From Methanospirillum hungatei JF-1 (GTDB lineage Archaea; Halobacteriota; Methanomicrobia; Methanomicrobiales; Methanospirillaceae): a stretch of 64,000 nt of DNA. Within the stretch, counting starts at the first letter, position 1, and each line of letters begins with the position of its first letter. The notes under the pieces are model-generated. The model did no database searches. It worked only from the letters and a program-made list of their open reading frames with translations, and was not told the DNA's origin. Shown in pieces: positions 1 to 64,000 of the stretch. Both the position numbers and the translations under genes were made by a program. The DNA is taken from contig NC_007796.1 in NCBI RefSeq assembly GCF_000013445.1, positions 2,578,936 through 2,642,935 of the forward strand, in the 5' to 3' direction.

Positions 1-707
1 GGATGGCAGACCCAAAAAAGATAATCGAGATCATGGACGCGGTCTCCATCCCGGTCATGGCAAAAGCTCGGATTGGTCATTTCGTTGAAGCACAGGTGCT
101 TGAGGCACTGGGTGTTGACATGATCGACGAATCAGAGGTCCTGACCCCTGCTGACGAAGAATACCATATCGATAAGACAAAATTCACCGTCCCCTTTGTC
201 TGTGGTGCACGAAATCTTGGTGAGGCACTGCGCAGGATAAACGAAGGAGCAGCCATGATCCGTACCAAGGGAGAAGCAGGTACAGGAAATGTTGTGGAAG
301 CGGTGCGGCATAACCGGACCATCCTCTCAGAGATCAGAAAACTCAAAGGGATGGAAGAGATTGAACTCGTGAAACGGGCACGGGAACTTGAAGCCCCTGT
401 TGATCTTTTAATTGAAACCGCAAAGCGTCAGCGTATTCCGGTTGTTAACTTCTCTGCAGGAGGCATAGCAACACCCGCAGACGCAGCACTCATGATGCAG
501 CTTGGAAGTGACGGAGTATTTGTCGGTTCAGGAATCTTCAAATCTGAACAGCCTGAACTCATGGCAAAAGCTATCGTTGAGGCAGTAAACCACTACAATG
601 AACCTGCTGTGATAGCTGAGGTCTCCAAAGGGCTGGGCAATGCAATGCGTGGTCTTGACATCCATGCCCTCCCACCTGAAGAGGTGCTCTCAAATCGTGG
701 CTGGTAA
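1..707 (+). CDS. pdxS: Pyridoxal 5'-phosphate synthase lyase subunit PdxS (5' end cut by window)
   Basis: PdxS builds pyridoxal 5'-phosphate from ribose 5-phosphate, glyceraldehyde 3-phosphate and ammonia supplied by PdxT. About 235 C-terminal residues are visible. The frame is open at base 1 and the family is about 290-300 aa, so some 60 residues lie upstream. Family blocks seen include [31 protein letters not shown] and the phosphate-binding [14 protein letters not shown]. The ATG at 3 is an internal Met, not a start. The stop overlaps pdxT, so the pair is translationally coupled. Identification is secure. Confidence 0.97.
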
Positions 708-1287
708 TGCTGCGGTTGGTGTCCTGGCACTCCAGGGAGATGTTTCCGAACACATCTCGGCATTTGAGTCGGCAATACAGAACCTGGGACTGAACATCCC
801 GGTTGTTCCCGTTCGAAAAGCGGAGCAGATTTTGGATCTGATGGCGCTTGCAATACCAGGTGGTGAATCCACAACCATCATGCGGCTCATAGAAAAGAAC
901 GGAATGAGAAACATCATTCAGAATTTTAAGGGAGGTATCTTTGCAACCTGTGCTGGCATGGTTGTGTCTGCACGGGACCTTATCAACGAAACCAGGTTTA
1001 CCCCTCTTGACCTCCTCGATATCACCGTCAACAGAAATGCATTCGGAAGGCAGCGCGAATCTTTTGAAGCGGACCTTCAGATATCAGGATTTGATACCCC
1101 GTTTCATGCAATATTCATCAGGGCACCGGTGATCACCAGAGCAGGGCCGGATGTTACCATCCTTGCAGAGATTCCACAGGGGATCGTGGCGGCAAAAAAA
1201 GGGAAGAAACTCATCCTCTCCTTTCACCCGGAGATCAGCCATGACCTCCGGATGCATGAGTACTTCCTGAAAGATATGCTCGGCTAA
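697..1287 (+). CDS. pdxT: Pyridoxal 5'-phosphate synthase glutaminase subunit PdxT
   Basis: PdxT hydrolyses glutamine and channels ammonia to PdxS. The start chosen is GTG at 697, 11 bp inside pdxS, because GAGGTG at 681-686 is a good ribosome site and the protein then begins just before the conserved [12 protein letters not shown] block. The upstream ATG at 640 would add 19 unconserved residues. The class-I glutaminase nucleophile Cys is in FATCAGM and the His/Glu pair in SFHPEIS. At 196 aa the length is normal. It forms a two-gene operon with pdxS and converges on gpmA 6 bp downstream. Confidence 0.96.
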
Positions 1288-1293
1288 AAAGAA

Positions 1294-2040
1294 TTACTTC
1301 GCTTTTCCCTGATTTTTCACCGCTTCCATGGCGGCCTTTACCTTCTCCTCATCGCCAAGATAATAGGATCTGACCGGTTTGAGGTTGTCATCCAGTTCAT
1401 ACACCAATGGTATACCGGTCGGGATATTCAGATCAGGGATGTCAGTATCTGATATATTGTCAAGATGTTTGACCAGGGCCCGCAGGCTGTTCCCGTGAGC
1501 CGTTATCAAAACCCGCTTTCCTGATCTGATAACCGGAGCGATCTCGTCATTCCAGTACGGGATGAACCGTGCTACCGTATCCTTCAGACACTCGGTCATC
1601 GGCAGATCGCTTCTCTTTATCTCCTGGTACCGGCGGTGATAGGATGGATTATCGAGGTTATCCGGAGTATAGGCCGGTGGAGGGATGTCATAGCTTCTTC
1701 TCCAGATATGAACCTGCTGTTCACCATACTTCTCCACCGTCTCGATCTTATTCAGCCCGGTCAGAGCCCCATAATGACGCTCATTCAGGCGCCATGTCCG
1801 GATCACCGGAATCCACATAAGGTCCATCTCTTCCTGAATAAGCCAGAGTGTCCGGATGGCACGTTTCAGAACTGACGTATACGCAAGGTCAAACTCAAAA
1901 CCCTGCTCCCTGAGCGCTTTGCCTGCAGCCCGTGCCTCATCAATGCCCTGGGGGGAGAGATCAATATCACGCCAGCCGGTAAACCGGTTCTCCCGGTTCC
2001 AGAGACTTTCTCCATGACGAATCAGAACCAGTGTATACAT
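1294..2040 (-). CDS. gpmA: 2,3-bisphosphoglycerate-dependent phosphoglycerate mutase
   Basis: Interconverts 3- and 2-phosphoglycerate in glycolysis/gluconeogenesis through a phosphohistidine. The phosphoacceptor signature [10 protein letters not shown] is at residues 6-15, followed by the dPGM blocks NRFTGW and [14 protein letters not shown] and the second catalytic His in [14 protein letters not shown]. Length (248 aa) matches bacterial GpmA. Many archaea use the unrelated cofactor-independent ApgM, so a full bacterial-type dPGM suggests ancient transfer (inference). It stands alone, convergent with pdxT. Confidence 0.94.
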
Positions 2041-2121
2041 AATAAATCATCTGTACGTTGGTGATACAATCGGTTAATTCATCTGGAAAGGTTTTATGGG
2101 AACGCTCTCCAATCATCAGTT

Positions 2122-2994
2122 ATGACCATTCGTACCGGATGGCTACTGATGATACTGTTCCTTGCCGTTATGCTCCCGGCCCATGCTGCAGTGAATATTA
2201 CATCAGAGGGATTGATCGTGAGTGAAACCGGATATGCGGGTGGTTCGCTTACGGTGATTGAAGTGGTAAAAAATGCAGGAGATGATGAGACTGGGCCGGT
2301 GACCATCTCCTATTATCTGGTAAATGAAAGTGAGGGGAATGCAAAGCGGGTTCCGATTGGATCCGCAGATCTTGAGTCGATAACTTCAGGAGGGGATTAT
2401 TCAAGCGTAAAGACTTTCCTTTTGCCCCTTGACCTTGCCGATGGTGCATATAACTTTGTCAGGGAGGTCATGGGAAAAGATACCACACAAGTTCAGCAAA
2501 AAACGATACATATCGCGGATCCACTCCCCGATGGCAGTGATGCAGACCTGGTGGGATCCGGCCTCATCATCCCCTCTCGTGCCGGACCCGGGGATCAGAT
2601 TCGGGTTATTGCCGCGGTGGAAAACAGAGGAGGAACTGATGCTGGTATGTTCTATGTTGATATGTACCTGACGAACCGGTCGGTTCAGGCAACTGAGCCA
2701 CTGCTTCTCGGCACGTGGGAGGTGGGATCAGTACCGGCAACCGGACAGGCGAGCACCACCCGGACTTTTACCATCCCCCGTGATATTGTAGCAGGAACGT
2801 ACGGCGTACTCATGGATGTGGATCCGGGCAATCTTGTTCCGGAGCGTGATGAAGCGAACAATGACTGGTACCGTGACGGGATGATCCGGATCATCGCCGG
2901 AGGGCCGCAGACCATCGCTCCTCCTGTTCTTATGAACACCACTACATCTATTGTCATGATCAGTCAGGACCAGAACTCTTCTGACCAGTCCTGA
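2122..2994 (+). CDS. Secreted CARDB-domain surface protein
   Basis: A signal peptide covers residues 1-23 (hydrophobic core WLLMILFLAVML, then AHAA). Two Ig-like CARDB repeats follow, at about 25-125 and 140-255. Each has the hallmark pattern of an opening VxNxG, a TFxxP strand and, in the second repeat, the terminal DEANNDWY motif. CARDB domains are adhesive or structural modules on archaeal cell surfaces. No C-terminal membrane anchor is visible; the tail is Thr/Ser-rich. The specific partner is unknown. It is preceded by gpmA on the other strand. Confidence 0.8.
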   Translation: MTIRTGWLLMILFLAVMLPAHAAVNITSEGLIVSETGYAGGSLTVIEVVKNAGDDETGPVTISYYLVNESEGNAKRVPIGSADLESITSGGDYSSVKTFLLPLDLADGAYNFVREVMGKDTTQVQQKTIHIADPLPDGSDADLVGSGLIIPSRAGPGDQIRVIAAVENRGGTDAGMFYVDMYLTNRSVQATEPLLLGTWEVGSVPATGQASTTRTFTIPRDIVAGTYGVLMDVDPGNLVPERDEANNDWYRDGMIRIIAGGPQTIAPPVLMNTTTSIVMISQDQNSSDQS

Positions 2995-3141
2995 TATCAT
3001 CCTTTTTTCAACATCCTCTCTATGCACCAGCGTATATTTTATACTGAACCAGGTGATACATTATAGTGGTAAATTGAGTCAGCAGTGGATACCTTCCGTC
3101 AGCAATTTATTCTTCGCTCCTTTTTTCTTCGTGTTTAGATA

Positions 3142-3165
3142 GGGGGCCGGCTCTTTCCGGTCCCC
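3142..3165 (+). promoter_or_regulatory. GC-rich stem-loop upstream of the symporter genes
   Basis: A 9-bp stem (GGGGGCCGG against CCGGTCCCC, one G-U pair) closes a CTCTTT loop. It sits 42 bp before the small symporter subunit and about 100 bp after a TATA-like stretch near 3032-3042. It may be a 5'-leader structure. No T-run follows, so it is not a classical terminator. Confidence 0.4.
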
Positions 3166-3207
3166 GGTATTGATATTCACTGACAGTTTACCGGAGGTTC
3201 GATAAAC

Positions 3208-3339
3208 ATGTTCTCAGTATTTGGTATTACAGACCCTGCTATCTGGATGGGGTACGCAATCGCGATAGGCCTGGCCATAGCCTGTGTTATCTACGGAGCT
3301 CTGAACTGGAACAAAGGAGGACGCGATCATGGCAGTTGA
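3208..3339 (+). CDS. Symporter small accessory protein (43 aa)
   Basis: Reading from ATG 3208 gives a 43-residue peptide with one hydrophobic segment (residues 11-31, about GMGYAIAIGLAIACVIYGAL-like) and a short basic tail. GGAGG at 3193-3197 gives a well-spaced ribosome site. The stop overlaps the start of the SSS symporter by 11 bp. Tiny one-helix subunits directly before SSS transporters are known as symporter small accessory proteins and probably assist assembly or gating. The assignment rests on size, topology and position. Confidence 0.72.
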   Translation: MFSVFGITDPAIWMGYAIAIGLAIACVIYGALNWNKGGRDHGS

Positions 3340-4891
3340 CCCGGCGGTTACGATCATCCTTGTTCTGGTGTATGTTGCAATCACCTTGGTGCTTGGATAC
3401 CTTGGATACAAAAAAACCATTCATGCAGAAGATTATCTGCTGGCCGGACGGGACAGTCATCCGGTGATCATCGCCCTCTCATATGGTGCGACGTTCATCT
3501 CAACATCAGCAATCGTGGGGTTTGGCGGGGTTGCAGCAAACCTTGGTATGGGACTTATCTGGCTGACGGTTTTTAATATAGGGGTAGGGATTCTTCTGGC
3601 ATTCGTGCTCTTTGGAAAGAAGACACGGGAGAAGGGAGCAGAAACCGGGGCGATTACATTCCCTGACCTTATGGGCAAGATCTTCAATACCCCAAAACTC
3701 CAGTTCATCAGTGGTATTATCATCCTGCTGGGGATGCCGCTGTATACCGCTGCGGTTCTGATAGGAGGTGCACGGTTTCTTGAGACGACCTTAAGCATCT
3801 CCTACACCACCGCCCTGATTGGATTTGCAGTCATCGTTGCTCTCTATGTCATCTATGGCGGGCTTATTGCAGTTATGTACACCGATGCGTTCCAGGGAGC
3901 GATCATGCTCATTGGGATGACAATTCTTCTGGTGCTGACCTACATATATGTCGGTGGCGTGACTGCAGGCCATAAGGCACTCGCTGCCATGTCTGACCTG
4001 GTTCCCGAGACACTTGCCGGGCAGGGAATGACGGGGTGGGCATCAATGCCTGAACTAGGCTCACCCATCTGGTTCACCCTGATAACAACGCTTGTCCTTG
4101 GTGTTGGTATCGGTGTCCTGGCCCAGCCCCAGCTCGTCGTCAGGTTCATGACCGCACGGGAGAACAGGGCATTAAACCGGGCAGTACTGGTCGGGGGTCC
4201 ATTCATCCTGATGATGACCGGAGTGGCATTTACGGTTGGTGCATTGACAAATGTCTATTTTTACCAGCACATGGGAAAGATTGCCATTGATGCAGCAGGG
4301 GGGAACGTAGACTCGGTCATTCCCCTGTATATCAATACCGCCATGCCAGACCTGTTTGTGATAATCTTTATGCTGACCCTGCTTTCAGCGGCAATGTCCA
4401 CCCTATCGTCACTCTATCACACCATGGGGACCGCTCTTGTCTGTGACCTCTGGGGCAGAGGACAGAAATGTGCCATGTCACTTCGGGCAAACCAGATTGG
4501 ATGTATTGTGATGATGATCCTGAGTGTTGTTCTGGCTCTTGCCATGCCGGCGAGCATTATTGCCCGGGCAACTGCGATGTTCATGGGCCTGTGTGCCTCG
4601 GCATTTCTCCCGGCATTTGCAGTAGGGGTGTATTCCAAACGACCTTCACGGGCGGGGGCGATGGCCAGTATGATATCAGGAGCGTTCATCTGGTTCTTTT
4701 ACACGGTTTTTATCCATACCGCCGAAGCAAAGGCCCTTGGGATCTCCCAGTTCCTGACCGGATCAGTAACGATACTGGGTGCACCCTGGACCGTTATCGA
4801 TCCCCTGGTTATTGCACTCCCAATATCACTCATCGTCATGGTTTCATTTCAGGTTCGTGAACGTAGCGTGGGAGTGAAAAGCCAGGTATAA
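3329..4891 (+). CDS. Sodium:solute symporter (SSS family)
   Basis: A 520-residue inner-membrane carrier with about 13 hydrophobic segments and the LeuT-like SSS signature, including YLLAGRDSHP after the first helix, the small-residue-rich SYGATFISTSAIVGFGG in the first core helix, and YGGLIAVMYTDAFQGAIM. Members use the Na+ gradient to import small organic solutes; the substrate (organic acid, amino acid or vitamin) cannot be read from sequence. AAAGGAGGA lies 8 bp before ATG 3329. Co-translated with the overlapping 43-aa accessory subunit. A terminator-like hairpin follows the stop. Confidence 0.9.
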   Translation: MAVDPAVTIILVLVYVAITLVLGYLGYKKTIHAEDYLLAGRDSHPVIIALSYGATFISTSAIVGFGGVAANLGMGLIWLTVFNIGVGILLAFVLFGKKTREKGAETGAITFPDLMGKIFNTPKLQFISGIIILLGMPLYTAAVLIGGARFLETTLSISYTTALIGFAVIVALYVIYGGLIAVMYTDAFQGAIMLIGMTILLVLTYIYVGGVTAGHKALAAMSDLVPETLAGQGMTGWASMPELGSPIWFTLITTLVLGVGIGVLAQPQLVVRFMTARENRALNRAVLVGGPFILMMTGVAFTVGALTNVYFYQHMGKIAIDAAGGNVDSVIPLYINTAMPDLFVIIFMLTLLSAAMSTLSSLYHTMGTALVCDLWGRGQKCAMSLRANQIGCIVMMILSVVLALAMPASIIARATAMFMGLCASAFLPAFAVGVYSKRPSRAGAMASMISGAFIWFFYTVFIHTAEAKALGISQFLTGSVTILGAPWTVIDPLVIALPISLIVMVSFQVRERSVGVKSQV

Positions 4892-4907
4892 GGAGGGCAA
4901 TAATTCC

Positions 4908-4935
4908 GGTTTTAAATAAAACCAAAATTTTTTTC
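4908..4935 (+). terminator. Intrinsic-type terminator after the symporter
   Basis: A GGTTTT/AAAACC stem with an AAAT loop (4908-4923) is followed by AAAA and a run of eight Ts, 16 bp after the symporter stop. The T-run agrees with archaeal termination. Confidence 0.55.
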
Positions 4936-5048
4936 CCTTCCAGAAAACGATGATATTCAGAGAGAAAGAATGCTCATTTTACAAATCAGGAAAAAGATTT
5001 CATCTTCGAAAAATAATACTCCGTCACCGGTACTCAGGAGGTTATAAG

Positions 5049-5606
5049 ATGAACTTCAGACCAGGGCTTTCCCTGCTTATTATCCTGTCATTTCTTATGA
5101 TTCCCGTGTTTGGGGAAGACCTTACGAAAATATACGGGAGCATCCCAAAGAACGGAATAAACCAGGTCACTCTTGACAACTCAGCAAATGATAAGGAAGC
5201 AGTTGTTGTGTTTAAAGAGATGAACTGGCCGATACCATTTGCAGTATACCTGGCTCCTCACCAGACCGGAGTATTGAAACTGCCCTCTGAGTCATACCAG
5301 GTGTATTATACACTCGGTCGAGGCTGGAATGTTGCTGAAAAGCGGTTCCATAGCGAACCGGAATACTACATGATGACGGGTGTATTTAACCCCGCCGAAA
5401 CTGGTCTCATCCATGAAGAAAAACTTCGCCCGGCAAGGGTTGTTGATGATACCTGGGATCCTGATGCATATGTCCCAAGCACATATGGAGAGAAGATAGA
5501 TTATGCTGAATGGAAATGGGCTGAGAGCACCATCCCGCTCTATCAAAATACAGGTTCTCCCGATACACGGGTACCTGTCGATGAGAGTGATTTCCCTCTT
5601 TCCTAA
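5049..5606 (+). CDS. Exported protein of unknown function
   Basis: The reading frame opens at 4950, but AGGAGG at 5036-5041 points to ATG 5049. The product then begins with a clean signal peptide (MNFRPGLSLL followed by a hydrophobic stretch, cleavage after VFG). The mature 160 residues contain no membrane helix and no recognised domain. The sequence is rich in aromatic and acidic residues, suggesting a small beta-rich extracytoplasmic protein. Monocistronic, between the symporter and a decayed HepT gene. Function unknown. Confidence 0.7.
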   Translation: MNFRPGLSLLIILSFLMIPVFGEDLTKIYGSIPKNGINQVTLDNSANDKEAVVVFKEMNWPIPFAVYLAPHQTGVLKLPSESYQVYYTLGRGWNVAEKRFHSEPEYYMMTGVFNPAETGLIHEEKLRPARVVDDTWDPDAYVPSTYGEKIDYAEWKWAESTIPLYQNTGSPDTRVPVDESDFPLS

Positions 5607-5635
5607 TTTTTTTATATGTATTCCCCCTTCCCTGA

Positions 5636-5818
5636 CGAATACGTGCTGAAGATTATGCAGATACCTTTCTCGTCATAGCTGAAAATGGGGTACTAAAAAG
5701 AGACGAGGCTCATCATCTGGGTGAAATGGCTCGGTTTAGAAATCGTCTGGTCCACCAGTACTGGAGAATAGATATTGCGGATTATGCTAAAAAAATCCTC
5801 GACCTTTTAAAACCCTAA
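5636..5818 (+). pseudogene. HepT/DUF86-like toxin remnant (C-terminal part only)
   Basis: A 60-codon open stretch encodes the HepT (DUF86) C-terminus: EMARFRNRLVHQYWRID carries the conserved Rx4HxY motif, followed by a helix ending ILDLLKP. A stop codon lies immediately upstream at 5633-5635 and no start codon gives a complete protein. The usual helices 1-3 and the MNT antitoxin partner are missing. It is most simply a degraded MNT-HepT toxin-antitoxin locus. Confidence 0.6.
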
Positions 5819-5869
5819 AGATAATTAATTTCTTTTTCAGATAATTATCCGAACCAAGAAGGAAAAAAA

Positions 5870-6736
5870 TTAGATATAGGGGTTGCGGAGACCCTTGTTA
5901 ACACCGAATGTTGCACGGTGTTCGAGCTCCTTCTGGTTCTTGGTGATCTTTTCGGTTGCAAGCTTAGTGACGAGTTCAAGACCTGGCTTGACGCTCTCAA
6001 TCGGCTTGGTCTCAAAGATACCAGCGGCGACTGCCTTGTTCCAGATATTTTCTCCATTGTTGTTCCGGATAAACACAGTGGACCATCCGTCAGGAGATCC
6101 GACTGAACCGGTGGAGATATCAGCAAGGTTTGCCACGTAGTCAAGACAGACATGGCAGCCTGGCTGTTCGTACTTGTGAGTGAGTTTGAGCGGGATCTGG
6201 GAGACTGCACCACGGTTGGTGTATGCCCAGTATTTCCCCTTCCCGATATCGGTCTTCTTGAGTGAGTGCAGATCAACATTGCAGTGGTCCTGCACGATCT
6301 GAGTCATGCTCTGGTATGAGAAGTTCTCCATACAGAAAATACCCATTGCAAGAGCAATCTTGTCACATACATCACGAAGTCCGACCGGGTAGAGTTGTGC
6401 TTTTCGAAGTGCCTGGATCTGACAGGGAGTTCCGACAATACCGACCTTGTCAAGACCATACTTGCGTACAGACTCTTTCAGGACAGACATGTTTGGACAG
6501 ACATTGTATCTGGTTCCCCGTGAAGACAGGATCTCCTCTGGAGTGGTTGCCACAATCGGCTTTGGCTGCCATGGCTTCTCTCCCTGGCCTGCAACGATTG
6601 CACCATCAATGATACCCTCTTCAAGAGCGTAGAGGAACATTGAGGTGACAATCCCGCCATCCTGGGAGCAGCGCAGAACTTCTGCACTGGTGCTGCGGGC
6701 AGCGACTGCGGATTTATATTTGCCAAGATAATCCAT
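5870..6736 (-). CDS. frhB: Coenzyme F420-reducing hydrogenase, beta subunit
   Basis: FrhB is the FAD and [4Fe-4S] iron-sulfur flavoprotein that passes electrons from FrhG to F420, the deazaflavin used in methanogenesis. The 288-residue length fits the family. Landmarks are the N-terminal CSQDGGIVTS, the VGIVGTPCQIQALRKAQ block, the Cys-containing GIFCMENFSY and the cluster motif GCHVCLDY near residue 190. Last gene of the frhADGB operon, 2 bp after frhG. A T-rich stretch at 5861-5868 (minus-strand reading) directly after the stop may terminate the transcript. Confidence 0.97.
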   Translation of the reverse strand: MDYLGKYKSAVAARSTSAEVLRCSQDGGIVTSMFLYALEEGIIDGAIVAGQGEKPWQPKPIVATTPEEILSSRGTRYNVCPNMSVLKESVRKYGLDKVGIVGTPCQIQALRKAQLYPVGLRDVCDKIALAMGIFCMENFSYQSMTQIVQDHCNVDLHSLKKTDIGKGKYWAYTNRGAVSQIPLKLTHKYEQPGCHVCLDYVANLADISTGSVGSPDGWSTVFIRNNNGENIWNKAVAAGIFETKPIESVKPGLELVTKLATEKITKNQKELEHRATFGVNKGLRNPYI

Positions 6737-6738
6737 GA

Positions 6739-7527
6739 TTAGTTCCCTCCCGGGTTCATGGCACCATCAATAATACCAAGGATGTTTTCGTACTGGTTCA
6801 CAACATCAAAGCTGAAGAATGCACGTGGGCAGGCTGCATAGCAGGCTCCACACTTGATACACATATCACGCTGGATGTTAGGCTTGCCTTCTTCCATGGT
6901 GATGGCGAAGACCGGACAGGACGTGGCACAGGTACCACAGCCCATACACAGACCCTGGTTAATAACCTTGGTCATGATGTCACAGCCACATGCCTCACTT
7001 GAAGTTGCCTTGCTTCCCTCACTGGCAAGTGCCATGAGCGGTGCAAGGTATGCTTTTGCAAGTGCCTGCTGCTCGGGAGTTCCCTTCAGGAGCAGGTATG
7101 CCATGACACAGACATTTCTGATCTGCTGCGGGCATGGAGCACAGCCGGGGATATACACATCCACATCGATGACATCACCGATTGGGACAAATCCCTCATG
7201 CTGTGGCTGGTTCCACTGTCCACCACGGCAGAACCGGGTGATATTTCCATATGCAGCACAGCCACCGAGAGCAACAACAACTGCTGCTTTCTCACGGGTT
7301 TCTTTAATCTCTTCTACTGACAGTTCATCCTGCAGACAGACTGACCCCTCAACCAGTGCAACATCCATCTTTGGAATGTGACGTGCATCGGCAAGAGTTA
7401 AACAATATACGAGGTCAGCGTAATTGTCAAGGATGGTGAATAACCCCTCGTAGTTGTCGGCGAGGGAGACAAGACATCCTGTACACCCACTCATGTGTAC
7501 ATGTCCGACTGTTATTTTGTTAGCCAC
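6739..7527 (-). CDS. frhG: Coenzyme F420-reducing hydrogenase, gamma (small) subunit
   Basis: FrhG carries the proximal cluster (GCTGCLVSLAD, then CAAYG and PGCAPCPQ) and two ferredoxin-type [4Fe-4S] clusters (CMGCGTCATSCP and CIKCGACYAACP), linking the NiFe site in FrhA to FrhB. GTG at 7527 was chosen because GGAGG lies 8 bp upstream on the minus strand and the protein then begins VANKITVGHVHMSG as in other FrhG (262 aa). The frame stays open to ATG 7653, but that start would add a 42-aa Lys/Pro/Glu-rich tail and overlap frhD by 86 bp. With GTG the gap to frhD is 40 bp. Confidence 0.94.
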   Translation of the reverse strand: MANKITVGHVHMSGCTGCLVSLADNYEGLFTILDNYADLVYCLTLADARHIPKMDVALVEGSVCLQDELSVEEIKETREKAAVVVALGGCAAYGNITRFCRGGQWNQPQHEGFVPIGDVIDVDVYIPGCAPCPQQIRNVCVMAYLLLKGTPEQQALAKAYLAPLMALASEGSKATSSEACGCDIMTKVINQGLCMGCGTCATSCPVFAITMEEGKPNIQRDMCIKCGACYAACPRAFFSFDVVNQYENILGIIDGAMNPGGN

Positions 7528-7567
7528 AGGCCTTTCCTCCTTCTTTGGTTCTTCTTTCGCAATCGGT

Positions 7568-8119
7568 TTAGATACTGGAGCCGTAGGTTCCTGCGATTTC
7601 GGAGCAGGTCCCTTCTTCTCCTTTTTCCCGAAGATCAATGATAGTAGTCCCATGATTTACCCCAATCATTTTCAGCACGAGCTGTACTGTCCTTGGGATC
7701 GCTTCTGTTACCTCTTCGGAGAGTCCTATCTCAAATTCTGGTTCAGAAACCCGCTTCGGCTGACACCCGATGATATCAATCTTCACCCGGTTTTTCAGCT
7801 GGTGAATGGGTTCGGTTAAATCCCAGGAATGAGCATCCCGGTATTTTCCCGGTGGCAGATCATCAGGGCTGATGATTGCAATCTCTCCAGGTTTTCCTCC
7901 GAAATCAGCAATATCTATGATGAAAAGGTGTTTGACCGGTTCATCCGATTGCGCAAGAAGGGTAAAGAGGAAATGCGGACCACCAAGGCCGGCATCTATT
8001 ACCTTTACATTCTCGGGCAGGTCGAGTTTCTGGAGTTCCTCGACTACGGCCGGTCCAAACCCATCATCCGCAAAGAGCGGGTTTCCGCACCCGCAGATTA
8101 CGATCTCCTGGAACAGCAT
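7568..8119 (-). CDS. frhD: F420 hydrogenase maturation endopeptidase FrhD
   Basis: FrhD belongs to the HycI/HybD family of hydrogenase maturation proteases, which clip the C-terminal tail of the large subunit after nickel insertion. The nickel-sensing residues are visible in GCGNPLFADDGFGP (first acidic ligand) and IIDIADFGGKPG (Asp). ATG 8119 is preferred over the open frame to 8176, giving 183 aa with the family-typical start MLFQEIVICG. It lies 13 bp downstream of frhA, whose C-terminus it should process. Confidence 0.92.
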   Translation of the reverse strand: MLFQEIVICGCGNPLFADDGFGPAVVEELQKLDLPENVKVIDAGLGGPHFLFTLLAQSDEPVKHLFIIDIADFGGKPGEIAIISPDDLPPGKYRDAHSWDLTEPIHQLKNRVKIDIIGCQPKRVSEPEFEIGLSEEVTEAIPRTVQLVLKMIGVNHGTTIIDLREKGEEGTCSEIAGTYGSSI

Positions 8120-8132
8120 GCGCAGGGCACTC

Positions 8133-9500
8133 TCACTGGACAAGCTTCTGGGCGACAATCTTCTTGCTCTCGTCAACTACCAGCATGTGGGTAGCGCAGG
8201 ACACACAGGGGTCATATGCACGCATGATGACCTCGGCAAGCTGCCATGGTGCTCCCTCGAGAGCCCGACTGCAGGTCGGGAAGTTCCATGTGGTCGGAAC
8301 AAGAAGGGTGTACTCCTGAACTTTTCCATCCTTGACGCGGGCAAGGTGAACATCACAACCACGTGGTGCTTCGTTGGCGTTCCATCCAAGGCTGCCGTCA
8401 CCCTGTGGGATCTCGTCTGCAAGTACTGAACCATTGCAGTCAAGTGCATCACAGGCTTCGATCATGGTGTACAGACAGTCCGGGTACTCCATCTGCCGTG
8501 CAATCTGCAGACCCATTGCACCCTTGCGGTCATAATTCTTGAACTGGACCAGACGGGCACGGGGACCGACTTCGACCGGCTGACCGTCATAGAGCGGGAC
8601 TGAAGTACAGGCCTGCATCTGTGGCCAGGTCTTGGTTCCGACCTTGGTGGTTCCACCGACCGGGTAGTCTGCATCTTCAAGGCTTACTTCGAGTTCTCCC
8701 TGGTACCAGTTATATGGTGAGACATCGGTCCACCGGTCTGGATCCCACTTCGGTTCAAAGTCAAGACTTGAACTGTCGAAGACAGGGTCTACTGCCATGT
8801 AACCCTGGTCATGCCATCCGAACTTCTCCGGAATCTCGACTTCGGTCTTTCCGACAGTAACGGTGCCACGGTTCTCCCAGTTTTTGAAGACTGCAATCAT
8901 GAAGTCCATCTGGGCGATGGCAAGGGGAAGGGCCTCCTTGGCAAGATCATAGATCTTCTGTTTTGCCTGTGGGGAGATGTTGTAATACATACCACCGACC
9001 CGGGGGTTTCCTGGGTGAATGGCTTCTCCACCGACAATCTCACCTACTGTCTGCCCGATCTCACGAAGCCGCTGGATCCGCTTTGCAACGGTTCTGACTG
9101 GCTCTTCCGGAGTGAACGGGTTGATCTTGGTGTCTGTTCCTGGAATGTACATATCCGGCAGACTCAGAATATTGTGAAGTGCATGGCTGTGCAGCCTGTT
9201 TGCACACTGAAGGATTGTTCTGAGCAGATATGCATCCTGTGGGATTTCACAACCGATCGATGCTTCCATAGCGCCGACGCCTGCGAGAGTGTGGGCGATT
9301 GGACAGATACCACAAACACGGGATGAGATCTTGGGTGCCTGGTGCATGGTCTTCCCTACACACAGTTTCTCAATACCTCTTACCGGAGTGATACTCAGCC
9401 AATCTCCACGCTCAATTATTCCCGCATCGTTGACTTTAAGGACAAGCTTGGAGTGTCCTTCATGTCGTGTGGTTGGGGAAACTTCTACTACTTTGGACAA
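8133..9500 (-). CDS. frhA: Coenzyme F420-reducing hydrogenase, alpha (NiFe) subunit
   Basis: Large subunit that splits H2 and feeds electrons through FrhG/FrhB to F420. Both nickel-binding CxxC pairs are present: RVCGICPIAHT (Cys63 and Cys66 from the chosen start) and DPCVSCATH near the C-terminus. FrhD is expected to cut after that His, removing a tail beginning MLVVDESK. TTG at 9500 is chosen because the protein then starts SKVVEVSPTTRHEGH, the family N-terminus. The longer frame to another TTG at 9542 adds 14 unconserved residues. First gene of frhADGB. Confidence 0.95.
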   Translation of the reverse strand: MSKVVEVSPTTRHEGHSKLVLKVNDAGIIERGDWLSITPVRGIEKLCVGKTMHQAPKISSRVCGICPIAHTLAGVGAMEASIGCEIPQDAYLLRTILQCANRLHSHALHNILSLPDMYIPGTDTKINPFTPEEPVRTVAKRIQRLREIGQTVGEIVGGEAIHPGNPRVGGMYYNISPQAKQKIYDLAKEALPLAIAQMDFMIAVFKNWENRGTVTVGKTEVEIPEKFGWHDQGYMAVDPVFDSSSLDFEPKWDPDRWTDVSPYNWYQGELEVSLEDADYPVGGTTKVGTKTWPQMQACTSVPLYDGQPVEVGPRARLVQFKNYDRKGAMGLQIARQMEYPDCLYTMIEACDALDCNGSVLADEIPQGDGSLGWNANEAPRGCDVHLARVKDGKVQEYTLLVPTTWNFPTCSRALEGAPWQLAEVIMRAYDPCVSCATHMLVVDESKKIVAQKLVQ

Positions 9501-9555
9501 GAGAATCGCCTTTGATATTTGTTTGTTCGCAATGCTGTACAACTCATATCAAGAG

Positions 9556-9574
9556 CCCTCAGGAGATCTGAGGG
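9556..9574 (-). promoter_or_regulatory. Stem-loop in the frh leader
   Basis: A perfect 7-bp inverted repeat (CCCTCAG / CTGAGGG, loop GAGAT) lies between the frh TATA region and the frhA start. It would form a hairpin in the 5' leader of the frh message. Whether it regulates or stabilises the mRNA is unknown. Confidence 0.4.
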
Positions 9575-9595
9575 TATGACCGTACCATTGTACGA

Positions 9596-9637
9596 CAAAT
9601 GGCATTTGGCTATAAGATATATCTAATTTGCCATTTG
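9596..9637 (-). promoter_or_regulatory. frh promoter: TATA region flanked by an inverted repeat
   Basis: A perfect 9-bp inverted repeat, CAAATGGCA (9596-9604) and TGCCATTTG (9629-9637), brackets an AT-rich core at 9611-9623 that reads as an archaeal TATA box on the minus strand. The predicted start is about 25 bp downstream, near 9586-9590. The placement fits an operator at which a dimeric regulator could block TBP or RNA polymerase at the hydrogenase promoter. Confidence 0.45.
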
Positions 9638-10045
9638 AAAGGAAATCATGTCACGATTGTGGGCTGATATCCAGAAAGGATTAATACGAACATACATTTT
9701 TTCACAATCAGTATGATACAGAGCTGCCTGAGTTCGTTCTCCACCCCAGCAATTAGACTATAAATATCTTATAATTTAGAGGGTTTTAGAGCAAATAAAG
9801 ACTTTATTGAATCCAAATACAGGCACTCATTCTCTTTGAAAAAAAACATTTTTGTGTTACTCAATCAATCGGTAAATTTTCCGAGTGCCTTTTGTAATGG
9901 TTTCGGTTTTTTAAAAAAAGACTGAAATTAGTCGCTTTTAAACAAAACTGATGAAGAATACTGCTTCGCGCTCATACATACCCCTGATTAAACCTATAGC
10001 AATCGATATATTCCGGAAAAAAGACACGTACATGAGTCATTGGAC
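9638..10045. other. AT-rich intergenic region, frhA to HepT-like gene
   Basis: No credible coding sequence. It contains a second TATA-like stretch (ACTATAAATATCTTATAA, 9757-9774), several A/T runs and an AAAAAAAC/TTTTTTT-rich segment near 9840-9920. The HepT-like gene downstream has no nucleotidyltransferase partner here. Confidence 0.5.
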
Positions 10046-10570
10046 ATGCCTCACGGAACCTGTCTTTTTCGATCCACTGCCTGCCAGTCCATACTCTGTG
10101 ACATCAGGCACTACCAGGAAGATGCCGAAAGTATCTTCAGAAGGAAGGAGCGGTTTGACCAGGACAGGAGGGATTTTTATGCACGTACCATGGTCCTTTT
10201 TGCTTTGACAAACCGTCTTATGGATCTGGCACGTGAAGTCAGCCTTATCCGGGGATATATCAGCTCCGAAGAGCAGGTGAAAAACAAGGTTTTCTTTAAA
10301 CGACTCCATGATCACGGGGTGATCTCATGGGAGATGCGTCAGCAGATGATAGACCTTGTCAATTTCCGTAATCAGGTCTCGCATCACTTTTATGAAGTAA
10401 CAAGAGATGACATTGAAAAAGTCTGGCAGACGATGCCAGTCTGTTCTGAGTTCGTCAGCATCATGGAGCAGGAGCTAGCCTCTCATGATCGTGTAAAAAA
10501 GGGCATGGTAATTATTGCCGGAACTGCACTTATCCTGCTGGTTCTCGTGCTCCTCTGGTATTTTAGCTGA
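10046..10570 (+). CDS. HepT-like (DUF86) protein with a C-terminal membrane anchor
   Basis: Residues about 20-140 are helical and carry the HepT signature RNQVSHHFY (Rx4-6HxY pattern), preceded by LMDLAREVSLIRG, as in HepT RNase toxins and their relatives. Unusually, residues about 150-172 form a hydrophobic helix (MVIIAGTALILLVLVLLWYF) that would anchor it in the membrane with the HepT domain in the cytoplasm. No MNT antitoxin gene is adjacent. ATG 10046 was taken; TTG 10040 is possible. It may not act as a toxin. It converges on mptA with an 8-bp overlap. Confidence 0.68.
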   Translation: MPHGTCLFRSTACQSILCDIRHYQEDAESIFRRKERFDQDRRDFYARTMVLFALTNRLMDLAREVSLIRGYISSEEQVKNKVFFKRLHDHGVISWEMRQQMIDLVNFRNQVSHHFYEVTRDDIEKVWQTMPVCSEFVSIMEQELASHDRVKKGMVIIAGTALILLVLVLLWYFS

Positions 10571-11549
10571 CATCAAGATTTTCACCATTGATCTCATCCG
10601 CAAGCTCGGCAATAGTTGCCTGCCGTTCTGCAAACGCATCATGCTGGTGAATACTCTCTTCATTATCCTGTGCAATGGTAACCACGGAATCACCGGGAAG
10701 ATCGCCAAACTCTGCATGGACCCGGCGTGCCATCTCTCTGACACAGTCCTCGACAAACCGCGGGTTCTTATGAGCCGAAAGAACCACATGACCCTCATCA
10801 CCACGCTTTAAGAGTTCAAATATCGGCGTAGACATAGACTGCTTGAGAATCATAATGATCTTCTCTAGTTTTACATGACTCTCATCATCGGTCTCGATAG
10901 AGAGGAACCCTCTCCCCCGCTGATTATGCGTAGCCATGGGAACTTCTTTGAAGAATGATTCTATCTTATCCTTAGCAATATCCAGGTTTTCCATAACCTC
11001 CCGTGCCCGTTCCTGCATAATATTCTGGGCACACGGACACGCAGTCATACCCGTAACCTCAGCACCGATGCTCTTCCTGACGATAGGGTCTTTAAATGTC
11101 CTCTGTGCAATCGCACTGGCAAACACCTTGACTACCTCCTGGCAGAGTGTTCCGGTGACCGGAGTTTCTCCGGCGACCATGAACTCAGACCGCATCTGCA
11201 CTTCGGTCCGGTCTGCATACTCATGCTTATCTAAAAGCCGCCGTGCAACACGGGAGCAGAGCTGCTCAATCTCTTTTACTTCTCCTTCTATCGCAGATTG
11301 TAAAACCTCGTCGATAACCTCAAAATTTCTGGAAAGGTTTGCTCCTTTGAGACTTCCGGGGAGATCTACAAAGATATCAAAGTTGGAGATGAAGATAACC
11401 GGACGTTTCCCTGGTCTGGTAACTTCGACCAGTTTTTTTACATTCTTTACACCTACCCTGGTCAGGTTAATCCTGACATCAGGAAGAGTGGACTGCACAT
11501 CAGGCAGTTCACGGGAAAAACCCCTTTCAGATGTTTTTAGCAGAGACAT
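10563..11549 (-). CDS. mptA: GTP cyclohydrolase MptA
   Basis: MptA is the Fe(II)-dependent, FolE2-related enzyme that opens GTP to 7,8-dihydroneopterin 2',3'-cyclic phosphate, the first step of tetrahydromethanopterin synthesis in methanogens. Full length at 328 aa. Recognisable blocks are RELPDVQSTLPDVRINLTRVGV at the N-terminus (first part), GMTACPCAQ with the metal-binding Cys near residue 150-160, and MATHNQRGRG. It is transcribed alone and serves the same C1 pathway as mch at the other end of the window. Confidence 0.95.
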   Translation of the reverse strand: MSLLKTSERGFSRELPDVQSTLPDVRINLTRVGVKNVKKLVEVTRPGKRPVIFISNFDIFVDLPGSLKGANLSRNFEVIDEVLQSAIEGEVKEIEQLCSRVARRLLDKHEYADRTEVQMRSEFMVAGETPVTGTLCQEVVKVFASAIAQRTFKDPIVRKSIGAEVTGMTACPCAQNIMQERAREVMENLDIAKDKIESFFKEVPMATHNQRGRGFLSIETDDESHVKLEKIIMILKQSMSTPIFELLKRGDEGHVVLSAHKNPRFVEDCVREMARRVHAEFGDLPGDSVVTIAQDNEESIHQHDAFAERQATIAELADEINGENLDVS

Positions 11550-11729
11550 TGCGCCCTCGGAGAAAAATATTGAGTGGTTCCCATAAGTGGGATCCGAATT
11601 ATACTAAAACTTTTCAGTTGGGATTCTGATTTTCTCGTACGCTATACCCACAGCCGCAGGTGCACCATACCATCTCATCCATAAAAACAAGGGATATTTA
11701 ATTGCGGTTGTGAAAGAAATTATGAATGC

Positions 11730-12341
11730 ATGGTCGAATCATACGAGACCCTTCTGAATAAGGCATACGAGGAGGTGACAGAACCGTCAGAGGATGGAGA
11801 ACGCTGGTCATACCCTGAACCCAAATCAATAATTGAGGGGAAAACCACCATCCTTGAGAACTTCTCAGACATTGTCAGTGCTCTTCGGCGCGATTCTGAT
11901 CACCTGATGAAATACCTGCTTGGGGAACTTGGTACAGCAGGAAAGATCGACGGGTCACGTGCAATTTTCAATGGAAAATTTGAAGATTCACTCTTCTCCC
12001 CGATGATCCGCAGCTATGTCGATGATTATGTCATATGTTCCGAATGTGGGAAACCTGATACCAGGCTCTATAAAGATGACCGTATTCTCATGCTCAAATG
12101 TGAGGCATGTGGAAGTCACCGCCCGGTCAGGAAGAGGAAGTCCAAGGTTGAATCCGGATCCTCCGGTCTTGAACAGGGCAATATCATCGAGGTCAACATC
12201 GAATCCACGTCCCGGCGTGGGGACGGAGTGGCTAAAGTCGGGAAATATATCGTGTACGTTGCCGGGGGTCGTCCGGGCCAGAAGGTAAAAGTAAGAATAG
12301 CAAAGATATCAGGGTCTATTATCTTTACAGAAAAACCCTGA
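11730..12341 (+). CDS. Translation initiation factor aIF2 subunit beta with TRAM domain
   Basis: aIF2-beta assists delivery of initiator Met-tRNA by the aIF2 trimer. Residues 1-135 form the usual aIF2-beta/eIF5 core, with GRAIFNGKF-like beta sheet (SRAIFNGKFED) and a C4 zinc ribbon formed by CSECGK and CEACGS around residues 103-128. Residues about 147-203 are a TRAM domain (RRGDGVAKVGKYIVYVAGGRPG), an RNA-binding module not present in most archaeal aIF2-beta (about 140 aa). Monocistronic and convergent with rpoL, 2 bp apart. Confidence 0.93.
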   Translation: MVESYETLLNKAYEEVTEPSEDGERWSYPEPKSIIEGKTTILENFSDIVSALRRDSDHLMKYLLGELGTAGKIDGSRAIFNGKFEDSLFSPMIRSYVDDYVICSECGKPDTRLYKDDRILMLKCEACGSHRPVRKRKSKVESGSSGLEQGNIIEVNIESTSRRGDGVAKVGKYIVYVAGGRPGQKVKVRIAKISGSIIFTEKP

Positions 12342-12343
12342 AT

Positions 12344-12622
12344 CTACTTTTTTGCTGATTGTTCAAGCGAGGATAAAAGTTCCTCGCACTGGCCGGACAG
12401 GCGCCTGCATGCATCCAGGACTGGTTTTACCGGGTCGGCCTTATTGTGAGTAGTAACGGTCAGGACCGGGTCTGAAAACTGAAATTCAATGACATAATTT
12501 GCAACATCAACCGTAGGATCAGTAAGAATCTCGGTCTTTAATGCGTTCATGAATGTATGTCCCTGGCCGGCAAGAGAAATCCTGACCTTATCCTCACCGA
12601 GTTCGAGAACCGTAATATTCAT
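12344..12622 (-). CDS. rpoL: DNA-directed RNA polymerase subunit L
   Basis: RpoL (Rpb11/alpha-like) dimerises with RpoD in the assembly platform of archaeal RNA polymerase. At 92 aa the length is standard. The alpha-motif is seen in GQGHTFMNALKTEIL near residues 19-33, followed by VANYVIEFQFSDPVLTV and a C-terminal helix (LDACRRLSGQCEELL). ATG 12622 is the only sensible start. Convergent with the aIF2-beta gene. Confidence 0.93.
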   Translation of the reverse strand: MNITVLELGEDKVRISLAGQGHTFMNALKTEILTDPTVDVANYVIEFQFSDPVLTVTTHNKADPVKPVLDACRRLSGQCEELLSSLEQSAKK

Positions 12623-12672
12623 TTGTACTTTGTTAGAGTTCAGATCAGATAAAGGTAGAGCGCATAAACAGA

Positions 12673-13395
12673 TTAAAGGGTGAATACCTCTCCGTCATGA
12701 CCCTGTCCAGGTGCATCAAACGGAATGATATGACTCATATGCACAATACGGAAATCCTTCACCTTCAGTTCTTTCGCAAGCCGTATTGCCTCTTCGTAGT
12801 TCAGATGCTTTTCAACCTTCTTATATGAGTCGGTAAAGAGACCGTCAATGAAGAGCATATCCACGCCCCGTAGCAGATCCCTGGACTTTGGCGGGATAAG
12901 TTCATTGGTATCGGACGTATAGCCGATTCTGGTCCTGCCATCTGATATTATGACCCCTGTGGTGTAGATATTCGGGTGCTCAACCCTGACCAGCGTAACC
13001 TCAAGCCCGCAGGTGATAAAAGGTGTGTACACCTCAACCGGCCGCTCTTCCCTGATAAGAAAGTGAAAGACAGGGCTGCATGACGCAAGGACCTCAGGAG
13101 CACCATATACCGGGGGGATACGTTGGACCCGGTAAAAATCACCAAAACCCATGAAATGATCATAATGCCCATGGGTCCAGATGACCGCATCAATCTTCGG
13201 TGATCCGGCCTGTAAGAGCTGCCGCCTCAAGTCAGGTGTTGTATCGATGATGAGGTGACGGTCTTCATTCGTTATCAGAAGAGATGTCCGAAGCCGCTCG
13301 ATTCCTGCCTCTCGTGCATAGGTACAGTTTTTACAATGACACCCGACATGCGGTGTCCCTACGGCATCCCCGGAGCCCAGGATTCGGATTTCCAT
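12673..13395 (-). CDS. MBL-fold metallohydrolase (PhnP-like)
   Basis: A 240-residue metallo-beta-lactamase-fold enzyme. The N-terminus ILGSGDAVGTPHVGCHCKNC carries the His and Cys pair seen in PhnP-type phosphodiesterases. The metal motif THGHYDHFMG is near residue 75, DGLFTD supplies the bridging Asp and HMSH a late His. PhnP-like proteins hydrolyse cyclic phosphate diesters, but the natural substrate here is unknown. Its ATG shares one base with the stop of the AAA ATPase gene, so the two are translationally coupled. Confidence 0.86.
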   Translation of the reverse strand: MEIRILGSGDAVGTPHVGCHCKNCTYAREAGIERLRTSLLITNEDRHLIIDTTPDLRRQLLQAGSPKIDAVIWTHGHYDHFMGFGDFYRVQRIPPVYGAPEVLASCSPVFHFLIREERPVEVYTPFITCGLEVTLVRVEHPNIYTTGVIISDGRTRIGYTSDTNELIPPKSRDLLRGVDMLFIDGLFTDSYKKVEKHLNYEEAIRLAKELKVKDFRIVHMSHIIPFDAPGQGHDGEVFTL

Positions 13396-14672
13396 CAGAT
13401 CCAGTTCCTGGCTTTATGCTCATCTCTGGTTTTTATCAGGAGTTCCCCCTTGATGATGTCATCACGGGTGAGCTCTGTACGGCCGTCGGTAAGCGCAGAG
13501 AGGATCGCCTCACGGACCAGCATCTTCAGGTCTGCACCTGAAAACCCTTCGGTCTGCTCTGCAACCTGTGCGATGTCAACATGGGTTTCTGATTCAGTAA
13601 GCAGGCGGCGAAGGATTAACTCACGGGTCGGAAGGTCTGGCAGATCAAAGGGGATGACTTCATCAAACCGCCGCCATGCTGCCTCATCAAGAAGCTGGGG
13701 GTGATTGGTTGCACCGATAAGGAGGACTCTGTTTCTAATCAGGCTGATCCTATCAATATTCTTCAGGAGCGCATTCACCGCCCGCTTCATAGCCCCGTGG
13801 TCATCCCCGACCCGACTCTTGGCAAGGAAATCAAATTCGTCGATGAAGAGAATACAGGGAGATAACAAGCGCGCCACATCAAAGATCCGGTCAATATTCT
13901 TTGATGTCTCTCCCAGATACTGGGATGTAACCATAGAGAGCCGGACTTCAAGAATCGGCATATGAAGCACTCGTGTCAGGGCAAAGGCTAGTGAGGTCTT
14001 CCCAGTACCCGGTGGTCCGATAAAGAGCAGTTTTCCAATCTCATAGACCCGCCGGCTTTTCAGGAACTCAAGGTGTTCAAGCGCAACCTTTAGTTTGACA
14101 ATCCGGCTGAGCTGATCAACAGAGCAGATGATGTCGTCAATCGTCTGCTCCACCTCCTCCGGTGCACTGATAATGATAAGATCAAGACCTGATCTGAGCT
14201 TGTCATCCTCGGCAAGCATCCGGGAGATCCGCCGATCCAGATAGATCCTGCTGTCCTCAAACCGGGGGTTTCTGTCCCTGACCTCTTCATATGTGATACT
14301 GAATGAGGGATCCTGCTCCCGGGCAAACCAGGCAAGGGCAGGGTTTTTCTCTATCCGGGCCCGCCCGCCATTCTTCAAAAACCAGGTCAGACCGGCAGGA
14401 AGTGAGGTTATCCGAAGCCGGTGTCCGAACTCTTCGTATAACGTGAGAGGATGCTTATCCAGCCTGAGGTGCGCATCAGGAATACCAAGCACTCGCTGCA
14501 GGGCACTCTCGGCAACGACAACCGGAGTGCGTTCACCGTCCATAGAATGGATCCCATAGACTTCACGGGCAACCGGAGTCAGATCGTTGACGCTCAGGTT
14601 AGAATACTGATTATAAACCTCAGCAGTCAGGAGCAGTTCTATCAGGTCCAGGATCTCCTCATCACGGGTCAT
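13395..14672 (-). CDS. AAA-family ATPase (26S proteasome subunit/Cdc48-like)
   Basis: A single AAA module occupies roughly residues 180-420: Walker A GPPGTGKTS near 221, Walker B ILFIDEFDFL near 280, sensor 1 GATNHP, an arginine finger in WRRFDE, and a C-terminal helical lid (GFSGADLKMLVREA). The N-terminal 180 residues resemble no domain I can name and may bind substrate. It probably remodels or unfolds a protein target. Coupled by a 1-bp overlap to the MBL hydrolase, which suggests a joint task that the sequence does not reveal. Confidence 0.88.
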   Translation of the reverse strand: MTRDEEILDLIELLLTAEVYNQYSNLSVNDLTPVAREVYGIHSMDGERTPVVVAESALQRVLGIPDAHLRLDKHPLTLYEEFGHRLRITSLPAGLTWFLKNGGRARIEKNPALAWFAREQDPSFSITYEEVRDRNPRFEDSRIYLDRRISRMLAEDDKLRSGLDLIIISAPEEVEQTIDDIICSVDQLSRIVKLKVALEHLEFLKSRRVYEIGKLLFIGPPGTGKTSLAFALTRVLHMPILEVRLSMVTSQYLGETSKNIDRIFDVARLLSPCILFIDEFDFLAKSRVGDDHGAMKRAVNALLKNIDRISLIRNRVLLIGATNHPQLLDEAAWRRFDEVIPFDLPDLPTRELILRRLLTESETHVDIAQVAEQTEGFSGADLKMLVREAILSALTDGRTELTRDDIIKGELLIKTRDEHKARNWI

Positions 14673-14716
14673 TTCGATAATCCTTATACTACGTTTTCAT
14701 CACAGAAGAATCGCTA

Positions 14717-15592
14717 TCATGCAGTGGTAACGATACAAGCATCGCCGGTTACGATCATGGTGTGTTCAGCCTGCGACACATAAGAGCCGGGAACATCAGA
14801 CAGAACCGGATATGATCTGATGATGCCATCATGTATCAGACGGGAGAGGGCAAGATCTGCTGATTTCACATGAACATGCCTTCTGGCAAATGGCATCCCA
14901 TTCCGGCTCTCAATTTCCTGTAAGATCTTGCGGGCAGCAGGGAGCCTGACCGGACGACGTATCTGCTGGGAAAAGATCTCTTCTCTCCTGCCATCATGCA
15001 CAAAACCGGTACCGGTGGATGCAAAGGGTTCGATTGCAAGGACCATTCCTTCTTCAAGTACCGCACCACCAGATCCCGGAATATTGGGAACATTCGGGCC
15101 TTTATGCAGGCAGTATTGATCTAATCCATGACCGGTAAGGTTTGCAACCGGCAAAAATCCGCGGCTCTTAATCTCATGTGCAACTATGGTACCAAGGGTT
15201 CCGATCGCAACACCTGGCCGTACCGCTGCGATGGCAGCATCACGCGCAGCAATTGAGGCCTCACACAGGAGCGGCTGATCCCCGAGATCTACCGTACAGG
15301 CCGTGTCAGCGATATATCCATCAAGATGGACACCGAGATCCAGTTTTACCATATCCCCCTTTGCAAAGGTCCGGGTATCATCAGGCGAAGGAGTGTCATG
15401 AGCTGCCGCCTCATTGAGGGAGATGTTTACCGGAAAGGCAATACCAAAACCCTCATCCAGAATGGAGTTCTCAACAAATTCTGCTACTTCAAGGAGCGAG
15501 GCACCAACCCGTATCCGCTCTGCTCCTTCACACAGGATTTTCTTTGCAGCTGCTCCTGCCTGCATATACCGGTCAAATATCTCTTCTTTCAC
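14717..15592 (-). CDS. map: Methionine aminopeptidase, type II
   Basis: Removes the initiator Met from nascent proteins. The 291-aa length and type-II insertion fit archaeal MetAP. Metal ligands are visible in KLDLGVHLDGYIADTA (two Asp), GHGLDQYCLH (His), a Glu in LAIEPFAS and a final Glu in SQAEHTMIV. The start overlaps the end of the upstream M24 peptidase by 4 bp (ATGA). Together they form a two-gene peptidase operon. Confidence 0.94.
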   Translation of the reverse strand: MKEEIFDRYMQAGAAAKKILCEGAERIRVGASLLEVAEFVENSILDEGFGIAFPVNISLNEAAAHDTPSPDDTRTFAKGDMVKLDLGVHLDGYIADTACTVDLGDQPLLCEASIAARDAAIAAVRPGVAIGTLGTIVAHEIKSRGFLPVANLTGHGLDQYCLHKGPNVPNIPGSGGAVLEEGMVLAIEPFASTGTGFVHDGRREEIFSQQIRRPVRLPAARKILQEIESRNGMPFARRHVHVKSADLALSRLIHDGIIRSYPVLSDVPGSYVSQAEHTMIVTGDACIVTTA

Positions 15593-16719
15593 AAGACCAT
15601 CTCCAGAGGATAATTCGTAATTCTTGAAAAACCGGTCTTTTCCACAACTCCCAGGTTTTCTATCCGGACACCACCCGTGTCACGGTAATAGAGACCAGGT
15701 TCAAGCGTGATGACATGCCCTGCCCGCAAATCTCCACCAGTCCCGGAAAGGGACGGCTGCTCATGGATCTCCAGGCCGACACCATGACCAAGACTGTGAA
15801 TGAATCCTTCGGTATCAGACTGATATCCAAGTTCTGCAAAAAAGTCACGCACTGCCTGGTAACATGCTGCTCCACTCGCCCCTTCCTGTACCATATTCTC
15901 ACTCATGAGCAGGGCATCCCGAACCGTTTCATAGAGTTCAGTCACCTTTCCGGACGGTTCTCCTCTGCTGACTGTCCGGGTCATATCTGCGTGGTACCCA
16001 GTTTTGTTATCACAGGGAAAGACATCGATCACAATCGGTTCATGTGCTTTGAGTACTCCGCTTCCTGTGCAATGGGGCATCGCCGTCTCCAGGCCACATG
16101 CCACAATGGTATCCTGTGCGGTGCAGTCATAGGCAAGCATAATCTTGTTCATTTCATACCTGACCAGGTCAGATGTGAGTGGAGCATCCTCATACCAGAG
16201 CATTCCTGACTTGACATCTGCATGCCGTATCATGCTGACTGCTCTATCCATCGCAGCCTCTGCAGCCCGTTGTGCATTGGTGATCCATCCAATCTCTTCA
16301 GGAGTCTTTATGGCGCGATGAGCGGAAAGTCCTGATGAGGAATCTACAATGACCGTATTATAGGGCTCAAGAGCACGGGTAAGGGCGGTTGGAAAATCCG
16401 GAGGGACAAGGTACGGACCCTCGGAAAGACGGCGGATCATCTCTGCCTGGATCTTCCAGGGATCTTTCTCATACTCAAAAATCTCAAGATACCCTGCCTG
16501 TTGTCGGGTAAGGATTTCTGCAGGAGATTCTCTCTGGGCCCGGTCGGCTTCCATGAGAGGAACAATCATAAGAGGGGGATTATCAGGTCTTTTTAGTATT
16601 GTGACCGGATCATGGGTTACAAACCGGGTCATGTGCCGCATTGCTGCATTCTCCGATGATGCATACAGACAATATACGGCTGCGCCGGCATTCCGGATCA
16701 GGTCATCCAGGCTGTCCAT
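15589..16719 (-). CDS. M24-family Xaa-Pro peptidase
   Basis: A 376-aa creatinase/prolidase-type protein: an N-terminal creatinase-like domain (1-150) and a pita-bread metallopeptidase domain (150-376). Dinuclear metal ligands appear in IDVFPCDNKTGYHADMTRT (two Asp), SLGHGVGLEIHEQP (His), TLEPGLYY (Glu) and the late RIENLGVV (Glu). Likely an aminopeptidase P or dipeptidase-type enzyme that degrades proline-containing peptides. First gene of the operon with map; their ends overlap by 4 bp. Confidence 0.9.
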   Translation of the reverse strand: MDSLDDLIRNAGAAVYCLYASSENAAMRHMTRFVTHDPVTILKRPDNPPLMIVPLMEADRAQRESPAEILTRQQAGYLEIFEYEKDPWKIQAEMIRRLSEGPYLVPPDFPTALTRALEPYNTVIVDSSSGLSAHRAIKTPEEIGWITNAQRAAEAAMDRAVSMIRHADVKSGMLWYEDAPLTSDLVRYEMNKIMLAYDCTAQDTIVACGLETAMPHCTGSGVLKAHEPIVIDVFPCDNKTGYHADMTRTVSRGEPSGKVTELYETVRDALLMSENMVQEGASGAACYQAVRDFFAELGYQSDTEGFIHSLGHGVGLEIHEQPSLSGTGGDLRAGHVITLEPGLYYRDTGGVRIENLGVVEKTGFSRITNYPLEMVL

Positions 16720-16778
16720 CTCATACAGGTTTTGAGTCAGACCACAAGTACTTTTACGCGAAACGTGATGTATTTATA

Positions 16779-17006
16779 ATGGATGATGCTTCGAAAGAGC
16801 AGTTCAGATGGCGATTCTGGCACCTTACCGTCATACTGAACGGAGTGATCCTGTTTTTTGCACTGGTACCGATTGCATTGTTTCTCTTTCCAGAGGCATA
16901 CAAAGTCCCTGGAGCAGTGATCAGCCTTATACTGGCAGTAATTCTCACTGTAATCTTCACACGCAATTATCACAAAACAAAAGCCTGGCTGAGTGAGCAT
17001 GCATAA
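16779..17006 (+). CDS. Small two-helix membrane protein of unknown function
   Basis: The frame opens earlier, but ATG 16779 gives a compact 75-residue protein with two membrane helices (about 17-38 and 43-61) and charged ends (MDDASKEQFRWRFWH and NYHKTKAWLSEHA). No recognised family. It ends 17 bp before a small winged-helix regulator and may be co-transcribed with it. Confidence 0.6.
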   Translation: MDDASKEQFRWRFWHLTVILNGVILFFALVPIALFLFPEAYKVPGAVISLILAVILTVIFTRNYHKTKAWLSEHA

Positions 17007-17023
17007 AAGGGGCAGAAGAACCG

Positions 17024-17308
17024 ATGCTTGAGAAGATCCAGGAAGATATCAGCCTTGCATCACGTCATATCGAGGTTCTCAGGGCTGTTGCAGATCATCA
17101 GCCCATCGGAATCATCAAATTATCCGAACTTCTAAACGTCCCTCAGCACCGGATCCGGTATTCCCTCAGAGTTCTTGAGAGCAGCGGGTACATTCGCGCC
17201 TCAAGTGCCGGAGCTATAGTGACCCCAAAAGCAGAAGAGATGTTCATGCATCTGAATGAAGATATTGACGAGATAATCCGGATTGTCAGCATGATGAAGC
17301 AGCCCTGA
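17024..17308 (+). CDS. Small winged-helix DNA-binding protein
   Basis: A 94-aa protein built of a helix-turn-helix (PIGIIKLSELLNVPQHRIRYSLRVLESSGYI: recognition-helix region at about residues 32-55, first 20 residues of motif are the core) and a short beta wing (ASSAGAIVTPKA), followed by a helix that may dimerise. It resembles archaeal ArsR/MarR-like one-domain regulators. No ligand pocket is evident. It lies directly after the two-helix membrane protein gene, which may be its partner or target. Confidence 0.7.
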   Translation: MLEKIQEDISLASRHIEVLRAVADHQPIGIIKLSELLNVPQHRIRYSLRVLESSGYIRASSAGAIVTPKAEEMFMHLNEDIDEIIRIVSMMKQP

Positions 17309-17333
17309 TCACCTTTGTCCGGCCACCTCAACA

Positions 17334-17345
17334 TTTATTAATAAT
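17334..17345 (+). promoter_or_regulatory. TATA box for the tRNA pair
   Basis: TTTATTAATAAT is a good archaeal box A, centred about 34 bp upstream of tRNA-Asn, in a gap with no other gene to serve. The two tRNAs are 11 bp apart and are probably one transcript. Confidence 0.5.
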
Positions 17346-17373
17346 TACATCACACGTATTAGAGCACATCTGA

Positions 17374-17446
17374 GCCGCCATAACTCAGTTGGTAGAGTGA
17401 CTGGCTGTTAACCAGTTTGTCACAGGTTCGAGTCCTGTTGGCGGCG
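17374..17446 (+). tRNA. tRNA-Asn (anticodon GTT)
   Basis: A 73-nt cloverleaf: acceptor stem GCCGCCA/TGGCGGC with discriminator G, D-loop AGTTGGTAGAG, anticodon stem ACTGG/CCAGT with loop CTGTTAA (GTT at 17407-17409), and T-arm GGTTCGAGTCC. CCA is not encoded. No intron. Confidence 0.97.
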
Positions 17447-17457
17447 TCTCATTTTTT

Positions 17458-17530
17458 GGGCCTGTAGCTTAGCGGTGAGAGCGCCCGGCTCATAACCGGG
17501 CGGTCATGCGTTCGAATCGCATCAGGCCCA
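17458..17530 (+). tRNA. tRNA with CAT anticodon, probably tRNA-Ile2
   Basis: Acceptor stem GGGCCTG/CAGGCCC with discriminator A; anticodon stem CCCGG/CCGGG with loop CTCATAA (CAT at 17491-17493). It lacks the initiator GGG run at the base of the anticodon stem. Its acceptor, variable and T arms (GGTCATGCGTTCGAATCGCATC) nearly match tRNA-Ile(GAT) at 30670-30743. It is therefore more likely the AUA-reading Ile2 tRNA (C34 modified to agmatidine in archaea) than elongator Met. Confidence 0.93.
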
Positions 17531-17570
17531 TGACCTGTATTTTTTAAGTAGAGATGATTATGTTACTTCA

Positions 17571-18608
17571 ATGAAGTGTTCCTGTTGTGGTGAGAACCAT
17601 ATCATCTGTCCTGGAGATATCACTTCACGCCCCTCACAATTTTTTGCACCCTGTCCCCAGTGTAATCCGACGCCACGGCCAAAAGACAAACCAGTCTCTT
17701 CTGGGGAGGATATTCCAGGACCCTGTCAGTGTAACCGCCGGTTTATCGATGATGTGATGGCAGATATCTACCAGATCCTGCAGAAAGAAGGAATATTCCA
17801 TGGCAGTGAACCCCTCTCATCCATTGGAACCCCTCTTATCTCCCCCGGCCTCTTCCTCCGCCGTCCCCCGGTACTCCCTCCCCGGTCTCTTCTGATTATC
17901 TCTGATCTCATACCAGTACCAGTGGCTGAAATCGCATACCGGAACGTGCCCGAGCTGCTGGGTATCGTCTATCATGCCCATGAGATACCCGGTCCCGGTG
18001 ATGTGACCTATGGACAGGAACCAACAATCCATGAAGGGATCCTGGTGTGTGGATGTGACGTCAGGGCAGATATCTTTCTTTCCGGAAAAGGTCCCGTGGT
18101 TGTGATCAAAAAACAGGCTGAGATGCATATTGAATTTCCGAAAGGTATCGACCCAAAGATCTTCAGTGTTGAGGAGCAGGTCAGACGACTGCATCCGGAT
18201 GTCTTCATTGATGCCTGCGCAGGACCAGGAACACTCGGCCTTACCGCAGCACTCTTTGGTGTGCCGAATATCGTGATGTGTGATGTCTGGCATGCATCAG
18301 TCTGGAGTGCAATCCAGACGATCAGAGTAAACCAGAAAAAACTCGGAATTACAACGATAACCCTCTACGATGATGTGAAGAAGAGACCGCCAGTCTGGAC
18401 AGGAGAACCTGCCCTCATCTGTTCTGCCACCGGAAACGGAATCAATATCCAGCTCTACCATGGGACATACGAACTCCTGGGAGCGGATCTGCCTTCTGGA
18501 AAACGGCTGACCGCATTCGATCCCTTTGATAAAGAGTCTTTCAGGAGAAATGATCTATTTCTGACAGCATGGAAAGAAAAGATAGGAGGGGAAGTTTTTA
18601 TTCCGTAG
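17571..18608 (+). CDS. Predicted SAM-methyltransferase-like protein with N-terminal zinc-binding region
   Basis: 345 aa. Residues 1-60 contain CSCCGENH, CPQC and CQC motifs that look like a zinc ribbon. A middle region of about 110 residues is unfamiliar. From about residue 210 a Rossmann-like stretch carries FIDACAGPGTLGLTAALFG, which fits SAM motif I, followed by an acidic MCDVWHA at the second strand. This resembles class I methyltransferases of the Trm5/RlmI type, but the catalytic motif (an NPP-type segment) is not visible. The reaction is therefore uncertain. It stands between two RNA genes. Confidence 0.62.
   Translation: MKCSCCGENHIICPGDITSRPSQFFAPCPQCNPTPRPKDKPVSSGEDIPGPCQCNRRFIDDVMADIYQILQKEGIFHGSEPLSSIGTPLISPGLFLRRPPVLPPRSLLIISDLIPVPVAEIAYRNVPELLGIVYHAHEIPGPGDVTYGQEPTIHEGILVCGCDVRADIFLSGKGPVVVIKKQAEMHIEFPKGIDPKIFSVEEQVRRLHPDVFIDACAGPGTLGLTAALFGVPNIVMCDVWHASVWSAIQTIRVNQKKLGITTITLYDDVKKRPPVWTGEPALICSATGNGINIQLYHGTYELLGADLPSGKRLTAFDPFDKESFRRNDLFLTAWKEKIGGEVFIP
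18594..18603 (+). promoter_or_regulatory. TATA box for SRP RNA
   Basis: GTTTTTATTC lies about 25 bp upstream of the deduced SRP RNA 5' end, overlapping the end of the preceding gene. Its spacing supports the RNA start at about 18622. Confidence 0.4.
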
Positions 18609-18621
18609 CTGCAGCATAATT

Positions 18622-18934
18622 ATGGGGACTAGCCCGGGTGGATCGGCGTCACTTGTGACCTGAAATCGTCGGAATGCAGGGGGCGAAGTTTGAGGAAGGT
18701 TGGTACATACGGCCTGTATCTGTCGTGTTTCCGACGTAGAAACCCTGTCCTGTGAGGTCGGTGGCCAGGTATCACACCTTCGGAGGAAGGAACGACCTGT
18801 TGTCGCGGGGACCGGTTCAGGCCCGGAAGGGAGCAGACTTACCGTGAACATTCGGCGCCCATGGGGTTGCGGGGCGGAGAAGGAGACCCTTGGAAAAGGC
18901 TGCAATGACCGATCGACCGATAACGTGTCCCTAT
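18622..18934 (+). ncRNA. ffs: Signal recognition particle (7S) RNA
   Basis: RNA scaffold of SRP, which targets membrane and secreted proteins. Helix 8 contains the diagnostic GGCCCGGAAGGGAGCAG-like loop (18819-18836) bound by SRP54. The 5' Alu-like part (CCGGGTGGATCGGCGTC then GTGACCTGAAATCGTCGG) matches archaeal 7S architecture. The termini pair (ATGGGGAC against GTCCCTAT), which fixes a length of about 313 nt, normal for archaea. The ends are inferred from pairing and the upstream TATA box. Confidence 0.93.
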
Positions 18935-18957
18935 TATTCTGATTTATTCTGATTCTT

Positions 18958-19911
18958 ATGGCAAAAGTTGCGATTGTCGGAGCAACCGGAAAGGTAGGCC
19001 AGTATGCAGCACTCTCGATATCCCGTATTCCGTATGTCAACGAGGTCCAGCTGTATGGAAGACCGGGTTCGGAATCGGTGCTTGACGGAGTGGCCAGGGA
19101 TCTCATCGATTCATTTGCTGCAACCGGAACAGACAGTCATGTCAGCTGGAGCTGCAATATTGAGGATCTAAAGGGATCTGATATCATCGTCCTGACCGCC
19201 GGCGTTGCACGAAAGCCGGACCAGAGCAGACTGGATCTCGCTGTAGAGAATGCGAAGATAGTCGCGGATTTTTCTCAGAAGATAGGAAGAATTGCCCCTG
19301 ACTCATTTCTCATGATGGTCACCAATCCGGTTGACATTATGACCCATGTTGCATTGAAATACTCAGGAAAAAAACCAAACGAAGTATTCGGGCTTGGAAC
19401 ACATCTCGACTCAATGCGTCTGAAATCAGCAATCGCATCATTCTTTCAGGTACATGTCAGTGAAGTGCATACCCGTATCATCGGGGAGCATGGTGACAGT
19501 ATGGTACCACTCTGGTCTGCAACAACCATCGGAGGAATACAGATATCGAATCTGCCCAGTTTTGCACAGGTGCCTATTGATGACATCATGCAGCAGGTCA
19601 AATCCTCTGGTCAGAAGATCATTGCATCAAAAGGTGCGACGGTCTGGGGCCCCGGAGAAGCAATTGCCACACTTATCCGTACCATTCTTGGAAATGAAAA
19701 CCGGATACTTACGGTATCAGCCTACATAAAAGCTGAAGTCCATAATATCGGAGATGTATGTATCGGAGTGCCGGCCCGGATAAACCGGAGCGGAGTGTAC
19801 CCTGTGCCAATCCGCATTGAACCCCTGGAAGTAAGGAACTTTCAGAATTCGGTAGAAAAGATTCGTGGCATAACCCGTGAAATTTTCTCAGTTCTTGAGA
19901 ACGGGGAGTAA
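18958..19911 (+). CDS. mdh: Malate dehydrogenase
   Basis: NAD(P)-dependent oxidation of malate to oxaloacetate, or the reverse in the reductive branch used by methanogens for biosynthesis. The LDH/MDH fold shows GATGKVGQ (nucleotide loop), VARKPDQSR with the malate-specific Arg in the active-site loop, TNPVDIMTH and the catalytic His in GEHGDS. 317 aa, full length. Monocistronic, starting 23 bp after the SRP RNA; no clear ribosome site is present. Confidence 0.93.
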   Translation: MAKVAIVGATGKVGQYAALSISRIPYVNEVQLYGRPGSESVLDGVARDLIDSFAATGTDSHVSWSCNIEDLKGSDIIVLTAGVARKPDQSRLDLAVENAKIVADFSQKIGRIAPDSFLMMVTNPVDIMTHVALKYSGKKPNEVFGLGTHLDSMRLKSAIASFFQVHVSEVHTRIIGEHGDSMVPLWSATTIGGIQISNLPSFAQVPIDDIMQQVKSSGQKIIASKGATVWGPGEAIATLIRTILGNENRILTVSAYIKAEVHNIGDVCIGVPARINRSGVYPVPIRIEPLEVRNFQNSVEKIRGITREIFSVLENGE

Positions 19912-19952
19912 ATATCCCCAGTATCCGGAGAATGAAAAAGCCTTGTGCAGAT

Positions 19953-20210
19953 TTACACAAGGGTTGATTCTACAATTTCTGCCCGTTCAACACCATCGAT
20001 AGCATTGAGGGTCGCTTCAATGGTCTCTGTCTGACCTTCAGCATCAGGAACAACCAGCGCGACTTTTATTGCGACAAGTCCAAAGCCGATGGGCTCTTCC
20101 CTGATATCCTGAACGCGGGGGAATTTCTCTTTTATAGTCGCAACGATCGTTTCCCGGTTTACTTCTGGTGATTCCGGCATCACCTTGATGATGAGCGCTA
20201 CGTCTCCCAT
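19953..20210 (-). CDS. ef1b: Elongation factor 1-beta (aEF1-beta)
   Basis: Guanine nucleotide exchange factor for aEF1A in translation elongation. From ATG 20210 the protein is 85 aa and starts GDVALIIKVMPESPEV, the family N-terminus. It keeps the EEPIGFGLVAIKVALVV core and ends VERAEIVESTLV. The frame is open to 20255, but those residues overlap the upstream zinc-ribbon gene. The upstream stop is 4 bp away, so the two are coupled. Confidence 0.93.
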   Translation of the reverse strand: MGDVALIIKVMPESPEVNRETIVATIKEKFPRVQDIREEPIGFGLVAIKVALVVPDAEGQTETIEATLNAIDGVERAEIVESTLV

Positions 20211-20214
20211 AATC

Positions 20215-20376
20215 TCAGGGTCCCCGAAGGCCGCAGGTCGGGCAGATGTACTCAACGCTCTGTTCTCTGCACCGGTAACACCGGCGTATGGTGGCCCCGC
20301 ATGCCGGGCAGCCGAACTCTACAGAGCCCTCTTCTGCCATTGGGCCATTACATGATGTGCAGGTTGTTCTACTCAT
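20215..20376 (-). CDS. Small zinc-ribbon protein (HVO_2753 type)
   Basis: 53 residues with four CxxC-type knuckles (CTSC, CPAC, CYRC, CPTC), enough for two zinc sites, as in the archaeal HVO_2753 family, usually found immediately before aEF1-beta. ATG 20376 begins MSRTTCTSC; the open frame upstream is spurious. Probable role near translation or nucleic-acid binding, inferred from this conserved linkage. Confidence 0.85.
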   Translation of the reverse strand: MSRTTCTSCNGPMAEEGSVEFGCPACGATIRRCYRCREQSVEYICPTCGLRGP

Positions 20377-20422
20377 ATTCAGACTTCCAAAAAGCTGCTT
20401 ATCTGGTTTATTCATCAACACC

Positions 20423-21022
20423 TTAAATGGTACCGCCAAAGTATGTCCCCGGCACCTCTTCACCCCTGAGAAATCCTGCAAGTCTCGCATGATCAGATCC
20501 CCGGAGTATGAATCCCCTGACCTGCTCCTTCGTAACATAGGGAATAAATGCAGGATCGAGATCACCGGTAACCATTCCAGGCATGAGTGCGGTGGCCGGA
20601 CCGTCAGATGTCCGGATATGATCGAGCGATTTTAAAATGACAAGAGGCACTGAGAGCAGACCGGCATAGAAGGCACTGATAGTATCTGATGTGATATCCC
20701 ACGAATGAGGAAGCGGATCAGCATCCATCATATGGTGATAAGGAAGAAGAATTGCAGGGGAACCACTCATAAGCGGAGTCCAGGTTACCGGCAATCCATA
20801 CGTGGACAGGAGCCATCCATACTGATCCATGGCTGCGATGGCCATAAAATGCGCTGCCGTATCTGAAATCTCCTTTTCCCTGACAACATCAGCAAAAATC
20901 CCCCCACCCGGAATGACCAGAATATCTCTTCCACTCTCTCTGATAACCCTGACAATCATCGGAGCATGCTCAATCAGACTGCCCCCAATCTTGAGCACCA
21001 ATGCCTGATCCCGGCTGATCAC
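20423..21022 (-). CDS. mfnE: Amino-acid-kinase-fold protein, probable methanofuran biosynthesis kinase MfnE
   Basis: 199 aa with the carbamate-kinase fold: LKIGGSL (phosphate loop), VIPGGGIFADVVR, and HSWDITSDTISAFYAGLL, which closely resembles the block in MfnE. MfnE phosphorylates (5-(aminomethyl)furan-3-yl)methyl phosphate to the diphosphate used in methanofuran assembly. The start codon is GTG. It lies 46 bp upstream of the zinc-ribbon/aEF1-beta pair on the same strand. Another small-molecule kinase of this fold is the alternative. Confidence 0.7.
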   Translation of the reverse strand: MISRDQALVLKIGGSLIEHAPMIVRVIRESGRDILVIPGGGIFADVVREKEISDTAAHFMAIAAMDQYGWLLSTYGLPVTWTPLMSGSPAILLPYHHMMDADPLPHSWDITSDTISAFYAGLLSVPLVILKSLDHIRTSDGPATALMPGMVTGDLDPAFIPYVTKEQVRGFILRGSDHARLAGFLRGEEVPGTYFGGTI

Positions 21023-21067
21023 AATGCAGTACGTTCATGTAATGATGACCAATAAACCCTGATCCCC

Positions 21068-22747
21068 ATGTACCCCCTTCCTGTTATCCTCCTCATATGC
21101 GTACTGATGACCCCAGTATCTGCCGGGCCGTATTTCCTTGAGATTTATCCGGATACCTGGATGAATGGGGATGAGGATGAATACATAACCATTGGATGGG
21201 ATCACCCTCCCGGTTCCTGCACCATTTCAGATGGGGAGGGAACCATCACATTTTCACCCTCGAACTCCGGATCTTCCTCCTGCACGATCGCGCGTAATGG
21301 TGAACAATACAACCATGTATGGGGGAGGTATCCTTCCTATGAGATAATTGACAGCACCCCTGCTGTTCCACAGGCAACGGTGCAGGGCCGGTTCCAACTG
21401 TCCAATAAAAAGGACGAACTGACTCTTACATGCGAGGGATGCACCTACGACACCGTGACATGGCCTGGGACGTTCAAACCAAGAAACGGTCAGATACATT
21501 TCAGGTCGGCTGGCGGAATCTGGGATCCCAGGGTGCTCATGGCCGGTGGAAGCAGACTTGAACCCCGGACCTTTGAGAACATTTCAGGCACGGGATTTGT
21601 TTCTCCTGACTGCTCAAGAGAGATCCTGGAAGAGATCATCAGCAATGCAAAGAGATCCGTTCTTCTCAATGTCTACGAATTCACAGACCCTGGTCTTGCA
21701 CAGATCCTCTGTGATACCAGCAGGCGGGGGGTAGCGGTATCGGTGCTCCTCGAAGGCGGGCCGGTCGGAGGCATTCCATCAGAGGAGTTCCCCGTCATCT
21801 CCGATCTGATTCAGGCAGGAGCCGATGTCAGAGTCATGGAAGGGACCGGAGAAGATCATGCCCCGTACCGGTATGACCATGCCAAATATCTCGTGGCAGA
21901 TGACAGCCGGGTATTTCTGACAACAGAAAACTTCAAGGAGCATTCCTTCCCTCATGCCGGTTTTGCCGGGAACCGCGGCTGGGGAGTCGTGCTTGACTCA
22001 GCCGATCTCGCATCCTGTTTTACCGAAGTTTTCCAGGATGACTTTGACGGACCAGGAGTGGCTGTCGCAGAAGGCAGGGCCGGCACCGCCGAACAACCGG
22101 TGACACCCCCATACAATCCAGTATTTGCTCCCCTGTCTTTTTCTGGAGCAGTGGTAACCCCGGTCTTCTCACCAGACACCAGCATCCTGATCGCAGATCT
22201 TATCAATGAAAGCAGGAGCAGAGTATGGATAGAGCAGGCATACATCACCGAATACCCAAAGAACGGGACAAATCCGTTTCTCGCAGCAGCAGTAGATGCA
22301 GCGAGACGGGGCGTTGATGTCAGGATCCTGCTTGACGGATACTATTACAATATCGAAGGGGATGAGGACAATGATGAGATGGTAACCGCCCTGCAAACCC
22401 TTGCCGCACGTGAGAATATCTCCCTTCAGGCTCAGGTCCTCTATCCTGAGAAGACTGGTCTTTTAAAAGTCCATGCCAAGGGGGTGATTGCTGATGATTC
22501 GGTACTGGTATCGAGCATGAACTGGAATGAGAACTCAGCCTGCTTTAACCGGGAGGCGGGAGTCATCATCCACAGCAGGGATGCCGCATCATACTTTGCC
22601 TCCGTCTTTCTGCTGGACTGGGCAGGAAAAAAAGAGAGGCAGCCGGCCAGGAGTCTTCCCGGAAGTGATACCGGATTTATCCAGATGATTACCCTGGCAG
22701 GAGTGGTGATCTTTTTACTCCTCCTCTACCGCCGGTATCACCGGTGA
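21068..22747 (+). CDS. Exported phospholipase D-family protein
   Basis: 559 aa. A signal peptide (1-19) precedes a beta-rich N-terminal region (20-160). Two PLD catalytic repeats follow, with HxKxxxxD motifs at His271 (YDHAKYLVADD) and His469 (KVHAKGVIADD), each with a downstream Glu/Asn segment (TTENFKEHS, SSMNWNENS). A C-terminal membrane helix (about 538-553) and RRYHR tail would anchor it outside the cell. It probably cleaves phosphodiesters, lipid headgroups or extracellular DNA; the substrate is not readable. It ends directly against ccdA on the other strand. Confidence 0.88.
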   Translation: MYPLPVILLICVLMTPVSAGPYFLEIYPDTWMNGDEDEYITIGWDHPPGSCTISDGEGTITFSPSNSGSSSCTIARNGEQYNHVWGRYPSYEIIDSTPAVPQATVQGRFQLSNKKDELTLTCEGCTYDTVTWPGTFKPRNGQIHFRSAGGIWDPRVLMAGGSRLEPRTFENISGTGFVSPDCSREILEEIISNAKRSVLLNVYEFTDPGLAQILCDTSRRGVAVSVLLEGGPVGGIPSEEFPVISDLIQAGADVRVMEGTGEDHAPYRYDHAKYLVADDSRVFLTTENFKEHSFPHAGFAGNRGWGVVLDSADLASCFTEVFQDDFDGPGVAVAEGRAGTAEQPVTPPYNPVFAPLSFSGAVVTPVFSPDTSILIADLINESRSRVWIEQAYITEYPKNGTNPFLAAAVDAARRGVDVRILLDGYYYNIEGDEDNDEMVTALQTLAARENISLQAQVLYPEKTGLLKVHAKGVIADDSVLVSSMNWNENSACFNREAGVIIHSRDAASYFASVFLLDWAGKKERQPARSLPGSDTGFIQMITLAGVVIFLLLLYRRYHR

Positions 22748-23422
22748 TCAGAGATGTTCTTTGAGGAACACAAAGACCAGGTAATACAGTGCAACCATCA
22801 GCATCAGGACCCCGGCTATCCGATTGATGAGCAGGTGATGTGTGGTGAAGAACCTGATACAGATCCTGCTTCTCTCCAGAGACAATGCTGAAAGGAACAG
22901 GAGCGGACTTGCCATCCCAATCCCGAAGAGGACAAAATTGACAAAATTTGCGATGAAATCTGCAGTCGTCGTGGATATCGCAAAGAGCAGGATGATAGAG
23001 CCTGGATTGCAGGGAAGAGCAACCAGCCCGAAGAATGCCCCAAACAGGATGGCAGTAATATAGGGGGTTTTTCCAACCGGCGTAGATACCATAGGAAAAA
23101 ACCGGCTGATGTCAAATCCGGCAATCATGGCAATACTCATGATCGCAAGGATGCCGTAAATGGCAGGGCCGAGTATCTCAATAACATCTCCGGTGGACAT
23201 CTTCAGGATAGCCACAAAAAGAAGGCCAAATGAGAACATCGCAAGCAGCACCCCCGCCGTCACGGCAAGGCCCAGAGTGAGAGTCCGACCCCCGCCGGTC
23301 TTTGTCCGCCCTGCAAGGAATGCCAGGTACCCCGGGTAGAGCGGCAGGACACACATGGCTCCAAGCGGCGTATAAAGACCTGCCAGGAAGGAGATGGCCC
23401 AGGTTTCAGGTGTGATATCCAT
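22748..23422 (-). CDS. ccdA: CcdA-type transmembrane thiol-disulfide carrier
   Basis: A six-helix membrane protein (224 aa) that moves reducing equivalents from cytoplasmic thioredoxin to extracytoplasmic partners. The two redox Cys are in AMCVLPLYPGYLAF (helix 1) and ALPCNPGSII (helix 4), both followed by Pro, as in CcdA/DsbD-beta. One base separates it from the thioredoxin-like lipoprotein upstream, which is likely its partner. Confidence 0.9.
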   Translation of the reverse strand: MDITPETWAISFLAGLYTPLGAMCVLPLYPGYLAFLAGRTKTGGGRTLTLGLAVTAGVLLAMFSFGLLFVAILKMSTGDVIEILGPAIYGILAIMSIAMIAGFDISRFFPMVSTPVGKTPYITAILFGAFFGLVALPCNPGSIILLFAISTTTADFIANFVNFVLFGIGMASPLLFLSALSLERSRICIRFFTTHHLLINRIAGVLMLMVALYYLVFVFLKEHL

Positions 23423-23423
23423 A

Positions 23424-23984
23424 TTATGAGCAGAGTTCGTCCAGTGCCCGCTTCAGGACATCAGCACGAAAAACCCCGTCTTCAAGATAAGTGGCCGTCT
23501 TGTCACAGATGATGATAGTCTGGGGGATTGACTGAATAAATCCCGGCCCATAGGCTTTGATCAGGCTTCTGGTCACATCAGTCGGGGCCGCGGTAAATAT
23601 CCCCTTGAAGTTGTTTGACTCCTGGTGTCGCCTCACTTTTTCGGCATTATCATTAGGATCCACATCAAGTGCCACCACCACGTATTTATCCGGATATGCA
23701 GTCAGTAATTTCGTAGATTCTAAAAGCTGCATGGAACAGCCCGGACACCAGACGGCAAAACTGTGGATGATAACCGGCTTTCCCTGCTCGGCAAGATCCT
23801 TTATGGTGAACCGCTCCCCTGTTGCAACATCGGTCATGGATGTCGTAATCCAGGCAAGTTCAGGAGATGCTGTTTCAGAATATGCAATTTCAGGTGATTC
23901 CTCACTTGCCAGACATCCTGTACACAACAGGGTCATAACAAGGAGACCAAAGACGACCGGGAGTATAGTCCGGTGATAACTCAT
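23424..23984 (-). CDS. TlpA-like thioredoxin-fold lipoprotein
   Basis: 186 aa with a lipobox-like LCTGC (Cys24), which should be lipid-anchored outside the membrane. The thioredoxin domain spans about 50-185, with the active site WCPGC near residue 80 and a cis-Pro loop in QSIPQTIII. It probably keeps exported cysteines reduced using electrons from the adjacent CcdA. The NFKGIFTAAPTDVTRSLIKA insert is typical of TlpA/ResA proteins. First gene of the pair. Confidence 0.88.
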   Translation of the reverse strand: MSYHRTILPVVFGLLVMTLLCTGCLASEESPEIAYSETASPELAWITTSMTDVATGERFTIKDLAEQGKPVIIHSFAVWCPGCSMQLLESTKLLTAYPDKYVVVALDVDPNDNAEKVRRHQESNNFKGIFTAAPTDVTRSLIKAYGPGFIQSIPQTIIICDKTATYLEDGVFRADVLKRALDELCS

Positions 23985-24035
23985 GCAACATCATCTGAGA
24001 CTCTTTGTTCATATACTTCAAGGAAAATAGGGGAG

Positions 24036-25295
24036 TTACCTGACCGGCATCAGGAACTGAATGAGGAGGGCACATAAGTAGGTTACGATTCCAAAGAGAA
24101 TCTGCGGGACGGTATACCGTTTGAACACAGTTTTCACATCATCCCCGGTTGTCCGGTGTAAGAGCCAGAAATAGGGATCGGTCACGAAACAGATGAGACC
24201 CGCACCACCGATGATCATGAGGAACAGGGCAAGCGGGTTTAACATGGATGGAATAACCGTCGTCGCAAGGACCTGGGCAGTCAGGTACGATGTAACAATT
24301 CTGGACCCCTGGGCAGTCTGGATCAGAGCAGCGAGGACGAACGGGAAGAGGAATATTGGCAAAGATGTTGCGAGCAGAATAGAGGCATCAGCCGGAAAGC
24401 TGCTCTGCTGGATGATATACCCAAGAGCCCCTGCTCCACAGATGTCAAAGATGACGACTCCGCCATGCTTTGCTCCAAGAACCCAGCCACTCCACCGGAC
24501 CTCCTGTTTTGCAGTAATTACCGCGGTGGCCATTCCGGCGAGCATGATAAACTGGAGAAGACCTGCATGAGTAAGCCCGAGGAGGAGATACCCGACGGGG
24601 ATGGCAAGAAAGATCACCAGAAACGGTGCCCATGCCCGAAGATGAAAGGAACCCTCTTCGCGCTTGTATCCTATCTGCTCATGGGTGATGTCAGCAAAAT
24701 CACACTGTCTTCTGACATACCAGATCATGGAACCGACAAAGAGCAGAGAGAGGGGGATTGCGACCAGGTTATAGATGAGAGGGGAGTAATCCGGTGCAAA
24801 TGCATCAAAGAGGGTGTAGGTGACCGGCGTCGGGTATACATACGCAACCCCGAGGACAGACCCAATGGCGACAAGATAGATAAGAAGTGACCGCTTTCGT
24901 TCATCTGACGTGAAGAACTCGATGACCGGTGTGAGAATAATAAACGCAGTTATGGGACAGGTGGAAGGAACTGCAATAAGATATCCTGCGATTCCGGAGA
25001 GGGTGGGCGGCCGCTTTAAGAGGGTCCGAAGGTCAGAGACGATCTGCTGGATAAGTCCCTGCTCGGCAAGATATTTTGCGATAACCGATCCGGCAAGGAT
25101 AGGGATACCAAGACTGTTAAAAATACTGGCACATCCCAGCGCAACCTGCTGAAAGACTGTATCCGGAGATGACCCGATCATCAGACCAAAGGCAATTGCT
25201 CCGCCGACCAGAGTGAAAAATGGTGGCAGTTTAAATTTGAACCCGATGACAGATATTGCCACCATCACGATAAGGAAAATCAGGATGGTACTCAT
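24036..25295 (-). CDS. GntP-family permease
   Basis: 419 aa with about 11-12 membrane helices. The pattern of LGIPILAGSVIAKYL and AYLIAVPSTCPITAF is typical of the GntP/Gnt-like ion transporter superfamily, which moves sugar acids or other carboxylates with protons. The substrate in a methanogen is unknown. Monocistronic, 51 bp downstream of the thioredoxin gene in the opposite sense of reading order (same strand, upstream of it). Confidence 0.8.
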   Translation of the reverse strand: MSTILIFLIVMVAISVIGFKFKLPPFFTLVGGAIAFGLMIGSSPDTVFQQVALGCASIFNSLGIPILAGSVIAKYLAEQGLIQQIVSDLRTLLKRPPTLSGIAGYLIAVPSTCPITAFIILTPVIEFFTSDERKRSLLIYLVAIGSVLGVAYVYPTPVTYTLFDAFAPDYSPLIYNLVAIPLSLLFVGSMIWYVRRQCDFADITHEQIGYKREEGSFHLRAWAPFLVIFLAIPVGYLLLGLTHAGLLQFIMLAGMATAVITAKQEVRWSGWVLGAKHGGVVIFDICGAGALGYIIQQSSFPADASILLATSLPIFLFPFVLAALIQTAQGSRIVTSYLTAQVLATTVIPSMLNPLALFLMIIGGAGLICFVTDPYFWLLHRTTGDDVKTVFKRYTVPQILFGIVTYLCALLIQFLMPVR

Positions 25296-25383
25296 TCCTT
25301 ATTCTATCTGCAGGTGATCATATCAAAGGCTCTTGGTCCCATGACCCCATGTCTCATAGGTGAGGACATAAAACCTGTAGGAG

Positions 25384-25752
25384 ATGTTTGTCCTTCACCA
25401 TCAGGAGAAGACTGCCATTGGAATTCTCATCCTCGTTACTTTGGTCTGCCTTGCCGGGACTCTCATGCTGGACGAGATGGGAAAAGAACAATTTTCAACC
25501 GAATATGAGACCGGAATGACAGATGGAACCTTGGTCAGATGGGAAGGAGTTGTTGGGGAGGTATATCACGCGAAGGGAGGCAGCGTTATCATGGACGTCT
25601 CCGGAGTCAGTATCTTCATCCCGTCATCCGCAGGAGATGTACCTGAAATCACACCAGGAACGTCCATCCGGATCATCGGTACCGTTCAGCACTGGAACGG
25701 AAAAGAGGAGATATCAGTCAAAGATGGCAAAGATATCAGGATTCTTTCATGA
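25384..25752 (+). CDS. Membrane-anchored OB-fold protein
   Basis: 122 aa: one N-terminal membrane helix (about 12-29) followed by an OB-fold (about 50-120; VRWEGVVGEVYHAKGGSVIMD opening, of which the first strand is WEGVVGEV, then PGTSIRIIGTVQHWNGKEEISV). The OB-fold resembles tRNA_anti/nucleic-acid binding domains, here outside the membrane. GTAGGAG lies just before ATG 25384. Its 3' end overlaps the convergent nadC by 17 bp. Role unknown. Confidence 0.72.
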   Translation: MFVLHHQEKTAIGILILVTLVCLAGTLMLDEMGKEQFSTEYETGMTDGTLVRWEGVVGEVYHAKGGSVIMDVSGVSIFIPSSAGDVPEITPGTSIRIIGTVQHWNGKEEISVKDGKDIRILS

Positions 25753-26587
25753 TGTCAAGAGAAAAGTCTGCATTGATGACCGTGTGGGTGAGCATCCCAA
25801 GACTTATCCGATCGATGTTCAGGGCTGCATATGACGCCAGGGTATCTTCGGTAATCCCTCCTGATACTTCGATAAGTACCTTCTCCCTTAGGCCGTTCTC
25901 TGAAAGGAGTGAAATGACCTGTGAAACCTGTTCAGGAGTCATGTTGTCAAGGAGGATGATATCCGCCCCTGCCTGTGCAATCCTAAGAGCCTCATCAATC
26001 GTATCTGCTTCTGCTTCAACCCGGTGATAAGCCGAAAAGGCTTTTGCCCGCCTGACCGCCTCATCCACAACGGTCAGGACCCGGTGATTGTCTTTTATCA
26101 AAACGGCATCGGAAAGGGAGAACCGGTGGGGATCTGCCCCTCCAATCATGGCGGCCTTTTTATCCATAAGGCGCAGTCCTGGAGCAGTTTTTCTCGTTGC
26201 GGCAATACGGCACCCGGGATTTATTGCAGATACCAGATCCTGCATCTTCCTGGCCCTGGTTGCGATGCCACTCATCCTCCCGAGGATATTAAGCAATGTT
26301 CGCTCCAGAAGAAGGATGGTATGAGCCTGGCCGGTCAGGGTGACGATCACATCCCCTGCTTGGCGATATAATCCGTCTGAACATGCAGAAGAGGCAGCCA
26401 GACCATACCATTCAGAAAGCCGTATAACTTCAGTAAGACCGGCAAGTACAAGGGATTCCCGTGCGGATATAACCGCAGAGCAGATCTGCGGATCTATTAC
26501 CACCTCTGAAGTGATATCACCAAACGGACAGTCTTCTTCGACATATTCGATGAGTCTGGTGAGGGGTATATCTGGGAGTGTATTCAT
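25736..26587 (-). CDS. nadC: Nicotinate-nucleotide pyrophosphorylase (carboxylating)
   Basis: Converts quinolinate and PRPP to nicotinic acid mononucleotide. 283 aa, full length. Signatures: EEDCPFGDITSEVV, ERTLLNILGRMSGIAT, RKTAPGLRLMDKKA and VEAEADTIDEA, the residues that bind quinolinate and PRPP. Third gene of nadX-nadA-nadC, overlapping nadA by 4 bp. Confidence 0.95.
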   Translation of the reverse strand: MNTLPDIPLTRLIEYVEEDCPFGDITSEVVIDPQICSAVISARESLVLAGLTEVIRLSEWYGLAASSACSDGLYRQAGDVIVTLTGQAHTILLLERTLLNILGRMSGIATRARKMQDLVSAINPGCRIAATRKTAPGLRLMDKKAAMIGGADPHRFSLSDAVLIKDNHRVLTVVDEAVRRAKAFSAYHRVEAEADTIDEALRIAQAGADIILLDNMTPEQVSQVISLLSENGLREKVLIEVSGGITEDTLASYAALNIDRISLGMLTHTVINADFSLDIMKES

Positions 26588-27486
26588 GGCACATTGATCA
26601 TGTATTCAAGTGACCGCCGGGCTCCTTCCATAACCTCTGAAGGCACGGTCACTTCACCGGAGAGATCGCGAAGACATCTGACCAGTTCATGGAGTGTGGT
26701 CTTTTTCATATCAGCACAGATCGCATCCTCCCTGCCGATGAATGACTGGTCAGGGCAGAGTTCGCTGAGCCGATCCAGCATCCCTCTTTCAGTGCAGATA
26801 TACCACGAAGACCTGGTTCTTGCAATCTCAGCCATCCTGCCGGTTGAGGCGATATAATCAGCAAGAACACGAATTTCAACCGGGCATTCCGGGTGTGCCA
26901 TCACCGCAATACCGGCTGCCTTTACCTCCCGCAGATCTTCAGGATCAAACCGCATATGCACATAACAATGACCCCCGTCTGGAATAGGAATAATCTCCTT
27001 CTCCGGAAGAACCGACTGTACATATGAGGCGAGGTTGGTATCCGGACCGAAAATAATCTGTTTATGGGGGAAAGACCTGACTACCCTGACTGCATTTCCG
27101 GAGGTGCATACCGAATCTGCAACGGCTTTGCATGCTGCAGTACTGTTTATATAGACGACCACGGCTGCTTCAGGGTACTGCTCTTTTGCCTTTCGTATTA
27201 TCTCCGGCGTGAGAAAATCTGCGAGCGGACATCCGGCATCAGGGTCAGGCATCAAAACCTTTTTATCAGGGTTCAGGATATGGGCAGTTTCTGCCATGAA
27301 CCTGACACCACAGAGGACAAGAATGGGTTCATTAGCTTTTCTCGCTGCCTGCGCCAGTTCAAGACTGTCGCCAATAATATCTGCGACTGCATGAATCTCG
27401 GGGAGCTGATAATTATGGGCCAGAATGAGTGCCTTTTTTTCTGATTTCAAACGAAGGATATCGGCTATGAGATTACGGTTGGTCAC
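26584..27486 (-). CDS. nadA: Quinolinate synthase A
   Basis: [4Fe-4S] enzyme that condenses iminoaspartate with dihydroxyacetone phosphate. Three cluster Cys are recognisable in LVLCGVRFMAET, SVCTSGNAV and, near the C-terminus, a late Cys (LSELCPD or IREDAICADM region); the middle part contains GHCYVHMRFDPED and HPECPVEI. 300 aa. Its start overlaps nadX by 4 bp. The iminoaspartate comes from NadX, so oxygen-dependent NadB is not needed. Confidence 0.95.
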   Translation of the reverse strand: MTNRNLIADILRLKSEKKALILAHNYQLPEIHAVADIIGDSLELAQAARKANEPILVLCGVRFMAETAHILNPDKKVLMPDPDAGCPLADFLTPEIIRKAKEQYPEAAVVVYINSTAACKAVADSVCTSGNAVRVVRSFPHKQIIFGPDTNLASYVQSVLPEKEIIPIPDGGHCYVHMRFDPEDLREVKAAGIAVMAHPECPVEIRVLADYIASTGRMAEIARTRSSWYICTERGMLDRLSELCPDQSFIGREDAICADMKKTTLHELVRCLRDLSGEVTVPSEVMEGARRSLEYMINVP

Positions 27487-28241
27487 GATCCGATCACCAG
27501 GGGACTATCAAGGTTTTTCAATAATGAGAGCACCGAAAGGGCTGCAAGATAACTTGTTGCCGGGTTATCCGGACTTGGATGGTTGACAACCCTGATACTT
27601 GCCTCACCGAATTCGCCGGAGACAAAGATATCATGAATATTTCGATCAACTTCCGGATCTGCCCAGAGCTCCACATCCACATCATGATGTACAGCCAGCG
27701 CCAGTGCTACTGATACGTTGATATTTTTTGGAAACTGCTTAATACATTCATTCGCCTTCCCACGAAATGCAAGGGTTCGATGACTGACCTGCATCCCAAG
27801 ACTTGCAGGGCTTTTTGTGGTTCTGAGAAGGACTGAATCTATCCTGCTGATACCCCCCACCTTCAGGTTATCCAGTCCCATGATAGCACCACTCGGGATA
27901 TGGATCTTTTTTCCCTGGGACCGTGCCACATCAAGAAGGATTTTTCTAAAATTCGTATCTGACAGAGCACCAACAGAGAGGATGAGAACATGTTTCCCGT
28001 TCTCAAGGATCTTCGGGGCATATTCCCTGACCGCAAGGACCGATGCAGCCTCCACGCAGATATCAAAATCCTGTGATATAAACTCCTGAAAATCCGCGTA
28101 TGCAGGAGCACCACACATGCGGGCAAGTTCCTCTGCATGGTCCGGTAGGCGGTCAAAAAGCGCCTCAACCGTAAATCCATCCTGATGGGTTGCAATAATT
28201 CTGCCTACATTACCGCATCCGAGGAGCCCGATTCTGACCAT
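27483..28241 (-). CDS. nadX: L-aspartate dehydrogenase
   Basis: Oxidises aspartate to iminoaspartate with NAD(P)+, the first step of de novo NAD synthesis in anaerobes. 252 aa with a Rossmann GLLGCGNVGRIIA at the N-terminus, the LSVGALSD and IPSGAIMGLDNLK catalytic blocks, and HPSPDNPATSYLAALS near the C-terminus. First gene of the operon; divergent from the methylthiotransferase with 45 bp between starts. Confidence 0.93.
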   Translation of the reverse strand: MVRIGLLGCGNVGRIIATHQDGFTVEALFDRLPDHAEELARMCGAPAYADFQEFISQDFDICVEAASVLAVREYAPKILENGKHVLILSVGALSDTNFRKILLDVARSQGKKIHIPSGAIMGLDNLKVGGISRIDSVLLRTTKSPASLGMQVSHRTLAFRGKANECIKQFPKNINVSVALALAVHHDVDVELWADPEVDRNIHDIFVSGEFGEASIRVVNHPSPDNPATSYLAALSVLSLLKNLDSPLVIGS

Positions 28242-28286
28242 TGCCTACATATATGCACAATATCTTTTAAGCCGTTTGGTTCCTGA

Positions 28287-29591
28287 ATGGTGAGAGCTGT
28301 ACCCATGAACATATCAGATCAGGCACCTGAAAAGAAGAGAAATGACTTGTTTCTTCCGGAAAAAGAATGGGTCAAGGCGCTCTCAGGTCGCCCGATATGT
28401 ATCAGAACCTTTGGTTGTGCATACAATGTCGGAGATTCTGATCTCCTGGCATCGGTTCTCACAGCCTCCGGTTCGGTGATAGTATCAGATCCCGAACTAG
28501 CGGAGGTGATGATCATCAACACATGCATTGTCATCGCCTCAACCGAGCGGAAGATGCTAAAGGAGATCTCATCATATCCGGACCATGAGGTATATGTGAC
28601 CGGGTGTCTTCCACTGGCACTGCCCGAAAGTCTTCAGGAGCATACTACCGTGAAACTGATACATCCTGATTCTATTCACCGGGCAGCAGCCACTGTCTCC
28701 TATGATCAGAAAGGGCCGGTATCAGTGGTCCAGATTGGACCTGGTTGTGTTGGATCATGCCGGTATTGTATTACCCGCTGTGCCCGGGGATCAATCAGGA
28801 GTAATTCCCCTCATCAGATTTATTCACATATTGCCAGCTGTGTCAGGGGGGGAGCCGTTGAGATCCGCCTTGCCGGACAGGACCTTTCTGCATACGGACA
28901 TGACACCGGTCAGTGGTCACTTGCCACGCTTCTTGAGGGCATCCCTGCTCTGCCAGATATCACCCGAATCCGTCTTGGGATGATGAACCCTGCTACCCTG
29001 AAACCGATAGCACAGAGAGTCGCACGGACCATGAATAACGGGCCGTTCTTTTCATTTCTTCATCTGCCCATCCAGTCAGGATCTGACCATGTGCTGGATC
29101 TGATGGGACGCGGATACACGGTGGCTGATGTTCAGAATATCATCGATATCTTCAGAGCAGAGATGTCTGACATAACCATAGCTACCGATATCATCACCGG
29201 GTTCCCAGGTGAGACGGACGATGACCATGAAGAGACTGTGCGTCTGATCCGTCGGATCGCTCCGGGGATGGTGAATGTGACACGATATTCATGGCGTCCC
29301 GGTACTGGAATGAGCCGGGATCATGAACTCCCTGACCGGATACGAAAGGAGCGCTCGCGTGCGATCATCCGTGAATCATATACCATGTTCCAGAAGGCCA
29401 ATGAGAAGATGAAAGGGGCGGTGATGAGAGTAATCCCGACTGAACAACTCAAACCAGGTTCAGTCATGGCTCGTTCCGAAAGGTATGAAGGGGTGGTAAT
29501 CAGGGAAGAGTGTCAGCTGGGCATACCCTGTATGGTGACCATCACCGGTTCTACCCCCCATTATCTCATCGGCGAAGTGATCAGGGACTGA
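28287..29591 (+). CDS. tRNA t6A37 methylthiotransferase (MiaB/CDKAL1-type radical SAM)
   Basis: Adds a methylthio group to t6A37 of ANN-decoding tRNAs. Three parts: UPF0004 domain (about 35-130; FGCAYNVGD, NTCIV and VTGCLPLA carry the first cluster Cys), radical SAM (about 140-360; CVGSCRYCITRCARG holds the CxxxCxxC motif), and a C-terminal TRAM domain (372-434). 434 aa, typical of the archaeal/eukaryal e-MtaB group. The upstream TTTTAA-rich stretch about 25 bp away allows a leaderless start at 28287; ATG 28305 is an alternative. Confidence 0.92.
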   Translation: MVRAVPMNISDQAPEKKRNDLFLPEKEWVKALSGRPICIRTFGCAYNVGDSDLLASVLTASGSVIVSDPELAEVMIINTCIVIASTERKMLKEISSYPDHEVYVTGCLPLALPESLQEHTTVKLIHPDSIHRAAATVSYDQKGPVSVVQIGPGCVGSCRYCITRCARGSIRSNSPHQIYSHIASCVRGGAVEIRLAGQDLSAYGHDTGQWSLATLLEGIPALPDITRIRLGMMNPATLKPIAQRVARTMNNGPFFSFLHLPIQSGSDHVLDLMGRGYTVADVQNIIDIFRAEMSDITIATDIITGFPGETDDDHEETVRLIRRIAPGMVNVTRYSWRPGTGMSRDHELPDRIRKERSRAIIRESYTMFQKANEKMKGAVMRVIPTEQLKPGSVMARSERYEGVVIREECQLGIPCMVTITGSTPHYLIGEVIRD

Positions 29592-29633
29592 TCAGATTTT
29601 TCTTTGCCTTTCCGGATGACCTGTATACTCATC

Positions 29634-30161
29634 ATGGAAGAGATCATTGAACTTGGTTTTAACCGGCTGGTTGAGGTAATAAACCTGCATGATTCATCAA
29701 TAGATGCCTATTCGGAAGAGATCCGGACCCTTGATGCAGAACTCCTCGGCAAAATGGCTGCACAGGTTACCGGAGTGATTGCAAAAACCGGTATCGAACT
29801 TCTTGAAAAGGGAAAGAAAGACAACCACGGTGAGATCTATGATCCCCGACATTATCCGAAAAAGATGATAATTCTGGGAAAGAGTGCTGACCCTATGCCA
29901 TACCGGCCAGATAACATGTCCAGAGCCGTTCAGGACCAGTTCTGTCTTCTCGGAGAGGATGGGAAATTCTATGAGATCATGTACAGTGCTGATGATCTGA
30001 TCATCGACTCATATCTTGCAGAGATTACGCCACGTCAGGTTATTGATCTGTACGGATATGAAGCCATGTTCATGCTGTACAAAGCAATGCAACAATATAT
30101 GTATAACCAGGAAGAACTGCTCTCTGCTCTGGAAACGACATTGAACTTTATCCGATCATAA
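29634..30161 (+). CDS. Conserved protein of unknown function
   Basis: 175 residues from ATG 29634 (a TTG 30 bp upstream is possible). Acidic, soluble, mostly helical. A central block PMPYRPDNMSRAVQDQFCLLGEDGKFYEIM may be a binding site (first 20 residues start at PMPYR). No named family. It follows the methylthiotransferase by 42 bp and could be co-transcribed. Confidence 0.65.
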   Translation: MEEIIELGFNRLVEVINLHDSSIDAYSEEIRTLDAELLGKMAAQVTGVIAKTGIELLEKGKKDNHGEIYDPRHYPKKMIILGKSADPMPYRPDNMSRAVQDQFCLLGEDGKFYEIMYSADDLIIDSYLAEITPRQVIDLYGYEAMFMLYKAMQQYMYNQEELLSALETTLNFIRS

Positions 30162-30167
30162 GATCGG

Positions 30168-30659
30168 CTATTTTTCTTTCCAACCAAACAGCGGGAACAT
30201 TGGTTTGAACGGATCCTGTTCTGGCTCAAACTTGCCCAGGCTGAAGGCCTTGCTTTTCCGGGGGCTGTCCTGAACCTGATATGTTACTTCGACAATGAGG
30301 GACTGAACCATCTTCGGAAGGGTCAGTCGTGTCGGAGTGTCAGGTTCAAGACGGTCTATATGCCAGGGTTCATCTATACCTGCCGCTGTTATCTCGACCT
30401 TCTCTGCAGCGCTCGTTCCAGCGTTTTCCAGGATGATCTCCCGGTGATTTGGAGAGAGATCAGCCAGAATCAGTGGGCGGGCATTTTTTGCTGCATCAAG
30501 AGATATCATGGCACTGAGCAGCAGGGTTCCGGTTATAATAATTGCAATACCGGCCAGAATCTGCTGGTTCATAAAATACAAAAGAAGCGTAAGCCCTGTT
30601 CCTACAAATGCGATAAGAAGGATATGATAATTCTTTGAATTGAATGGTAGAGACAACAT
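30168..30659 (-). CDS. Two-helix membrane protein with an extramembrane beta domain
   Basis: 163 aa: helices at about 11-29 and 34-52, then a 110-residue hydrophilic region with alternating beta-like stretches (ILENAGTSAAEKVEITAAGI, LIVEVTYQVQD) recalling an Ig/DUF11-like surface domain. No enzyme motif. It lies between a convergent hypothetical gene and tRNA-Ile. Function unknown. Confidence 0.6.
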   Translation of the reverse strand: MLSLPFNSKNYHILLIAFVGTGLTLLLYFMNQQILAGIAIIITGTLLLSAMISLDAAKNARPLILADLSPNHREIILENAGTSAAEKVEITAAGIDEPWHIDRLEPDTPTRLTLPKMVQSLIVEVTYQVQDSPRKSKAFSLGKFEPEQDPFKPMFPLFGWKEK

Positions 30660-30669
30660 AAAACAGAAA

Positions 30670-30743
30670 TGGGCCCGATGCGATTCGAACGCATGACCTC
30701 CCGGTTATCAGCCGGGTGCACCACCTGGCTATGCTACGGGCCC
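30670..30743 (-). tRNA. tRNA-Ile (anticodon GAT)
   Basis: 74-nt cloverleaf on the minus strand: acceptor GGGCCCG/CGGGCCC with discriminator A, anticodon stem CCCGG/CCGGG with loop CTGATAA, T-arm GCGTTCGAATCGC. CCA is not encoded. Very similar in its T and acceptor arms to the CAT tRNA at 17458. Confidence 0.97.
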
Positions 30744-30841
30744 GAGGCTCTTATCAGGTGGATCCCGCTCGTTAATAATACTTGTGATAACTCCAAAACG
30801 GCCGGATGATATGAACAGAATATGACTCATATCAGAACAGG

Positions 30842-30850
30842 CAATATACA
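30842..30850 (+). promoter_or_regulatory. TATA-like box upstream of iorA
   Basis: CAATATACA is centred about 30 bp before ATG 30876, consistent with a leaderless iorAB transcript. No ribosome site is visible at that ATG. Confidence 0.3.
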
Positions 30851-30875
30851 TAGAGAATCAGATCCGGGTTTTTAT

Positions 30876-32645
30876 ATGGTTGTTCAATATCTCCTGGGAA
30901 ATGAGGCGATTGCACATGGATGCCTTGAAGCAGCCGTCGATGTCGCCTGTGGATATCCGGGTACTCCCTCTTCTGAGGTGATTGATACCCTGCGGATGGA
31001 CCCTGACCGCGCCTGTAAGGTCGAATGGTCAGTAAATGAGAAAGTAGCGTTCGAAGAGGCACTTGCTGTTTCATGGTGTGGCCTTCGGGCTATCTGTACG
31101 ATGAAACATGTCGGCCTCAATGTCGCTGCCGATCCCTTGATGACCTCGGCGTATACGGGGACAAAAGGCGGATTTGTCATCATGAGCGCTGACGATCCCT
31201 ATGCCCATTCGTCACAGAATGAACAGGACAGCAGGTGTTATGCCAAATTTGCACGGATACCCTGCCTGGACCCCTCTACATTGCAGGAGGCTCATGACAT
31301 GGTTCGGGATGCTTTCGCCCTCTCTGAAGAGTTCTCACTCCCGGTCATGTTCCGCCCGACGACCCGGATTTGTCATTCGAAAAGTGATGTAAATCTGGGT
31401 GATGTCGTGGTTTCTGAACGGACCGCATCATTTGAAAAAAATGCCAGGCAGTATGTGGTCATTCCCGCGCATACCAGGATCCTTCACCAGAAGCTGAACA
31501 AGAAACAGCACGCACTCAAGAAAAGGCTCGTAGAACTCGGGTACAACCGGTATGAGGTGAAAGGGAAGAAAGCAGTCATCTGTGGCGGAGTCGGGGCATC
31601 CTATGTCAGGGAGGTTATCGGTCCGGATGTGTCTGTCGCGATAATCGGTGCATATCCAATTGATGAGGATTGGCTCAGGGAGTTTATCAGTCATCATAAG
31701 GAGGTGATGGTGATCGAAGAACTCTCACCGGTCATCGAAGAGGTCGCACGACAGGTCAGTGGAACCATTCCGGTGTTTGGGAAGATGACCGGTCATGTAC
31801 CGTACGAAGGTGAGCTTGCTCCTGACCGGGTTGCAGGGTACCTGAAGGCTGCGGGTTTTGCCGTATCGGTCACCTATCAACCGGCAGCAACCCCAGCCGC
31901 CCTTCCGGTACGACCGCCCATTCTGTGTGCCGGATGTATGCACCGGACCGCCATGTATGCCATGAAAAAGGTCTTTCGGGATGCGATATTCCCAAGTGAC
32001 ATCGGCTGTTACACCCTTGGTATCCAGCTGGGAACAGTCGACACGACCATCTGTATGGGTGCTTCAATAACGGTAGCATCAGGGATGTCTCTTGCCGGAG
32101 AGAAACGGGATATTGTCTGTACGATTGGTGACTCAACCTTCCTCCATACCGGAATACAGGGTCTTATCAATGCTATATACAATGGCGCAAACATAACGGT
32201 GGTCATCCTTGATAACCGGATCACCGCAATGACCGGGCATCAGCCAAATCCGACAACCGGGCTGACTGCTTGCGGCGTTGCAACCCCGGCAGTCTCAATT
32301 GAAGCGATCTGTCGGGCAAGTGGTGCAACATTTGTCGAGACGGTCAGTCCAAATGACCTGGTCACCTTCATCGATGTCCTGAAGGCTGCAAAAGCCCTTC
32401 CCGGCGTAAAGGTTATCATCGCACGCCAGCCCTGTGTAATATCTGAAAAACGTTCCCGGGTTGTTCGTGGCCGCTACACCGTTTACCAGGATCGGTGCAT
32501 CGGATGTAAAGCCTGTATCAAGTTCGGATGCCCGGCAATAGAACTGAAAGGTGGTCTTGCATCCATCACTGATCTCTGTTCAGGCTGCGGAGTATGTGTG
32601 CAGATATGCCCGGTTGGTGCCATCGGCAGGGAGGTGAAGGAATGA
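30876..32645 (+). CDS. iorA: Indolepyruvate ferredoxin oxidoreductase, alpha subunit
   Basis: Catalyses CoA-dependent oxidative decarboxylation of aryl pyruvates to aryl-acetyl-CoA with reduction of ferredoxin; in methanogens it may run in reverse to make aromatic amino acids. ATG 30876 gives 589 aa, starting near the family-typical YLLGNEAIAHG. Domains: pyrimidine-binding (1-180), transketolase-like middle, TPP-binding region (GDSTFLHTGIQGLINAIYNG; NRITAMTGHQPNP) and two C-terminal [4Fe-4S] motifs (CIGCKACIKFGCP, CSGCGVCVQICP). ATGA overlap with iorB. Confidence 0.94.
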   Translation: MVVQYLLGNEAIAHGCLEAAVDVACGYPGTPSSEVIDTLRMDPDRACKVEWSVNEKVAFEEALAVSWCGLRAICTMKHVGLNVAADPLMTSAYTGTKGGFVIMSADDPYAHSSQNEQDSRCYAKFARIPCLDPSTLQEAHDMVRDAFALSEEFSLPVMFRPTTRICHSKSDVNLGDVVVSERTASFEKNARQYVVIPAHTRILHQKLNKKQHALKKRLVELGYNRYEVKGKKAVICGGVGASYVREVIGPDVSVAIIGAYPIDEDWLREFISHHKEVMVIEELSPVIEEVARQVSGTIPVFGKMTGHVPYEGELAPDRVAGYLKAAGFAVSVTYQPAATPAALPVRPPILCAGCMHRTAMYAMKKVFRDAIFPSDIGCYTLGIQLGTVDTTICMGASITVASGMSLAGEKRDIVCTIGDSTFLHTGIQGLINAIYNGANITVVILDNRITAMTGHQPNPTTGLTACGVATPAVSIEAICRASGATFVETVSPNDLVTFIDVLKAAKALPGVKVIIARQPCVISEKRSRVVRGRYTVYQDRCIGCKACIKFGCPAIELKGGLASITDLCSGCGVCVQICPVGAIGREVKE

Positions 32646-33217
32646 GTTTTGATGTGATGATTGTCGGAATCGGCGGTCAGGGGACAATTCTAACCTCCAA
32701 CATTCTGGGGAAAGCCTGTGTTATAGAGGGCATTCCGGTCAGGGGAGCCGAGACCCATGGCATGGCCCAGCGGGGAGGATCAGTCGAGAGCCAGATCCGT
32801 ATCGGACAGGAGTTTGGGCCACTGATTGCTCCCGGCAGTGCAGATATGCTCCTCTCCTTTGATCTCATGGAAGCGGTCAGGGCAGCCCACTGGTTAAAGC
32901 CGGAGGGTACTATTTACACCAGTAGGGAGTTTGTAATCCCGACCTCAGTCTTTATGCAGGACTTTCCAGCACCAACCGAACAGATGCTGAGAGAGATGCT
33001 TGGTGACCGGCCGGCAAAAATAATTGATTCACGGGCATTAGCAGAGGAAGCAGGAAATATTCTGACACAAAATATCGTGATGCTTGGAGCCGCTTCACCC
33101 ATGCTCCCCTTGAAGAAAGAGTCTTTGCAGGAGGCGATCAGAAGAACGGTCCCGCCAAAGACAATCGACCTGAACCTCAAAGCGTTCGAGATGGGGATAG
33201 ACGCAGGGAAAAACTAA
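32642..33217 (+). CDS. iorB: Indolepyruvate ferredoxin oxidoreductase, beta subunit
   Basis: The gamma-domain-like subunit that completes the IorAB heterotetramer. 191 aa from ATG 32642, which overlaps the iorA stop by 4 bp. The N-terminal motif VGIGGQGTILTSNILG binds CoA/nucleotide, and ETHGMAQRGGSVESQIRIG is the signature of 2-oxoacid oxidoreductase gamma subunits. Confidence 0.94.
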   Translation: MSFDVMIVGIGGQGTILTSNILGKACVIEGIPVRGAETHGMAQRGGSVESQIRIGQEFGPLIAPGSADMLLSFDLMEAVRAAHWLKPEGTIYTSREFVIPTSVFMQDFPAPTEQMLREMLGDRPAKIIDSRALAEEAGNILTQNIVMLGAASPMLPLKKESLQEAIRRTVPPKTIDLNLKAFEMGIDAGKN

Positions 33218-33271
33218 ATCACTTTTTTATTGACAGAATCATTGGAGCCATAACTCTGTCATTGACTGATA

Positions 33272-33343
33272 TGCACCAGAATTAATATTTTATTTATAAA
33301 TATGATATGTTGTGGTGCAATAAGAGAGGATACCATTGCACCA
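33272..33343 (+). promoter_or_regulatory. Promoter of the leu operon with three TGCACCA boxes
   Basis: A strong TATA stretch (TTTATTTATAAATAT, 33288-33302) predicts a start near 33325. TGCACCA occurs at 33272-33278 (forward), 33313-33319 (reverse) and 33337-33343 (forward). The last two extend to a perfect 9-bp inverted repeat, TGGTGCAAT/ATTGCACCA, separated by 13 bp, that straddles the predicted start. This layout suggests an operator for an unknown regulator. Confidence 0.45.
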
Positions 33344-33403
33344 GAGACCCAAACCTTAATCAGGAGGGATGAACCATGTGTATGATCATGTCTCAAAACG
33401 TAA

Positions 33404-34963
33404 CCGGGACAGGGAACGTCGTACCCTCAGGTACGGCAGGTCGCTTTCTCCAGCGATAAGCAGAGCAGACGAAGAATTACTGTTTTCGACACGACACTCC
33501 GTGACGGGGAACAGACGCCGGGTGTGTCATTTACGCCTTCAGATAAGATCGAGATTGCCCATCAGTTATCTGATATCGGGGTCTACGTCATCGAGGCGGG
33601 TTTTCCGGCATCATCAGCCGATGAGTTCTCGACGGTAAAGGCCATAGCAGCAGAAGGGCTGAATTCCATAGTGTGCGGACTGGCACGTTCTGTACAGTCG
33701 GATGTAGATCGGTGCATCGATGCCGGTGTTGATATGGTGCATGTCTTTATTCCGACCTCAGAGGTGCAGCGGGTTCATACTATCCGCAAGAGCCATGAGG
33801 AAGTGGTTGCCATCACAGGAGATATCGTCAGGTACGCCCGTGATCATGCAGACAAGGTGCTGTTTTCTGCTATGGATGCAACACGCACCGGCATTCCGGA
33901 GCTGATAGAGGTATATACCGCTGCGGTTGAGGCAGGAGCGACTGCCATCAATGTGCCTGATACCGTGGGCGTTGCAACACCGACATCTATGAAGGAGATG
34001 ATTCGTGCATTACGTCCGAAGATTCCGGTGACTATCGATGTCCACTGTCACAATGACTTTGGCATGGCAACCGCTAACACGATATCAGCCGTAGAGGCTG
34101 GTGCAGACCAGGTTCAGGTGACGGTGAACGGGATCGGAGAGCGGGCAGGAAATGCGGATTTAGCCTGTACCACGATGGTGATAGAGTCCATCTTCGGATA
34201 TGACACCGGCATAACCACCGAGCGGCTGGTCGAGACATCGCGGATGATCTCACGGTTCTCAGGTATCATGGTCCCGCCGACCTATCCGGTAACAGGAGAG
34301 TTTGCCTTCTCGCATGAGAGTGGAATTCACTCACAAGGGGTGATTGAGAACGCCAGTACCTTTGAGCCTGGCATCATGACACCCGAGATGGTCGGGCACC
34401 GCCGGCGACTGAAACTGGGGAAACATGTTGGCAGGCATGCTGTCCGCGAGATGTTAAGCCAGGTTCACATACAACCAGATGATACCCAGATGGATGAGAT
34501 CATCAGTCGGATCAAGCATATCTCCTCAAAGGGGAAGAAGGTCACCGAGCATGATCTGTATGAGATTGCTGAAACCGTGACCGGAACCTCTGCTGGTGGG
34601 AAGTATATCGAGCTGGTGGACATTGCCATCATGACCGGCAACCACATGATCCCGACAGCAACGGTGCGGGCACGGGTGAATGGGGTTGAGGAAGTATGTG
34701 CACGAACCGGTAATGGGGCAGTGGATGCTGCAATCAGGGCATTAATCGGGACGGTTCCAAAACCAGCCACATTAAAGGAGTTTAATATCTCTGCAATATC
34801 TGAAGGGAGTGATGCAATCGGCCATGTCACGCTGGTGGTTGAAGATGAGAAAGGCAGGCTGTTTGATGCCGCCGCATCAGGTGATGACGTGGTCTTAGCG
34901 TCTACGGAGGCGATGATAAACGCATTAAATATGGTGTACCGGAATGGCAGGAACAATCACTGA
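33404..34963 (+). CDS. leuA: 2-isopropylmalate synthase family enzyme (LeuA/citramalate synthase), start region frameshifted
   Basis: Condenses acetyl-CoA with a 2-oxoacid in leucine (or, as citramalate synthase, isoleucine) synthesis. The TIM barrel has [14 protein letters not shown] (catalytic Arg and metal Asp, encoded from about 33482), HCHNDFGMA (metal His) and NGIGERAGN. The C-terminal LeuA regulatory domain (about 385-490) is present. The frame opens after a stop at 33401 and holds no ATG/GTG/TTG before GTG 33524, which would cut off the catalytic N-terminus. A well-placed AGGAGGG and ATG 33376 lie in another frame that stops at 33457. Frameshift or ATT start (33476) are both possible. 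Confidence 0.85.
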
Positions 34964-36197
34964 AAAGATATTCTCCGCCCGGTGTGGGAAGGAGGTAACA
35001 GCAGGCGAGGTAGTCATGGCACCTATCAGCGGGGCAATGATCCATGATATCACCGGCCCGCTTGCTATTGAGAAATTTTATGAGATGGGTGGCGAAAAGG
35101 TCTTTGATCCGGCAAAGATCATCATGCTTTTTGACCACCAGGTGCCGGCTGACTCGCTGAATGCTGCAGAGAACCAGAAGAACATGCGTATCTTTGCAAA
35201 AGAGCAGGGCATTTATAATTATGACATCAAAGAAGGGGTCTGTCACCAGGTAACCCTGGAGAAAGGCCGGGTCTCTCCGGGCGATATCGTCATCGGCAGT
35301 GATTCGCACACCTGTATGTATGGAGCAGTCGGGGCATTTGCAACCGGTGTCGGATCTACCGATATGGGATTTGCCCTCCGGTACGGGTGCCTTTACTTCC
35401 GTGTCCCGGAGAGCATTAGGGCTCATGTAACCGGCAGATTCCAGGAAAGGGTCGGGGCAAAGGATCTCATCCTCAATATCATCAAGGATATCACCGTGGA
35501 TGGGGCGACCTATAAGACGGTTGAGTTCACTGGCGATACCATCGAATCACTGAACATGGCCGGCCGGATGACCTGCTGTAATATGGCAATTGAGATGGGT
35601 GGAAAGGCAGGTATTGTTCCTCCTGACCAGGTAACAAAAGAATACCTCTCAGGCCGGGGCACCTGGAGAGAAGAGAACCTCGCAAGTGATCCAGATGCCG
35701 TGTACGCCTCATGGCGTGACTATGATGTCTCTGACCTTGTACCACAGGTGGCAGTCCCTCATAATGTTGACCAGGTCGTTGACGTGACCGAGATTGCCGG
35801 AACCCATGTTGACCAGGTCTTCATCGGTTCTTGTACGAACGGGAGATTTGAGGATCTGAAAGAGGCTGCTCTCGTTCTTGGGGATAGGAAGTTCTCGGAT
35901 GATGTCAGGGTCCTTGTAATCCCCGCATCAAAGACTGAGTACCTGAAGGCTCTGCGGGCAGGACTTATCGAGCAGTTTGTCCAGGCCGGAGCACTGGTCG
36001 AGGCACCCTGCTGTGGCCCCTGTATGGGAGGCTCCTTTGGTCTTATTGCGTCAGGTGAAGTCTCCTTCTCAACATCCAACCGGAACTTCCGCGGGCGACA
36101 GGGATCGACAGAAGGAAAGGTCTACCTGGGATCTGCAGCAACCGCTGCGGCAACTGCCATCCGGGGAGAAATTACCGATCCACGAGAGGTGCGATGA
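34944..36197 (+). CDS. leuC: 3-isopropylmalate dehydratase, large subunit
   Basis: Aconitase-family subunit with a [4Fe-4S] cluster, isomerising isopropylmalate (or citramalate-derived compounds). 417 aa, the archaeal length. Signatures: [31 protein letters not shown] (Cys ligand) and CCGPCMGG (two Cys ligands). Starts 20 bp inside the end of leuA, indicating tight coupling; its stop overlaps leuD. Confidence 0.95.
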
Positions 36198-36685
36198 TGA
36201 AGATCTGGAAATTTGGCGATAACATCGATACCGACGCCATCATCCCCGGACGGTTCCTGACCATCAATGATCCTGCAGAACTCGCAACCCATGCCTTCGA
36301 GGGCATCAGGGATGAGTTTTCAAAGGAGGTAAAAAAAGGAGATATCATCGTCGCCGGCAGGAACTTCGGGTGTGGTTCCTCACGGGAGCATGCACCCCTG
36401 GCCCTGACCGGTGCCGGGATTCAGATGGTTGTAGCCCAATCCTTTGCACGGATTTTTTACCGGAACAGCATCAACGTAGGGCTTTTACCGGTCATCTGCC
36501 CCCGTGCATCTGAGATCAGTGAGACCGATCAGGTTGTGCCTCATCTTGATGAGGGATATCTCGATGTATCAGGGAAGAAACTGCCCACTGAGCCGGTTCC
36601 CGAGTTCCTCAGACGGATAATCGACGCAGGAGGGTTGGTTGCTTATGCAAAAACAATACGGAGTGAAGACCTGTGCATAAAGTAG
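36194..36685 (+). CDS. leuD: 3-isopropylmalate dehydratase, small subunit
   Basis: Swivel-domain subunit that pairs with LeuC. 163 aa with [18 protein letters not shown] at the N-terminus and the substrate loop [17 protein letters not shown]. Two adjacent ATGs (36194, 36197) could start it; the first overlaps leuC by 4 bp. Its end overlaps leuB by 13 bp. Confidence 0.95.
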
Positions 36686-37788
36686 CGGTAATCGGCGGAG
36701 ATGGGATCGGTCCTGAGATCATCGAGTCTGGAAAGACTGTCCTTGAAGCTGCAGGAGAAAAGTTCGGGTTTGATATCGAATGGACAGAATTTGATATCGG
36801 AGCAGAACGGTACCTTGCAACCGGCGAACTCCTGACCGAAGAAGACCTGAAGGAACTGGAGAAGTATAAGGCCATCTACTTTGGGGCCATTGGCGATGAC
36901 CGGGTAAAGCCGGGTATCCTGGAGAAAGGAATCCTTCTTAATCTCCGGTTTTACTTTGACCAGTACATCAACCTCAGACCTATCCGGATGCTTGCCGGGG
37001 TTGAGACACCACTCGCACACAAGAGGCCGGAAGACATCAACTTTGTTGTCGTCAGGGAGAATACCGAGGACTTTTATGTCGGGATCGGATCCCGGCTGAA
37101 GGGCCGTGAAAAGAAGACCCTGGAAGTGAAAAGGGATATCTATTCGGTGAAATTCGGACTTGATGTTGAGACCGATGCTGATGAACTGGCATACCAGATA
37201 GGAGTTATCACCCGTGAAGGTGCAAGCCGGGTCATCTTCTATGCCTTTGATATGGCACAGGGCAGAAAAAAGAAGGTCACTTCGGTGGACAAAGCAAATG
37301 TTCTGTCTGATGTGTATGGGCTCTGGCGGGATGTATTCCTCGAGACCGCAGAGAAGTACCCGGGGACAGCCCACGAGTTTACCTTTGTTGATGCCATCAC
37401 CATGTGGTTTGTCAAAAACCCGGAGTGGTTCGATGTGGTCGTGACACCGAACATGTTCGGAGACATCATCACCGATCTTGGTGCCATGATCCAGGGGGGC
37501 CTTGGGCTTGCACCGGGCGGGAACATCAACCCGGACGGAACCAGCATGTTTGAACCTATCCATGGCTCTGCACCCAAATACAAGGGTCAGAATGTGGCAA
37601 ATCCTCTCGCAACCATCTGGGCAGGCTCCATGCTTCTTGAACACCTGGGTGAGAAGGAAGCAGCAGATAAGGTCCTCCAGGGCATTGAAGCCTCTATCCG
37701 GGAAAAAATGGTAACGAAGGATATGGGCGGCTCAGCCAGCACGAGTGGTGTTGGTGATTGGATCGCATCATGGATACAGACCTCATAA
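36673..37788 (+). CDS. leuB: 3-isopropylmalate dehydrogenase-family enzyme
   Basis: Beta-decarboxylating dehydrogenase (isocitrate/isopropylmalate family), 371 aa. N-terminal [13 protein letters not shown], substrate Arg in NLRPIR, REVNTEDFY-like [10 protein letters not shown], catalytic Lys/Asp region TSVDKANVL and D in [22 protein letters not shown] loop EPIHGSAP. Operon position points to isopropylmalate, but length and the [10 protein letters not shown] block are shared with tartrate/isocitrate-type members. GTG start at 36673. Last gene of leuACDB. Confidence 0.92.
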
Positions 37789-38193
37789 CCCATTCACACT
37801 CTTTTAATCAGGTCATCCAGCTCCATTAGATAAGGCATTATTCCGGTAAAACCGGCTCACACGCTGGCATATCTCGATATTTCCGGGCAAAAGCACCTAT
37901 TGTTGCGGGAACCTCACACAACAAATTGCGCGTTTTTCCTCACCATACCACGTGCATTTTCCCTAAAATAGGTTCCTGACCATTATCGTTGTAAGGGAGC
38001 ACTGACATGCCGGAGCAAACCGACGCCGGCATCTTGCGAAGTCTACTTGACCTGACAGAAGAAGAATGGGACAATGGGTGAAAATGGGATTGGCAAAGAG
38101 AGATGCCATGATGTGCGGACTTACCCTCAATACTTCCTGATCACCAGGGCGCCATCAGTCGTCCGGCAGATGCTGCCTAAAGAGAGATGGCTG
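37789..38193. other. Intergenic region after leuB
   Basis: No clear gene. A 24-codon frame at 38007-38081 (MPEQTDAGILRSLLDLTEEE then WDNG) has GGGAG 8 bp upstream and reads like the N-terminus of a lost protein; no continuation is seen in the other frames. The rest shows no repeats, RNA or terminator I can support. Confidence 0.4.
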
Positions 38194-38979
38194 TCAGAAG
38201 AGCGGGCGAAGGATCTTCTGCATTGAAGGTGACATGAACCCGTACAGCGACCCGGCTATCACAGGCAGCCATGCAAGGATCTTATCCCGTGGGATCCCTG
38301 TTGCAGCGCAGTACTTCTGCAGGTACATCTCGCTCAAATCTTTCTTGTCGATCAGGAGGTAGTCCATGTAACTACGAGCAACATCCGCTGCCGGGTCTCC
38401 AACGGCGACTTCCGCCCAGTCGATGATCTTGTAGCCCTTGCCGTCAAAGAGAATGTTGCCCCCGTGGAAGTCCCCGTGGAGAATCGCAAAGCCATCCGGA
38501 AACTGTTCGAGCATAGCGAGGAGTTTCTTCCGCTCGGCATCATCAAGCTGTGGGGCTCCATAGATGTTACCTGCAAGCACGAGTTTGATCGGGCGGAAAT
38601 TGGCGGAAGACACTTTGTGCATCGCCACCTGGAGCTCAACGACTTTATCAAGGCACTCGCTGGTCTTCTCCGGTAATCGCAGCATCATGTCTGCGAGGGA
38701 CTCACCTTGTACCTGCTCCATGATGAGTGTTGTCCGGCCCAGAAACGTCTCGACACCATACACCTTTGGAACTGGAATGCCCTGTTCCTCAACCGTGACC
38801 AGGGTGAAAGCTTCCTGGAAGACCTGCCGGCGTGGCTGCCCCTCCCGGTACACCTTGGCCACCCTGCCGTCGCGGGCATATATGATCGCGGACAGCCCGC
38901 TGCCGATCTGTTCTCCATAGCGTTTCTGGAACTCGCTGTCGTTTTCCATTGATGGTGAAGGGTGTGAGCTGTCGGTCAT
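38194..38979 (-). CDS. Aminoglycoside-phosphotransferase-family kinase
   Basis: 261 aa with the APH/choline-kinase fold: GSGLSAIIYARDGRVAKVYR (nucleotide-binding sheet), the Brenner motif LHGDFHGGNILFD (catalytic Asp) and YKIIDWAEVAVGDPAAD (metal Asp). Such proteins phosphorylate a small hydroxylated compound, and methanogen members are not necessarily resistance genes. It stands alone and the acceptor is unknown. Confidence 0.87.
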   Translation of the reverse strand: MTDSSHPSPSMENDSEFQKRYGEQIGSGLSAIIYARDGRVAKVYREGQPRRQVFQEAFTLVTVEEQGIPVPKVYGVETFLGRTTLIMEQVQGESLADMMLRLPEKTSECLDKVVELQVAMHKVSSANFRPIKLVLAGNIYGAPQLDDAERKKLLAMLEQFPDGFAILHGDFHGGNILFDGKGYKIIDWAEVAVGDPAADVARSYMDYLLIDKKDLSEMYLQKYCAATGIPRDKILAWLPVIAGSLYGFMSPSMQKILRPLF

Positions 38980-39164
38980 AGGGGTTACTCATCCTGTCAG
39001 AAAAGACCTGAGAATATTCTTGATATATGTTCCAGACATTCCTAAAGGCTTCGATCCGGAGCTCAAATACCGCATGCAAGAGTGCGGTTATCCTGCCATA
39101 CAGGAAATAAAAACGGAATAAAAAACTCTCCAATTTCCCTTGCAGGAAAGGAAAAATATCCCCC

Positions 39165-40388
39165 TCATGCGTGCGATGGCAGCATTTCGAGGGTATATGC
39201 AAGGAGGAAGAGGAGCAGGCCGTTGAAAAAGAGGACCACTGCCGTCAACATGCCCGGGATAAGGCCCGGGAACAGCATGGAGGTTCCAAAGAGGATACCG
39301 ATAATGTTGAGTGCGGTCTGGGTGACCAGCAGGTTCCGGACCGGTGCCGGCAATACGACCGGCTGCGGGTGCTCTTCTCTCATGGCCATTACCATGGGCA
39401 CGATTCGGCTTGTAAGGAGGACGAGGCTGCCGATCAGGTTGAGGAGCCCGAGCAGGACACGAAGGAGATCGGTAAGGATTCCCGGTACGATACAGGAATA
39501 TACGCCCATCGCCACGAAGAGCAGGCCAATGGCAACCAGGAACATCGAGCGCCGGAACTGTCCGAGAGGAGTCTCGCCCATGGCAAGGATCTGGATGGCC
39601 ATGATGACGATCAGCAGCCCGAGTTGCCCGTCTGGTGAGAATGGGAGCATTCCGAGGCTTACCGGCACGAGCAGCACCGCAAGCAGCGCAAGGAGCACGC
39701 CGAGGAAGATAAGGAGGGCGAGGGTGAGGGAGAGTGGTGCACTCTGGAAAAGAACAGTTCTACCTCCGACCTGGCCAGCCTGTGGTTTCTTCGGGTACTG
39801 TCTGGTTACTGCTTCGATGCACCACGCAAGCCAGAAGAGGGCTGCACCATTGATAAGAAGGAGGACGGCTGTGATTGTATTGGTTGTGAGGGCAGGGATG
39901 AGCGTTACAAGGCCGAGCAGGAACGCCATCAGGTAAACGATAGCACAGGCTGCGGTAAGCTGCCGGAGGATACCCGGGACGCGAAGCCAGAGTGCCGCTT
40001 TGTCTTTGTGCAGGAAGAGCTGGATGAGGAGGGATGCCCCGCCAAGCAGGAGGAGGGCGCCGACCAGTATCCGGACGATATCTGAGAGGAAACCGGGGAT
40101 GAAGCAGGCGAGCATCCCGATGATTCCGGCGGCGATTCCGATCAGGATGACCAGCCACGTTCGCTGGACATCACCAATCGGTGTCTTCCCCATTGTGATC
40201 ACCTGCAGCGCAATGATTACGAGGAAGAGACCATAGGTGCTGTCCGGGTCATAGGGAAGTGTACCGGTAGAGATTGGGAAAAGGAGCAGCCCGAATAGGC
40301 CCATGAAGATGCCAAGCACGAGCAGGATCACGGATTCGAACGTGAAATCGAAATCTTTGGCAAGGGGTTGAGCTGTATCGGGTGTCAT
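39165..40388 (-). CDS. Polytopic membrane protein made of two tandem repeats
   Basis: 407 aa, about 12 membrane helices in two equal halves. The repeats share the pattern LxPxSxGxLPxxPDxxxGLxxVIxAxQxxxMGxTPxG followed by a helix with CxxPGxLxD: FPISTGTLPYDPDSTYG in half one and VPVSLGMLPFSPDGQLG in half two. They plainly arose by duplication and recall DUF308/HdeD-type proteins. No catalytic motif. Gene orientation matches the neighbouring APH gene, 185 bp away. Function unknown. Confidence 0.7.
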   Translation of the reverse strand: MTPDTAQPLAKDFDFTFESVILLVLGIFMGLFGLLLFPISTGTLPYDPDSTYGLFLVIIALQVITMGKTPIGDVQRTWLVILIGIAAGIIGMLACFIPGFLSDIVRILVGALLLLGGASLLIQLFLHKDKAALWLRVPGILRQLTAACAIVYLMAFLLGLVTLIPALTTNTITAVLLLINGAALFWLAWCIEAVTRQYPKKPQAGQVGGRTVLFQSAPLSLTLALLIFLGVLLALLAVLLVPVSLGMLPFSPDGQLGLLIVIMAIQILAMGETPLGQFRRSMFLVAIGLLFVAMGVYSCIVPGILTDLLRVLLGLLNLIGSLVLLTSRIVPMVMAMREEHPQPVVLPAPVRNLLVTQTALNIIGILFGTSMLFPGLIPGMLTAVVLFFNGLLLFLLAYTLEMLPSHA

Positions 40389-40408
40389 GGTAATTCAGTC
40401 TCCATTTT

Positions 40409-40645
40409 ATGTCCTTCCGTTACGGAGGCCGACCCGGGCGCAATACCCGGTCTATGGAAGAGATCTCTTCCAGTTATCCTATTTGTGAGTTATTGAAATG
40501 GATGAATATTGCCAAGCAGGGCTTTTACCACAGACTAGGGGAGAGGTGGTGGACCAGGGTGACCCCACCGGCCCGCAGCCTCTCCAGACTACGGTACAGA
40601 AATATCCCTTGGATACGCTGGAGTTGCGGAAAGATAAATTTTTAA
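40409..40645 (+). pseudogene. Possible IS3-type transposase OrfB fragment
   Basis: In this frame YPICELLKWMNIAKQGFYHRL resembles the start of IS3-family OrfB (core: CELLKWMNIAKQGFYHRL). The segment is not continued by an integrase core and nothing else in the 370-bp gap looks coding. Tentative. Confidence 0.28.
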
Positions 40646-40723
40646 AAATTTTTCATGGTTGCAATGCAAATTTGATATATTTTAATCAGATATTAATCGG
40701 CAAATAGGAAATTTTCAAAAAAG

Positions 40724-40735
40724 ATAAATATAAAA
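40724..40735 (+). promoter_or_regulatory. TATA box of the decarboxylase-like gene
   Basis: ATAAATATAAAA is centred 26 bp upstream of ATG 40756, exactly the distance for a leaderless archaeal message. No ribosome site precedes that ATG. Confidence 0.55.
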
Positions 40736-40755
40736 AACTAGCATAGGACGCATAC

Positions 40756-41562
40756 ATGCGTATCAGCAACAGAGATGATGGGCTGACTCACCGGATGCCG
40801 GCCCATTTCCGGCATTGGACGCCATCAGGCTTGGGGATGTGCCCCTATGATGACTGTACAACCATTGAATTAAGTTACGTGACTGATGAAACCAGGCTTC
40901 GTCAGTATATACCAGAGGAGTTTACAATCACCAGGCCAGTCCTTCTCATTATGTATGAAAAATGCAACGGCGTCCAGTGGATGGGTGGCTCGCAATACTC
41001 GCTCATTGCGGTCTCGGTACAGGTGCAGTATACCGCAGGATCGGAGCCGATTGACGGGGTCTATCATCTCGTGCTCTGGGAAAACAAGGCCGAGCCCATC
41101 CTCGGCGGGCGCGAGGAGGCGGGTATGCCCAAGGTCTTTGCTGATATCCCAGAATATCGCAGGATAGGAGATAATCTCTCGGTAAACGCGAGCCACGAAG
41201 GGCGGACGTTCTTTGAGATGGAGCTTTCCATAGGGCGAGCATACTCCGCGGACGAACTGGCAACGCTTAACACCAATAACGGCAGGGCAGTCCAGTTCGG
41301 ATGGCGCTATATCCCGAAGATAGGTCCGTATGCCGGCCCTGCTCTCTCAGAGGCAACGTATTACCCGGTGGACAACACTTATACATCCGCCTCGGTCTGC
41401 ACCGGCTCTGTAACATGGACCGTTCCTTCGTTACCGCAGCACCCGACCCAGCACGACATCATCGCCGCTCTTGCGGCCCTGCCCGTGCGAGAGTACCTGC
41501 CTGGCTCGCTGCGGAAAGGGACAAGCACCATGCGTATGGATCTTGCACGATCGCTGCCGTGA
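40756..41562 (+). CDS. Acetoacetate decarboxylase-like protein
   Basis: 268 aa of the ADC family. The block LGGREEAGMPKVFADI matches the region of the Schiff-base lysine (GGREVxGxPKK in true decarboxylases); here a single Lys follows Pro. Family members include decarboxylases and enzymes that use the same pocket for aldol-type chemistry, so acetoacetate itself is not assured. First of three genes (with two SDR oxidoreductases) that probably act on one ketone or beta-keto acid pathway. Leaderless promoter. Confidence 0.82.
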   Translation: MRISNRDDGLTHRMPAHFRHWTPSGLGMCPYDDCTTIELSYVTDETRLRQYIPEEFTITRPVLLIMYEKCNGVQWMGGSQYSLIAVSVQVQYTAGSEPIDGVYHLVLWENKAEPILGGREEAGMPKVFADIPEYRRIGDNLSVNASHEGRTFFEMELSIGRAYSADELATLNTNNGRAVQFGWRYIPKIGPYAGPALSEATYYPVDNTYTSASVCTGSVTWTVPSLPQHPTQHDIIAALAALPVREYLPGSLRKGTSTMRMDLARSLP

Positions 41563-41574
41563 GGTGATGATTGA

Positions 41575-42393
41575 TTGATCGACTCATTCGAGGGTAAGGT
41601 TGCCATTGTGACCGGTGGTACATCCGGCATCGGCTATGCGGTATCAGAAGAGTTGTTGAAACGCGGTGCAACGGTCTGGGTGATCGGGAGCAGGCAGGAG
41701 AGCGTGGACAAGGCACAAGCGTCGCTTTCTGCGTTTCATCAAGCACGGTTTGCGGCAGTGGACGTCCGGGACAATACCGCTGTACAGAAGATGGTTACCG
41801 ACTGCGTCCGGGAGGACGGCCGGCTCGACTATCTCTTCAATAACGCTGGTATCAGCCAGAAGAACCCGTACGAGGCGAGCACCCTTGAGGACTGGAAGGA
41901 GATGATTGACATCAACCTCTGGGGAGTCATCTATGGGATCAATGCCGCCCTTCCCGTGATGAAAGCACAAAAGTCCGGCCATATCGTCAACACCTCGTCG
42001 GTTGCAGCTCTCTATGGCACGCCATACCAGGCGCTGTACGTGGCAACCAAGAGTGCGGTGCTCGGCCTTACCGACTGCCTGTATTACGAGTACCTGCCGG
42101 AGAACATCCTCTTTTCAGTCGTCTGCCCAGGCGATGTTGCAACGCCCATCTTCAAAGGCCGGGTACCTGAGGGCGCAATAACGGCTGAAGAAGCTGCCCG
42201 GATTATCCTTGACGGCGTGGAGAAGAAGGAACGGATGATCGTCTTCCCTGAATCTATGAGGGATCTGGTGGAGAAATGCAAGGACCCGGTCTTCCGTGAC
42301 TTGGCACATAAAAAGACCGAGGAGGACAGCCGTGCTTTCTTTGCGTCGCCGGAATACCAGGAGTTTCTGGCGCGACAGAAGAAACGGGGGTAA
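41575..42393 (+). CDS. Short-chain dehydrogenase/reductase (SDR), copy 1
   Basis: 272 aa Rossmann-fold NAD(P)-dependent oxidoreductase: TGGTSGIG cofactor loop, NNAG, catalytic Ser in NTSS and YVATK (Tyr/Lys). TTG 41575 follows GAGGTGAT, the only in-frame start near the conserved N-terminus. Its first 40 residues are identical to those of copy 2. It lies 12 bp after the decarboxylase-like gene. Confidence 0.88.
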   Translation: MIDSFEGKVAIVTGGTSGIGYAVSEELLKRGATVWVIGSRQESVDKAQASLSAFHQARFAAVDVRDNTAVQKMVTDCVREDGRLDYLFNNAGISQKNPYEASTLEDWKEMIDINLWGVIYGINAALPVMKAQKSGHIVNTSSVAALYGTPYQALYVATKSAVLGLTDCLYYEYLPENILFSVVCPGDVATPIFKGRVPEGAITAEEAARIILDGVEKKERMIVFPESMRDLVEKCKDPVFRDLAHKKTEEDSRAFFASPEYQEFLARQKKRG

Positions 42394-42455
42394 CAGCCTT
42401 CTTGAGGAGGAGCGGGATTGCCCTGTGCATCCCCGTGGAATGAGGAGGTATGACA

Positions 42456-43280
42456 ATGAGTGATGTATTTGAGGGAAAGGTAGCAATCGTGACCGGGGGC
42501 ACATCCGGCATCGGTTATGCAGTATCAGAAGAGTTGCTGAAACGCGGTGCAACGGTCTGGGTGATCGGCAGCCGGCAGGAGAGCGTGGATAAAGCACGAA
42601 AATCCTTTGCCGCCTATAAAAATACGCGGTTCCTGGCAGTGGACGTGACTGTTGCCGACCAGGTGAAAGGAATGATTGATGCGTGTGTTGAAAAAGATGG
42701 CCGGCTCGATTATCTCTTCAACAATGCCGGTATCGGCATGACGCACCCGAGCCAGTACCTGACGCTTGAGATGTGGCAGCAGGCCATCGATCTCAACCTC
42801 TGGGGTGTCGTCTATGGCGTCCATTTTGCCCTGCCGGTCATGCTTGCACAAAAGAGCGGACATATCGTGAACACGTCATCCATTGCCGGAATTGTCCCGC
42901 TGCCTTCCCAGGCTGCGTACTGTGCGACCAAGCATGCTGTCACAGCCCTGACCGAGTCGTTGCGGTACGAGTTCTTCGAGGAGGGCATTGCATTTACGAC
43001 CATCTGCCCGTCCAATGTCGCAACAGCGATCTTCGGCAAAGCTGACATACCCCAGGATGCGATCCCGGCTGAAGAGGCGGCGCGGATCATCCTTGAAGGG
43101 GTAGAGAAGAAGGAAGGGATCGTCATCTTCCCGGCGTATGTAAAGAAAATGTACGAGCGCGCCCTGACTGACCAGGCGTTTAAGGAGAAGTTCTTACTCG
43201 AATATGCCCGGCGCCGCAATGACGGGTGGAGACGGGGAGTCCCCTATCTCGGCGCCCCGATGGACCTGATGGAAATGTAA
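42456..43280 (+). CDS. Short-chain dehydrogenase/reductase (SDR), copy 2
   Basis: 274 aa paralogue of the preceding gene with the same TGGTSGIG, NNAG, NTSS and YCATK motifs. ATG 42456 is favoured over ATG 42450 because GAGGAGG at 42442-42448 gives proper spacing. The N-terminal thirds of the two genes are almost identical in DNA, while the C-terminal substrate regions differ, pointing to recent duplication or gene conversion followed by substrate divergence. Confidence 0.88.
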   Translation: MSDVFEGKVAIVTGGTSGIGYAVSEELLKRGATVWVIGSRQESVDKARKSFAAYKNTRFLAVDVTVADQVKGMIDACVEKDGRLDYLFNNAGIGMTHPSQYLTLEMWQQAIDLNLWGVVYGVHFALPVMLAQKSGHIVNTSSIAGIVPLPSQAAYCATKHAVTALTESLRYEFFEEGIAFTTICPSNVATAIFGKADIPQDAIPAEEAARIILEGVEKKEGIVIFPAYVKKMYERALTDQAFKEKFLLEYARRRNDGWRRGVPYLGAPMDLMEM

Positions 43281-43325
43281 TGACGGGGAGAATTTTTTCC
43301 CCATTCCTGTCAATTCCCCAGGGAT

Positions 43326-43890
43326 CCTGCCGGACGAAGTAAACGTGTAACGGATCTGGCAATTACGTTCTGGTACGTGACGGTTTTTGAGACTGGTAGC
43401 CGTCCATCCACGACAAGTGTCGATTCGGAGATGGACGAGGAGAGTAATCGCTTCGTCACCGACCTCCTCCTCTGCTGATGGAGACTGCCGTCCGGAAAAA
43501 TGACCCTTGTTATTGAATACCCAACCCTTTTACCTTTCTGCATGCTCATCCACCCGGGTTCGCCCCCTGATTCTACCAATTTTAAAGAGATCATGGATGA
43601 GTTGAGGAGGAGACTCATCCGGAATGGAGATTTCCTGATTTTTGACAAGCGCTATTTCTCCTCGAAGAATGACCAGATAAGGGTTCCCTAAATACAGGAT
43701 CGTGCTGCCCATATTCCCGCGAAATAACTATAAAACCGGGAAAGCGTTCAGTAAAATGTGCCATCCGCTCACTGTGTATTCCCGACACGATGGAAAGAGG
43801 GTGAAGGCGGAATATGAGAATCTAGTCTCCACGTTGAAACGTGAGTTGAACAGGTGGATTGACTATCTTGATATTCGTTTATTCATCCGA
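43326..43890 (+). pseudogene. Decayed IS4-like DDE transposase
   Basis: One frame reads from about 43326 through an internal stop near 43480 into TLVIEYPTLLPFCMLIHPGSPPDS and FLIFDKRYFSSKND, the DDE-domain landmarks of IS4/IS5-type transposases. After a frameshift near 43690 it continues as KYRIVLPIFPRNNYKTGKAF and LKRELNRWIDYL. The 3' end is cut by the IS1634-type repeat at 43885. At least two disabling changes; not functional. Confidence 0.7.
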
Positions 43891-44181
43891 CACTCGGTAG
43901 CAACGAGTGTTACGAAATTAATTTTTAGTACAAACATTTAAATCTGAGAACGTTGTATACTCTTCTTGAATACTGTCCATCGTTGCTGATTCAAATGCAA
44001 CCATCGCTCACTTGGGCATAGTATCAGGGATAATAGACAAACTTGGAATTTGTGAATACATTGATCGGCTCATTCCCAAAAAGCGTAGCCATATTGTCAC
44101 TCATGGCGAGGCAGTGAAAGCATTACTTCTCAATTGCCTGGGTTTTATTGAACGGCGCCTTTACCTGATGCCAGAATATTT
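43885..44181 (+). repeat. Inverted repeat, left copy
   Basis: Nearly identical to the reverse complement of 47108-47404. Begins CATCCGACACTCGG with an internal hairpin ACACTCG/CGAGTGT (43890-43910) and runs through the first 69 codons of an IS1634-type transposase. Few mismatches are seen, including the start codon (CTG here, ATG in the right copy). Confidence 0.85.
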
Positions 44182-44514
44182 TGATGATATTGCAACCGAA
44201 CGTTTAATTGGCGAGGGAATTGAAGCAAAGCACTTGAATCATTACTTATTTGGCGTAACTTTGATGCAATAGCCGCTGTAGGACCCACAAAGTTGTTCAC
44301 CGGTATAATCCTTGATAATCTTCTCCATGGTGTTCTTCGACTTCATTATGATACACCAACAATCAGTGTAACAGGAGAGTATGATCAAGAACTAAATACT
44401 CGTCTGATTAAGCTGGTTCGAGGGCATTCAAAAGATCACCGCAATGATTTGAAACAGTTAGTCCTATGTTTAGTAACTGATCAACGTGGGATTCCTGTTT
44501 TTATTCCATTCTGA
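43973..44514 (+). pseudogene. IS1634-type transposase, N-terminal remnant (left copy)
   Basis: Start mutated to CTG (43973). The DUF4277-like N-terminus reads LGIVSGIIDKLGICEYIDRL and THGEAVKALLLNCLGF; a frameshift near 44270 leads into TKLFTGIILDNLL, DTPTISVTGEYD and RGHSKDHRNDLKQLVLCL, the start of the DDE domain in this family. It stops at 44514 and the remaining two-thirds of the transposase is absent. Confidence 0.75.
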
Positions 44515-44735
44515 AGAGAGACATAAGGCCAGCATCAAACATGATAATAAAAATCGAAGAGAAACTGGCGAAAACAGTTTATCTGATTAATTGCAACTCA
44601 TTGAGTACAACAAATAACAAAATATCATTAAAAATCCGGTATGTCCGATTTACCACTTTGACAGGCACTATCCGGCCTACTCATCCTCACAGACCAAAAA
44701 CAAATACCGGAATCTGGGACAGAACTGGGGAAGAT

Positions 44736-44852
44736 ATGACCGATATTAACTACATCAGCATGCATAAAACCCATGAATCTAACAATGAACATCTCTTATC
44801 TGCATCACCCACCAACCACACACCCATCCTGTCCAAAGACCATGTCACATAA
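44736..44852 (+). CDS. Short open frame of unknown status (38 aa)
   Basis: ATG 44736 to TAA 44852, polar and Thr/His-rich, no family resemblance, weak ribosome site. It directly precedes AAAGGAG and the next frame. Could be a remnant. Confidence 0.2.
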   Translation: MTDINYISMHKTHESNNEHLLSASPTNHTPILSKDHVT

Positions 44853-44862
44853 AGGAGATCTC

Positions 44863-45270
44863 ATGACCACTATTCAGATACCCAATGAAAAACCCTGGAT
44901 AATAAAAGACCAGCGGATCTCATTCCAAGGACCAGGAAATCTGATAAGAGGAGCAGAAACCTGCATGTATATGTCACTGTCGGATTCTGTTATGCATCTA
45001 TGCACATCTATGCACGAGCTATGCACACAAACGTGCATAACAAAGAAGGTCATGGTTCAGATGTTTTCTAAAAATATTGATGTATGTAAAATTTCAATGC
45101 TGCTATGCACTTTTCGGAAGGTGCAAGTACACCTCACTGGAACCATAACGAAGCCCTCTTGTACGATCATGAAAAATGTGCATAGACCCCTACTAAGTTA
45201 TGTAATTTTAGCTATTTTAGAATTTATAGAGATTATTAAGGTTTTTTGCTATGCACACCAGCGTGCATAA
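44863..45270 (+). CDS. Open frame running into the TATGCAC array (135 aa)
   Basis: ATG 44863 has a good ribosome site (AAAGGAG, 44851-44857). The first 33 residues (MTTIQIPNEKPWIIKDQ, then RISFQGPGNLIRGAET) look protein-like. After that the frame is simply translation of the symmetric repeat array (LCTSMHELCTQ). The likely reading is a truncated gene whose 3' part was replaced by the array. Confidence 0.25.
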   Translation: MTTIQIPNEKPWIIKDQRISFQGPGNLIRGAETCMYMSLSDSVMHLCTSMHELCTQTCITKKVMVQMFSKNIDVCKISMLLCTFRKVQVHLTGTITKPSCTIMKNVHRPLLSYVILAILEFIEIIKVFCYAHQRA

Positions 45271-45298
45271 CCGGTGCATAGCTGTGCATAGCATGCAT
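44991..45298. repeat. Mirror-symmetric array of TATGCAC/GTGCATA boxes
   Basis: Ten exact 7-mers: forward at 44999, 45009, 45020, 45104 and 45250; reverse at 45033, 45178, 45263, 45274 and 45284; each array is edged by ATGCAT. The order F F F R - F - R - F R R R is symmetric about 45144.5: four pairs mirror exactly and the fifth within 1 bp. Spacers in each outer block are 3, 4 and 6 bp but differ in sequence, so box positions, not spacers, are conserved. The 10-11 bp steps place the boxes on one helix face. Probably binding sites (iteron- or operator-like). Confidence 0.85.
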
Positions 45299-45537
45299 AC
45301 ACCCCTTACATACTGTGAAAGATACTAAAACCATATTGATACAGAATAGTCCCTACAGAGATCTATGTGAAATGCGGAAAACAGTATCTCCGAATGAACG
45401 AGTAAGTCGAGAAAGTATAGGCTTAAAATATGTTTCATGAAGAGGTTTTGGTGTTTGATTACTATCGACAATTGTCTGATATTTGTCGACCTACACTCCC
45501 ATGTATCTGCTCCATGAAAGTGGCTACCATTCCTATT

Positions 45538-46587
45538 TCATGGCTCGTGATATCGAGCATTTGCCAATTCATAGATTTCAAGTAGAAATTGTTTGAACGG
45601 AACTTCCTCCTTATAAAGCGCAGTCCACAAAAGTTGCAAAACTTGTTCATATGCAAAAAAGAAGTATCGAATTTTCATATCTTTAGATTTTGAAGAGATT
45701 CTCGCTTCATCTTGAACCCTAAATCCTGTTTCTATTCTCCATCGTCGTTTGTATGATGGAATAATCGTATCAAGGTTTATTTCCTCCTGATTGGTAGCAA
45801 ATGCCCAATCAAAAGATTTTTGGGACTTTTTATCAAATATTTGCTTTAAAAGGGCAAGGGTTGTCTCCCCCTTGATGACTGTCATATCTTTGTTTAATTT
45901 AAAGCAGTAGGTTATTTTCTTTTTTTCTGATTCTTTTAACGATTCAAGTTCTTTTTTGATTTTAGAGTCTTTTTTAACGAATATTAGGTATGGAAGTGAT
46001 GCATGGGTAAGAGTTAACATGAGATCCTTACTGTAAAAACCCCGGTTATAGATGCTCAAAATCACTGAGTTAATCAATGGTTTAATTATCGTAAAACACC
46101 ATGCAACCATTTGTGCCATGCAATGGCCTTGCACTACGGGAATCGAGATTAGGGGGATTTTTTCAGGTATATCACTATTTATTATTGAACAAGAAAGAAA
46201 CTTGAATTTGCCTTTAACTGCATGTTCTCCAGTATGACCATGAATCCATAAAGTGTTTATTTCGCCATAAAAATCTTCATCCGTGTAGTCAAAAGCTAAA
46301 ACCACATCTTTATCTTTTAAACCAAACCGAGAACCTACTGTTTGAACCGTATCACGATAGGCCCAAACAATGTCTGATGTTTTCACCTTTTTTATCGCTA
46401 AATGAATACTATCTGCTCTATTGCCAACAGTTTCAAGATATGAATTTGCTACCGCTGCTTTAAGCAAATCACGATTGTACTGAAATCCGGACAATCCTTT
46501 TGCAGGGTACTCAATATTTAGTGCACGATCAACAAAAATATCCAATGTTTTTAGAGTTCTAAATAACCTACTCTGATTCAGAGTCAT
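45538..46587 (-). CDS. DDE transposase (IS4-like, ISH3 type)
   Basis: 349 aa, intact. Catalytic region: AFDYTDEDFYGE (first Asp), ILSIYNRGFYSKDLM (second Asp replaced by Asn in this spelling, the usual D-R-G-F-Y motif reads NRGFY), and YKRRWRIETGFRVQDE with the Glu of the YREK-like motif. Family placement is by resemblance. Its ATG overlaps the stop of a small DUF2080-type gene. AT-rich relative to the chromosome. The NRGFY variant could impair catalysis. Confidence 0.8.
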   Translation of the reverse strand: MTLNQSRLFRTLKTLDIFVDRALNIEYPAKGLSGFQYNRDLLKAAVANSYLETVGNRADSIHLAIKKVKTSDIVWAYRDTVQTVGSRFGLKDKDVVLAFDYTDEDFYGEINTLWIHGHTGEHAVKGKFKFLSCSIINSDIPEKIPLISIPVVQGHCMAQMVAWCFTIIKPLINSVILSIYNRGFYSKDLMLTLTHASLPYLIFVKKDSKIKKELESLKESEKKKITYCFKLNKDMTVIKGETTLALLKQIFDKKSQKSFDWAFATNQEEINLDTIIPSYKRRWRIETGFRVQDEARISSKSKDMKIRYFFFAYEQVLQLLWTALYKEEVPFKQFLLEIYELANARYHEP

Positions 46588-46736
46588 TTTATAACCAAAT
46601 AGACTGTTTTATCGAGATATTCTTTAGGACAATCTACTTTTGCCCCATTCCCAAATTTTGTGACTTTTCTGACCAAGTACCCCTGGATGCCTTCAATTGT
46701 CAATCTGGTAGATGGTTCAATGTCAATGGTTCGCAT
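46584..46736 (-). CDS. DUF2080-type transposon-associated protein
   Basis: Fifty residues from ATG 46736, with the family core LVRKVTKFGNGAKVDCPKEY followed by LDKTVYLVIK. Such AbrB-like small proteins are encoded immediately before archaeal transposases and may repress or assist transposition. Overlaps the transposase start as ATGA. A paired GTATATAC element (46739-46757) just upstream serves as promoter. Confidence 0.75.
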   Translation of the reverse strand: MRTIDIEPSTRLTIEGIQGYLVRKVTKFGNGAKVDCPKEYLDKTVYLVIK

Positions 46737-46777
46737 AGTATATACAAAGTATATACTTTAAGATATTTAAAGTTTCG

Positions 46778-47050
46778 TTGAATGTCGTTGACAAAAAAAT
46801 CACTACAGAAGAAATAGTTCAGTTTCCAATGGATGTATCAGATTCTTTCGGAGATACTGGAAAGATAGTAACTATTATTTGGCATCTCCTAAAAAATAAC
46901 GAGTACTATGATGATCCGTTGTTTCCAAGGAAGAAGGTTCAAACAATGAATAAGGTAATGGTACCCAAGGAAGTATCATTAGAGCAACTTTTAGAAATAA
47001 TTGCAAAAGCGGACATCCTAATCAAAGCACCAGATCCTGATATTTTATGA
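46778..47050 (+). CDS. Hypothetical protein, probably 5'-truncated
   Basis: 90 residues from a TTG with no ribosome site, next to the IS end. Acidic with a C-terminal helix (SLEQLLEIIAKADILIKA). The frame carries no recognised domain. Its 5' part may have been removed by insertion. Confidence 0.35.
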   Translation: MNVVDKKITTEEIVQFPMDVSDSFGDTGKIVTIIWHLLKNNEYYDDPLFPRKKVQTMNKVMVPKEVSLEQLLEIIAKADILIKAPDPDIL

Positions 47051-47100
47051 TTTATCAAATAATTATTTTAAGGAGGTATTTCTTAGAACCATACGGATTT

Positions 47101-47316
47101 TCATAGGAAATATTCTGGCATCAGGTAAAGGCGCCGTTCAATAAAACCCAGGCAATTGAGAAGTAATGCTTTCACTGCCTCGCCATGAGTGACAATATGA
47201 CTACGCTTTTTGGGAATGAGCCGATCGATATATTCACAAATTCCAAGTTTGTCTATTATCCCTGATACTATGCCCAAGTGAGCGATGGTTACATTTGAAT
47301 CAGCAACGATGGACAT
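47101..47316 (-). pseudogene. IS1634-type transposase, N-terminal remnant (right copy)
   Basis: Retains ATG (47316) and 70 codons matching the left copy (ADSNVTIAHLGIVSGIIDK start), then stops at 47101 two codons past the shared region (EYFL). Truncated; lacks the catalytic domain. Confidence 0.75.
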
Positions 47317-47404
47317 TATTCAAGAAGAGTATACAACGTTCTCAGATTTAAATGTTTGTACTAAAAATTAATTTCGTAACACTCGTTGCTGCCGAGTGTC
47401 GGAT
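47108..47404 (-). repeat. Inverted repeat, right copy
   Basis: Reverse complement of the left copy with few differences; outer edge CGAGTGTCGGATG. The terminal hairpin ACACTCG/CGAGTGT is at 47379-47399. Hairpin-ended tips of this kind may be the true transposase recognition ends. Confidence 0.85.
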
Positions 47405-47541
47405 GTAAATTTTATACTCTCTTATTTGTCTCGTTTAACTCCAACAACATAAAAGTCATTGAGATTATCGAAATCAGCGGGAGTATAAAAATTTGTATTT
47501 TGATGGGGGGAACTTTCAATTCTGCAATAATAAAAAAAAGA

Positions 47542-48180
47542 TTACATCTTTTTTCCTACGACTGTATAATTTATAGTCAGAAACTTTGGAATAGCTATTA
47601 ATCTATCTAAACCTCTTCCTAATATATTGAATATAGGAATAGTGATCTCCCGAAAAATCGGAACACGCATTGCATAAAAGCATAAAAATTGAAAAAGACA
47701 GAGAATGGCCCCCCCGTTTTCCAAAATCTCAATTTGAAAGCGGGGTGAAAAAAGCTTTAAAAGGCCGGATTCAGTCCATCGCCAATGATCTCCATGATTA
47801 AACCAAATTCCATGCGTTGATAAGATTACAATACCCCTTGGAGCGAGAACTCGATATATTTCAGATACTAAATTAATGGGATCATCAACATGCTCTAGTG
47901 TTTGAGTGGAGATTACAAGGTTAAATGAATTATTTCGAAATGGCAGGAATTCACCGATGCCATATAAGTCTCCCGCAGAAGTATCAATTCCAATATATTC
48001 TATTGCCCAATCTTTAAAAAGAGGGAGATACGGTTTTTCACCACACCCAAGATCAAGAATACGATATTTCTCGTCTGGCATGAGTGTATTTTGAATTGCA
48101 TATAAAAGTGTTTTTTTTAGGGCAGAAAGCGTAAGATAACTATGCATTCTGATAGAAGGTTGCAAACGGTTAAATTCCAT
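47542..48180 (-). CDS. SAM-dependent methyltransferase
   Basis: 212 aa class I methyltransferase (Methyltransf_11 type): ILDLGCGEKPYLPLF (SAM loop), IGIDTSAGDLYGIGE (acidic end of strand 2) and the STQTLEHVDDP motif. Substrate unknown; neighbours (second methyltransferase, glycosyltransferase, flippase) suggest methylation of a surface glycan. Strongly AT-rich, opposite in direction to the next gene. Confidence 0.83.
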   Translation of the reverse strand: MEFNRLQPSIRMHSYLTLSALKKTLLYAIQNTLMPDEKYRILDLGCGEKPYLPLFKDWAIEYIGIDTSAGDLYGIGEFLPFRNNSFNLVISTQTLEHVDDPINLVSEIYRVLAPRGIVILSTHGIWFNHGDHWRWTESGLLKLFSPRFQIEILENGGAILCLFQFLCFYAMRVPIFREITIPIFNILGRGLDRLIAIPKFLTINYTVVGKKM

Positions 48181-48241
48181 ATGTAATTATTTCCATGTGA
48201 TATTTCAAAAAATATTTTATTATTCGATCTTATTAGTTAAT

Positions 48242-48985
48242 ATGAAATTTGATAATGATGTTTTTGATTATATTTCTGGATCTCAATTTTCAAATGGTGC
48301 ATCAATTAAAATAGCCAAATCGAATGAGATAATATATAATAGGTTTCAATTGATTGAATCACTCTGTGCAAATAAAAATATTATTCATCTTGGATGTGTT
48401 GACCATTTACCTTTAATTAGCAAAAAAATTGAAAAAAATACCTGGTTACATGCAAGATTATGTAAAGTCACAAAAAGATGTCTTGGTATCGATATTAATA
48501 TTGAAGGTATCAATTATCTTAAAGACAAATTGGGTTATAATGATGTAATTTTTGGAGATATTGCCTATGAAAATATTGGTGAAATCCATAATAATTTTTG
48601 GAATTTTTTAGTTATGGGAGAGATTCTTGAACACGTTGATAACCCTTGTTTTTTTCTCCAACAAATACGTGAAAAATATAAAAATAACATAGAAAAATTA
48701 ATAATAACAGTTCCAAATGCTTTTTCATGGCAAAATTTTATAAACGTTTTTTATCATCGTGAACTCATAAATACTGATCACCGATATTGGTTCTCTCCAT
48801 ATACACTCGCAAAAATTCTTTTTAAGGCTGGAATACAAGTAGAAGAATTTTATTTTTGTGACTCGTTTGATAGAGATTATAGAATGAAATTCATCATTAG
48901 TCACCCAAGTATAATATTTCAAAAATTTTTATTCAAAATGTACCCTGCTACTCGATTAACATTATTAATGGTTGCAAAATTATGA
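48242..48985 (+). CDS. SAM-dependent methyltransferase, glycan-type
   Basis: 247 aa from ATG 48242, with a TATA-like AAAAATATTTTATTA about 26 bp before, so a leaderless start. IIHLGCVDHL is a variant SAM loop (GCGxG replaced by GCVDH), followed by CLGIDINIEGINYLK and VMGEILEHVDNP. These features match the methyltransferase type found in archaeal polysaccharide loci. Very AT-rich. Overlaps the glycosyltransferase by 4 bp. Confidence 0.75.
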   Translation: MKFDNDVFDYISGSQFSNGASIKIAKSNEIIYNRFQLIESLCANKNIIHLGCVDHLPLISKKIEKNTWLHARLCKVTKRCLGIDINIEGINYLKDKLGYNDVIFGDIAYENIGEIHNNFWNFLVMGEILEHVDNPCFFLQQIREKYKNNIEKLIITVPNAFSWQNFINVFYHRELINTDHRYWFSPYTLAKILFKAGIQVEEFYFCDSFDRDYRMKFIISHPSIIFQKFLFKMYPATRLTLLMVAKL

Positions 48986-50250
48986 TTGAAAAAATGAATA
49001 GAAATCTGATATTAATAACTGATACCTACCCATTTGGAGCTGTTGCCGAATCATTCCTTGATAAAGAAATACCTTATTTAAGCAGCTTTTTTAATTCTAT
49101 TATAATTGTTCCGCGCAATTTTCCCGCTGAAATTGAAAAAGTTGAAAGAAAAATGCCTGATAATGTAGTGATTGATACATCTTTATTGAAATATTTCACT
49201 AATAAAAAAATAAAACGTATTTTATTCATTAAAATTATTGTGGGATCCATTTTGTTTTATAAGGAAATTTTAAAAAGGCCCAAAATATTTTTTGATATTC
49301 GTGCATTGAAAAAAACCATTTATTATCTTCTGTCAGCTTATCTTGTTAAAAATTGGGTCCTAAACTTCCTTAAACAAAATAACTCCAATTTATCTCAAAC
49401 TTTATTTTATACCTATTGGTTGGGTTCGTCTACGATGGGTGTCAATTTAGTAAAAAAAGATAATAATTTGATAAAAGTAATATCCAGAGCACATCGATAT
49501 GATATATATGAAGATCTATATATTCCGAAATATTTACCATTTAGAAATGAAAGCATGAGTATTAACAGGATTTTTTGCATATCAAATCATGGAATGAAAT
49601 ATATTATCAATCATTATCCATTCTTGAAATCAATATGTAGTATTTCGTATTTAGGTGTAGAAAAACCGGATTTTATTTCCCAACCATCATTCGATAGTAT
49701 ATTTCGAATTGTCAGCTGCTCTTATATTGTTCCAGTAAAACGTATTCATCTTATCATATTGGCCTTAAAAGAATTTGCAAAAAAACGACCTGAATTAAAA
49801 ATTAAATGGACACATATTGGTTATGGCCGTCTTTTTGATCAAATTAAAAAAGAAGCAACCTCTTTATTAAGTAATAATATAATTGCCAATTTTACGGGGT
49901 ATCTTTCCGATAATCTTTTTTATAACTTTTATAAAACTAACCCGATAGACGTTTTCATCAATGTCAGTGCATCAGAAGGGATCCCGGTCTCCATCATGGA
50001 AGCCCAAAGCTTTGGTATTCCTGTTATTGCAACGGCCGTTGGCGGAACACCTGAAATCGTTACAGAAGATGTTGGCATTCTTTTAAGTGAAAATCCATCC
50101 CCGGAGGAAATTGCAAACGCAATCGAATTTTTCATTGATAATCCGGAAATTACTAAACGTATGCGATTAAAGAGTATTGAGAATTGGGAAAAAAACTTTA
50201 ATGCAGTGAAAAATTTCACAGAATTCGCAAAGACTCTAAAAATGATATAA
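48982..50250 (+). CDS. GT4-family glycosyltransferase
   Basis: 422 aa, GT-B fold. N-terminal acceptor domain (1-200), C-terminal donor-binding domain with SCSYIVPVKRIHLI and the GT4 signature SASEGIPVSIMEAQSFGIPV (Glu pair) followed by VGGTPEIV. Transfers a sugar from an activated nucleotide donor to a growing surface glycan. Co-transcribed with the preceding methyltransferase (ATGA overlap). Very AT-rich up to about 49950, after which composition approaches the chromosome. Confidence 0.87.
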   Translation: MIEKMNRNLILITDTYPFGAVAESFLDKEIPYLSSFFNSIIIVPRNFPAEIEKVERKMPDNVVIDTSLLKYFTNKKIKRILFIKIIVGSILFYKEILKRPKIFFDIRALKKTIYYLLSAYLVKNWVLNFLKQNNSNLSQTLFYTYWLGSSTMGVNLVKKDNNLIKVISRAHRYDIYEDLYIPKYLPFRNESMSINRIFCISNHGMKYIINHYPFLKSICSISYLGVEKPDFISQPSFDSIFRIVSCSYIVPVKRIHLIILALKEFAKKRPELKIKWTHIGYGRLFDQIKKEATSLLSNNIIANFTGYLSDNLFYNFYKTNPIDVFINVSASEGIPVSIMEAQSFGIPVIATAVGGTPEIVTEDVGILLSENPSPEEIANAIEFFIDNPEITKRMRLKSIENWEKNFNAVKNFTEFAKTLKMI

Positions 50251-50254
50251 CTGA

Positions 50255-51733
50255 TTATATTTCAAAATGTCTTTTAAGTGCTGTTAAAATATTTCGGAAT
50301 CGTGTATCTGTGATAAATAATTGACTATAATATATAATGCAACTTACCAAAGCGATTATAGAAATAATAAGTGGAGGGATTTTCATTATTTTGAATATTA
50401 ATAATGGAATAAGAAATAAAAATGAGAAAACAACGACTTTTATTATCATATTTAGCGAAGAAGAAATTTTTAATCCAGCATAATGTAAGAAAATTAAGCA
50501 ACCAAAACCATATACTAAAACACCTGAAAATGAAAATAAGGCTATAGCAATATAGATATTCCCCAAAAAGCCTCCTATTAAAAGGGAACTGATTCTTGTG
50601 CTTAAATTCAATATTGTTAAAAAAAAACCCATTCTCAGATTTTCAGTAACAGAAAGAATTGTACTTAAAGGCGAAGAGATGAACCAAAATATTGCCCATA
50701 TCCCGAGTAATTGGGCATATATACCGGCCTCTCCCCAGGTATCACCGAATATCACTGTAAATAAATCCCACCCGGTTATTGTGAGGAGAAGCATTGGAAA
50801 CACACCAATTTTCAATAATACATCGAAAACTTCAGCCATGAGTATTGATAGGGTACCTTTGTGAAAATCTTCTGCTGCTCTCTGAAAAAATACCTGGGCA
50901 ATTGCTCCCCCAATCAGACTCATCGGAGTCTGTAGCACTCTCATACCTAGTGCATAAAATCCCACGATTACCGGAGAGAAAAAGGCAGACAGGAGGAGCA
51001 CGGGTAATTGCCAGGAGATGGTATTCAATAACGCAGATGTACTATCGAGTAATGGGAATTTTTTATACCTCTTTAAACCATAAATCATGCCTTTCCACGA
51101 GATTTTCTCCTTGATATAAGCCCCATCATCCCGCCAGATCTGTCCCCCAAGGATTCCCGTCGAAATAGCCGAACCTGCAAGACTTGCACCGATCAAACTC
51201 CCGCCGGTGGCATACCCGGCAAATCCCGCACCAAGCTGTGCCCCGGTCGAGGTTATTACGCTAGTGACCCGTGCGATAGAGAGCCTTCCGTAATGTCGTG
51301 TCCGGGAATTCCAGTAATTCAGCGCGAGGAACAGTCCACTGATAAAAATAAACGGGGGGATGAGCCACAGGTAAGGTGCGAGATCCCGGGCATTCAGAAG
51401 GGCAAATAAAGCATCCCCTCCCAGTAAAAGGCCGATAGCGGTGAGGCCTGTAATAATTGTCACCATTATGATACAAAGCCCGAGGAGGTTTACTGCATCT
51501 TCATCATCCTTGGGGAGCATGATTGCAAGCTCGTATCGCATACAGGCGATAACACCGATGATCCCCGTGATGGATGTGAAAAGTGCCAATAGACCAAAAG
51601 ATTCAGGACCGTAGAGGCGGGTGAGGAGAGGAGATGCGATAATTCCAATCAGCTGGGCAAAGGCGGTCCCGGTCACCAACGTAAACACATCTTTTGCAAA
51701 GGGAGATGACTTCCTGGGGCGGTCCTGCGACAT
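50255..51733 (-). CDS. Wzx-like oligosaccharide flippase
   Basis: 492 aa, about 13-14 membrane helices of the MOP superfamily (Polysacc_synt). N-terminal FTLVTGTAFAQLIGIIASPLLTRLYGPESFG is typical (first 20 residues are the family start). Moves lipid-linked oligosaccharide across the membrane for surface assembly. Convergent with the glycosyltransferase, 4 bp apart. Confidence 0.87.
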   Translation of the reverse strand: MSQDRPRKSSPFAKDVFTLVTGTAFAQLIGIIASPLLTRLYGPESFGLLALFTSITGIIGVIACMRYELAIMLPKDDEDAVNLLGLCIIMVTIITGLTAIGLLLGGDALFALLNARDLAPYLWLIPPFIFISGLFLALNYWNSRTRHYGRLSIARVTSVITSTGAQLGAGFAGYATGGSLIGASLAGSAISTGILGGQIWRDDGAYIKEKISWKGMIYGLKRYKKFPLLDSTSALLNTISWQLPVLLLSAFFSPVIVGFYALGMRVLQTPMSLIGGAIAQVFFQRAAEDFHKGTLSILMAEVFDVLLKIGVFPMLLLTITGWDLFTVIFGDTWGEAGIYAQLLGIWAIFWFISSPLSTILSVTENLRMGFFLTILNLSTRISSLLIGGFLGNIYIAIALFSFSGVLVYGFGCLIFLHYAGLKISSSLNMIIKVVVFSFLFLIPLLIFKIMKIPPLIISIIALVSCIIYYSQLFITDTRFRNILTALKRHFEI

Positions 51734-52634
51734 GAAATTGATGTAATTATTGAAAATACCGGGGTAATATAATATCGACTAATGGGGGACCGCCATTTTT
51801 TATTTGTGGAATTTTGGGTGAAATGAAGGTGATAGATATATTAACAGATGGAATAACACTACATTTCTCAATACTGGACTAGCATAATTTCCCCCCCCCC
51901 TTCAGCCGGGAATATCCCTGATTACGACAAAGACCTACCTCCATCTCACCACGGGATAGACCGGAGATGACCGCGTGCATGGCCCGAGTCGGGCGGTCGC
52001 GAATACCTCGGAAGCCACGTCCCTGTTCCACAGGGAGATCGGCGAACTGCGAAAAATCCCCCGGACGATCTTGGCTCATCAAACCTCTGGGTCCTCACCA
52101 ACCAGAAGCTCTGGCGCCGAGACTAGGTGTTTCCCGGCGGGATCGCAGAAGCGGAGGTGCCTGATGTGGTCTGAGTGCGAAGACGGAATCAAGACGGAGC
52201 GGAAAGTCTACCTCCTCATGCCGGGTCCCCGGGAAATCATCCACTGACAGTAGAAAAACCATGCAGCCGCCCACCCGGTCCGACTCGAAGACGGGACGCT
52301 CTGGTTCTGTGGGATGGTCGAAGACGACCCCGCCGGCACAGGGGAAGGACCGTGATGCCTTTTGTCTGCATCTCGTACACCCACGACCCTTTCCTCCTCA
52401 GCTGCCAGGTATGCAACGATCTCCAGGTTTGGATGATTTGATACTCTTACCACATTTTCTGCAATACATTTTCGTGAATTATTTTCGGCATTCACAAGCC
52501 CAACCGTGATTACCGTCATTGCTGTGTTTGACTGAACAAGTGTCGTATCAGTGCATCTGAATGATCTCATGGAAACGAGCCCTGATGTCCCATTGCAGGG
52601 TGTACGAGACCTCTTCTGGGCAATATGCAGAATA
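51734..52634. other. Degenerate intergenic stretch
   Basis: Roughly 900 bp with no intact gene. Protein-like scraps appear in changing frames: LFHREIGELRKIPRTILAHQ and then SSNLWVLTNQKLWRRD (plus, 52020-52125), RLEDGTLWFCGMVEDDPAG (plus, about 52284-52350), and NNSRKCIAENVVRVSNHPNL on the minus strand (about 52430-52520). A C10 run lies near 51891-51900. It looks like a decayed gene or genes of unknown type. Confidence 0.45.
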
Positions 52635-53157
52635 TCACCTGAAAACTCTTATATTCAAGATAAAAAGATTAAACCGGAGAAAAGAGAAAAAATCAGGCAA
52701 TTGTACATAATACCATATGATCACCGCAAAGATACCACGGGCAAGCAGACTGCCTTTTGTGAGAACTTCTGGTTCCATGGGGTATGTATCGGAGATTTTT
52801 GTAGTAACGTCCATCGGAAAAAGTTTCAGAGCCTGAATTCGGCAAGATCTTCTTTTAACCTTACCGACCGGCCCCTGACTTCGGATCTCTCTGCCATGAC
52901 ATTCCCAAGTGACACACATATCTAGAGCGATTGACGCAAGGCCGGAGATCTTATGCTCATTTTCCTGTCCGATGCCACAGATAACATTAATTCCGCCACT
53001 TTTGGCAAGCATTCCGACCAGATCCTGAATACTTCTCTTACACATCCGGTAAGCATCCCGTACCCAGAGCATGTCCACAAGACAGATGAGCTCATCACTC
53101 GTTTTACCCTCCTCATTAACATAAGGAATAGCAAGGAACGCAACTTCACGAACCTAG
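52635..53157 (-). pseudogene. Gene remnant of unknown family
   Basis: From just after a TAG at 53158 the frame reads REVAFLAIPYVNEEGKTSDE, LVDMLWVRDAYRMCKRSI and GGINVICGIGQENEHKISG, which looks coding. No start codon precedes the conserved-looking part except an internal GTG at 53078, and the C-terminus becomes low in structure. It could be a short intact gene (147 aa from 53078). Family not recognised. Confidence 0.4.
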
Positions 53158-53280
53158 GACGGGGACCGGCAAATGGCATCACCTGACCATTTATTCTGGT
53201 TTTTGAAGACCTTAGTGGTATCAAATTTATAACTAGGATAAAAGAACAGTACTTTTCTAATCAGACAACTATTCACACAT

Positions 53281-54357
53281 ATGGGCTTTGATGCTTCCAA
53301 ATGTGATTTCTCCCGGTGCAAAGGTGAATGCCTGACAAAGTGCCCCTATGTCTCGTATGATGAGAAAGAGGCAAAAAACCAGATCAATTCCCTAATCAAA
53401 GGTGATATGACACCTATCCTCAAAGAGTGCATCACCTGTGCCGCATGTAATGAGTACTGCCCGCTCGGTGCAAACCCCTGGGACCTGATCCTCTGGCGGC
53501 AGGAACAGACCCAGGTACTGGGAATCCCAATAGATGCAAAACCTGCATCAGACTGGCTGGTAAAACCAAAGATGGTCAGAACTGGAAAACCCGGCGGGGC
53601 ACTCATATCACTCTGTGGTATTTATGAGGTTGTTCCCCAGCAGGAATTCCTTACCGGCATGATGTTTGATAAAGCCACCCTCATCGGTGGAGGGGAGTAT
53701 TGTTGCGGGTTTACCGAGACCCATCTCGGACGCGGTTCCAGACCATATGAATTCCTCCCGACCCTGGTCAGAAACCTTGCCGATGCTGCGAAAGAATACG
53801 GGGTATCAGAGATCGTATTCACCCACGATGCCTGTTATAACGTGCTGACAACCATAGCGATGCAGCAGCGTATCGAGGTTCCATTCAGGCCAATTCATAT
53901 CCTTGAGTACATCAGAAACTGGCTGCTTGATCACACGGACAAAATTCGCCCTCTCAACATGAAGATAGCCTATCAGGGAGGATGTACAACCCGGTATGCG
54001 GCAAAGGGAGGTGAGACCTGGAAAGACTGGCTTATAGAGATCCTAAAACTCGTCGGTGTTACCTGTGTTGAGGACAAGAGAAAATATACCGGGAATAACC
54101 GGCTGTGCTGTTGCTGCAGTATCTTTCATACCCAGCATGACCGGGCGATGAAATTTCAGCAGATGAACATACAGGACGCCATTGATGCCGGTGCTGAAGG
54201 GTACTGCTTCATCTGCCCGGCTTGTGTCTCGGTTATGCGGATGACCTGCAAAGAGATGAACCTGACACCCTATTACATCACCCAGCTTGTAAAGATGGCA
54301 CTCCACGAGGATTTGGGAAAAGCCGGCACTGCAGCATTCGGATACCCCGTGAAGTAG
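53281..54357 (+). CDS. HdrD/GlpC-like iron-sulfur protein (CCG domains)
   Basis: 358 aa. N-terminal cluster motifs: Cys8, 13, 17 and 21 (an unusual CX4CX3CX3CP set) and Cys50, 53, 56 and 60 (classical CX2CX2CX3C). Then a CCG-type part with GGGEYCCGF and a second with GGCTTRY, LCCCCS and CFICPACVS, the Cys pattern for the non-cubane [4Fe-4S] of HdrB/HdrD. It probably passes electrons to or from a disulfide or similar acceptor. Partner genes are two flavoproteins and a ferredoxin downstream. Confidence 0.85.
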   Translation: MGFDASKCDFSRCKGECLTKCPYVSYDEKEAKNQINSLIKGDMTPILKECITCAACNEYCPLGANPWDLILWRQEQTQVLGIPIDAKPASDWLVKPKMVRTGKPGGALISLCGIYEVVPQQEFLTGMMFDKATLIGGGEYCCGFTETHLGRGSRPYEFLPTLVRNLADAAKEYGVSEIVFTHDACYNVLTTIAMQQRIEVPFRPIHILEYIRNWLLDHTDKIRPLNMKIAYQGGCTTRYAAKGGETWKDWLIEILKLVGVTCVEDKRKYTGNNRLCCCCSIFHTQHDRAMKFQQMNIQDAIDAGAEGYCFICPACVSVMRMTCKEMNLTPYYITQLVKMALHEDLGKAGTAAFGYPVK

Positions 54358-54421
54358 TGAAAATAATACGGGTACCTTTTATTTTCCAAATGTATAGTAT
54401 CATGAGATATGGAGGATTTTC

Positions 54422-54907
54422 ATGGTCATATTTACCAGGGAGATGAAGGATGCCCTGCGTGTTCCGGGAAAAGGTGGAAGCCTTATCTATATGGCAACGA
54501 GCAGTCTTGACGGAAAACCAAATATCGCAGCAATGAGGTTTGTGGCAACCCATGGTGATGACAAGATCCTGATTTCAGATATGTTCCTGCTCAAGACCAA
54601 GATGAACCTGAAGGAGAACCCGGAATGCTGCATCGCTATCTGCCATCCGCTTGATTCAGGAAGAGACTGGGTCTTTAAAGGGAAGGCAATTGACATCGAA
54701 TACGGCTTTCCTCCGGATTTTGACTGGTACGGGGTAACAGCAAAAGAGATACTTGACAAGTGGGGAGACTGGGCCAGCCTTGAACCACCCAAAGAGGTTC
54801 CACCTGACATCGTATTTCCAAAACCGGCCCAGCGTGGCGTTGTCGTTCTCCATGTAGAGGAGATTTATTCAATAGAGAAAGGAAAAACCGGAGAACGCAT
54901 CCAGTGA
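54422..54907 (+). CDS. PNPOx-fold flavin-binding protein, copy 1
   Basis: 161 aa split-barrel protein of the pyridoxamine 5'-phosphate oxidase superfamily, which usually binds FMN or F420. LIYMATSSLDGKPNIAAM and ILISDMFLLKTKMNLKENPE are the cofactor-contact blocks. 64 bp after the Fe-S gene and 10 bp before a related gene. Likely an electron carrier or reductase in the same unit. Confidence 0.82.
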   Translation: MVIFTREMKDALRVPGKGGSLIYMATSSLDGKPNIAAMRFVATHGDDKILISDMFLLKTKMNLKENPECCIAICHPLDSGRDWVFKGKAIDIEYGFPPDFDWYGVTAKEILDKWGDWASLEPPKEVPPDIVFPKPAQRGVVVLHVEEIYSIEKGKTGERIQ

Positions 54908-54917
54908 GGTGAAAAGT

Positions 54918-55382
54918 ATGTCATTAGTTCTGACTGAGCGGATGAAAGGATGGATTGAACTGATGGGATGCCACCTGTGTGTTGCAACGCCGGAGGGCGT
55001 GCCTTGGGTGACCGTATCACGGTTTGCAAAAGTCACAAAACCCGACCAGATCTCCTTTGCCATGGAGAAGGGTGAGATCGGTGTCATCGAGGCTGCCCTT
55101 TCAAAGAATCCCTGGGTGGCAATTGGTGTATCAAGACAGGGAGGTATCCGAGCCCCTTACCAGTTCAAAGGGAGAGGAAAAGTCATCAGATCTGGAGAGG
55201 AGTTTGACACTATCAGGGGAATGGCAACAGGGATTGATACCGACGCGGTCCTGATTATTGACCTGACCGAACTCTACTGTACAAAGCCCGGAGCAGAAGC
55301 CGGACAACGGCTTGATATAATGTCTCCTGATGCAGTCGATGCATGGGAGAAGGCCCGGTGGACCGATATTCCAGGCAAATAG
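54918..55382 (+). CDS. PNPOx-fold flavin-binding protein, copy 2
   Basis: 154 aa, same fold, low similarity to copy 1. ATG 54918 follows GAGGTGA with good spacing; GTG 54909 lies inside that ribosome site. Blocks: LCVATPEGVPWVTVSRFAKV and ALSKNPWVAIGVSRQG. It may pair with copy 1 as heterodimer. Cofactor (FMN, F420 or other) is not determinable. Confidence 0.8.
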   Translation: MSLVLTERMKGWIELMGCHLCVATPEGVPWVTVSRFAKVTKPDQISFAMEKGEIGVIEAALSKNPWVAIGVSRQGGIRAPYQFKGRGKVIRSGEEFDTIRGMATGIDTDAVLIIDLTELYCTKPGAEAGQRLDIMSPDAVDAWEKARWTDIPGK

Positions 55383-55420
55383 ACAGATTTAAAAACATCT
55401 TTTTTCAACATTTCCCCGAA

Positions 55421-55699
55421 ATGGGAGAAGAAGACACCGGGAAAACCCCGAACAAATTCCCCTGGTTTGAACCCTTTGCCTGTGAAGGGTGTGGGGACTG
55501 TATTACCGTCTGCCCCACCGGATCACTTGAACTCCTCGATAACGAGAATCAGAAAGTTCCCAAGGCATGGGTAACGAACCCTGACACCTGCATCGGGTGC
55601 GGCAAATGTGCGAAAGCCTGTATTGTCGGTGCAGTCCAGATGACACGGTACGTGGATATGGCAAAGAAACGATATAAGGAAGAAGAGAGGCCGGTTTAG
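55421..55699 (+). CDS. 2[4Fe-4S] ferredoxin
   Basis: 92 aa from ATG 55421, with an upstream ATTTAAAAAC box at about -28 allowing a leaderless start. Two cluster motifs, CEGCGDCITVCP and CIGCGKCAKACI, the second with Ile in place of Pro after the last Cys. It likely exchanges electrons with the HdrD-like protein. Its stop overlaps the end of mch (convergent) by 4 bp. Confidence 0.9.
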   Translation: MGEEDTGKTPNKFPWFEPFACEGCGDCITVCPTGSLELLDNENQKVPKAWVTNPDTCIGCGKCAKACIVGAVQMTRYVDMAKKRYKEEERPV

Positions 55700-56652
55700 A
55701 CACGCTCGTACGTTGCCTGAAAGGATTCAAGGAGAACTTCCTCGTTTAATCTGCCAAAATGATAGATTTTTCCGGTGGTACAGTCATTTACGGTCAGTTC
55801 TGCCGGTGAGAATCCAAGATATGAACCAATATTGACAATATCATAATTTGCATTTCTGAACAGTTCATAAAAGGGACGTCCGTACATCTCTGAATTGTCA
55901 GACGTTATCCTTGAGAAGTCATCTGAATAGAACCGTGTGGAGATAATGACCGATCCATAATAAATATTACAATCATTGGTCACTCCCATCGCCTGTTCAA
56001 ACGTCCGTTTCACCGGAGCAACCGGGGACCTTCCTGCTGCATTGACAATATTGGAGAGATCATAGCCCATATCCTCAAGCTTGTGCATGGCCATGGTGAC
56101 AATCCGCCCTGATATCTGAATTGAACCGACTATACTTCTGGTGGAGGCAACAAGGGCATAAAGACAGGATGGTTTTACCCCGCACTTGTCTGCTATATAT
56201 TCACAGACTTCTGCATCCGGAAGCATCCCTGCCTCAAGTGTAATAATGGCGACGTCCGAGGTATCATAATACTGAATCGCCTGATATGTTCCTTTTGGCT
56301 TTAACGCAAGTGCACGGGCCGGTCCAGACCCCATCGCAAAGAAGCGGTTTCTTTTAATGACCCATCCTGCCTTCTGAGAACCAAGACAGGCGATGATCGG
56401 GTGCTTCACGGTCAGGTGGACAAAAGGAAAAATCTGTCCTGCAATCGGCTGATGGACGATGGTGGGTTCAATTAATCCCCCGGCGCAGACTTTCAGGAAT
56501 TGCAGGCCGGCTTCATGGCACCCGTTTTCCATCACCCCGCAGTCAATCAAAGTAGCGCCGTTCTCAAGGCTATGAACTTTTATACCCAAAATCTCTGCGT
56601 TGCGTATCATATCAAGCACAACAGGAAGGGCATTGGTATTTACACTAATCAT
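55696..56652 (-). CDS. mch: Methenyltetrahydromethanopterin cyclohydrolase
   Basis: Converts formyl- to methenyl-H4MPT in CO2-reducing methanogenesis. 318 aa, full length. Family blocks: SVNTNALPVVLDMI, LIDCGVMENGCHEAG, LARALALKPK-like GPARALALKPKGTY, and NDCNIYYGS. Its upstream gap holds a TATA-like box and a 6-bp hairpin AAAACC/GGTTTT (56698-56714) near the predicted start site. Confidence 0.97.
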   Translation of the reverse strand: MISVNTNALPVVLDMIRNAEILGIKVHSLENGATLIDCGVMENGCHEAGLQFLKVCAGGLIEPTIVHQPIAGQIFPFVHLTVKHPIIACLGSQKAGWVIKRNRFFAMGSGPARALALKPKGTYQAIQYYDTSDVAIITLEAGMLPDAEVCEYIADKCGVKPSCLYALVASTRSIVGSIQISGRIVTMAMHKLEDMGYDLSNIVNAAGRSPVAPVKRTFEQAMGVTNDCNIYYGSVIISTRFYSDDFSRITSDNSEMYGRPFYELFRNANYDIVNIGSYLGFSPAELTVNDCTTGKIYHFGRLNEEVLLESFQATYERV

Positions 56653-56766
56653 ACGAATTAGGACACCAGTCTATCGGATTACTGGTTCCAGGAAGATAAA
56701 ACCCCATCGGTTTTCTTATAGGATATATTCGATGGCGAAATCAGCATTAGACATACAATTTCGCAG

Positions 56767-58929
56767 TTATTGTTCAGATTCAAACCGATACATCGCTCTC
56801 GGCACAGAGATCTCAAACCGTGCCCCTTTTCCATACTCACCGGTCTCGGTGATGCTAATCCCGGTCATTGCCAGGACCTCTGAAATGAAGTAGAGACCAA
56901 ATCCCGAGTTCTTCCCGTACCCAAGGATAAATATCCGATCTTTTTCCTCTGAAGGAATCCCCACCCCATTATCCTCCCATATGATCCTGATCCCCTGCTC
57001 ATCGATTCCCATGTAACAGGATATCTCAGTCACATCACCCCCATGATTGACCGAGTTATGATAGAGGTTGGCAAAGACATGATCCAGCATGGGATCTGCA
57101 TACAAGGCCAGATCCTGTGGGATCGCACACCTCACCGGGATATTGGAGGTATGAATGTGTTCGATAAGATGGGCAACATTCTGCCAGGTTGGAGAATGGA
57201 CCCCAATCTGCTCATATTCTCGTGAAAAGTTTACCAGATTCTCAATCCTTTTCAGAAACCCGATAATGGTATCAAAAATCCGTTCTCTCTCAGCAGGATC
57301 TTCAAAATCATTCAGCAGAAGCATGTATCCCCGGATGGATGTTACCACATTCATTACATCATGACGGGTTATTGACTGAAGAAGCCGGAGTTTTCGGGAT
57401 ATTTCTGATATTTTCTTCTCATTAACTACGTTCTCTGTGATATCCAGGCAGAATCCAAGGACCTCCCCCCCTTCAAGCAGAATCGCATCTGCTTCGACAT
57501 ATACAATATTTTTGTTCTTTCCGATCAGGGTTACATTTTTATGAACATATCCCCTTTCGAAGAGAGTTTCAAAAACGATCCTGGTTTCTGGCACCTCTTC
57601 AGGCAATATCAGATCAAATACACTCATCTGAGTGATCTCTGCAGATGAGTACCCGGTCAGCTGCTCTCCTGCCGGGTTTGTGTAGGATATGCGGCCATAC
57701 CGATCAAATATTACAACAAGATATGGAGCTTTTTCAAGGTATAATTTAAATTTCTCTTCACTTTTTAAGAGTGCTATCTCCGCTTCCTTTTCCCTGGTAA
57801 TATCAGAAATAATCCCTATGATCTTCGATCGCGTATCAGGGGCAGGGTCAAAGAACCCCTGGATCTGAATCCAGATATACCTCCCGTTTTTATGCTTTAT
57901 CCGATATGAGATATCAAACTCCTCTGATTCAGAAACTGCCCTGCTGAATGTATCAAAGACATTCTGGTAATCATCCGGATGAATGATATTCATCCAGAGT
58001 TCCTTTCCATTTCTGAGTTCCTCAGGAGCATACCCGATCACATGGCCGGCACTCTCATCCATGAGAAGGATATCATTATCAATATCATATTCATACGCAA
58101 TCTGTCCGGTCCTGGCAGTTAACTTCTCATACCGCTGTTTCCAGGAAAGAGCCTCATTTCGCACCCTCTTCTTCTCAGTAACATCTTCACCAATACACAT
58201 GTACCCAAGGAACCGCCCCTTCTCATCGCGCATGTCAGTATTGATGATATCAAGATCCCGGATCTCTCCTGACCTGAGGAGGATTTTCATCTCTTCATGC
58301 TGGGAGATGGATTCCTTTGAAACAGCCTCCTTATACAGGCGTTTTTTCATTTCACGAAGGTCGGGAGGTACCGCCATCTCAAAGAAGTCCTTGTGGAGAA
58401 ATTCATCCCTGGTCCACCCGGTCAGAGAGAGCAAATAGTCATTGCAATATTGAACTATCCCGTTTTCATCCAGGTGAAAAGCCACCATATGGATTCGGTC
58501 AAGGGTCTTTCGAAACCGTCTTTCATTCTCCCGTGCCAGATTTTCTATCGCATTCTTCTCATACAGAGATCGTATCTTGTGAATCAGATCGGTGAACTGG
58601 CCGAGAAAATCCCCACCCTTTTGCAGATAGTAATCCACTCCATTATTGATCGCCTGAATGACCACCTCTTCCCTGCCCCTCCCGGTAAAGAGAATGAATG
58701 GAAGTCTTCCATATCTCTTCCTCACTTCCTTCAAAAGTGAAATTCCGTCCATCACCGGCATCAGATAATCAGAGACAATGACATCAAATAACTCATGCTC
58801 AAGGAGGTCAAGAGCGGCATGAGCGGTAGAACAGAACGTAACAGAAAGATCGGCTTCTCTCTTGAAAAATTTGGAGACTATGATGTGGTAATCAGTATCG
58901 TCATCAACATAGAGGATGGAGATAGTCAT
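56767..58929 (-). CDS. Hybrid sensor: receiver, multiple PAS, histidine kinase
   Basis: 720 aa, no membrane segment. Order: REC domain (1-120, phosphoacceptor Asp54 in SDYLMP), then three PAS domains (about 140-255, 265-385 and 395-505; ENGIVQYCNDYLL, YRIKHKNGRYIWIQI), an HK dimerisation helix with His in SITRHDVMN (near 521) and an ATPase domain (HNSVNHGG N-box; DNGVGIPSEEKDRIF G1; GFGLYF). A cytoplasmic archaeal histidine kinase headed by a receiver; its partner regulator is not in the window. The input signal is unknown. Confidence 0.92.
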   Translation of the reverse strand: MTISILYVDDDTDYHIIVSKFFKREADLSVTFCSTAHAALDLLEHELFDVIVSDYLMPVMDGISLLKEVRKRYGRLPFILFTGRGREEVVIQAINNGVDYYLQKGGDFLGQFTDLIHKIRSLYEKNAIENLARENERRFRKTLDRIHMVAFHLDENGIVQYCNDYLLSLTGWTRDEFLHKDFFEMAVPPDLREMKKRLYKEAVSKESISQHEEMKILLRSGEIRDLDIINTDMRDEKGRFLGYMCIGEDVTEKKRVRNEALSWKQRYEKLTARTGQIAYEYDIDNDILLMDESAGHVIGYAPEELRNGKELWMNIIHPDDYQNVFDTFSRAVSESEEFDISYRIKHKNGRYIWIQIQGFFDPAPDTRSKIIGIISDITREKEAEIALLKSEEKFKLYLEKAPYLVVIFDRYGRISYTNPAGEQLTGYSSAEITQMSVFDLILPEEVPETRIVFETLFERGYVHKNVTLIGKNKNIVYVEADAILLEGGEVLGFCLDITENVVNEKKISEISRKLRLLQSITRHDVMNVVTSIRGYMLLLNDFEDPAERERIFDTIIGFLKRIENLVNFSREYEQIGVHSPTWQNVAHLIEHIHTSNIPVRCAIPQDLALYADPMLDHVFANLYHNSVNHGGDVTEISCYMGIDEQGIRIIWEDNGVGIPSEEKDRIFILGYGKNSGFGLYFISEVLAMTGISITETGEYGKGARFEISVPRAMYRFESEQ

Positions 58930-59092
58930 TAAATATAGAATGAATGGTTAATCTGATGGACCATAAAACTGATGATAAGACGAACGGGTTGCAGGTCTGG
59001 GACTTCTGGTGCTTGTCAGGATATATATCAGCTGGGCTTAGGCAGTCGAGATTGAGAGGCGATGACCCTGGCAGCCGGTATCGTGAAAAAAA

Positions 59093-59290
59093 TTACCTGA
59101 TAAAGGTAAACGCTGATTTCGGCTCTTTACAGATCGGACATCTCCAGGTCGACGGCAGGTCTTCGAAGGATGTTCCGGGAGGGATGTTCTGGGTTGGATC
59201 GCCCTTATCAGGATAATAATACCATCGGCAGGGGTCACACCGCCATATTCCTTCCTTTTTGGTTGTGGTCGATACAACACGCTTCATCAT
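59093..59290 (-). CDS. Rubredoxin
   Basis: 65 aa. Cys pairs CDPC and CPIC around the family core YYYPDKGDPTQNIPPGT and FEDLPSTW bind one iron. N-terminal 12 residues exceed the usual length. Electron carrier, often to oxygen- or superoxide-reducing enzymes, none adjacent. Monocistronic. Confidence 0.92.
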   Translation of the reverse strand: MMKRVVSTTTKKEGIWRCDPCRWYYYPDKGDPTQNIPPGTSFEDLPSTWRCPICKEPKSAFTFIR

Positions 59291-59360
59291 ATATACATAG
59301 GATTTCAGAGGTAATGACCCTTCAGGGAGATTTTTAAGGTATCATAGAATATGTTCTTTC

Positions 59361-59696
59361 ATGACTCGTCCGGACGCAATTACACGGGCACAGATGCCAC
59401 CATCATCCAGAGAAAATCCGCTCACACCGGTAATAATCGGAATCATTGTTGTGATCATATTCTTGGCCCTGCTCCTTCTCTTCACCGTTGTGATACCTCT
59501 TACTGCTGAACACGGAGCTGAAAAGCGATCTGACAGGTTTGATTTCGCCGTGAATAATGCCGTGAACCAGGCGATGGAAAATGTACATGAAAACGGGACG
59601 ATTTTTCAAAAAGAACCATCAGTTCCCATGAGCCCGGGTCTGCTTGCAATAGAAAAGCCATTTGAGGAGGAGCAGGAACTGCAAGCACAGAGTTGA
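59361..59696 (+). CDS. Single-pass membrane protein of unknown function
   Basis: 111 aa: short N-terminus, one membrane helix (about 23-45), acidic and Glu-rich extracytoplasmic or cytoplasmic tail. No recognised family. ATG 59361 lacks a clear ribosome site; ATG 59394 is the alternative. Convergent with the K+ channel gene. Confidence 0.6.
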   Translation: MTRPDAITRAQMPPSSRENPLTPVIIGIIVVIIFLALLLLFTVVIPLTAEHGAEKRSDRFDFAVNNAVNQAMENVHENGTIFQKEPSVPMSPGLLAIEKPFEEEQELQAQS

Positions 59697-59702
59697 CCCA
59701 AT

Positions 59703-60647
59703 TTATCCTTTCTTTTCGTCTCCGGATAACTGATACCAGAACAGAATATACTCTTCCTGCGTAATGTAGCCCTTCTCTTTGAGTTCATCAAGTTTCCATG
59801 CAAGAACGGGAGGTATCCCCTGACTTTTTCTCTTCAGTTCGACGTTTTTCTGTCGTTCCCGCTCTTCAATAAATCCGGTTGCCATAATGGCAGATGGAAG
59901 TGCAAGGACAAGAACCCCGGTCATGGTGACGAACCCGGCAATCAACTTTCCAAGCGGAGTGACTGGAATAATATCCCCATATCCGACGGTTGTAACCGTC
60001 ATCACCGCCCACCAGAGGGCCGCGGGAATACTGGAGAATGCATCAGGCTGGGCTGGATACTCGACAACATACATGATGGTTGAAGAGAAGAGGATGATAA
60101 ACACCAGGAAAAAGAGCATAATAGCAAATATCTCTTTTTTCCGCACTATTACCCGTCTGAGCTGGACAATAGATTCTGAGTACCGGGTAAACCGTCCCAG
60201 TTTGAATATTGATGACAGACGAAAGAGTCGGATGATCATGATGGCTTGGGGGAAAAAGAACGGAATAAATATGGGGAGAATGGATATCAGGTCAATAATC
60301 AGATATAAATGGAATGCATACCTGACCCGGTCGGTGATCATACGGACCGGATTGTGCGTATCGGTGCAGGCCCACATGCGAAGACCATACTCACAGACGA
60401 ACACTGCCATACAGATATTCATGATGATTGTCAGAATATCGCCATGGTGCTCTGCAATCGGGCGAACCGTCGATAAAATAATGGCAATGGCATTTGCGAG
60501 GATTACCGTTGCGAGTATTCCGTGGATGACAACGGCAGTCCTGTCATGCCATGCTGGCGTATCCAAAATATAGTGAATACGGGTTTTTATCGAATTTACC
60601 TTCACATACACCCGGGGGTACTCCTGAATTATATCGGCTCTCCCCAC
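59703..60647 (-). CDS. Voltage-gated-type potassium channel
   Basis: 314 aa with S1-S4 (about 40-165), an Arg/Lys-spaced S4 (RLFRLSSIFKLGRFTR), and a pore domain with the selectivity filter TVGYGD near 220 between S5 and S6. A cytoplasmic tail (255-314) ends in a short SHOCT-like helix pair (LKEKGYITQEEYILFW). It gates K+ across the membrane. GTG 60647 start overlaps the upstream DUF6438-like gene by 19 bp. Confidence 0.9.
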   Translation of the reverse strand: MGRADIIQEYPRVYVKVNSIKTRIHYILDTPAWHDRTAVVIHGILATVILANAIAIILSTVRPIAEHHGDILTIIMNICMAVFVCEYGLRMWACTDTHNPVRMITDRVRYAFHLYLIIDLISILPIFIPFFFPQAIMIIRLFRLSSIFKLGRFTRYSESIVQLRRVIVRKKEIFAIMLFFLVFIILFSSTIMYVVEYPAQPDAFSSIPAALWWAVMTVTTVGYGDIIPVTPLGKLIAGFVTMTGVLVLALPSAIMATGFIEERERQKNVELKRKSQGIPPVLAWKLDELKEKGYITQEEYILFWYQLSGDEKKG

Positions 60648-61141
60648 GTTCCTTCGTTAAAAGTGGAGTTCCCGATCCACCGGGACGTATTTGCGACGAG
60701 ATCAACGGCATTTTCCATATAAGTCAGGTTCTCCGGTGACGTAAAGTCTCCATGGTAATGGTACACCTTTTTTACATTAGTGCCATTTCTGACGGTCAGT
60801 GTGGCTGTTGGCATATCTGTGATGTTCAGATAGGCATATGAATCATTCAAATCCAGAAAACCACCTTCGATAAGCCGATCATACAAATCAATGACCAGAG
60901 CAGGATCAAGAGAGTCAGTCCGATTTCCGGCAGCCTCTACATACATCTCACCCATCCAGGTGATCGTTCCATTCCCAAAAAGCGAGACCGAATACACCGG
61001 ACAGGTTCCAAAACACATGCCACGCTCAAGAGTGATTTCAATATCACGGACCGCCTCCTCTGATGAGAGGTTAGCCAGCCCGGAAGGGAAAAGCAAGCAC
61101 ACGAACAACACCCAGAAAAGCACCGCAATTCGTCTGTTCAT
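60629..61141 (-). CDS. Exported DUF6438-like protein
   Basis: 170 aa with a signal peptide (about 1-23). The mature part has LERGMCFGTCPVYSVSLFGN, the Cys-containing signature CxGxCPxY of DUF6438, and a YxYHGD-like KVYHYHGD segment. Function unknown; the two Cys may form a disulfide. Its 3' end overlaps the channel gene and the two may be co-expressed. Confidence 0.78.
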   Translation of the reverse strand: MNRRIAVLFWVLFVCLLFPSGLANLSSEEAVRDIEITLERGMCFGTCPVYSVSLFGNGTITWMGEMYVEAAGNRTDSLDPALVIDLYDRLIEGGFLDLNDSYAYLNITDMPTATLTVRNGTNVKKVYHYHGDFTSPENLTYMENAVDLVANTSRWIGNSTFNEGTWGEPI

Positions 61142-61183
61142 ACTGGTATTATGTCATACCTGGTAAAAAAGGTGGGGAACGGG

Positions 61184-61876
61184 TTATACTGAATAGGCTG
61201 TGGCAGGGATGTCGGCTGAAGGGATGGCCTCCGGGACAGGGCTGGTATATCCAGATATCTCTTCTAACAAGCGATATATCTCCTCGAGTTCATCTGGGTG
61301 AGAGACCCCTGCCTTCTCATACTGGGCAATGGCAGTCTCAAGTGCTGTTTTCGCATCACTGAACCGGTTCAGAGAGTACAGCACCCGCCCTTTCCCTGCA
61401 TAGGATGCCCAGTTCGAACCTGCGCCTTTTGAATAGGATATTGCCTGAGTATATGCCTCTAGAGCCGAAAGGTATCTCTTCTGGCTCTCAAGGGCAAGAC
61501 CAGACCCATACCAGGCATCAGATGAAGAAGGCTGGAGCTCTATGGCTTTTTTAAAGGCGTTATATGCCGCACGGTAGTTCCCTCCTTCAAGAGCTGCATA
61601 CCCCTCAGCAACATAATCCTCAAAACCTTTCGGGACTTCAGTTGGAACAGGAGTATAACCATAATCGAGAACAGTGCTCATCAGGTTTGGATCAATCTGT
61701 GCAAGCAGCCAGTTCGGGGCTGAAAAAAGACTCCCATGCGACCATCCGTCGGTACCGGCGATCATACCGGACGGGACAACCCCATCAGCATAGGGATAAC
61801 CGGAGGAGAATACCATGCATCCGGAGAGAGCGAGTACTGACAGAACCAGTACCATGATTGGAACTGCAGATCTCAT
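61184..61876 (-). CDS. TPR-repeat lipoprotein, copy 1
   Basis: 230 aa with a lipobox-like LALSGC (Cys20) and three tetratricopeptide repeats (about 84-195; GYAALEGGNYRAAYNAFKKA, GSGLALESQKRYLSALEAYT). Before them sits a tag, DGWSHGSLFSAPNWLL, shared with copy 2. Extracellular scaffold or assembly protein; partner unknown. Terminal 35 residues are Pro/Ser-rich. Confidence 0.8.
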   Translation of the reverse strand: MRSAVPIMVLVLSVLALSGCMVFSSGYPYADGVVPSGMIAGTDGWSHGSLFSAPNWLLAQIDPNLMSTVLDYGYTPVPTEVPKGFEDYVAEGYAALEGGNYRAAYNAFKKAIELQPSSSDAWYGSGLALESQKRYLSALEAYTQAISYSKGAGSNWASYAGKGRVLYSLNRFSDAKTALETAIAQYEKAGVSHPDELEEIYRLLEEISGYTSPVPEAIPSADIPATAYSV

Positions 61877-61937
61877 ACATGGATGATCTCATACGGGAAA
61901 TAAATACATTCTCAGGAAAAGAGGGAGAACTCAGAGA

Positions 61938-62573
61938 TCACCCTGCTTTTTCGAGTGCTTCCTGTGCGGCATCAGTCTCACCTAGCATCTCTAGTGCCTG
62001 GGCAAGGTCACGGTACATTGAAGCAAGTTCATCAGGCATATTTTCTCCGGACTGTTCATACTGGCTGATGGCAACGGTCAAAGCATCCTTCGCGTTCTCA
62101 TACTGGTTCAGGGCAAGATAGGATCTTCCCTTTCCGGCATTCGGACCCCAGCTTGATGCAGGCTTTTTCGAGTATGATACCGCCTTCGTATAGGCATCTA
62201 TTGCAGAGAGATACCGTTTCTGATTTTCAAGAGCAAGACCCCTGCCATACCATGCCTCGGTGGATGTCCCGTTTATTTCAAGAGCCTTTTCAAAGGACTT
62301 GAGAGCATCCTTATAATTTCCCCCTTCCAGGTACGCCCATCCTTCCTTGACAAGGTCCATTGCAGTCGGTTGAGTCGGGGTCGGCTCTACCAACTTGGTC
62401 CCGAAATAATCCATCTTGCTCATCTCCCGCGATTCATCGTCAAACTGTTCCAAAAGCCAGTTTGGTGCAGAGAAGAGACTACCATGTGACCATCCGTCAT
62501 CTGCTGCCAGCACCCCTGCCGGAATAAGAAGCCCGGTAAGAATGAGGGAGATATACAACACCTTCCGAATCAT
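61938..62573 (-). CDS. TPR-repeat exported protein, copy 2
   Basis: 211 aa paralogue: signal peptide with AAADD-type cleavage region rather than a lipobox Cys, the same DGWSHGSLFSAPNWLL tag and three TPRs (about 75-200; GRGLALENQKRYLSAIDAYT). Upstream of copy 1 by 61 bp. The pair arose by tandem duplication, one anchored and one probably soluble. Confidence 0.8.
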   Translation of the reverse strand: MIRKVLYISLILTGLLIPAGVLAADDGWSHGSLFSAPNWLLEQFDDESREMSKMDYFGTKLVEPTPTQPTAMDLVKEGWAYLEGGNYKDALKSFEKALEINGTSTEAWYGRGLALENQKRYLSAIDAYTKAVSYSKKPASSWGPNAGKGRSYLALNQYENAKDALTVAISQYEQSGENMPDELASMYRDLAQALEMLGETDAAQEALEKAG

Positions 62574-62632
62574 TCCTCAAAGGTTATGAAAAAAAGAATA
62601 AAAACATGTCAGGTGGTTCAGATACTCATATC

Positions 62633-64000
62633 CTATGAATGATCACCGCGACCGTTCTTCTGTTCTTCTTCGAACCGTTTCATCTCCATCTCCCTGAGAT
62701 CCTTTCGTTTGATCTTACCTGAAATGGTTTTTGGAAGTTCTTTTACAAATTCAATCTTTCGTGGATATTTATAGGGAGCCGTGATAGACTTGACGTACTC
62801 CTGAATCTCCCGTGCCAGTTTTTCAGAGGGTTCATAACCGGCTTTCAGAACGATGAACGCTTTCACAACAAATCCCCGGATGATATCAGGTGACCCGACA
62901 ACCGCAGCCTCTTGCACGGCCTGGTGCTCAATAATTGCACTTTCAACCTCAAATGGCCCGATACGATACCCTGACGCTTTGATGACATCATCATCACGGC
63001 CTACAAACCAGAAGTACCCATCACCATCCCTGACCGCCCGGTCACCGGTATAGTAAAACCCGTCTCTGAATGCATTTGCGTTTGCTTCTTCATTCCCCCA
63101 GTATTCCATGAAGAACCCGACCGGACGGGGATCGGTTTTGATTGCGATGGATCCTTCTTCCCCTGGCTTGACCGGTTTTCCGTCCTCATCATGAAGTTCG
63201 ATCACCCAGCCCGGAGAGGGTTTTCCCATCGACCCGTACTTCGGTTCCATGCATGGGAATGTCCCGACACACAAAACCGTCTCGGTCTGCCCATATCCTT
63301 CGTATATTTCAAGGCCGGTTGCATCTTTCCATGCCTTAATGACTTCAGGGTTGATGAGTTCCCCGGCACTTACACAATGCCTGAGCTCAGAAAAGTCATA
63401 CTTGCGGAGATCAGCCATAATCAGCATCCGGTAGATGGTCGGCGGTGCACAAAAAGTGGTTATCCCGTACTTTTCAATAAGCGGGAGAAGTTCGGTTGCA
63501 TTAAACTTGTTCCGGTAGTCATAAACAAAGATTGCAGCACCCTCAATCCACTGTCCGAACAGTTTCCCCCAAGCAGATTTTGCCCACCCGGTATCTGAAA
63601 CGGTAAAGTGCAGATCATTATTACGCACATCATGCCAGAACCGGGCGGTGACGATATGACCAAGCGGATATGCCTGAGAATGCAGCACCATCTTTGGTTC
63701 ACCGGTTGTGCCGGATGAGAAGAAAATAACCATCGGATCGGTCGCCTTTGTCTTTCTCATCCCCTTCAGGTTGATAATTCGTGAGGAAACCGGTGCAGGA
63801 TAGGTCAGTTCACGCGGATATGAAAGCCATCCATCACGTGCACCATCCACAACCATCTTTGTCTCAAGTGTCGGGCAAATACTGGCAATCTCCTCAACCT
63901 TATGGGCGTTCTCCATATCGGTGATGACCATCTTTGCCTCTGACGTTTTGATCCGGTATGCCAGATCCTTCGGGGTCAGCATGGTAGGAGCCGGGATGTA
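62633..64000 (-). CDS. AMP-forming acyl-CoA synthetase (5' end beyond window)
   Basis: Activates a carboxylic acid (acetate or medium-chain) to its CoA thioester via an acyl-AMP. About 455 residues are visible and the frame is open at the right edge, so the N-terminal 90-100 residues are missing. Signatures: FFSSGTTGEPKMVLHS (P-loop), YEGYGQTE (A4/A5), YTGDRAVRDGDGYFWFVGRDDDVIKASGYRI (A7/A8; first 20 residues start at YTGDR), and the catalytic Lys in KTISGKIKRKDLR. Substrate not determined. Confidence 0.94.
   Translation of the reverse strand, partial: YIPAPTMLTPKDLAYRIKTSEAKMVITDMENAHKVEEIASICPTLETKMVVDGARDGWLSYPRELTYPAPVSSRIINLKGMRKTKATDPMVIFFSSGTTGEPKMVLHSQAYPLGHIVTARFWHDVRNNDLHFTVSDTGWAKSAWGKLFGQWIEGAAIFVYDYRNKFNATELLPLIEKYGITTFCAPPTIYRMLIMADLRKYDFSELRHCVSAGELINPEVIKAWKDATGLEIYEGYGQTETVLCVGTFPCMEPKYGSMGKPSPGWVIELHDEDGKPVKPGEEGSIAIKTDPRPVGFFMEYWGNEEANANAFRDGFYYTGDRAVRDGDGYFWFVGRDDDVIKASGYRIGPFEVESAIIEHQAVQEAAVVGSPDIIRGFVVKAFIVLKAGYEPSEKLAREIQEYVKSITAPYKYPRKIEFVKELPKTISGKIKRKDLREMEMKRFEEEQKNGRGDHS

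Follow-up and report, generated by a model that had tools for sequence, protein, structure and literature searches.

A mirror-ordered array of twelve boxes in Methanospirillum hungatei JF-1, a probable orphan copy of an iteron-type origin of arCOG07809 mobile elements

Integrated elements of the arCOG07809 (Mpal_2033) type have been described as putative satellite viruses (PMC4158269). Their replication protein, Rep, is composed of a primase, a helicase, an HTH domain and a Zn finger, a description matched by the genes that host the in-gene arrays reported below, and an upstream small ORF fits the HJR-type nuclease reported for these elements, an inference made without a Pfam match (PMC4158269). 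That paper contains no repeat array or origin, and no mention of either for arCOG07809 was found in the open-licence literature; what we add is the array with its layout, and the observation that it co-varies with the HTH domain. Partly similar organizations are known from other replicons. PICIs and SaPIs, which encode a primase and a replication initiator that are sometimes fused, resemble the present array in that two sets of iterons flank A+T-rich DNA beside the pri-rep gene; unlike it, they are bacterial, their origin lies 3' of the gene and not inside it, and no fixed 12-box layout was reported for them (PMC6092414). In the lambda ori the initiator-binding iterons are located within the initiator's own gene, O, next to an A+T-rich stretch, but there are four iterons of 18 bp and the O protein is small (299 aa), without helicase or primase (PMC6022878). 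The alpha protein of satellite phage P4 joins a primase, a helicase and a winged helix that binds the origin repeats (described in PMC4234260), although its primase is of the Toprim type. ORF904 of pRN1 is an archaeal Rep with prim-pol, helicase and winged helix whose cis site lies by the gene, and a bidirectional model with two hexamers has been proposed for it, but the site is a stem-loop of ~100 nt, explicitly not iterons (PMC4234260); the Rep families of pRN1 and arCOG07809 are only distantly related (PMC4158269). The array had been assigned to no known class in a first-pass annotation made from the sequence alone, a view that the PICI/SaPI and P4 origins and the lambda ori inside gene O do not support. 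As regards what is expected of an iteron origin, the window copy presents the ordered multi-repeat array, whereas location in or beside the cognate initiator gene is true of the family and not of the window copy or its twin (see below); the window copy also differs from the arCOG07809 elements in that their genes are absent.

The window, i.e., the whole stretch of 64,000 nucleotides analysed here, belongs to a genome assembled in one contig of 3,544,738 bases. The ten exact TATGCAC/GTGCATA boxes of the first-pass annotation were all verified at their coordinates and strands (Table 1). TATGCAC occurred 26 times in the window as compared with 6.1 expected, a number reached by 0 of 100 shuffles, and ten of these 26 sites were packed into 292 bp where ~0.03 would be expected from the window rate (Poisson ~1e-22). 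Four pairs of boxes (44999/45284, 45009/45274, 45020/45263 and 45033/45250) had their common centre at 45144.5, and the inner pair (45104/45178) was centred on 45144.0, half a base off. The palindromic order about 45144.5 was thus confirmed, but the count was not: two variant boxes, TATGCAT and ATGCATA, had been missed at the outermost positions, where they are also found in other array copies, and the full array has 12 boxes, six forward and six reverse, in the order F F F F R - F - R - F R R R R. The arms (44998-45047 and 45242-45291) were 78% complementary over 50 bp and the mismatches fell in the spacers, in agreement with the earlier remark that box positions are kept while spacer bases differ. 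The proposed helical phasing was only partial: steps of 10 and 11 bp are present, but so are steps of 8 and 13 bp. The inner spacers were A+T-rich on both sides. The order and spacing of the boxes are far from chance: the same layout was encountered in many other elements whose box words are unrelated. Elsewhere in the window, two adjacent and similar short-chain dehydrogenase-like genes (41575-42393 and 42450-43280) seem to be a tandem duplication.

Table 1 Features of the array and its surroundings. Coordinates are positions in the window unless another locus is named.
Feature	Position	Strand	Remarks
Unit common to the window and L011	44825..45377		Whole unit; L011 4956-5512 (85% identity); non-coding in both
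Complete mirror-ordered array	44991..45299		Six forward and six reverse boxes, 12 in all; dyad near 45144.5
Outer forward box F1, TATGCAT (variant)	44991..44997	+	Also in other copies
Box F2, TATGCAC	44999..45005	+	
Box F3, TATGCAC	45009..45015	+	
Box F4, TATGCAC	45020..45026	+	
Box R5, TATGCAC	45033..45039	-	
Left inner spacer	45040..45103		70% A+T; candidate duplex-unwinding stretch (inference)
Inner box F6, TATGCAC	45104..45110	+	
Inner box R7, TATGCAC	45178..45184	-	
Right inner spacer	45185..45249		74% A+T; candidate duplex-unwinding stretch (inference)
Box F8, TATGCAC	45250..45256	+	
Box R9, TATGCAC	45263..45269	-	
Box R10, TATGCAC	45274..45280	-	
Box R11, TATGCAC	45284..45290	-	
Outer reverse box R12, ATGCATA on + (variant)	45293..45299	-	Also in other copies
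DDE transposase gene of an IS	45538..46587	-	Conserved stretch abuts the shared unit; bystander, outside the array
Left arm of an inverted DUF4277 (IS) fragment pair enclosing the region	43884..44181		Right arm 47108-47405
Orthologous TTNCAGCA arrays	L271 5411-5744; L269 8978-9312; L270 4815-5148		An Orc1/Cdc6 gene (L271 7162-8517) lies some 1.4 kb away

Two other copies of the array were found in the same genome. One of them, at 2980094-2980456 (locus L011), was 85-89% identical to that of the window and shares with it a unit of 553 bp that reaches 165 bp further left than the array arms. The other one, at 2126940-2127250, was diverged; arrays of this kind were also present in two further genomes of the genus and are located within an open frame of 1058-1074 codons. 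A search for the pattern TATGCAC-n3-TATGCAC-n4-TATGCAC recovered the three arrays of JF-1 and those of two relatives, and elsewhere among 231 genomes of the order gave one weak single match only. The search of other Methanospirillum genomes suggested by the first-pass annotation was thus positive, with the ordered array present in two relatives and in many related elements. No Rep gene was detected in the 64-kb window or in the 10 kb around the L011 twin, and the flanks shared by both copies had no similarity to Rep beyond 21 residues. The window copy is then an orphan array and not an arCOG07809 element; the notion of a platform inside a mobile region is supported, with the correction that the rep gene of a mobile element, in which a homologous array does lie, is missing here. 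Without Rep, the window copy cannot now be an autonomous origin. An archaeal chromosomal origin (ORB, Orc1/Cdc6) was also considered and rejected, since no Cdc6 match was found in the window or L011. In L011 the left flank of the array is a direct duplication (4602-4733 and 4965-5093, 72% identity).

The gene that hosts the diverged array in JF-1 (G000:C1:2126518-2129691) encodes a replication protein of ~1060 aa, and it is the only Rep with the same box word among those whose arrays were read in this genome. The protein fits the published description of arCOG07809 as primase, helicase, HTH and Zn finger (PMC4158269); both the primase assignment and the arCOG07809 membership rest on that description because Pfam gave no match. 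Searches of Pfam, PHROGs, NCBIfam and PDB sequences left Rep and its neighbours unnamed apart from weak AAA matches; in the JF-1 element that adjoins the in-gene array, Rep is accompanied by small proteins lacking any database match. Of the proteins tested beside this Rep none matched a known family, and no match to a ParA/SegA-like ATPase, the partner expected of a partition site, was obtained. Rep carries a P-loop (GESGKGKS) and CxxC pairs. Its AlphaFold model showed a confident winged helix (helices 707-719, 726-733 and 737-745; strands 763-771 and 777-785), followed by residues 805-936, encoded by the array stretch, which were predicted to be disordered; the in-gene array is thus located in the DNA for a linker of predicted disorder. 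When the winged-helix region was modelled on its own (mean pLDDT 80), the result matched winged-helix structures. The fold search with the full-length protein gave only AAA+ MCM-like similarity with a low TM-score, and the helicase part resembled MCM AAA+ chains, also with low TM-score and low model confidence. The Rep family was present in 11 of 12 genomes of the genus, with up to 24 matches per genome, and in 156 of 232 genomes (32 of 40 genera) of the order Methanomicrobiales, but no full-length Rep appeared in plasmid and phage records. The helicase region resembles that of Methanothermobacter plasmid Reps, e.g., with 22% identity in pMTBMA4. Downstream of rep, this plasmid has A-tracts phased every 10 bp (L265 3250-3560), likely a curved origin region, and no array of the 12-box type. 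The scan of IMG/VR for the array pattern gave only single chance-like matches. Three viral IMG/VR contigs with a related Rep N-terminus (L161, L164 and L160) have smaller repeat arrays in the equivalent linker; those of L161 and L164 present forward boxes on the left and reverse boxes on the right and do not match the window layout.

We inspected the linkers of 115 Rep genes for their most repeated 8-mer (either strand, one mismatch) as compared with synonymous-codon shuffles. In 60 of the 115 a repeated word was enriched (z>3, at least 7 boxes), whereas the helicase segments used as controls mostly were not; around 45% of the linkers, some long ones included, had no clear array by this test. 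The family uses ~24 distinct box words, among them CTATGCAC, CTGTGCAG, AATGTGCA, TTAGCGGA, GGCGGAAA, GGCGGGAA, TCGCGGAA, TTACAGCA, TTCCAGCA, TTGCTGCA and CCTTCAGC. Across words, and across many genera, the observed layout was constant, with boxes F 0, F 8-9, F 18-19, F 29-30, R 39-45, F 114-128, R 186-207 and F 258-281, followed by R boxes up to about 302-334. The window layout was matched at p<0.05 by 31 of 50 arrays with unrelated words (tested against shuffled spacings and orientations); as the arrays are kin by descent, the p-value combined over these tests is inflated. Mirror symmetry to the exact base pair was best in the TATGCAC, ATGTGCA and GGCGGAA groups, the others being symmetric only approximately. 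Since a strict mirror test (+/-1 bp) was significant in some box groups only, our claim is one of layout conservation and not of universal exact symmetry. A clean count of six plus six boxes was likewise limited to some groups.

It is the DNA and not the peptide that is conserved, since a single array presents its word in all three reading frames and in both orientations. Between L012 and L013, 104 of 104 box bases were identical as compared with 189 of 216 spacer bases. Relatives in other Methanomicrobiales share the layout, with the array placed either in the corresponding linker or 450-830 bp downstream of rep; the latter was the case for several short-linker Reps, in which the array follows the stop codon at that distance, mostly without a long open frame through it. 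The array has thus moved between coding and non-coding positions with its layout kept. Several non-coding TTNCAGCA arrays (L235, L244, L248, L251-L253 and L257) appear to have one more conserved stretch in common. It lies within the array, consists of a GAGAGA...CGCGT...CTCTCTC palindrome with a CACACACA run after it, and may serve as an unwinding element.

Comparison of Rep sequences with their box words suggested which part of the protein would recognize the array. In 55 arrays, identity within residues 721-750 and 741-770 predicted box similarity with partial r of 0.44 and 0.40 (corrected for overall Rep identity), whereas other non-adjacent residue windows gave at most 0.27; the permutation maximum exceeded 0.435 in 0 of 2000 cases. 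Residues 721-770 comprise the recognition helix and the wing of the winged helix. Independent evidence comes from L017, whose Rep is 95-100% identical to that of L012 or L013 across almost all of residues 1-736 and in 958-1045. The L017 residues that are unlike all three TATGCAC-type Reps lie within 737-941, barring one residue and the cut-off C-terminus; they include changes in the recognition helix (Q737R, V740I, L744V and S745A), in the wing and in the array, and the L017 box is CTGTGCAG, as opposed to the TATGCAC group. L017 thus appears to be a natural recombinant in which recognition helix and array were exchanged together. In the absence of binding data, it is our strongest evidence, still sequence evidence, that Rep would read the boxes.

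The two orphan copies also bear on how the array is maintained. Between the window and its twin, 83 of 84 box bases but only 194 of 225 array spacer bases were identical (p=5e-4), which suggests constraint after the loss of coding. Rep-less TTNCAGCA arrays were found in at least five genomes besides this one; in three, all from the same genus, they occupy one orthologous chromosomal place (Table 1), with 59 of 64 box bases but 186 of 271 spacer bases conserved (p=6e-5); these could possibly represent a captured origin beside the chromosomal origin.

We consider it likely that the window holds an orphan: a free-standing version of the iteron-type origin at which an arCOG07809 mobile element would start its replication. 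The observed homology to the array in a mobile-element rep gene and the recurrence of the layout with other words point to a selected protein-binding platform, as the first-pass annotation had proposed, and most likely to the first of the options that it named (iteron-type origin, partition site or large operator); binding and replication are inferred. Several other explanations were weighed. It is scarcely credible that a Cys/His-rich protein motif (MHLCTPMHELC...) gave rise to the boxes as a by-product: boxes in rep genes do encode MH, LC and VH residues, but the reading of one word in three frames and on both strands, the GGSG, LQHV and AEGH encoded in other groups, a word enrichment beyond that of synonymous shuffles and the existence of arrays in non-coding DNA refute it for the family. 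A recent inverted duplication, MITE-like terminal inverted repeats or a cruciform-forming hairpin would agree with the complementarity of the arms and with a single strand that folds better than its shuffles (z -3.3), and we nevertheless regard this as very improbable, given that the complementarity is concentrated in the boxes, that the layout is kept with unrelated words and that the unequal arm spacings of other groups would not pair along the arms; a search of Rfam gave no match. Terminal inverted repeats of a MITE or transposon, which should bound the copies, are rejected because the shared unit extends past the arms. The first-pass annotation would have been refuted by arms that are a simple recent inverted duplication in relatives or by absence of the array from related elements, and neither was the case.

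Plasmid iteron arrays often serve several roles, such as partition, handcuffing and operator. The array might then be a Rep-binding site with another main job (partition or centromere, copy-number control by handcuffing, or large operator), the true origin being elsewhere; a symmetric multi-site array would suit a centromere too, and origin activity is only inferred here. We hold this to be rather improbable, as no ParA/SegA-like ATPase match accompanies the primase-helicase Rep and the unmatched small proteins of the JF-1 element, the domain that tracks the boxes lies inside the replication initiator itself, and the initiator's own site is the origin in PICIs and pRN1 (PMC6092414, PMC4234260). 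For the orphan copy in particular, a decaying relic of a rep gene in which the array has outlasted the rest is conceivable though unlikely. The left arm in the window can still be translated as MHLCTSMHELC, resembling the Rep linker; a shift of one base (254 vs 253 bp) takes the arms out of coding register, stops interrupt them, and there is IS damage around. Against mere decay, the boxes were almost invariant between the orphan copies while the spacers fell to 86% identity, and the flanks common to both lack Rep similarity beyond the residues mentioned above. We give little credence to a decoy kept by the host, by which chromosomal arrays would titrate Rep and thereby hold in check the elements that arrive or already reside in the cell. 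Ectopic copies of the lambda ori do arrest lambda proliferation (PMC4488673), the two orphan copies share their box word with one resident Rep, boxes are conserved in the non-coding state here, and Rep-less arrays recur in other genomes, with conserved boxes in the one orthologous set; yet there is no sign of host benefit, a satellite origin parasitising Rep in trans predicts the same pattern, and the IS fragments that close in the window copy are what one would expect of debris. Any role assigned to the orphan copy is an inference: it may be a relic, a decoy, or a satellite origin that the JF-1 Rep with the same box word replicates in trans.

According to the orphan-origin explanation that we prefer, the initiator of the complete elements is one protein with an archaeo-eukaryotic primase, an AAA+ helicase, a winged helix and a zinc ribbon, and the array lies either in the part of the gene that encodes the linker of predicted disorder or a short way downstream. 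One box of 7-8 bp would be read by the winged helix (recognition helix ~737-745, wing 763-785). With six boxes per orientation in two opposed halves around A+T-rich spacers, the array would bring initiator protomers together as a pair of opposed assemblies, possibly two head-to-head hexamers. These would open the DNA and prime bidirectional replication; physical binding, origin activity and hexamer loading are all inferred. More tentatively, as a possibility that we do not favour, a family of satellite-like archaeal elements might load two opposed hexamers at a two-fold symmetric 12-box origin of fixed layout, in which word and recognition helix are swapped as a cassette, giving many mutually exclusive replicons per genome, with Rep-less copies kept by hosts or parasitic satellites as decoys or trans-replicated origins.

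If the orphan-origin explanation is right, a widespread and uncharacterised family of archaeal mobile elements would have a putative cis-acting origin, with a built-in specificity code in which ~24 distinct box words are paired with sequenced recognition helices. Compatible replicons or vectors for use in methanogens could come out of this, and one would have to ask whether chromosomal copies without a Rep act as decoys or satellites or, where they lie near orc1/cdc6 in one genus, as captured origins.
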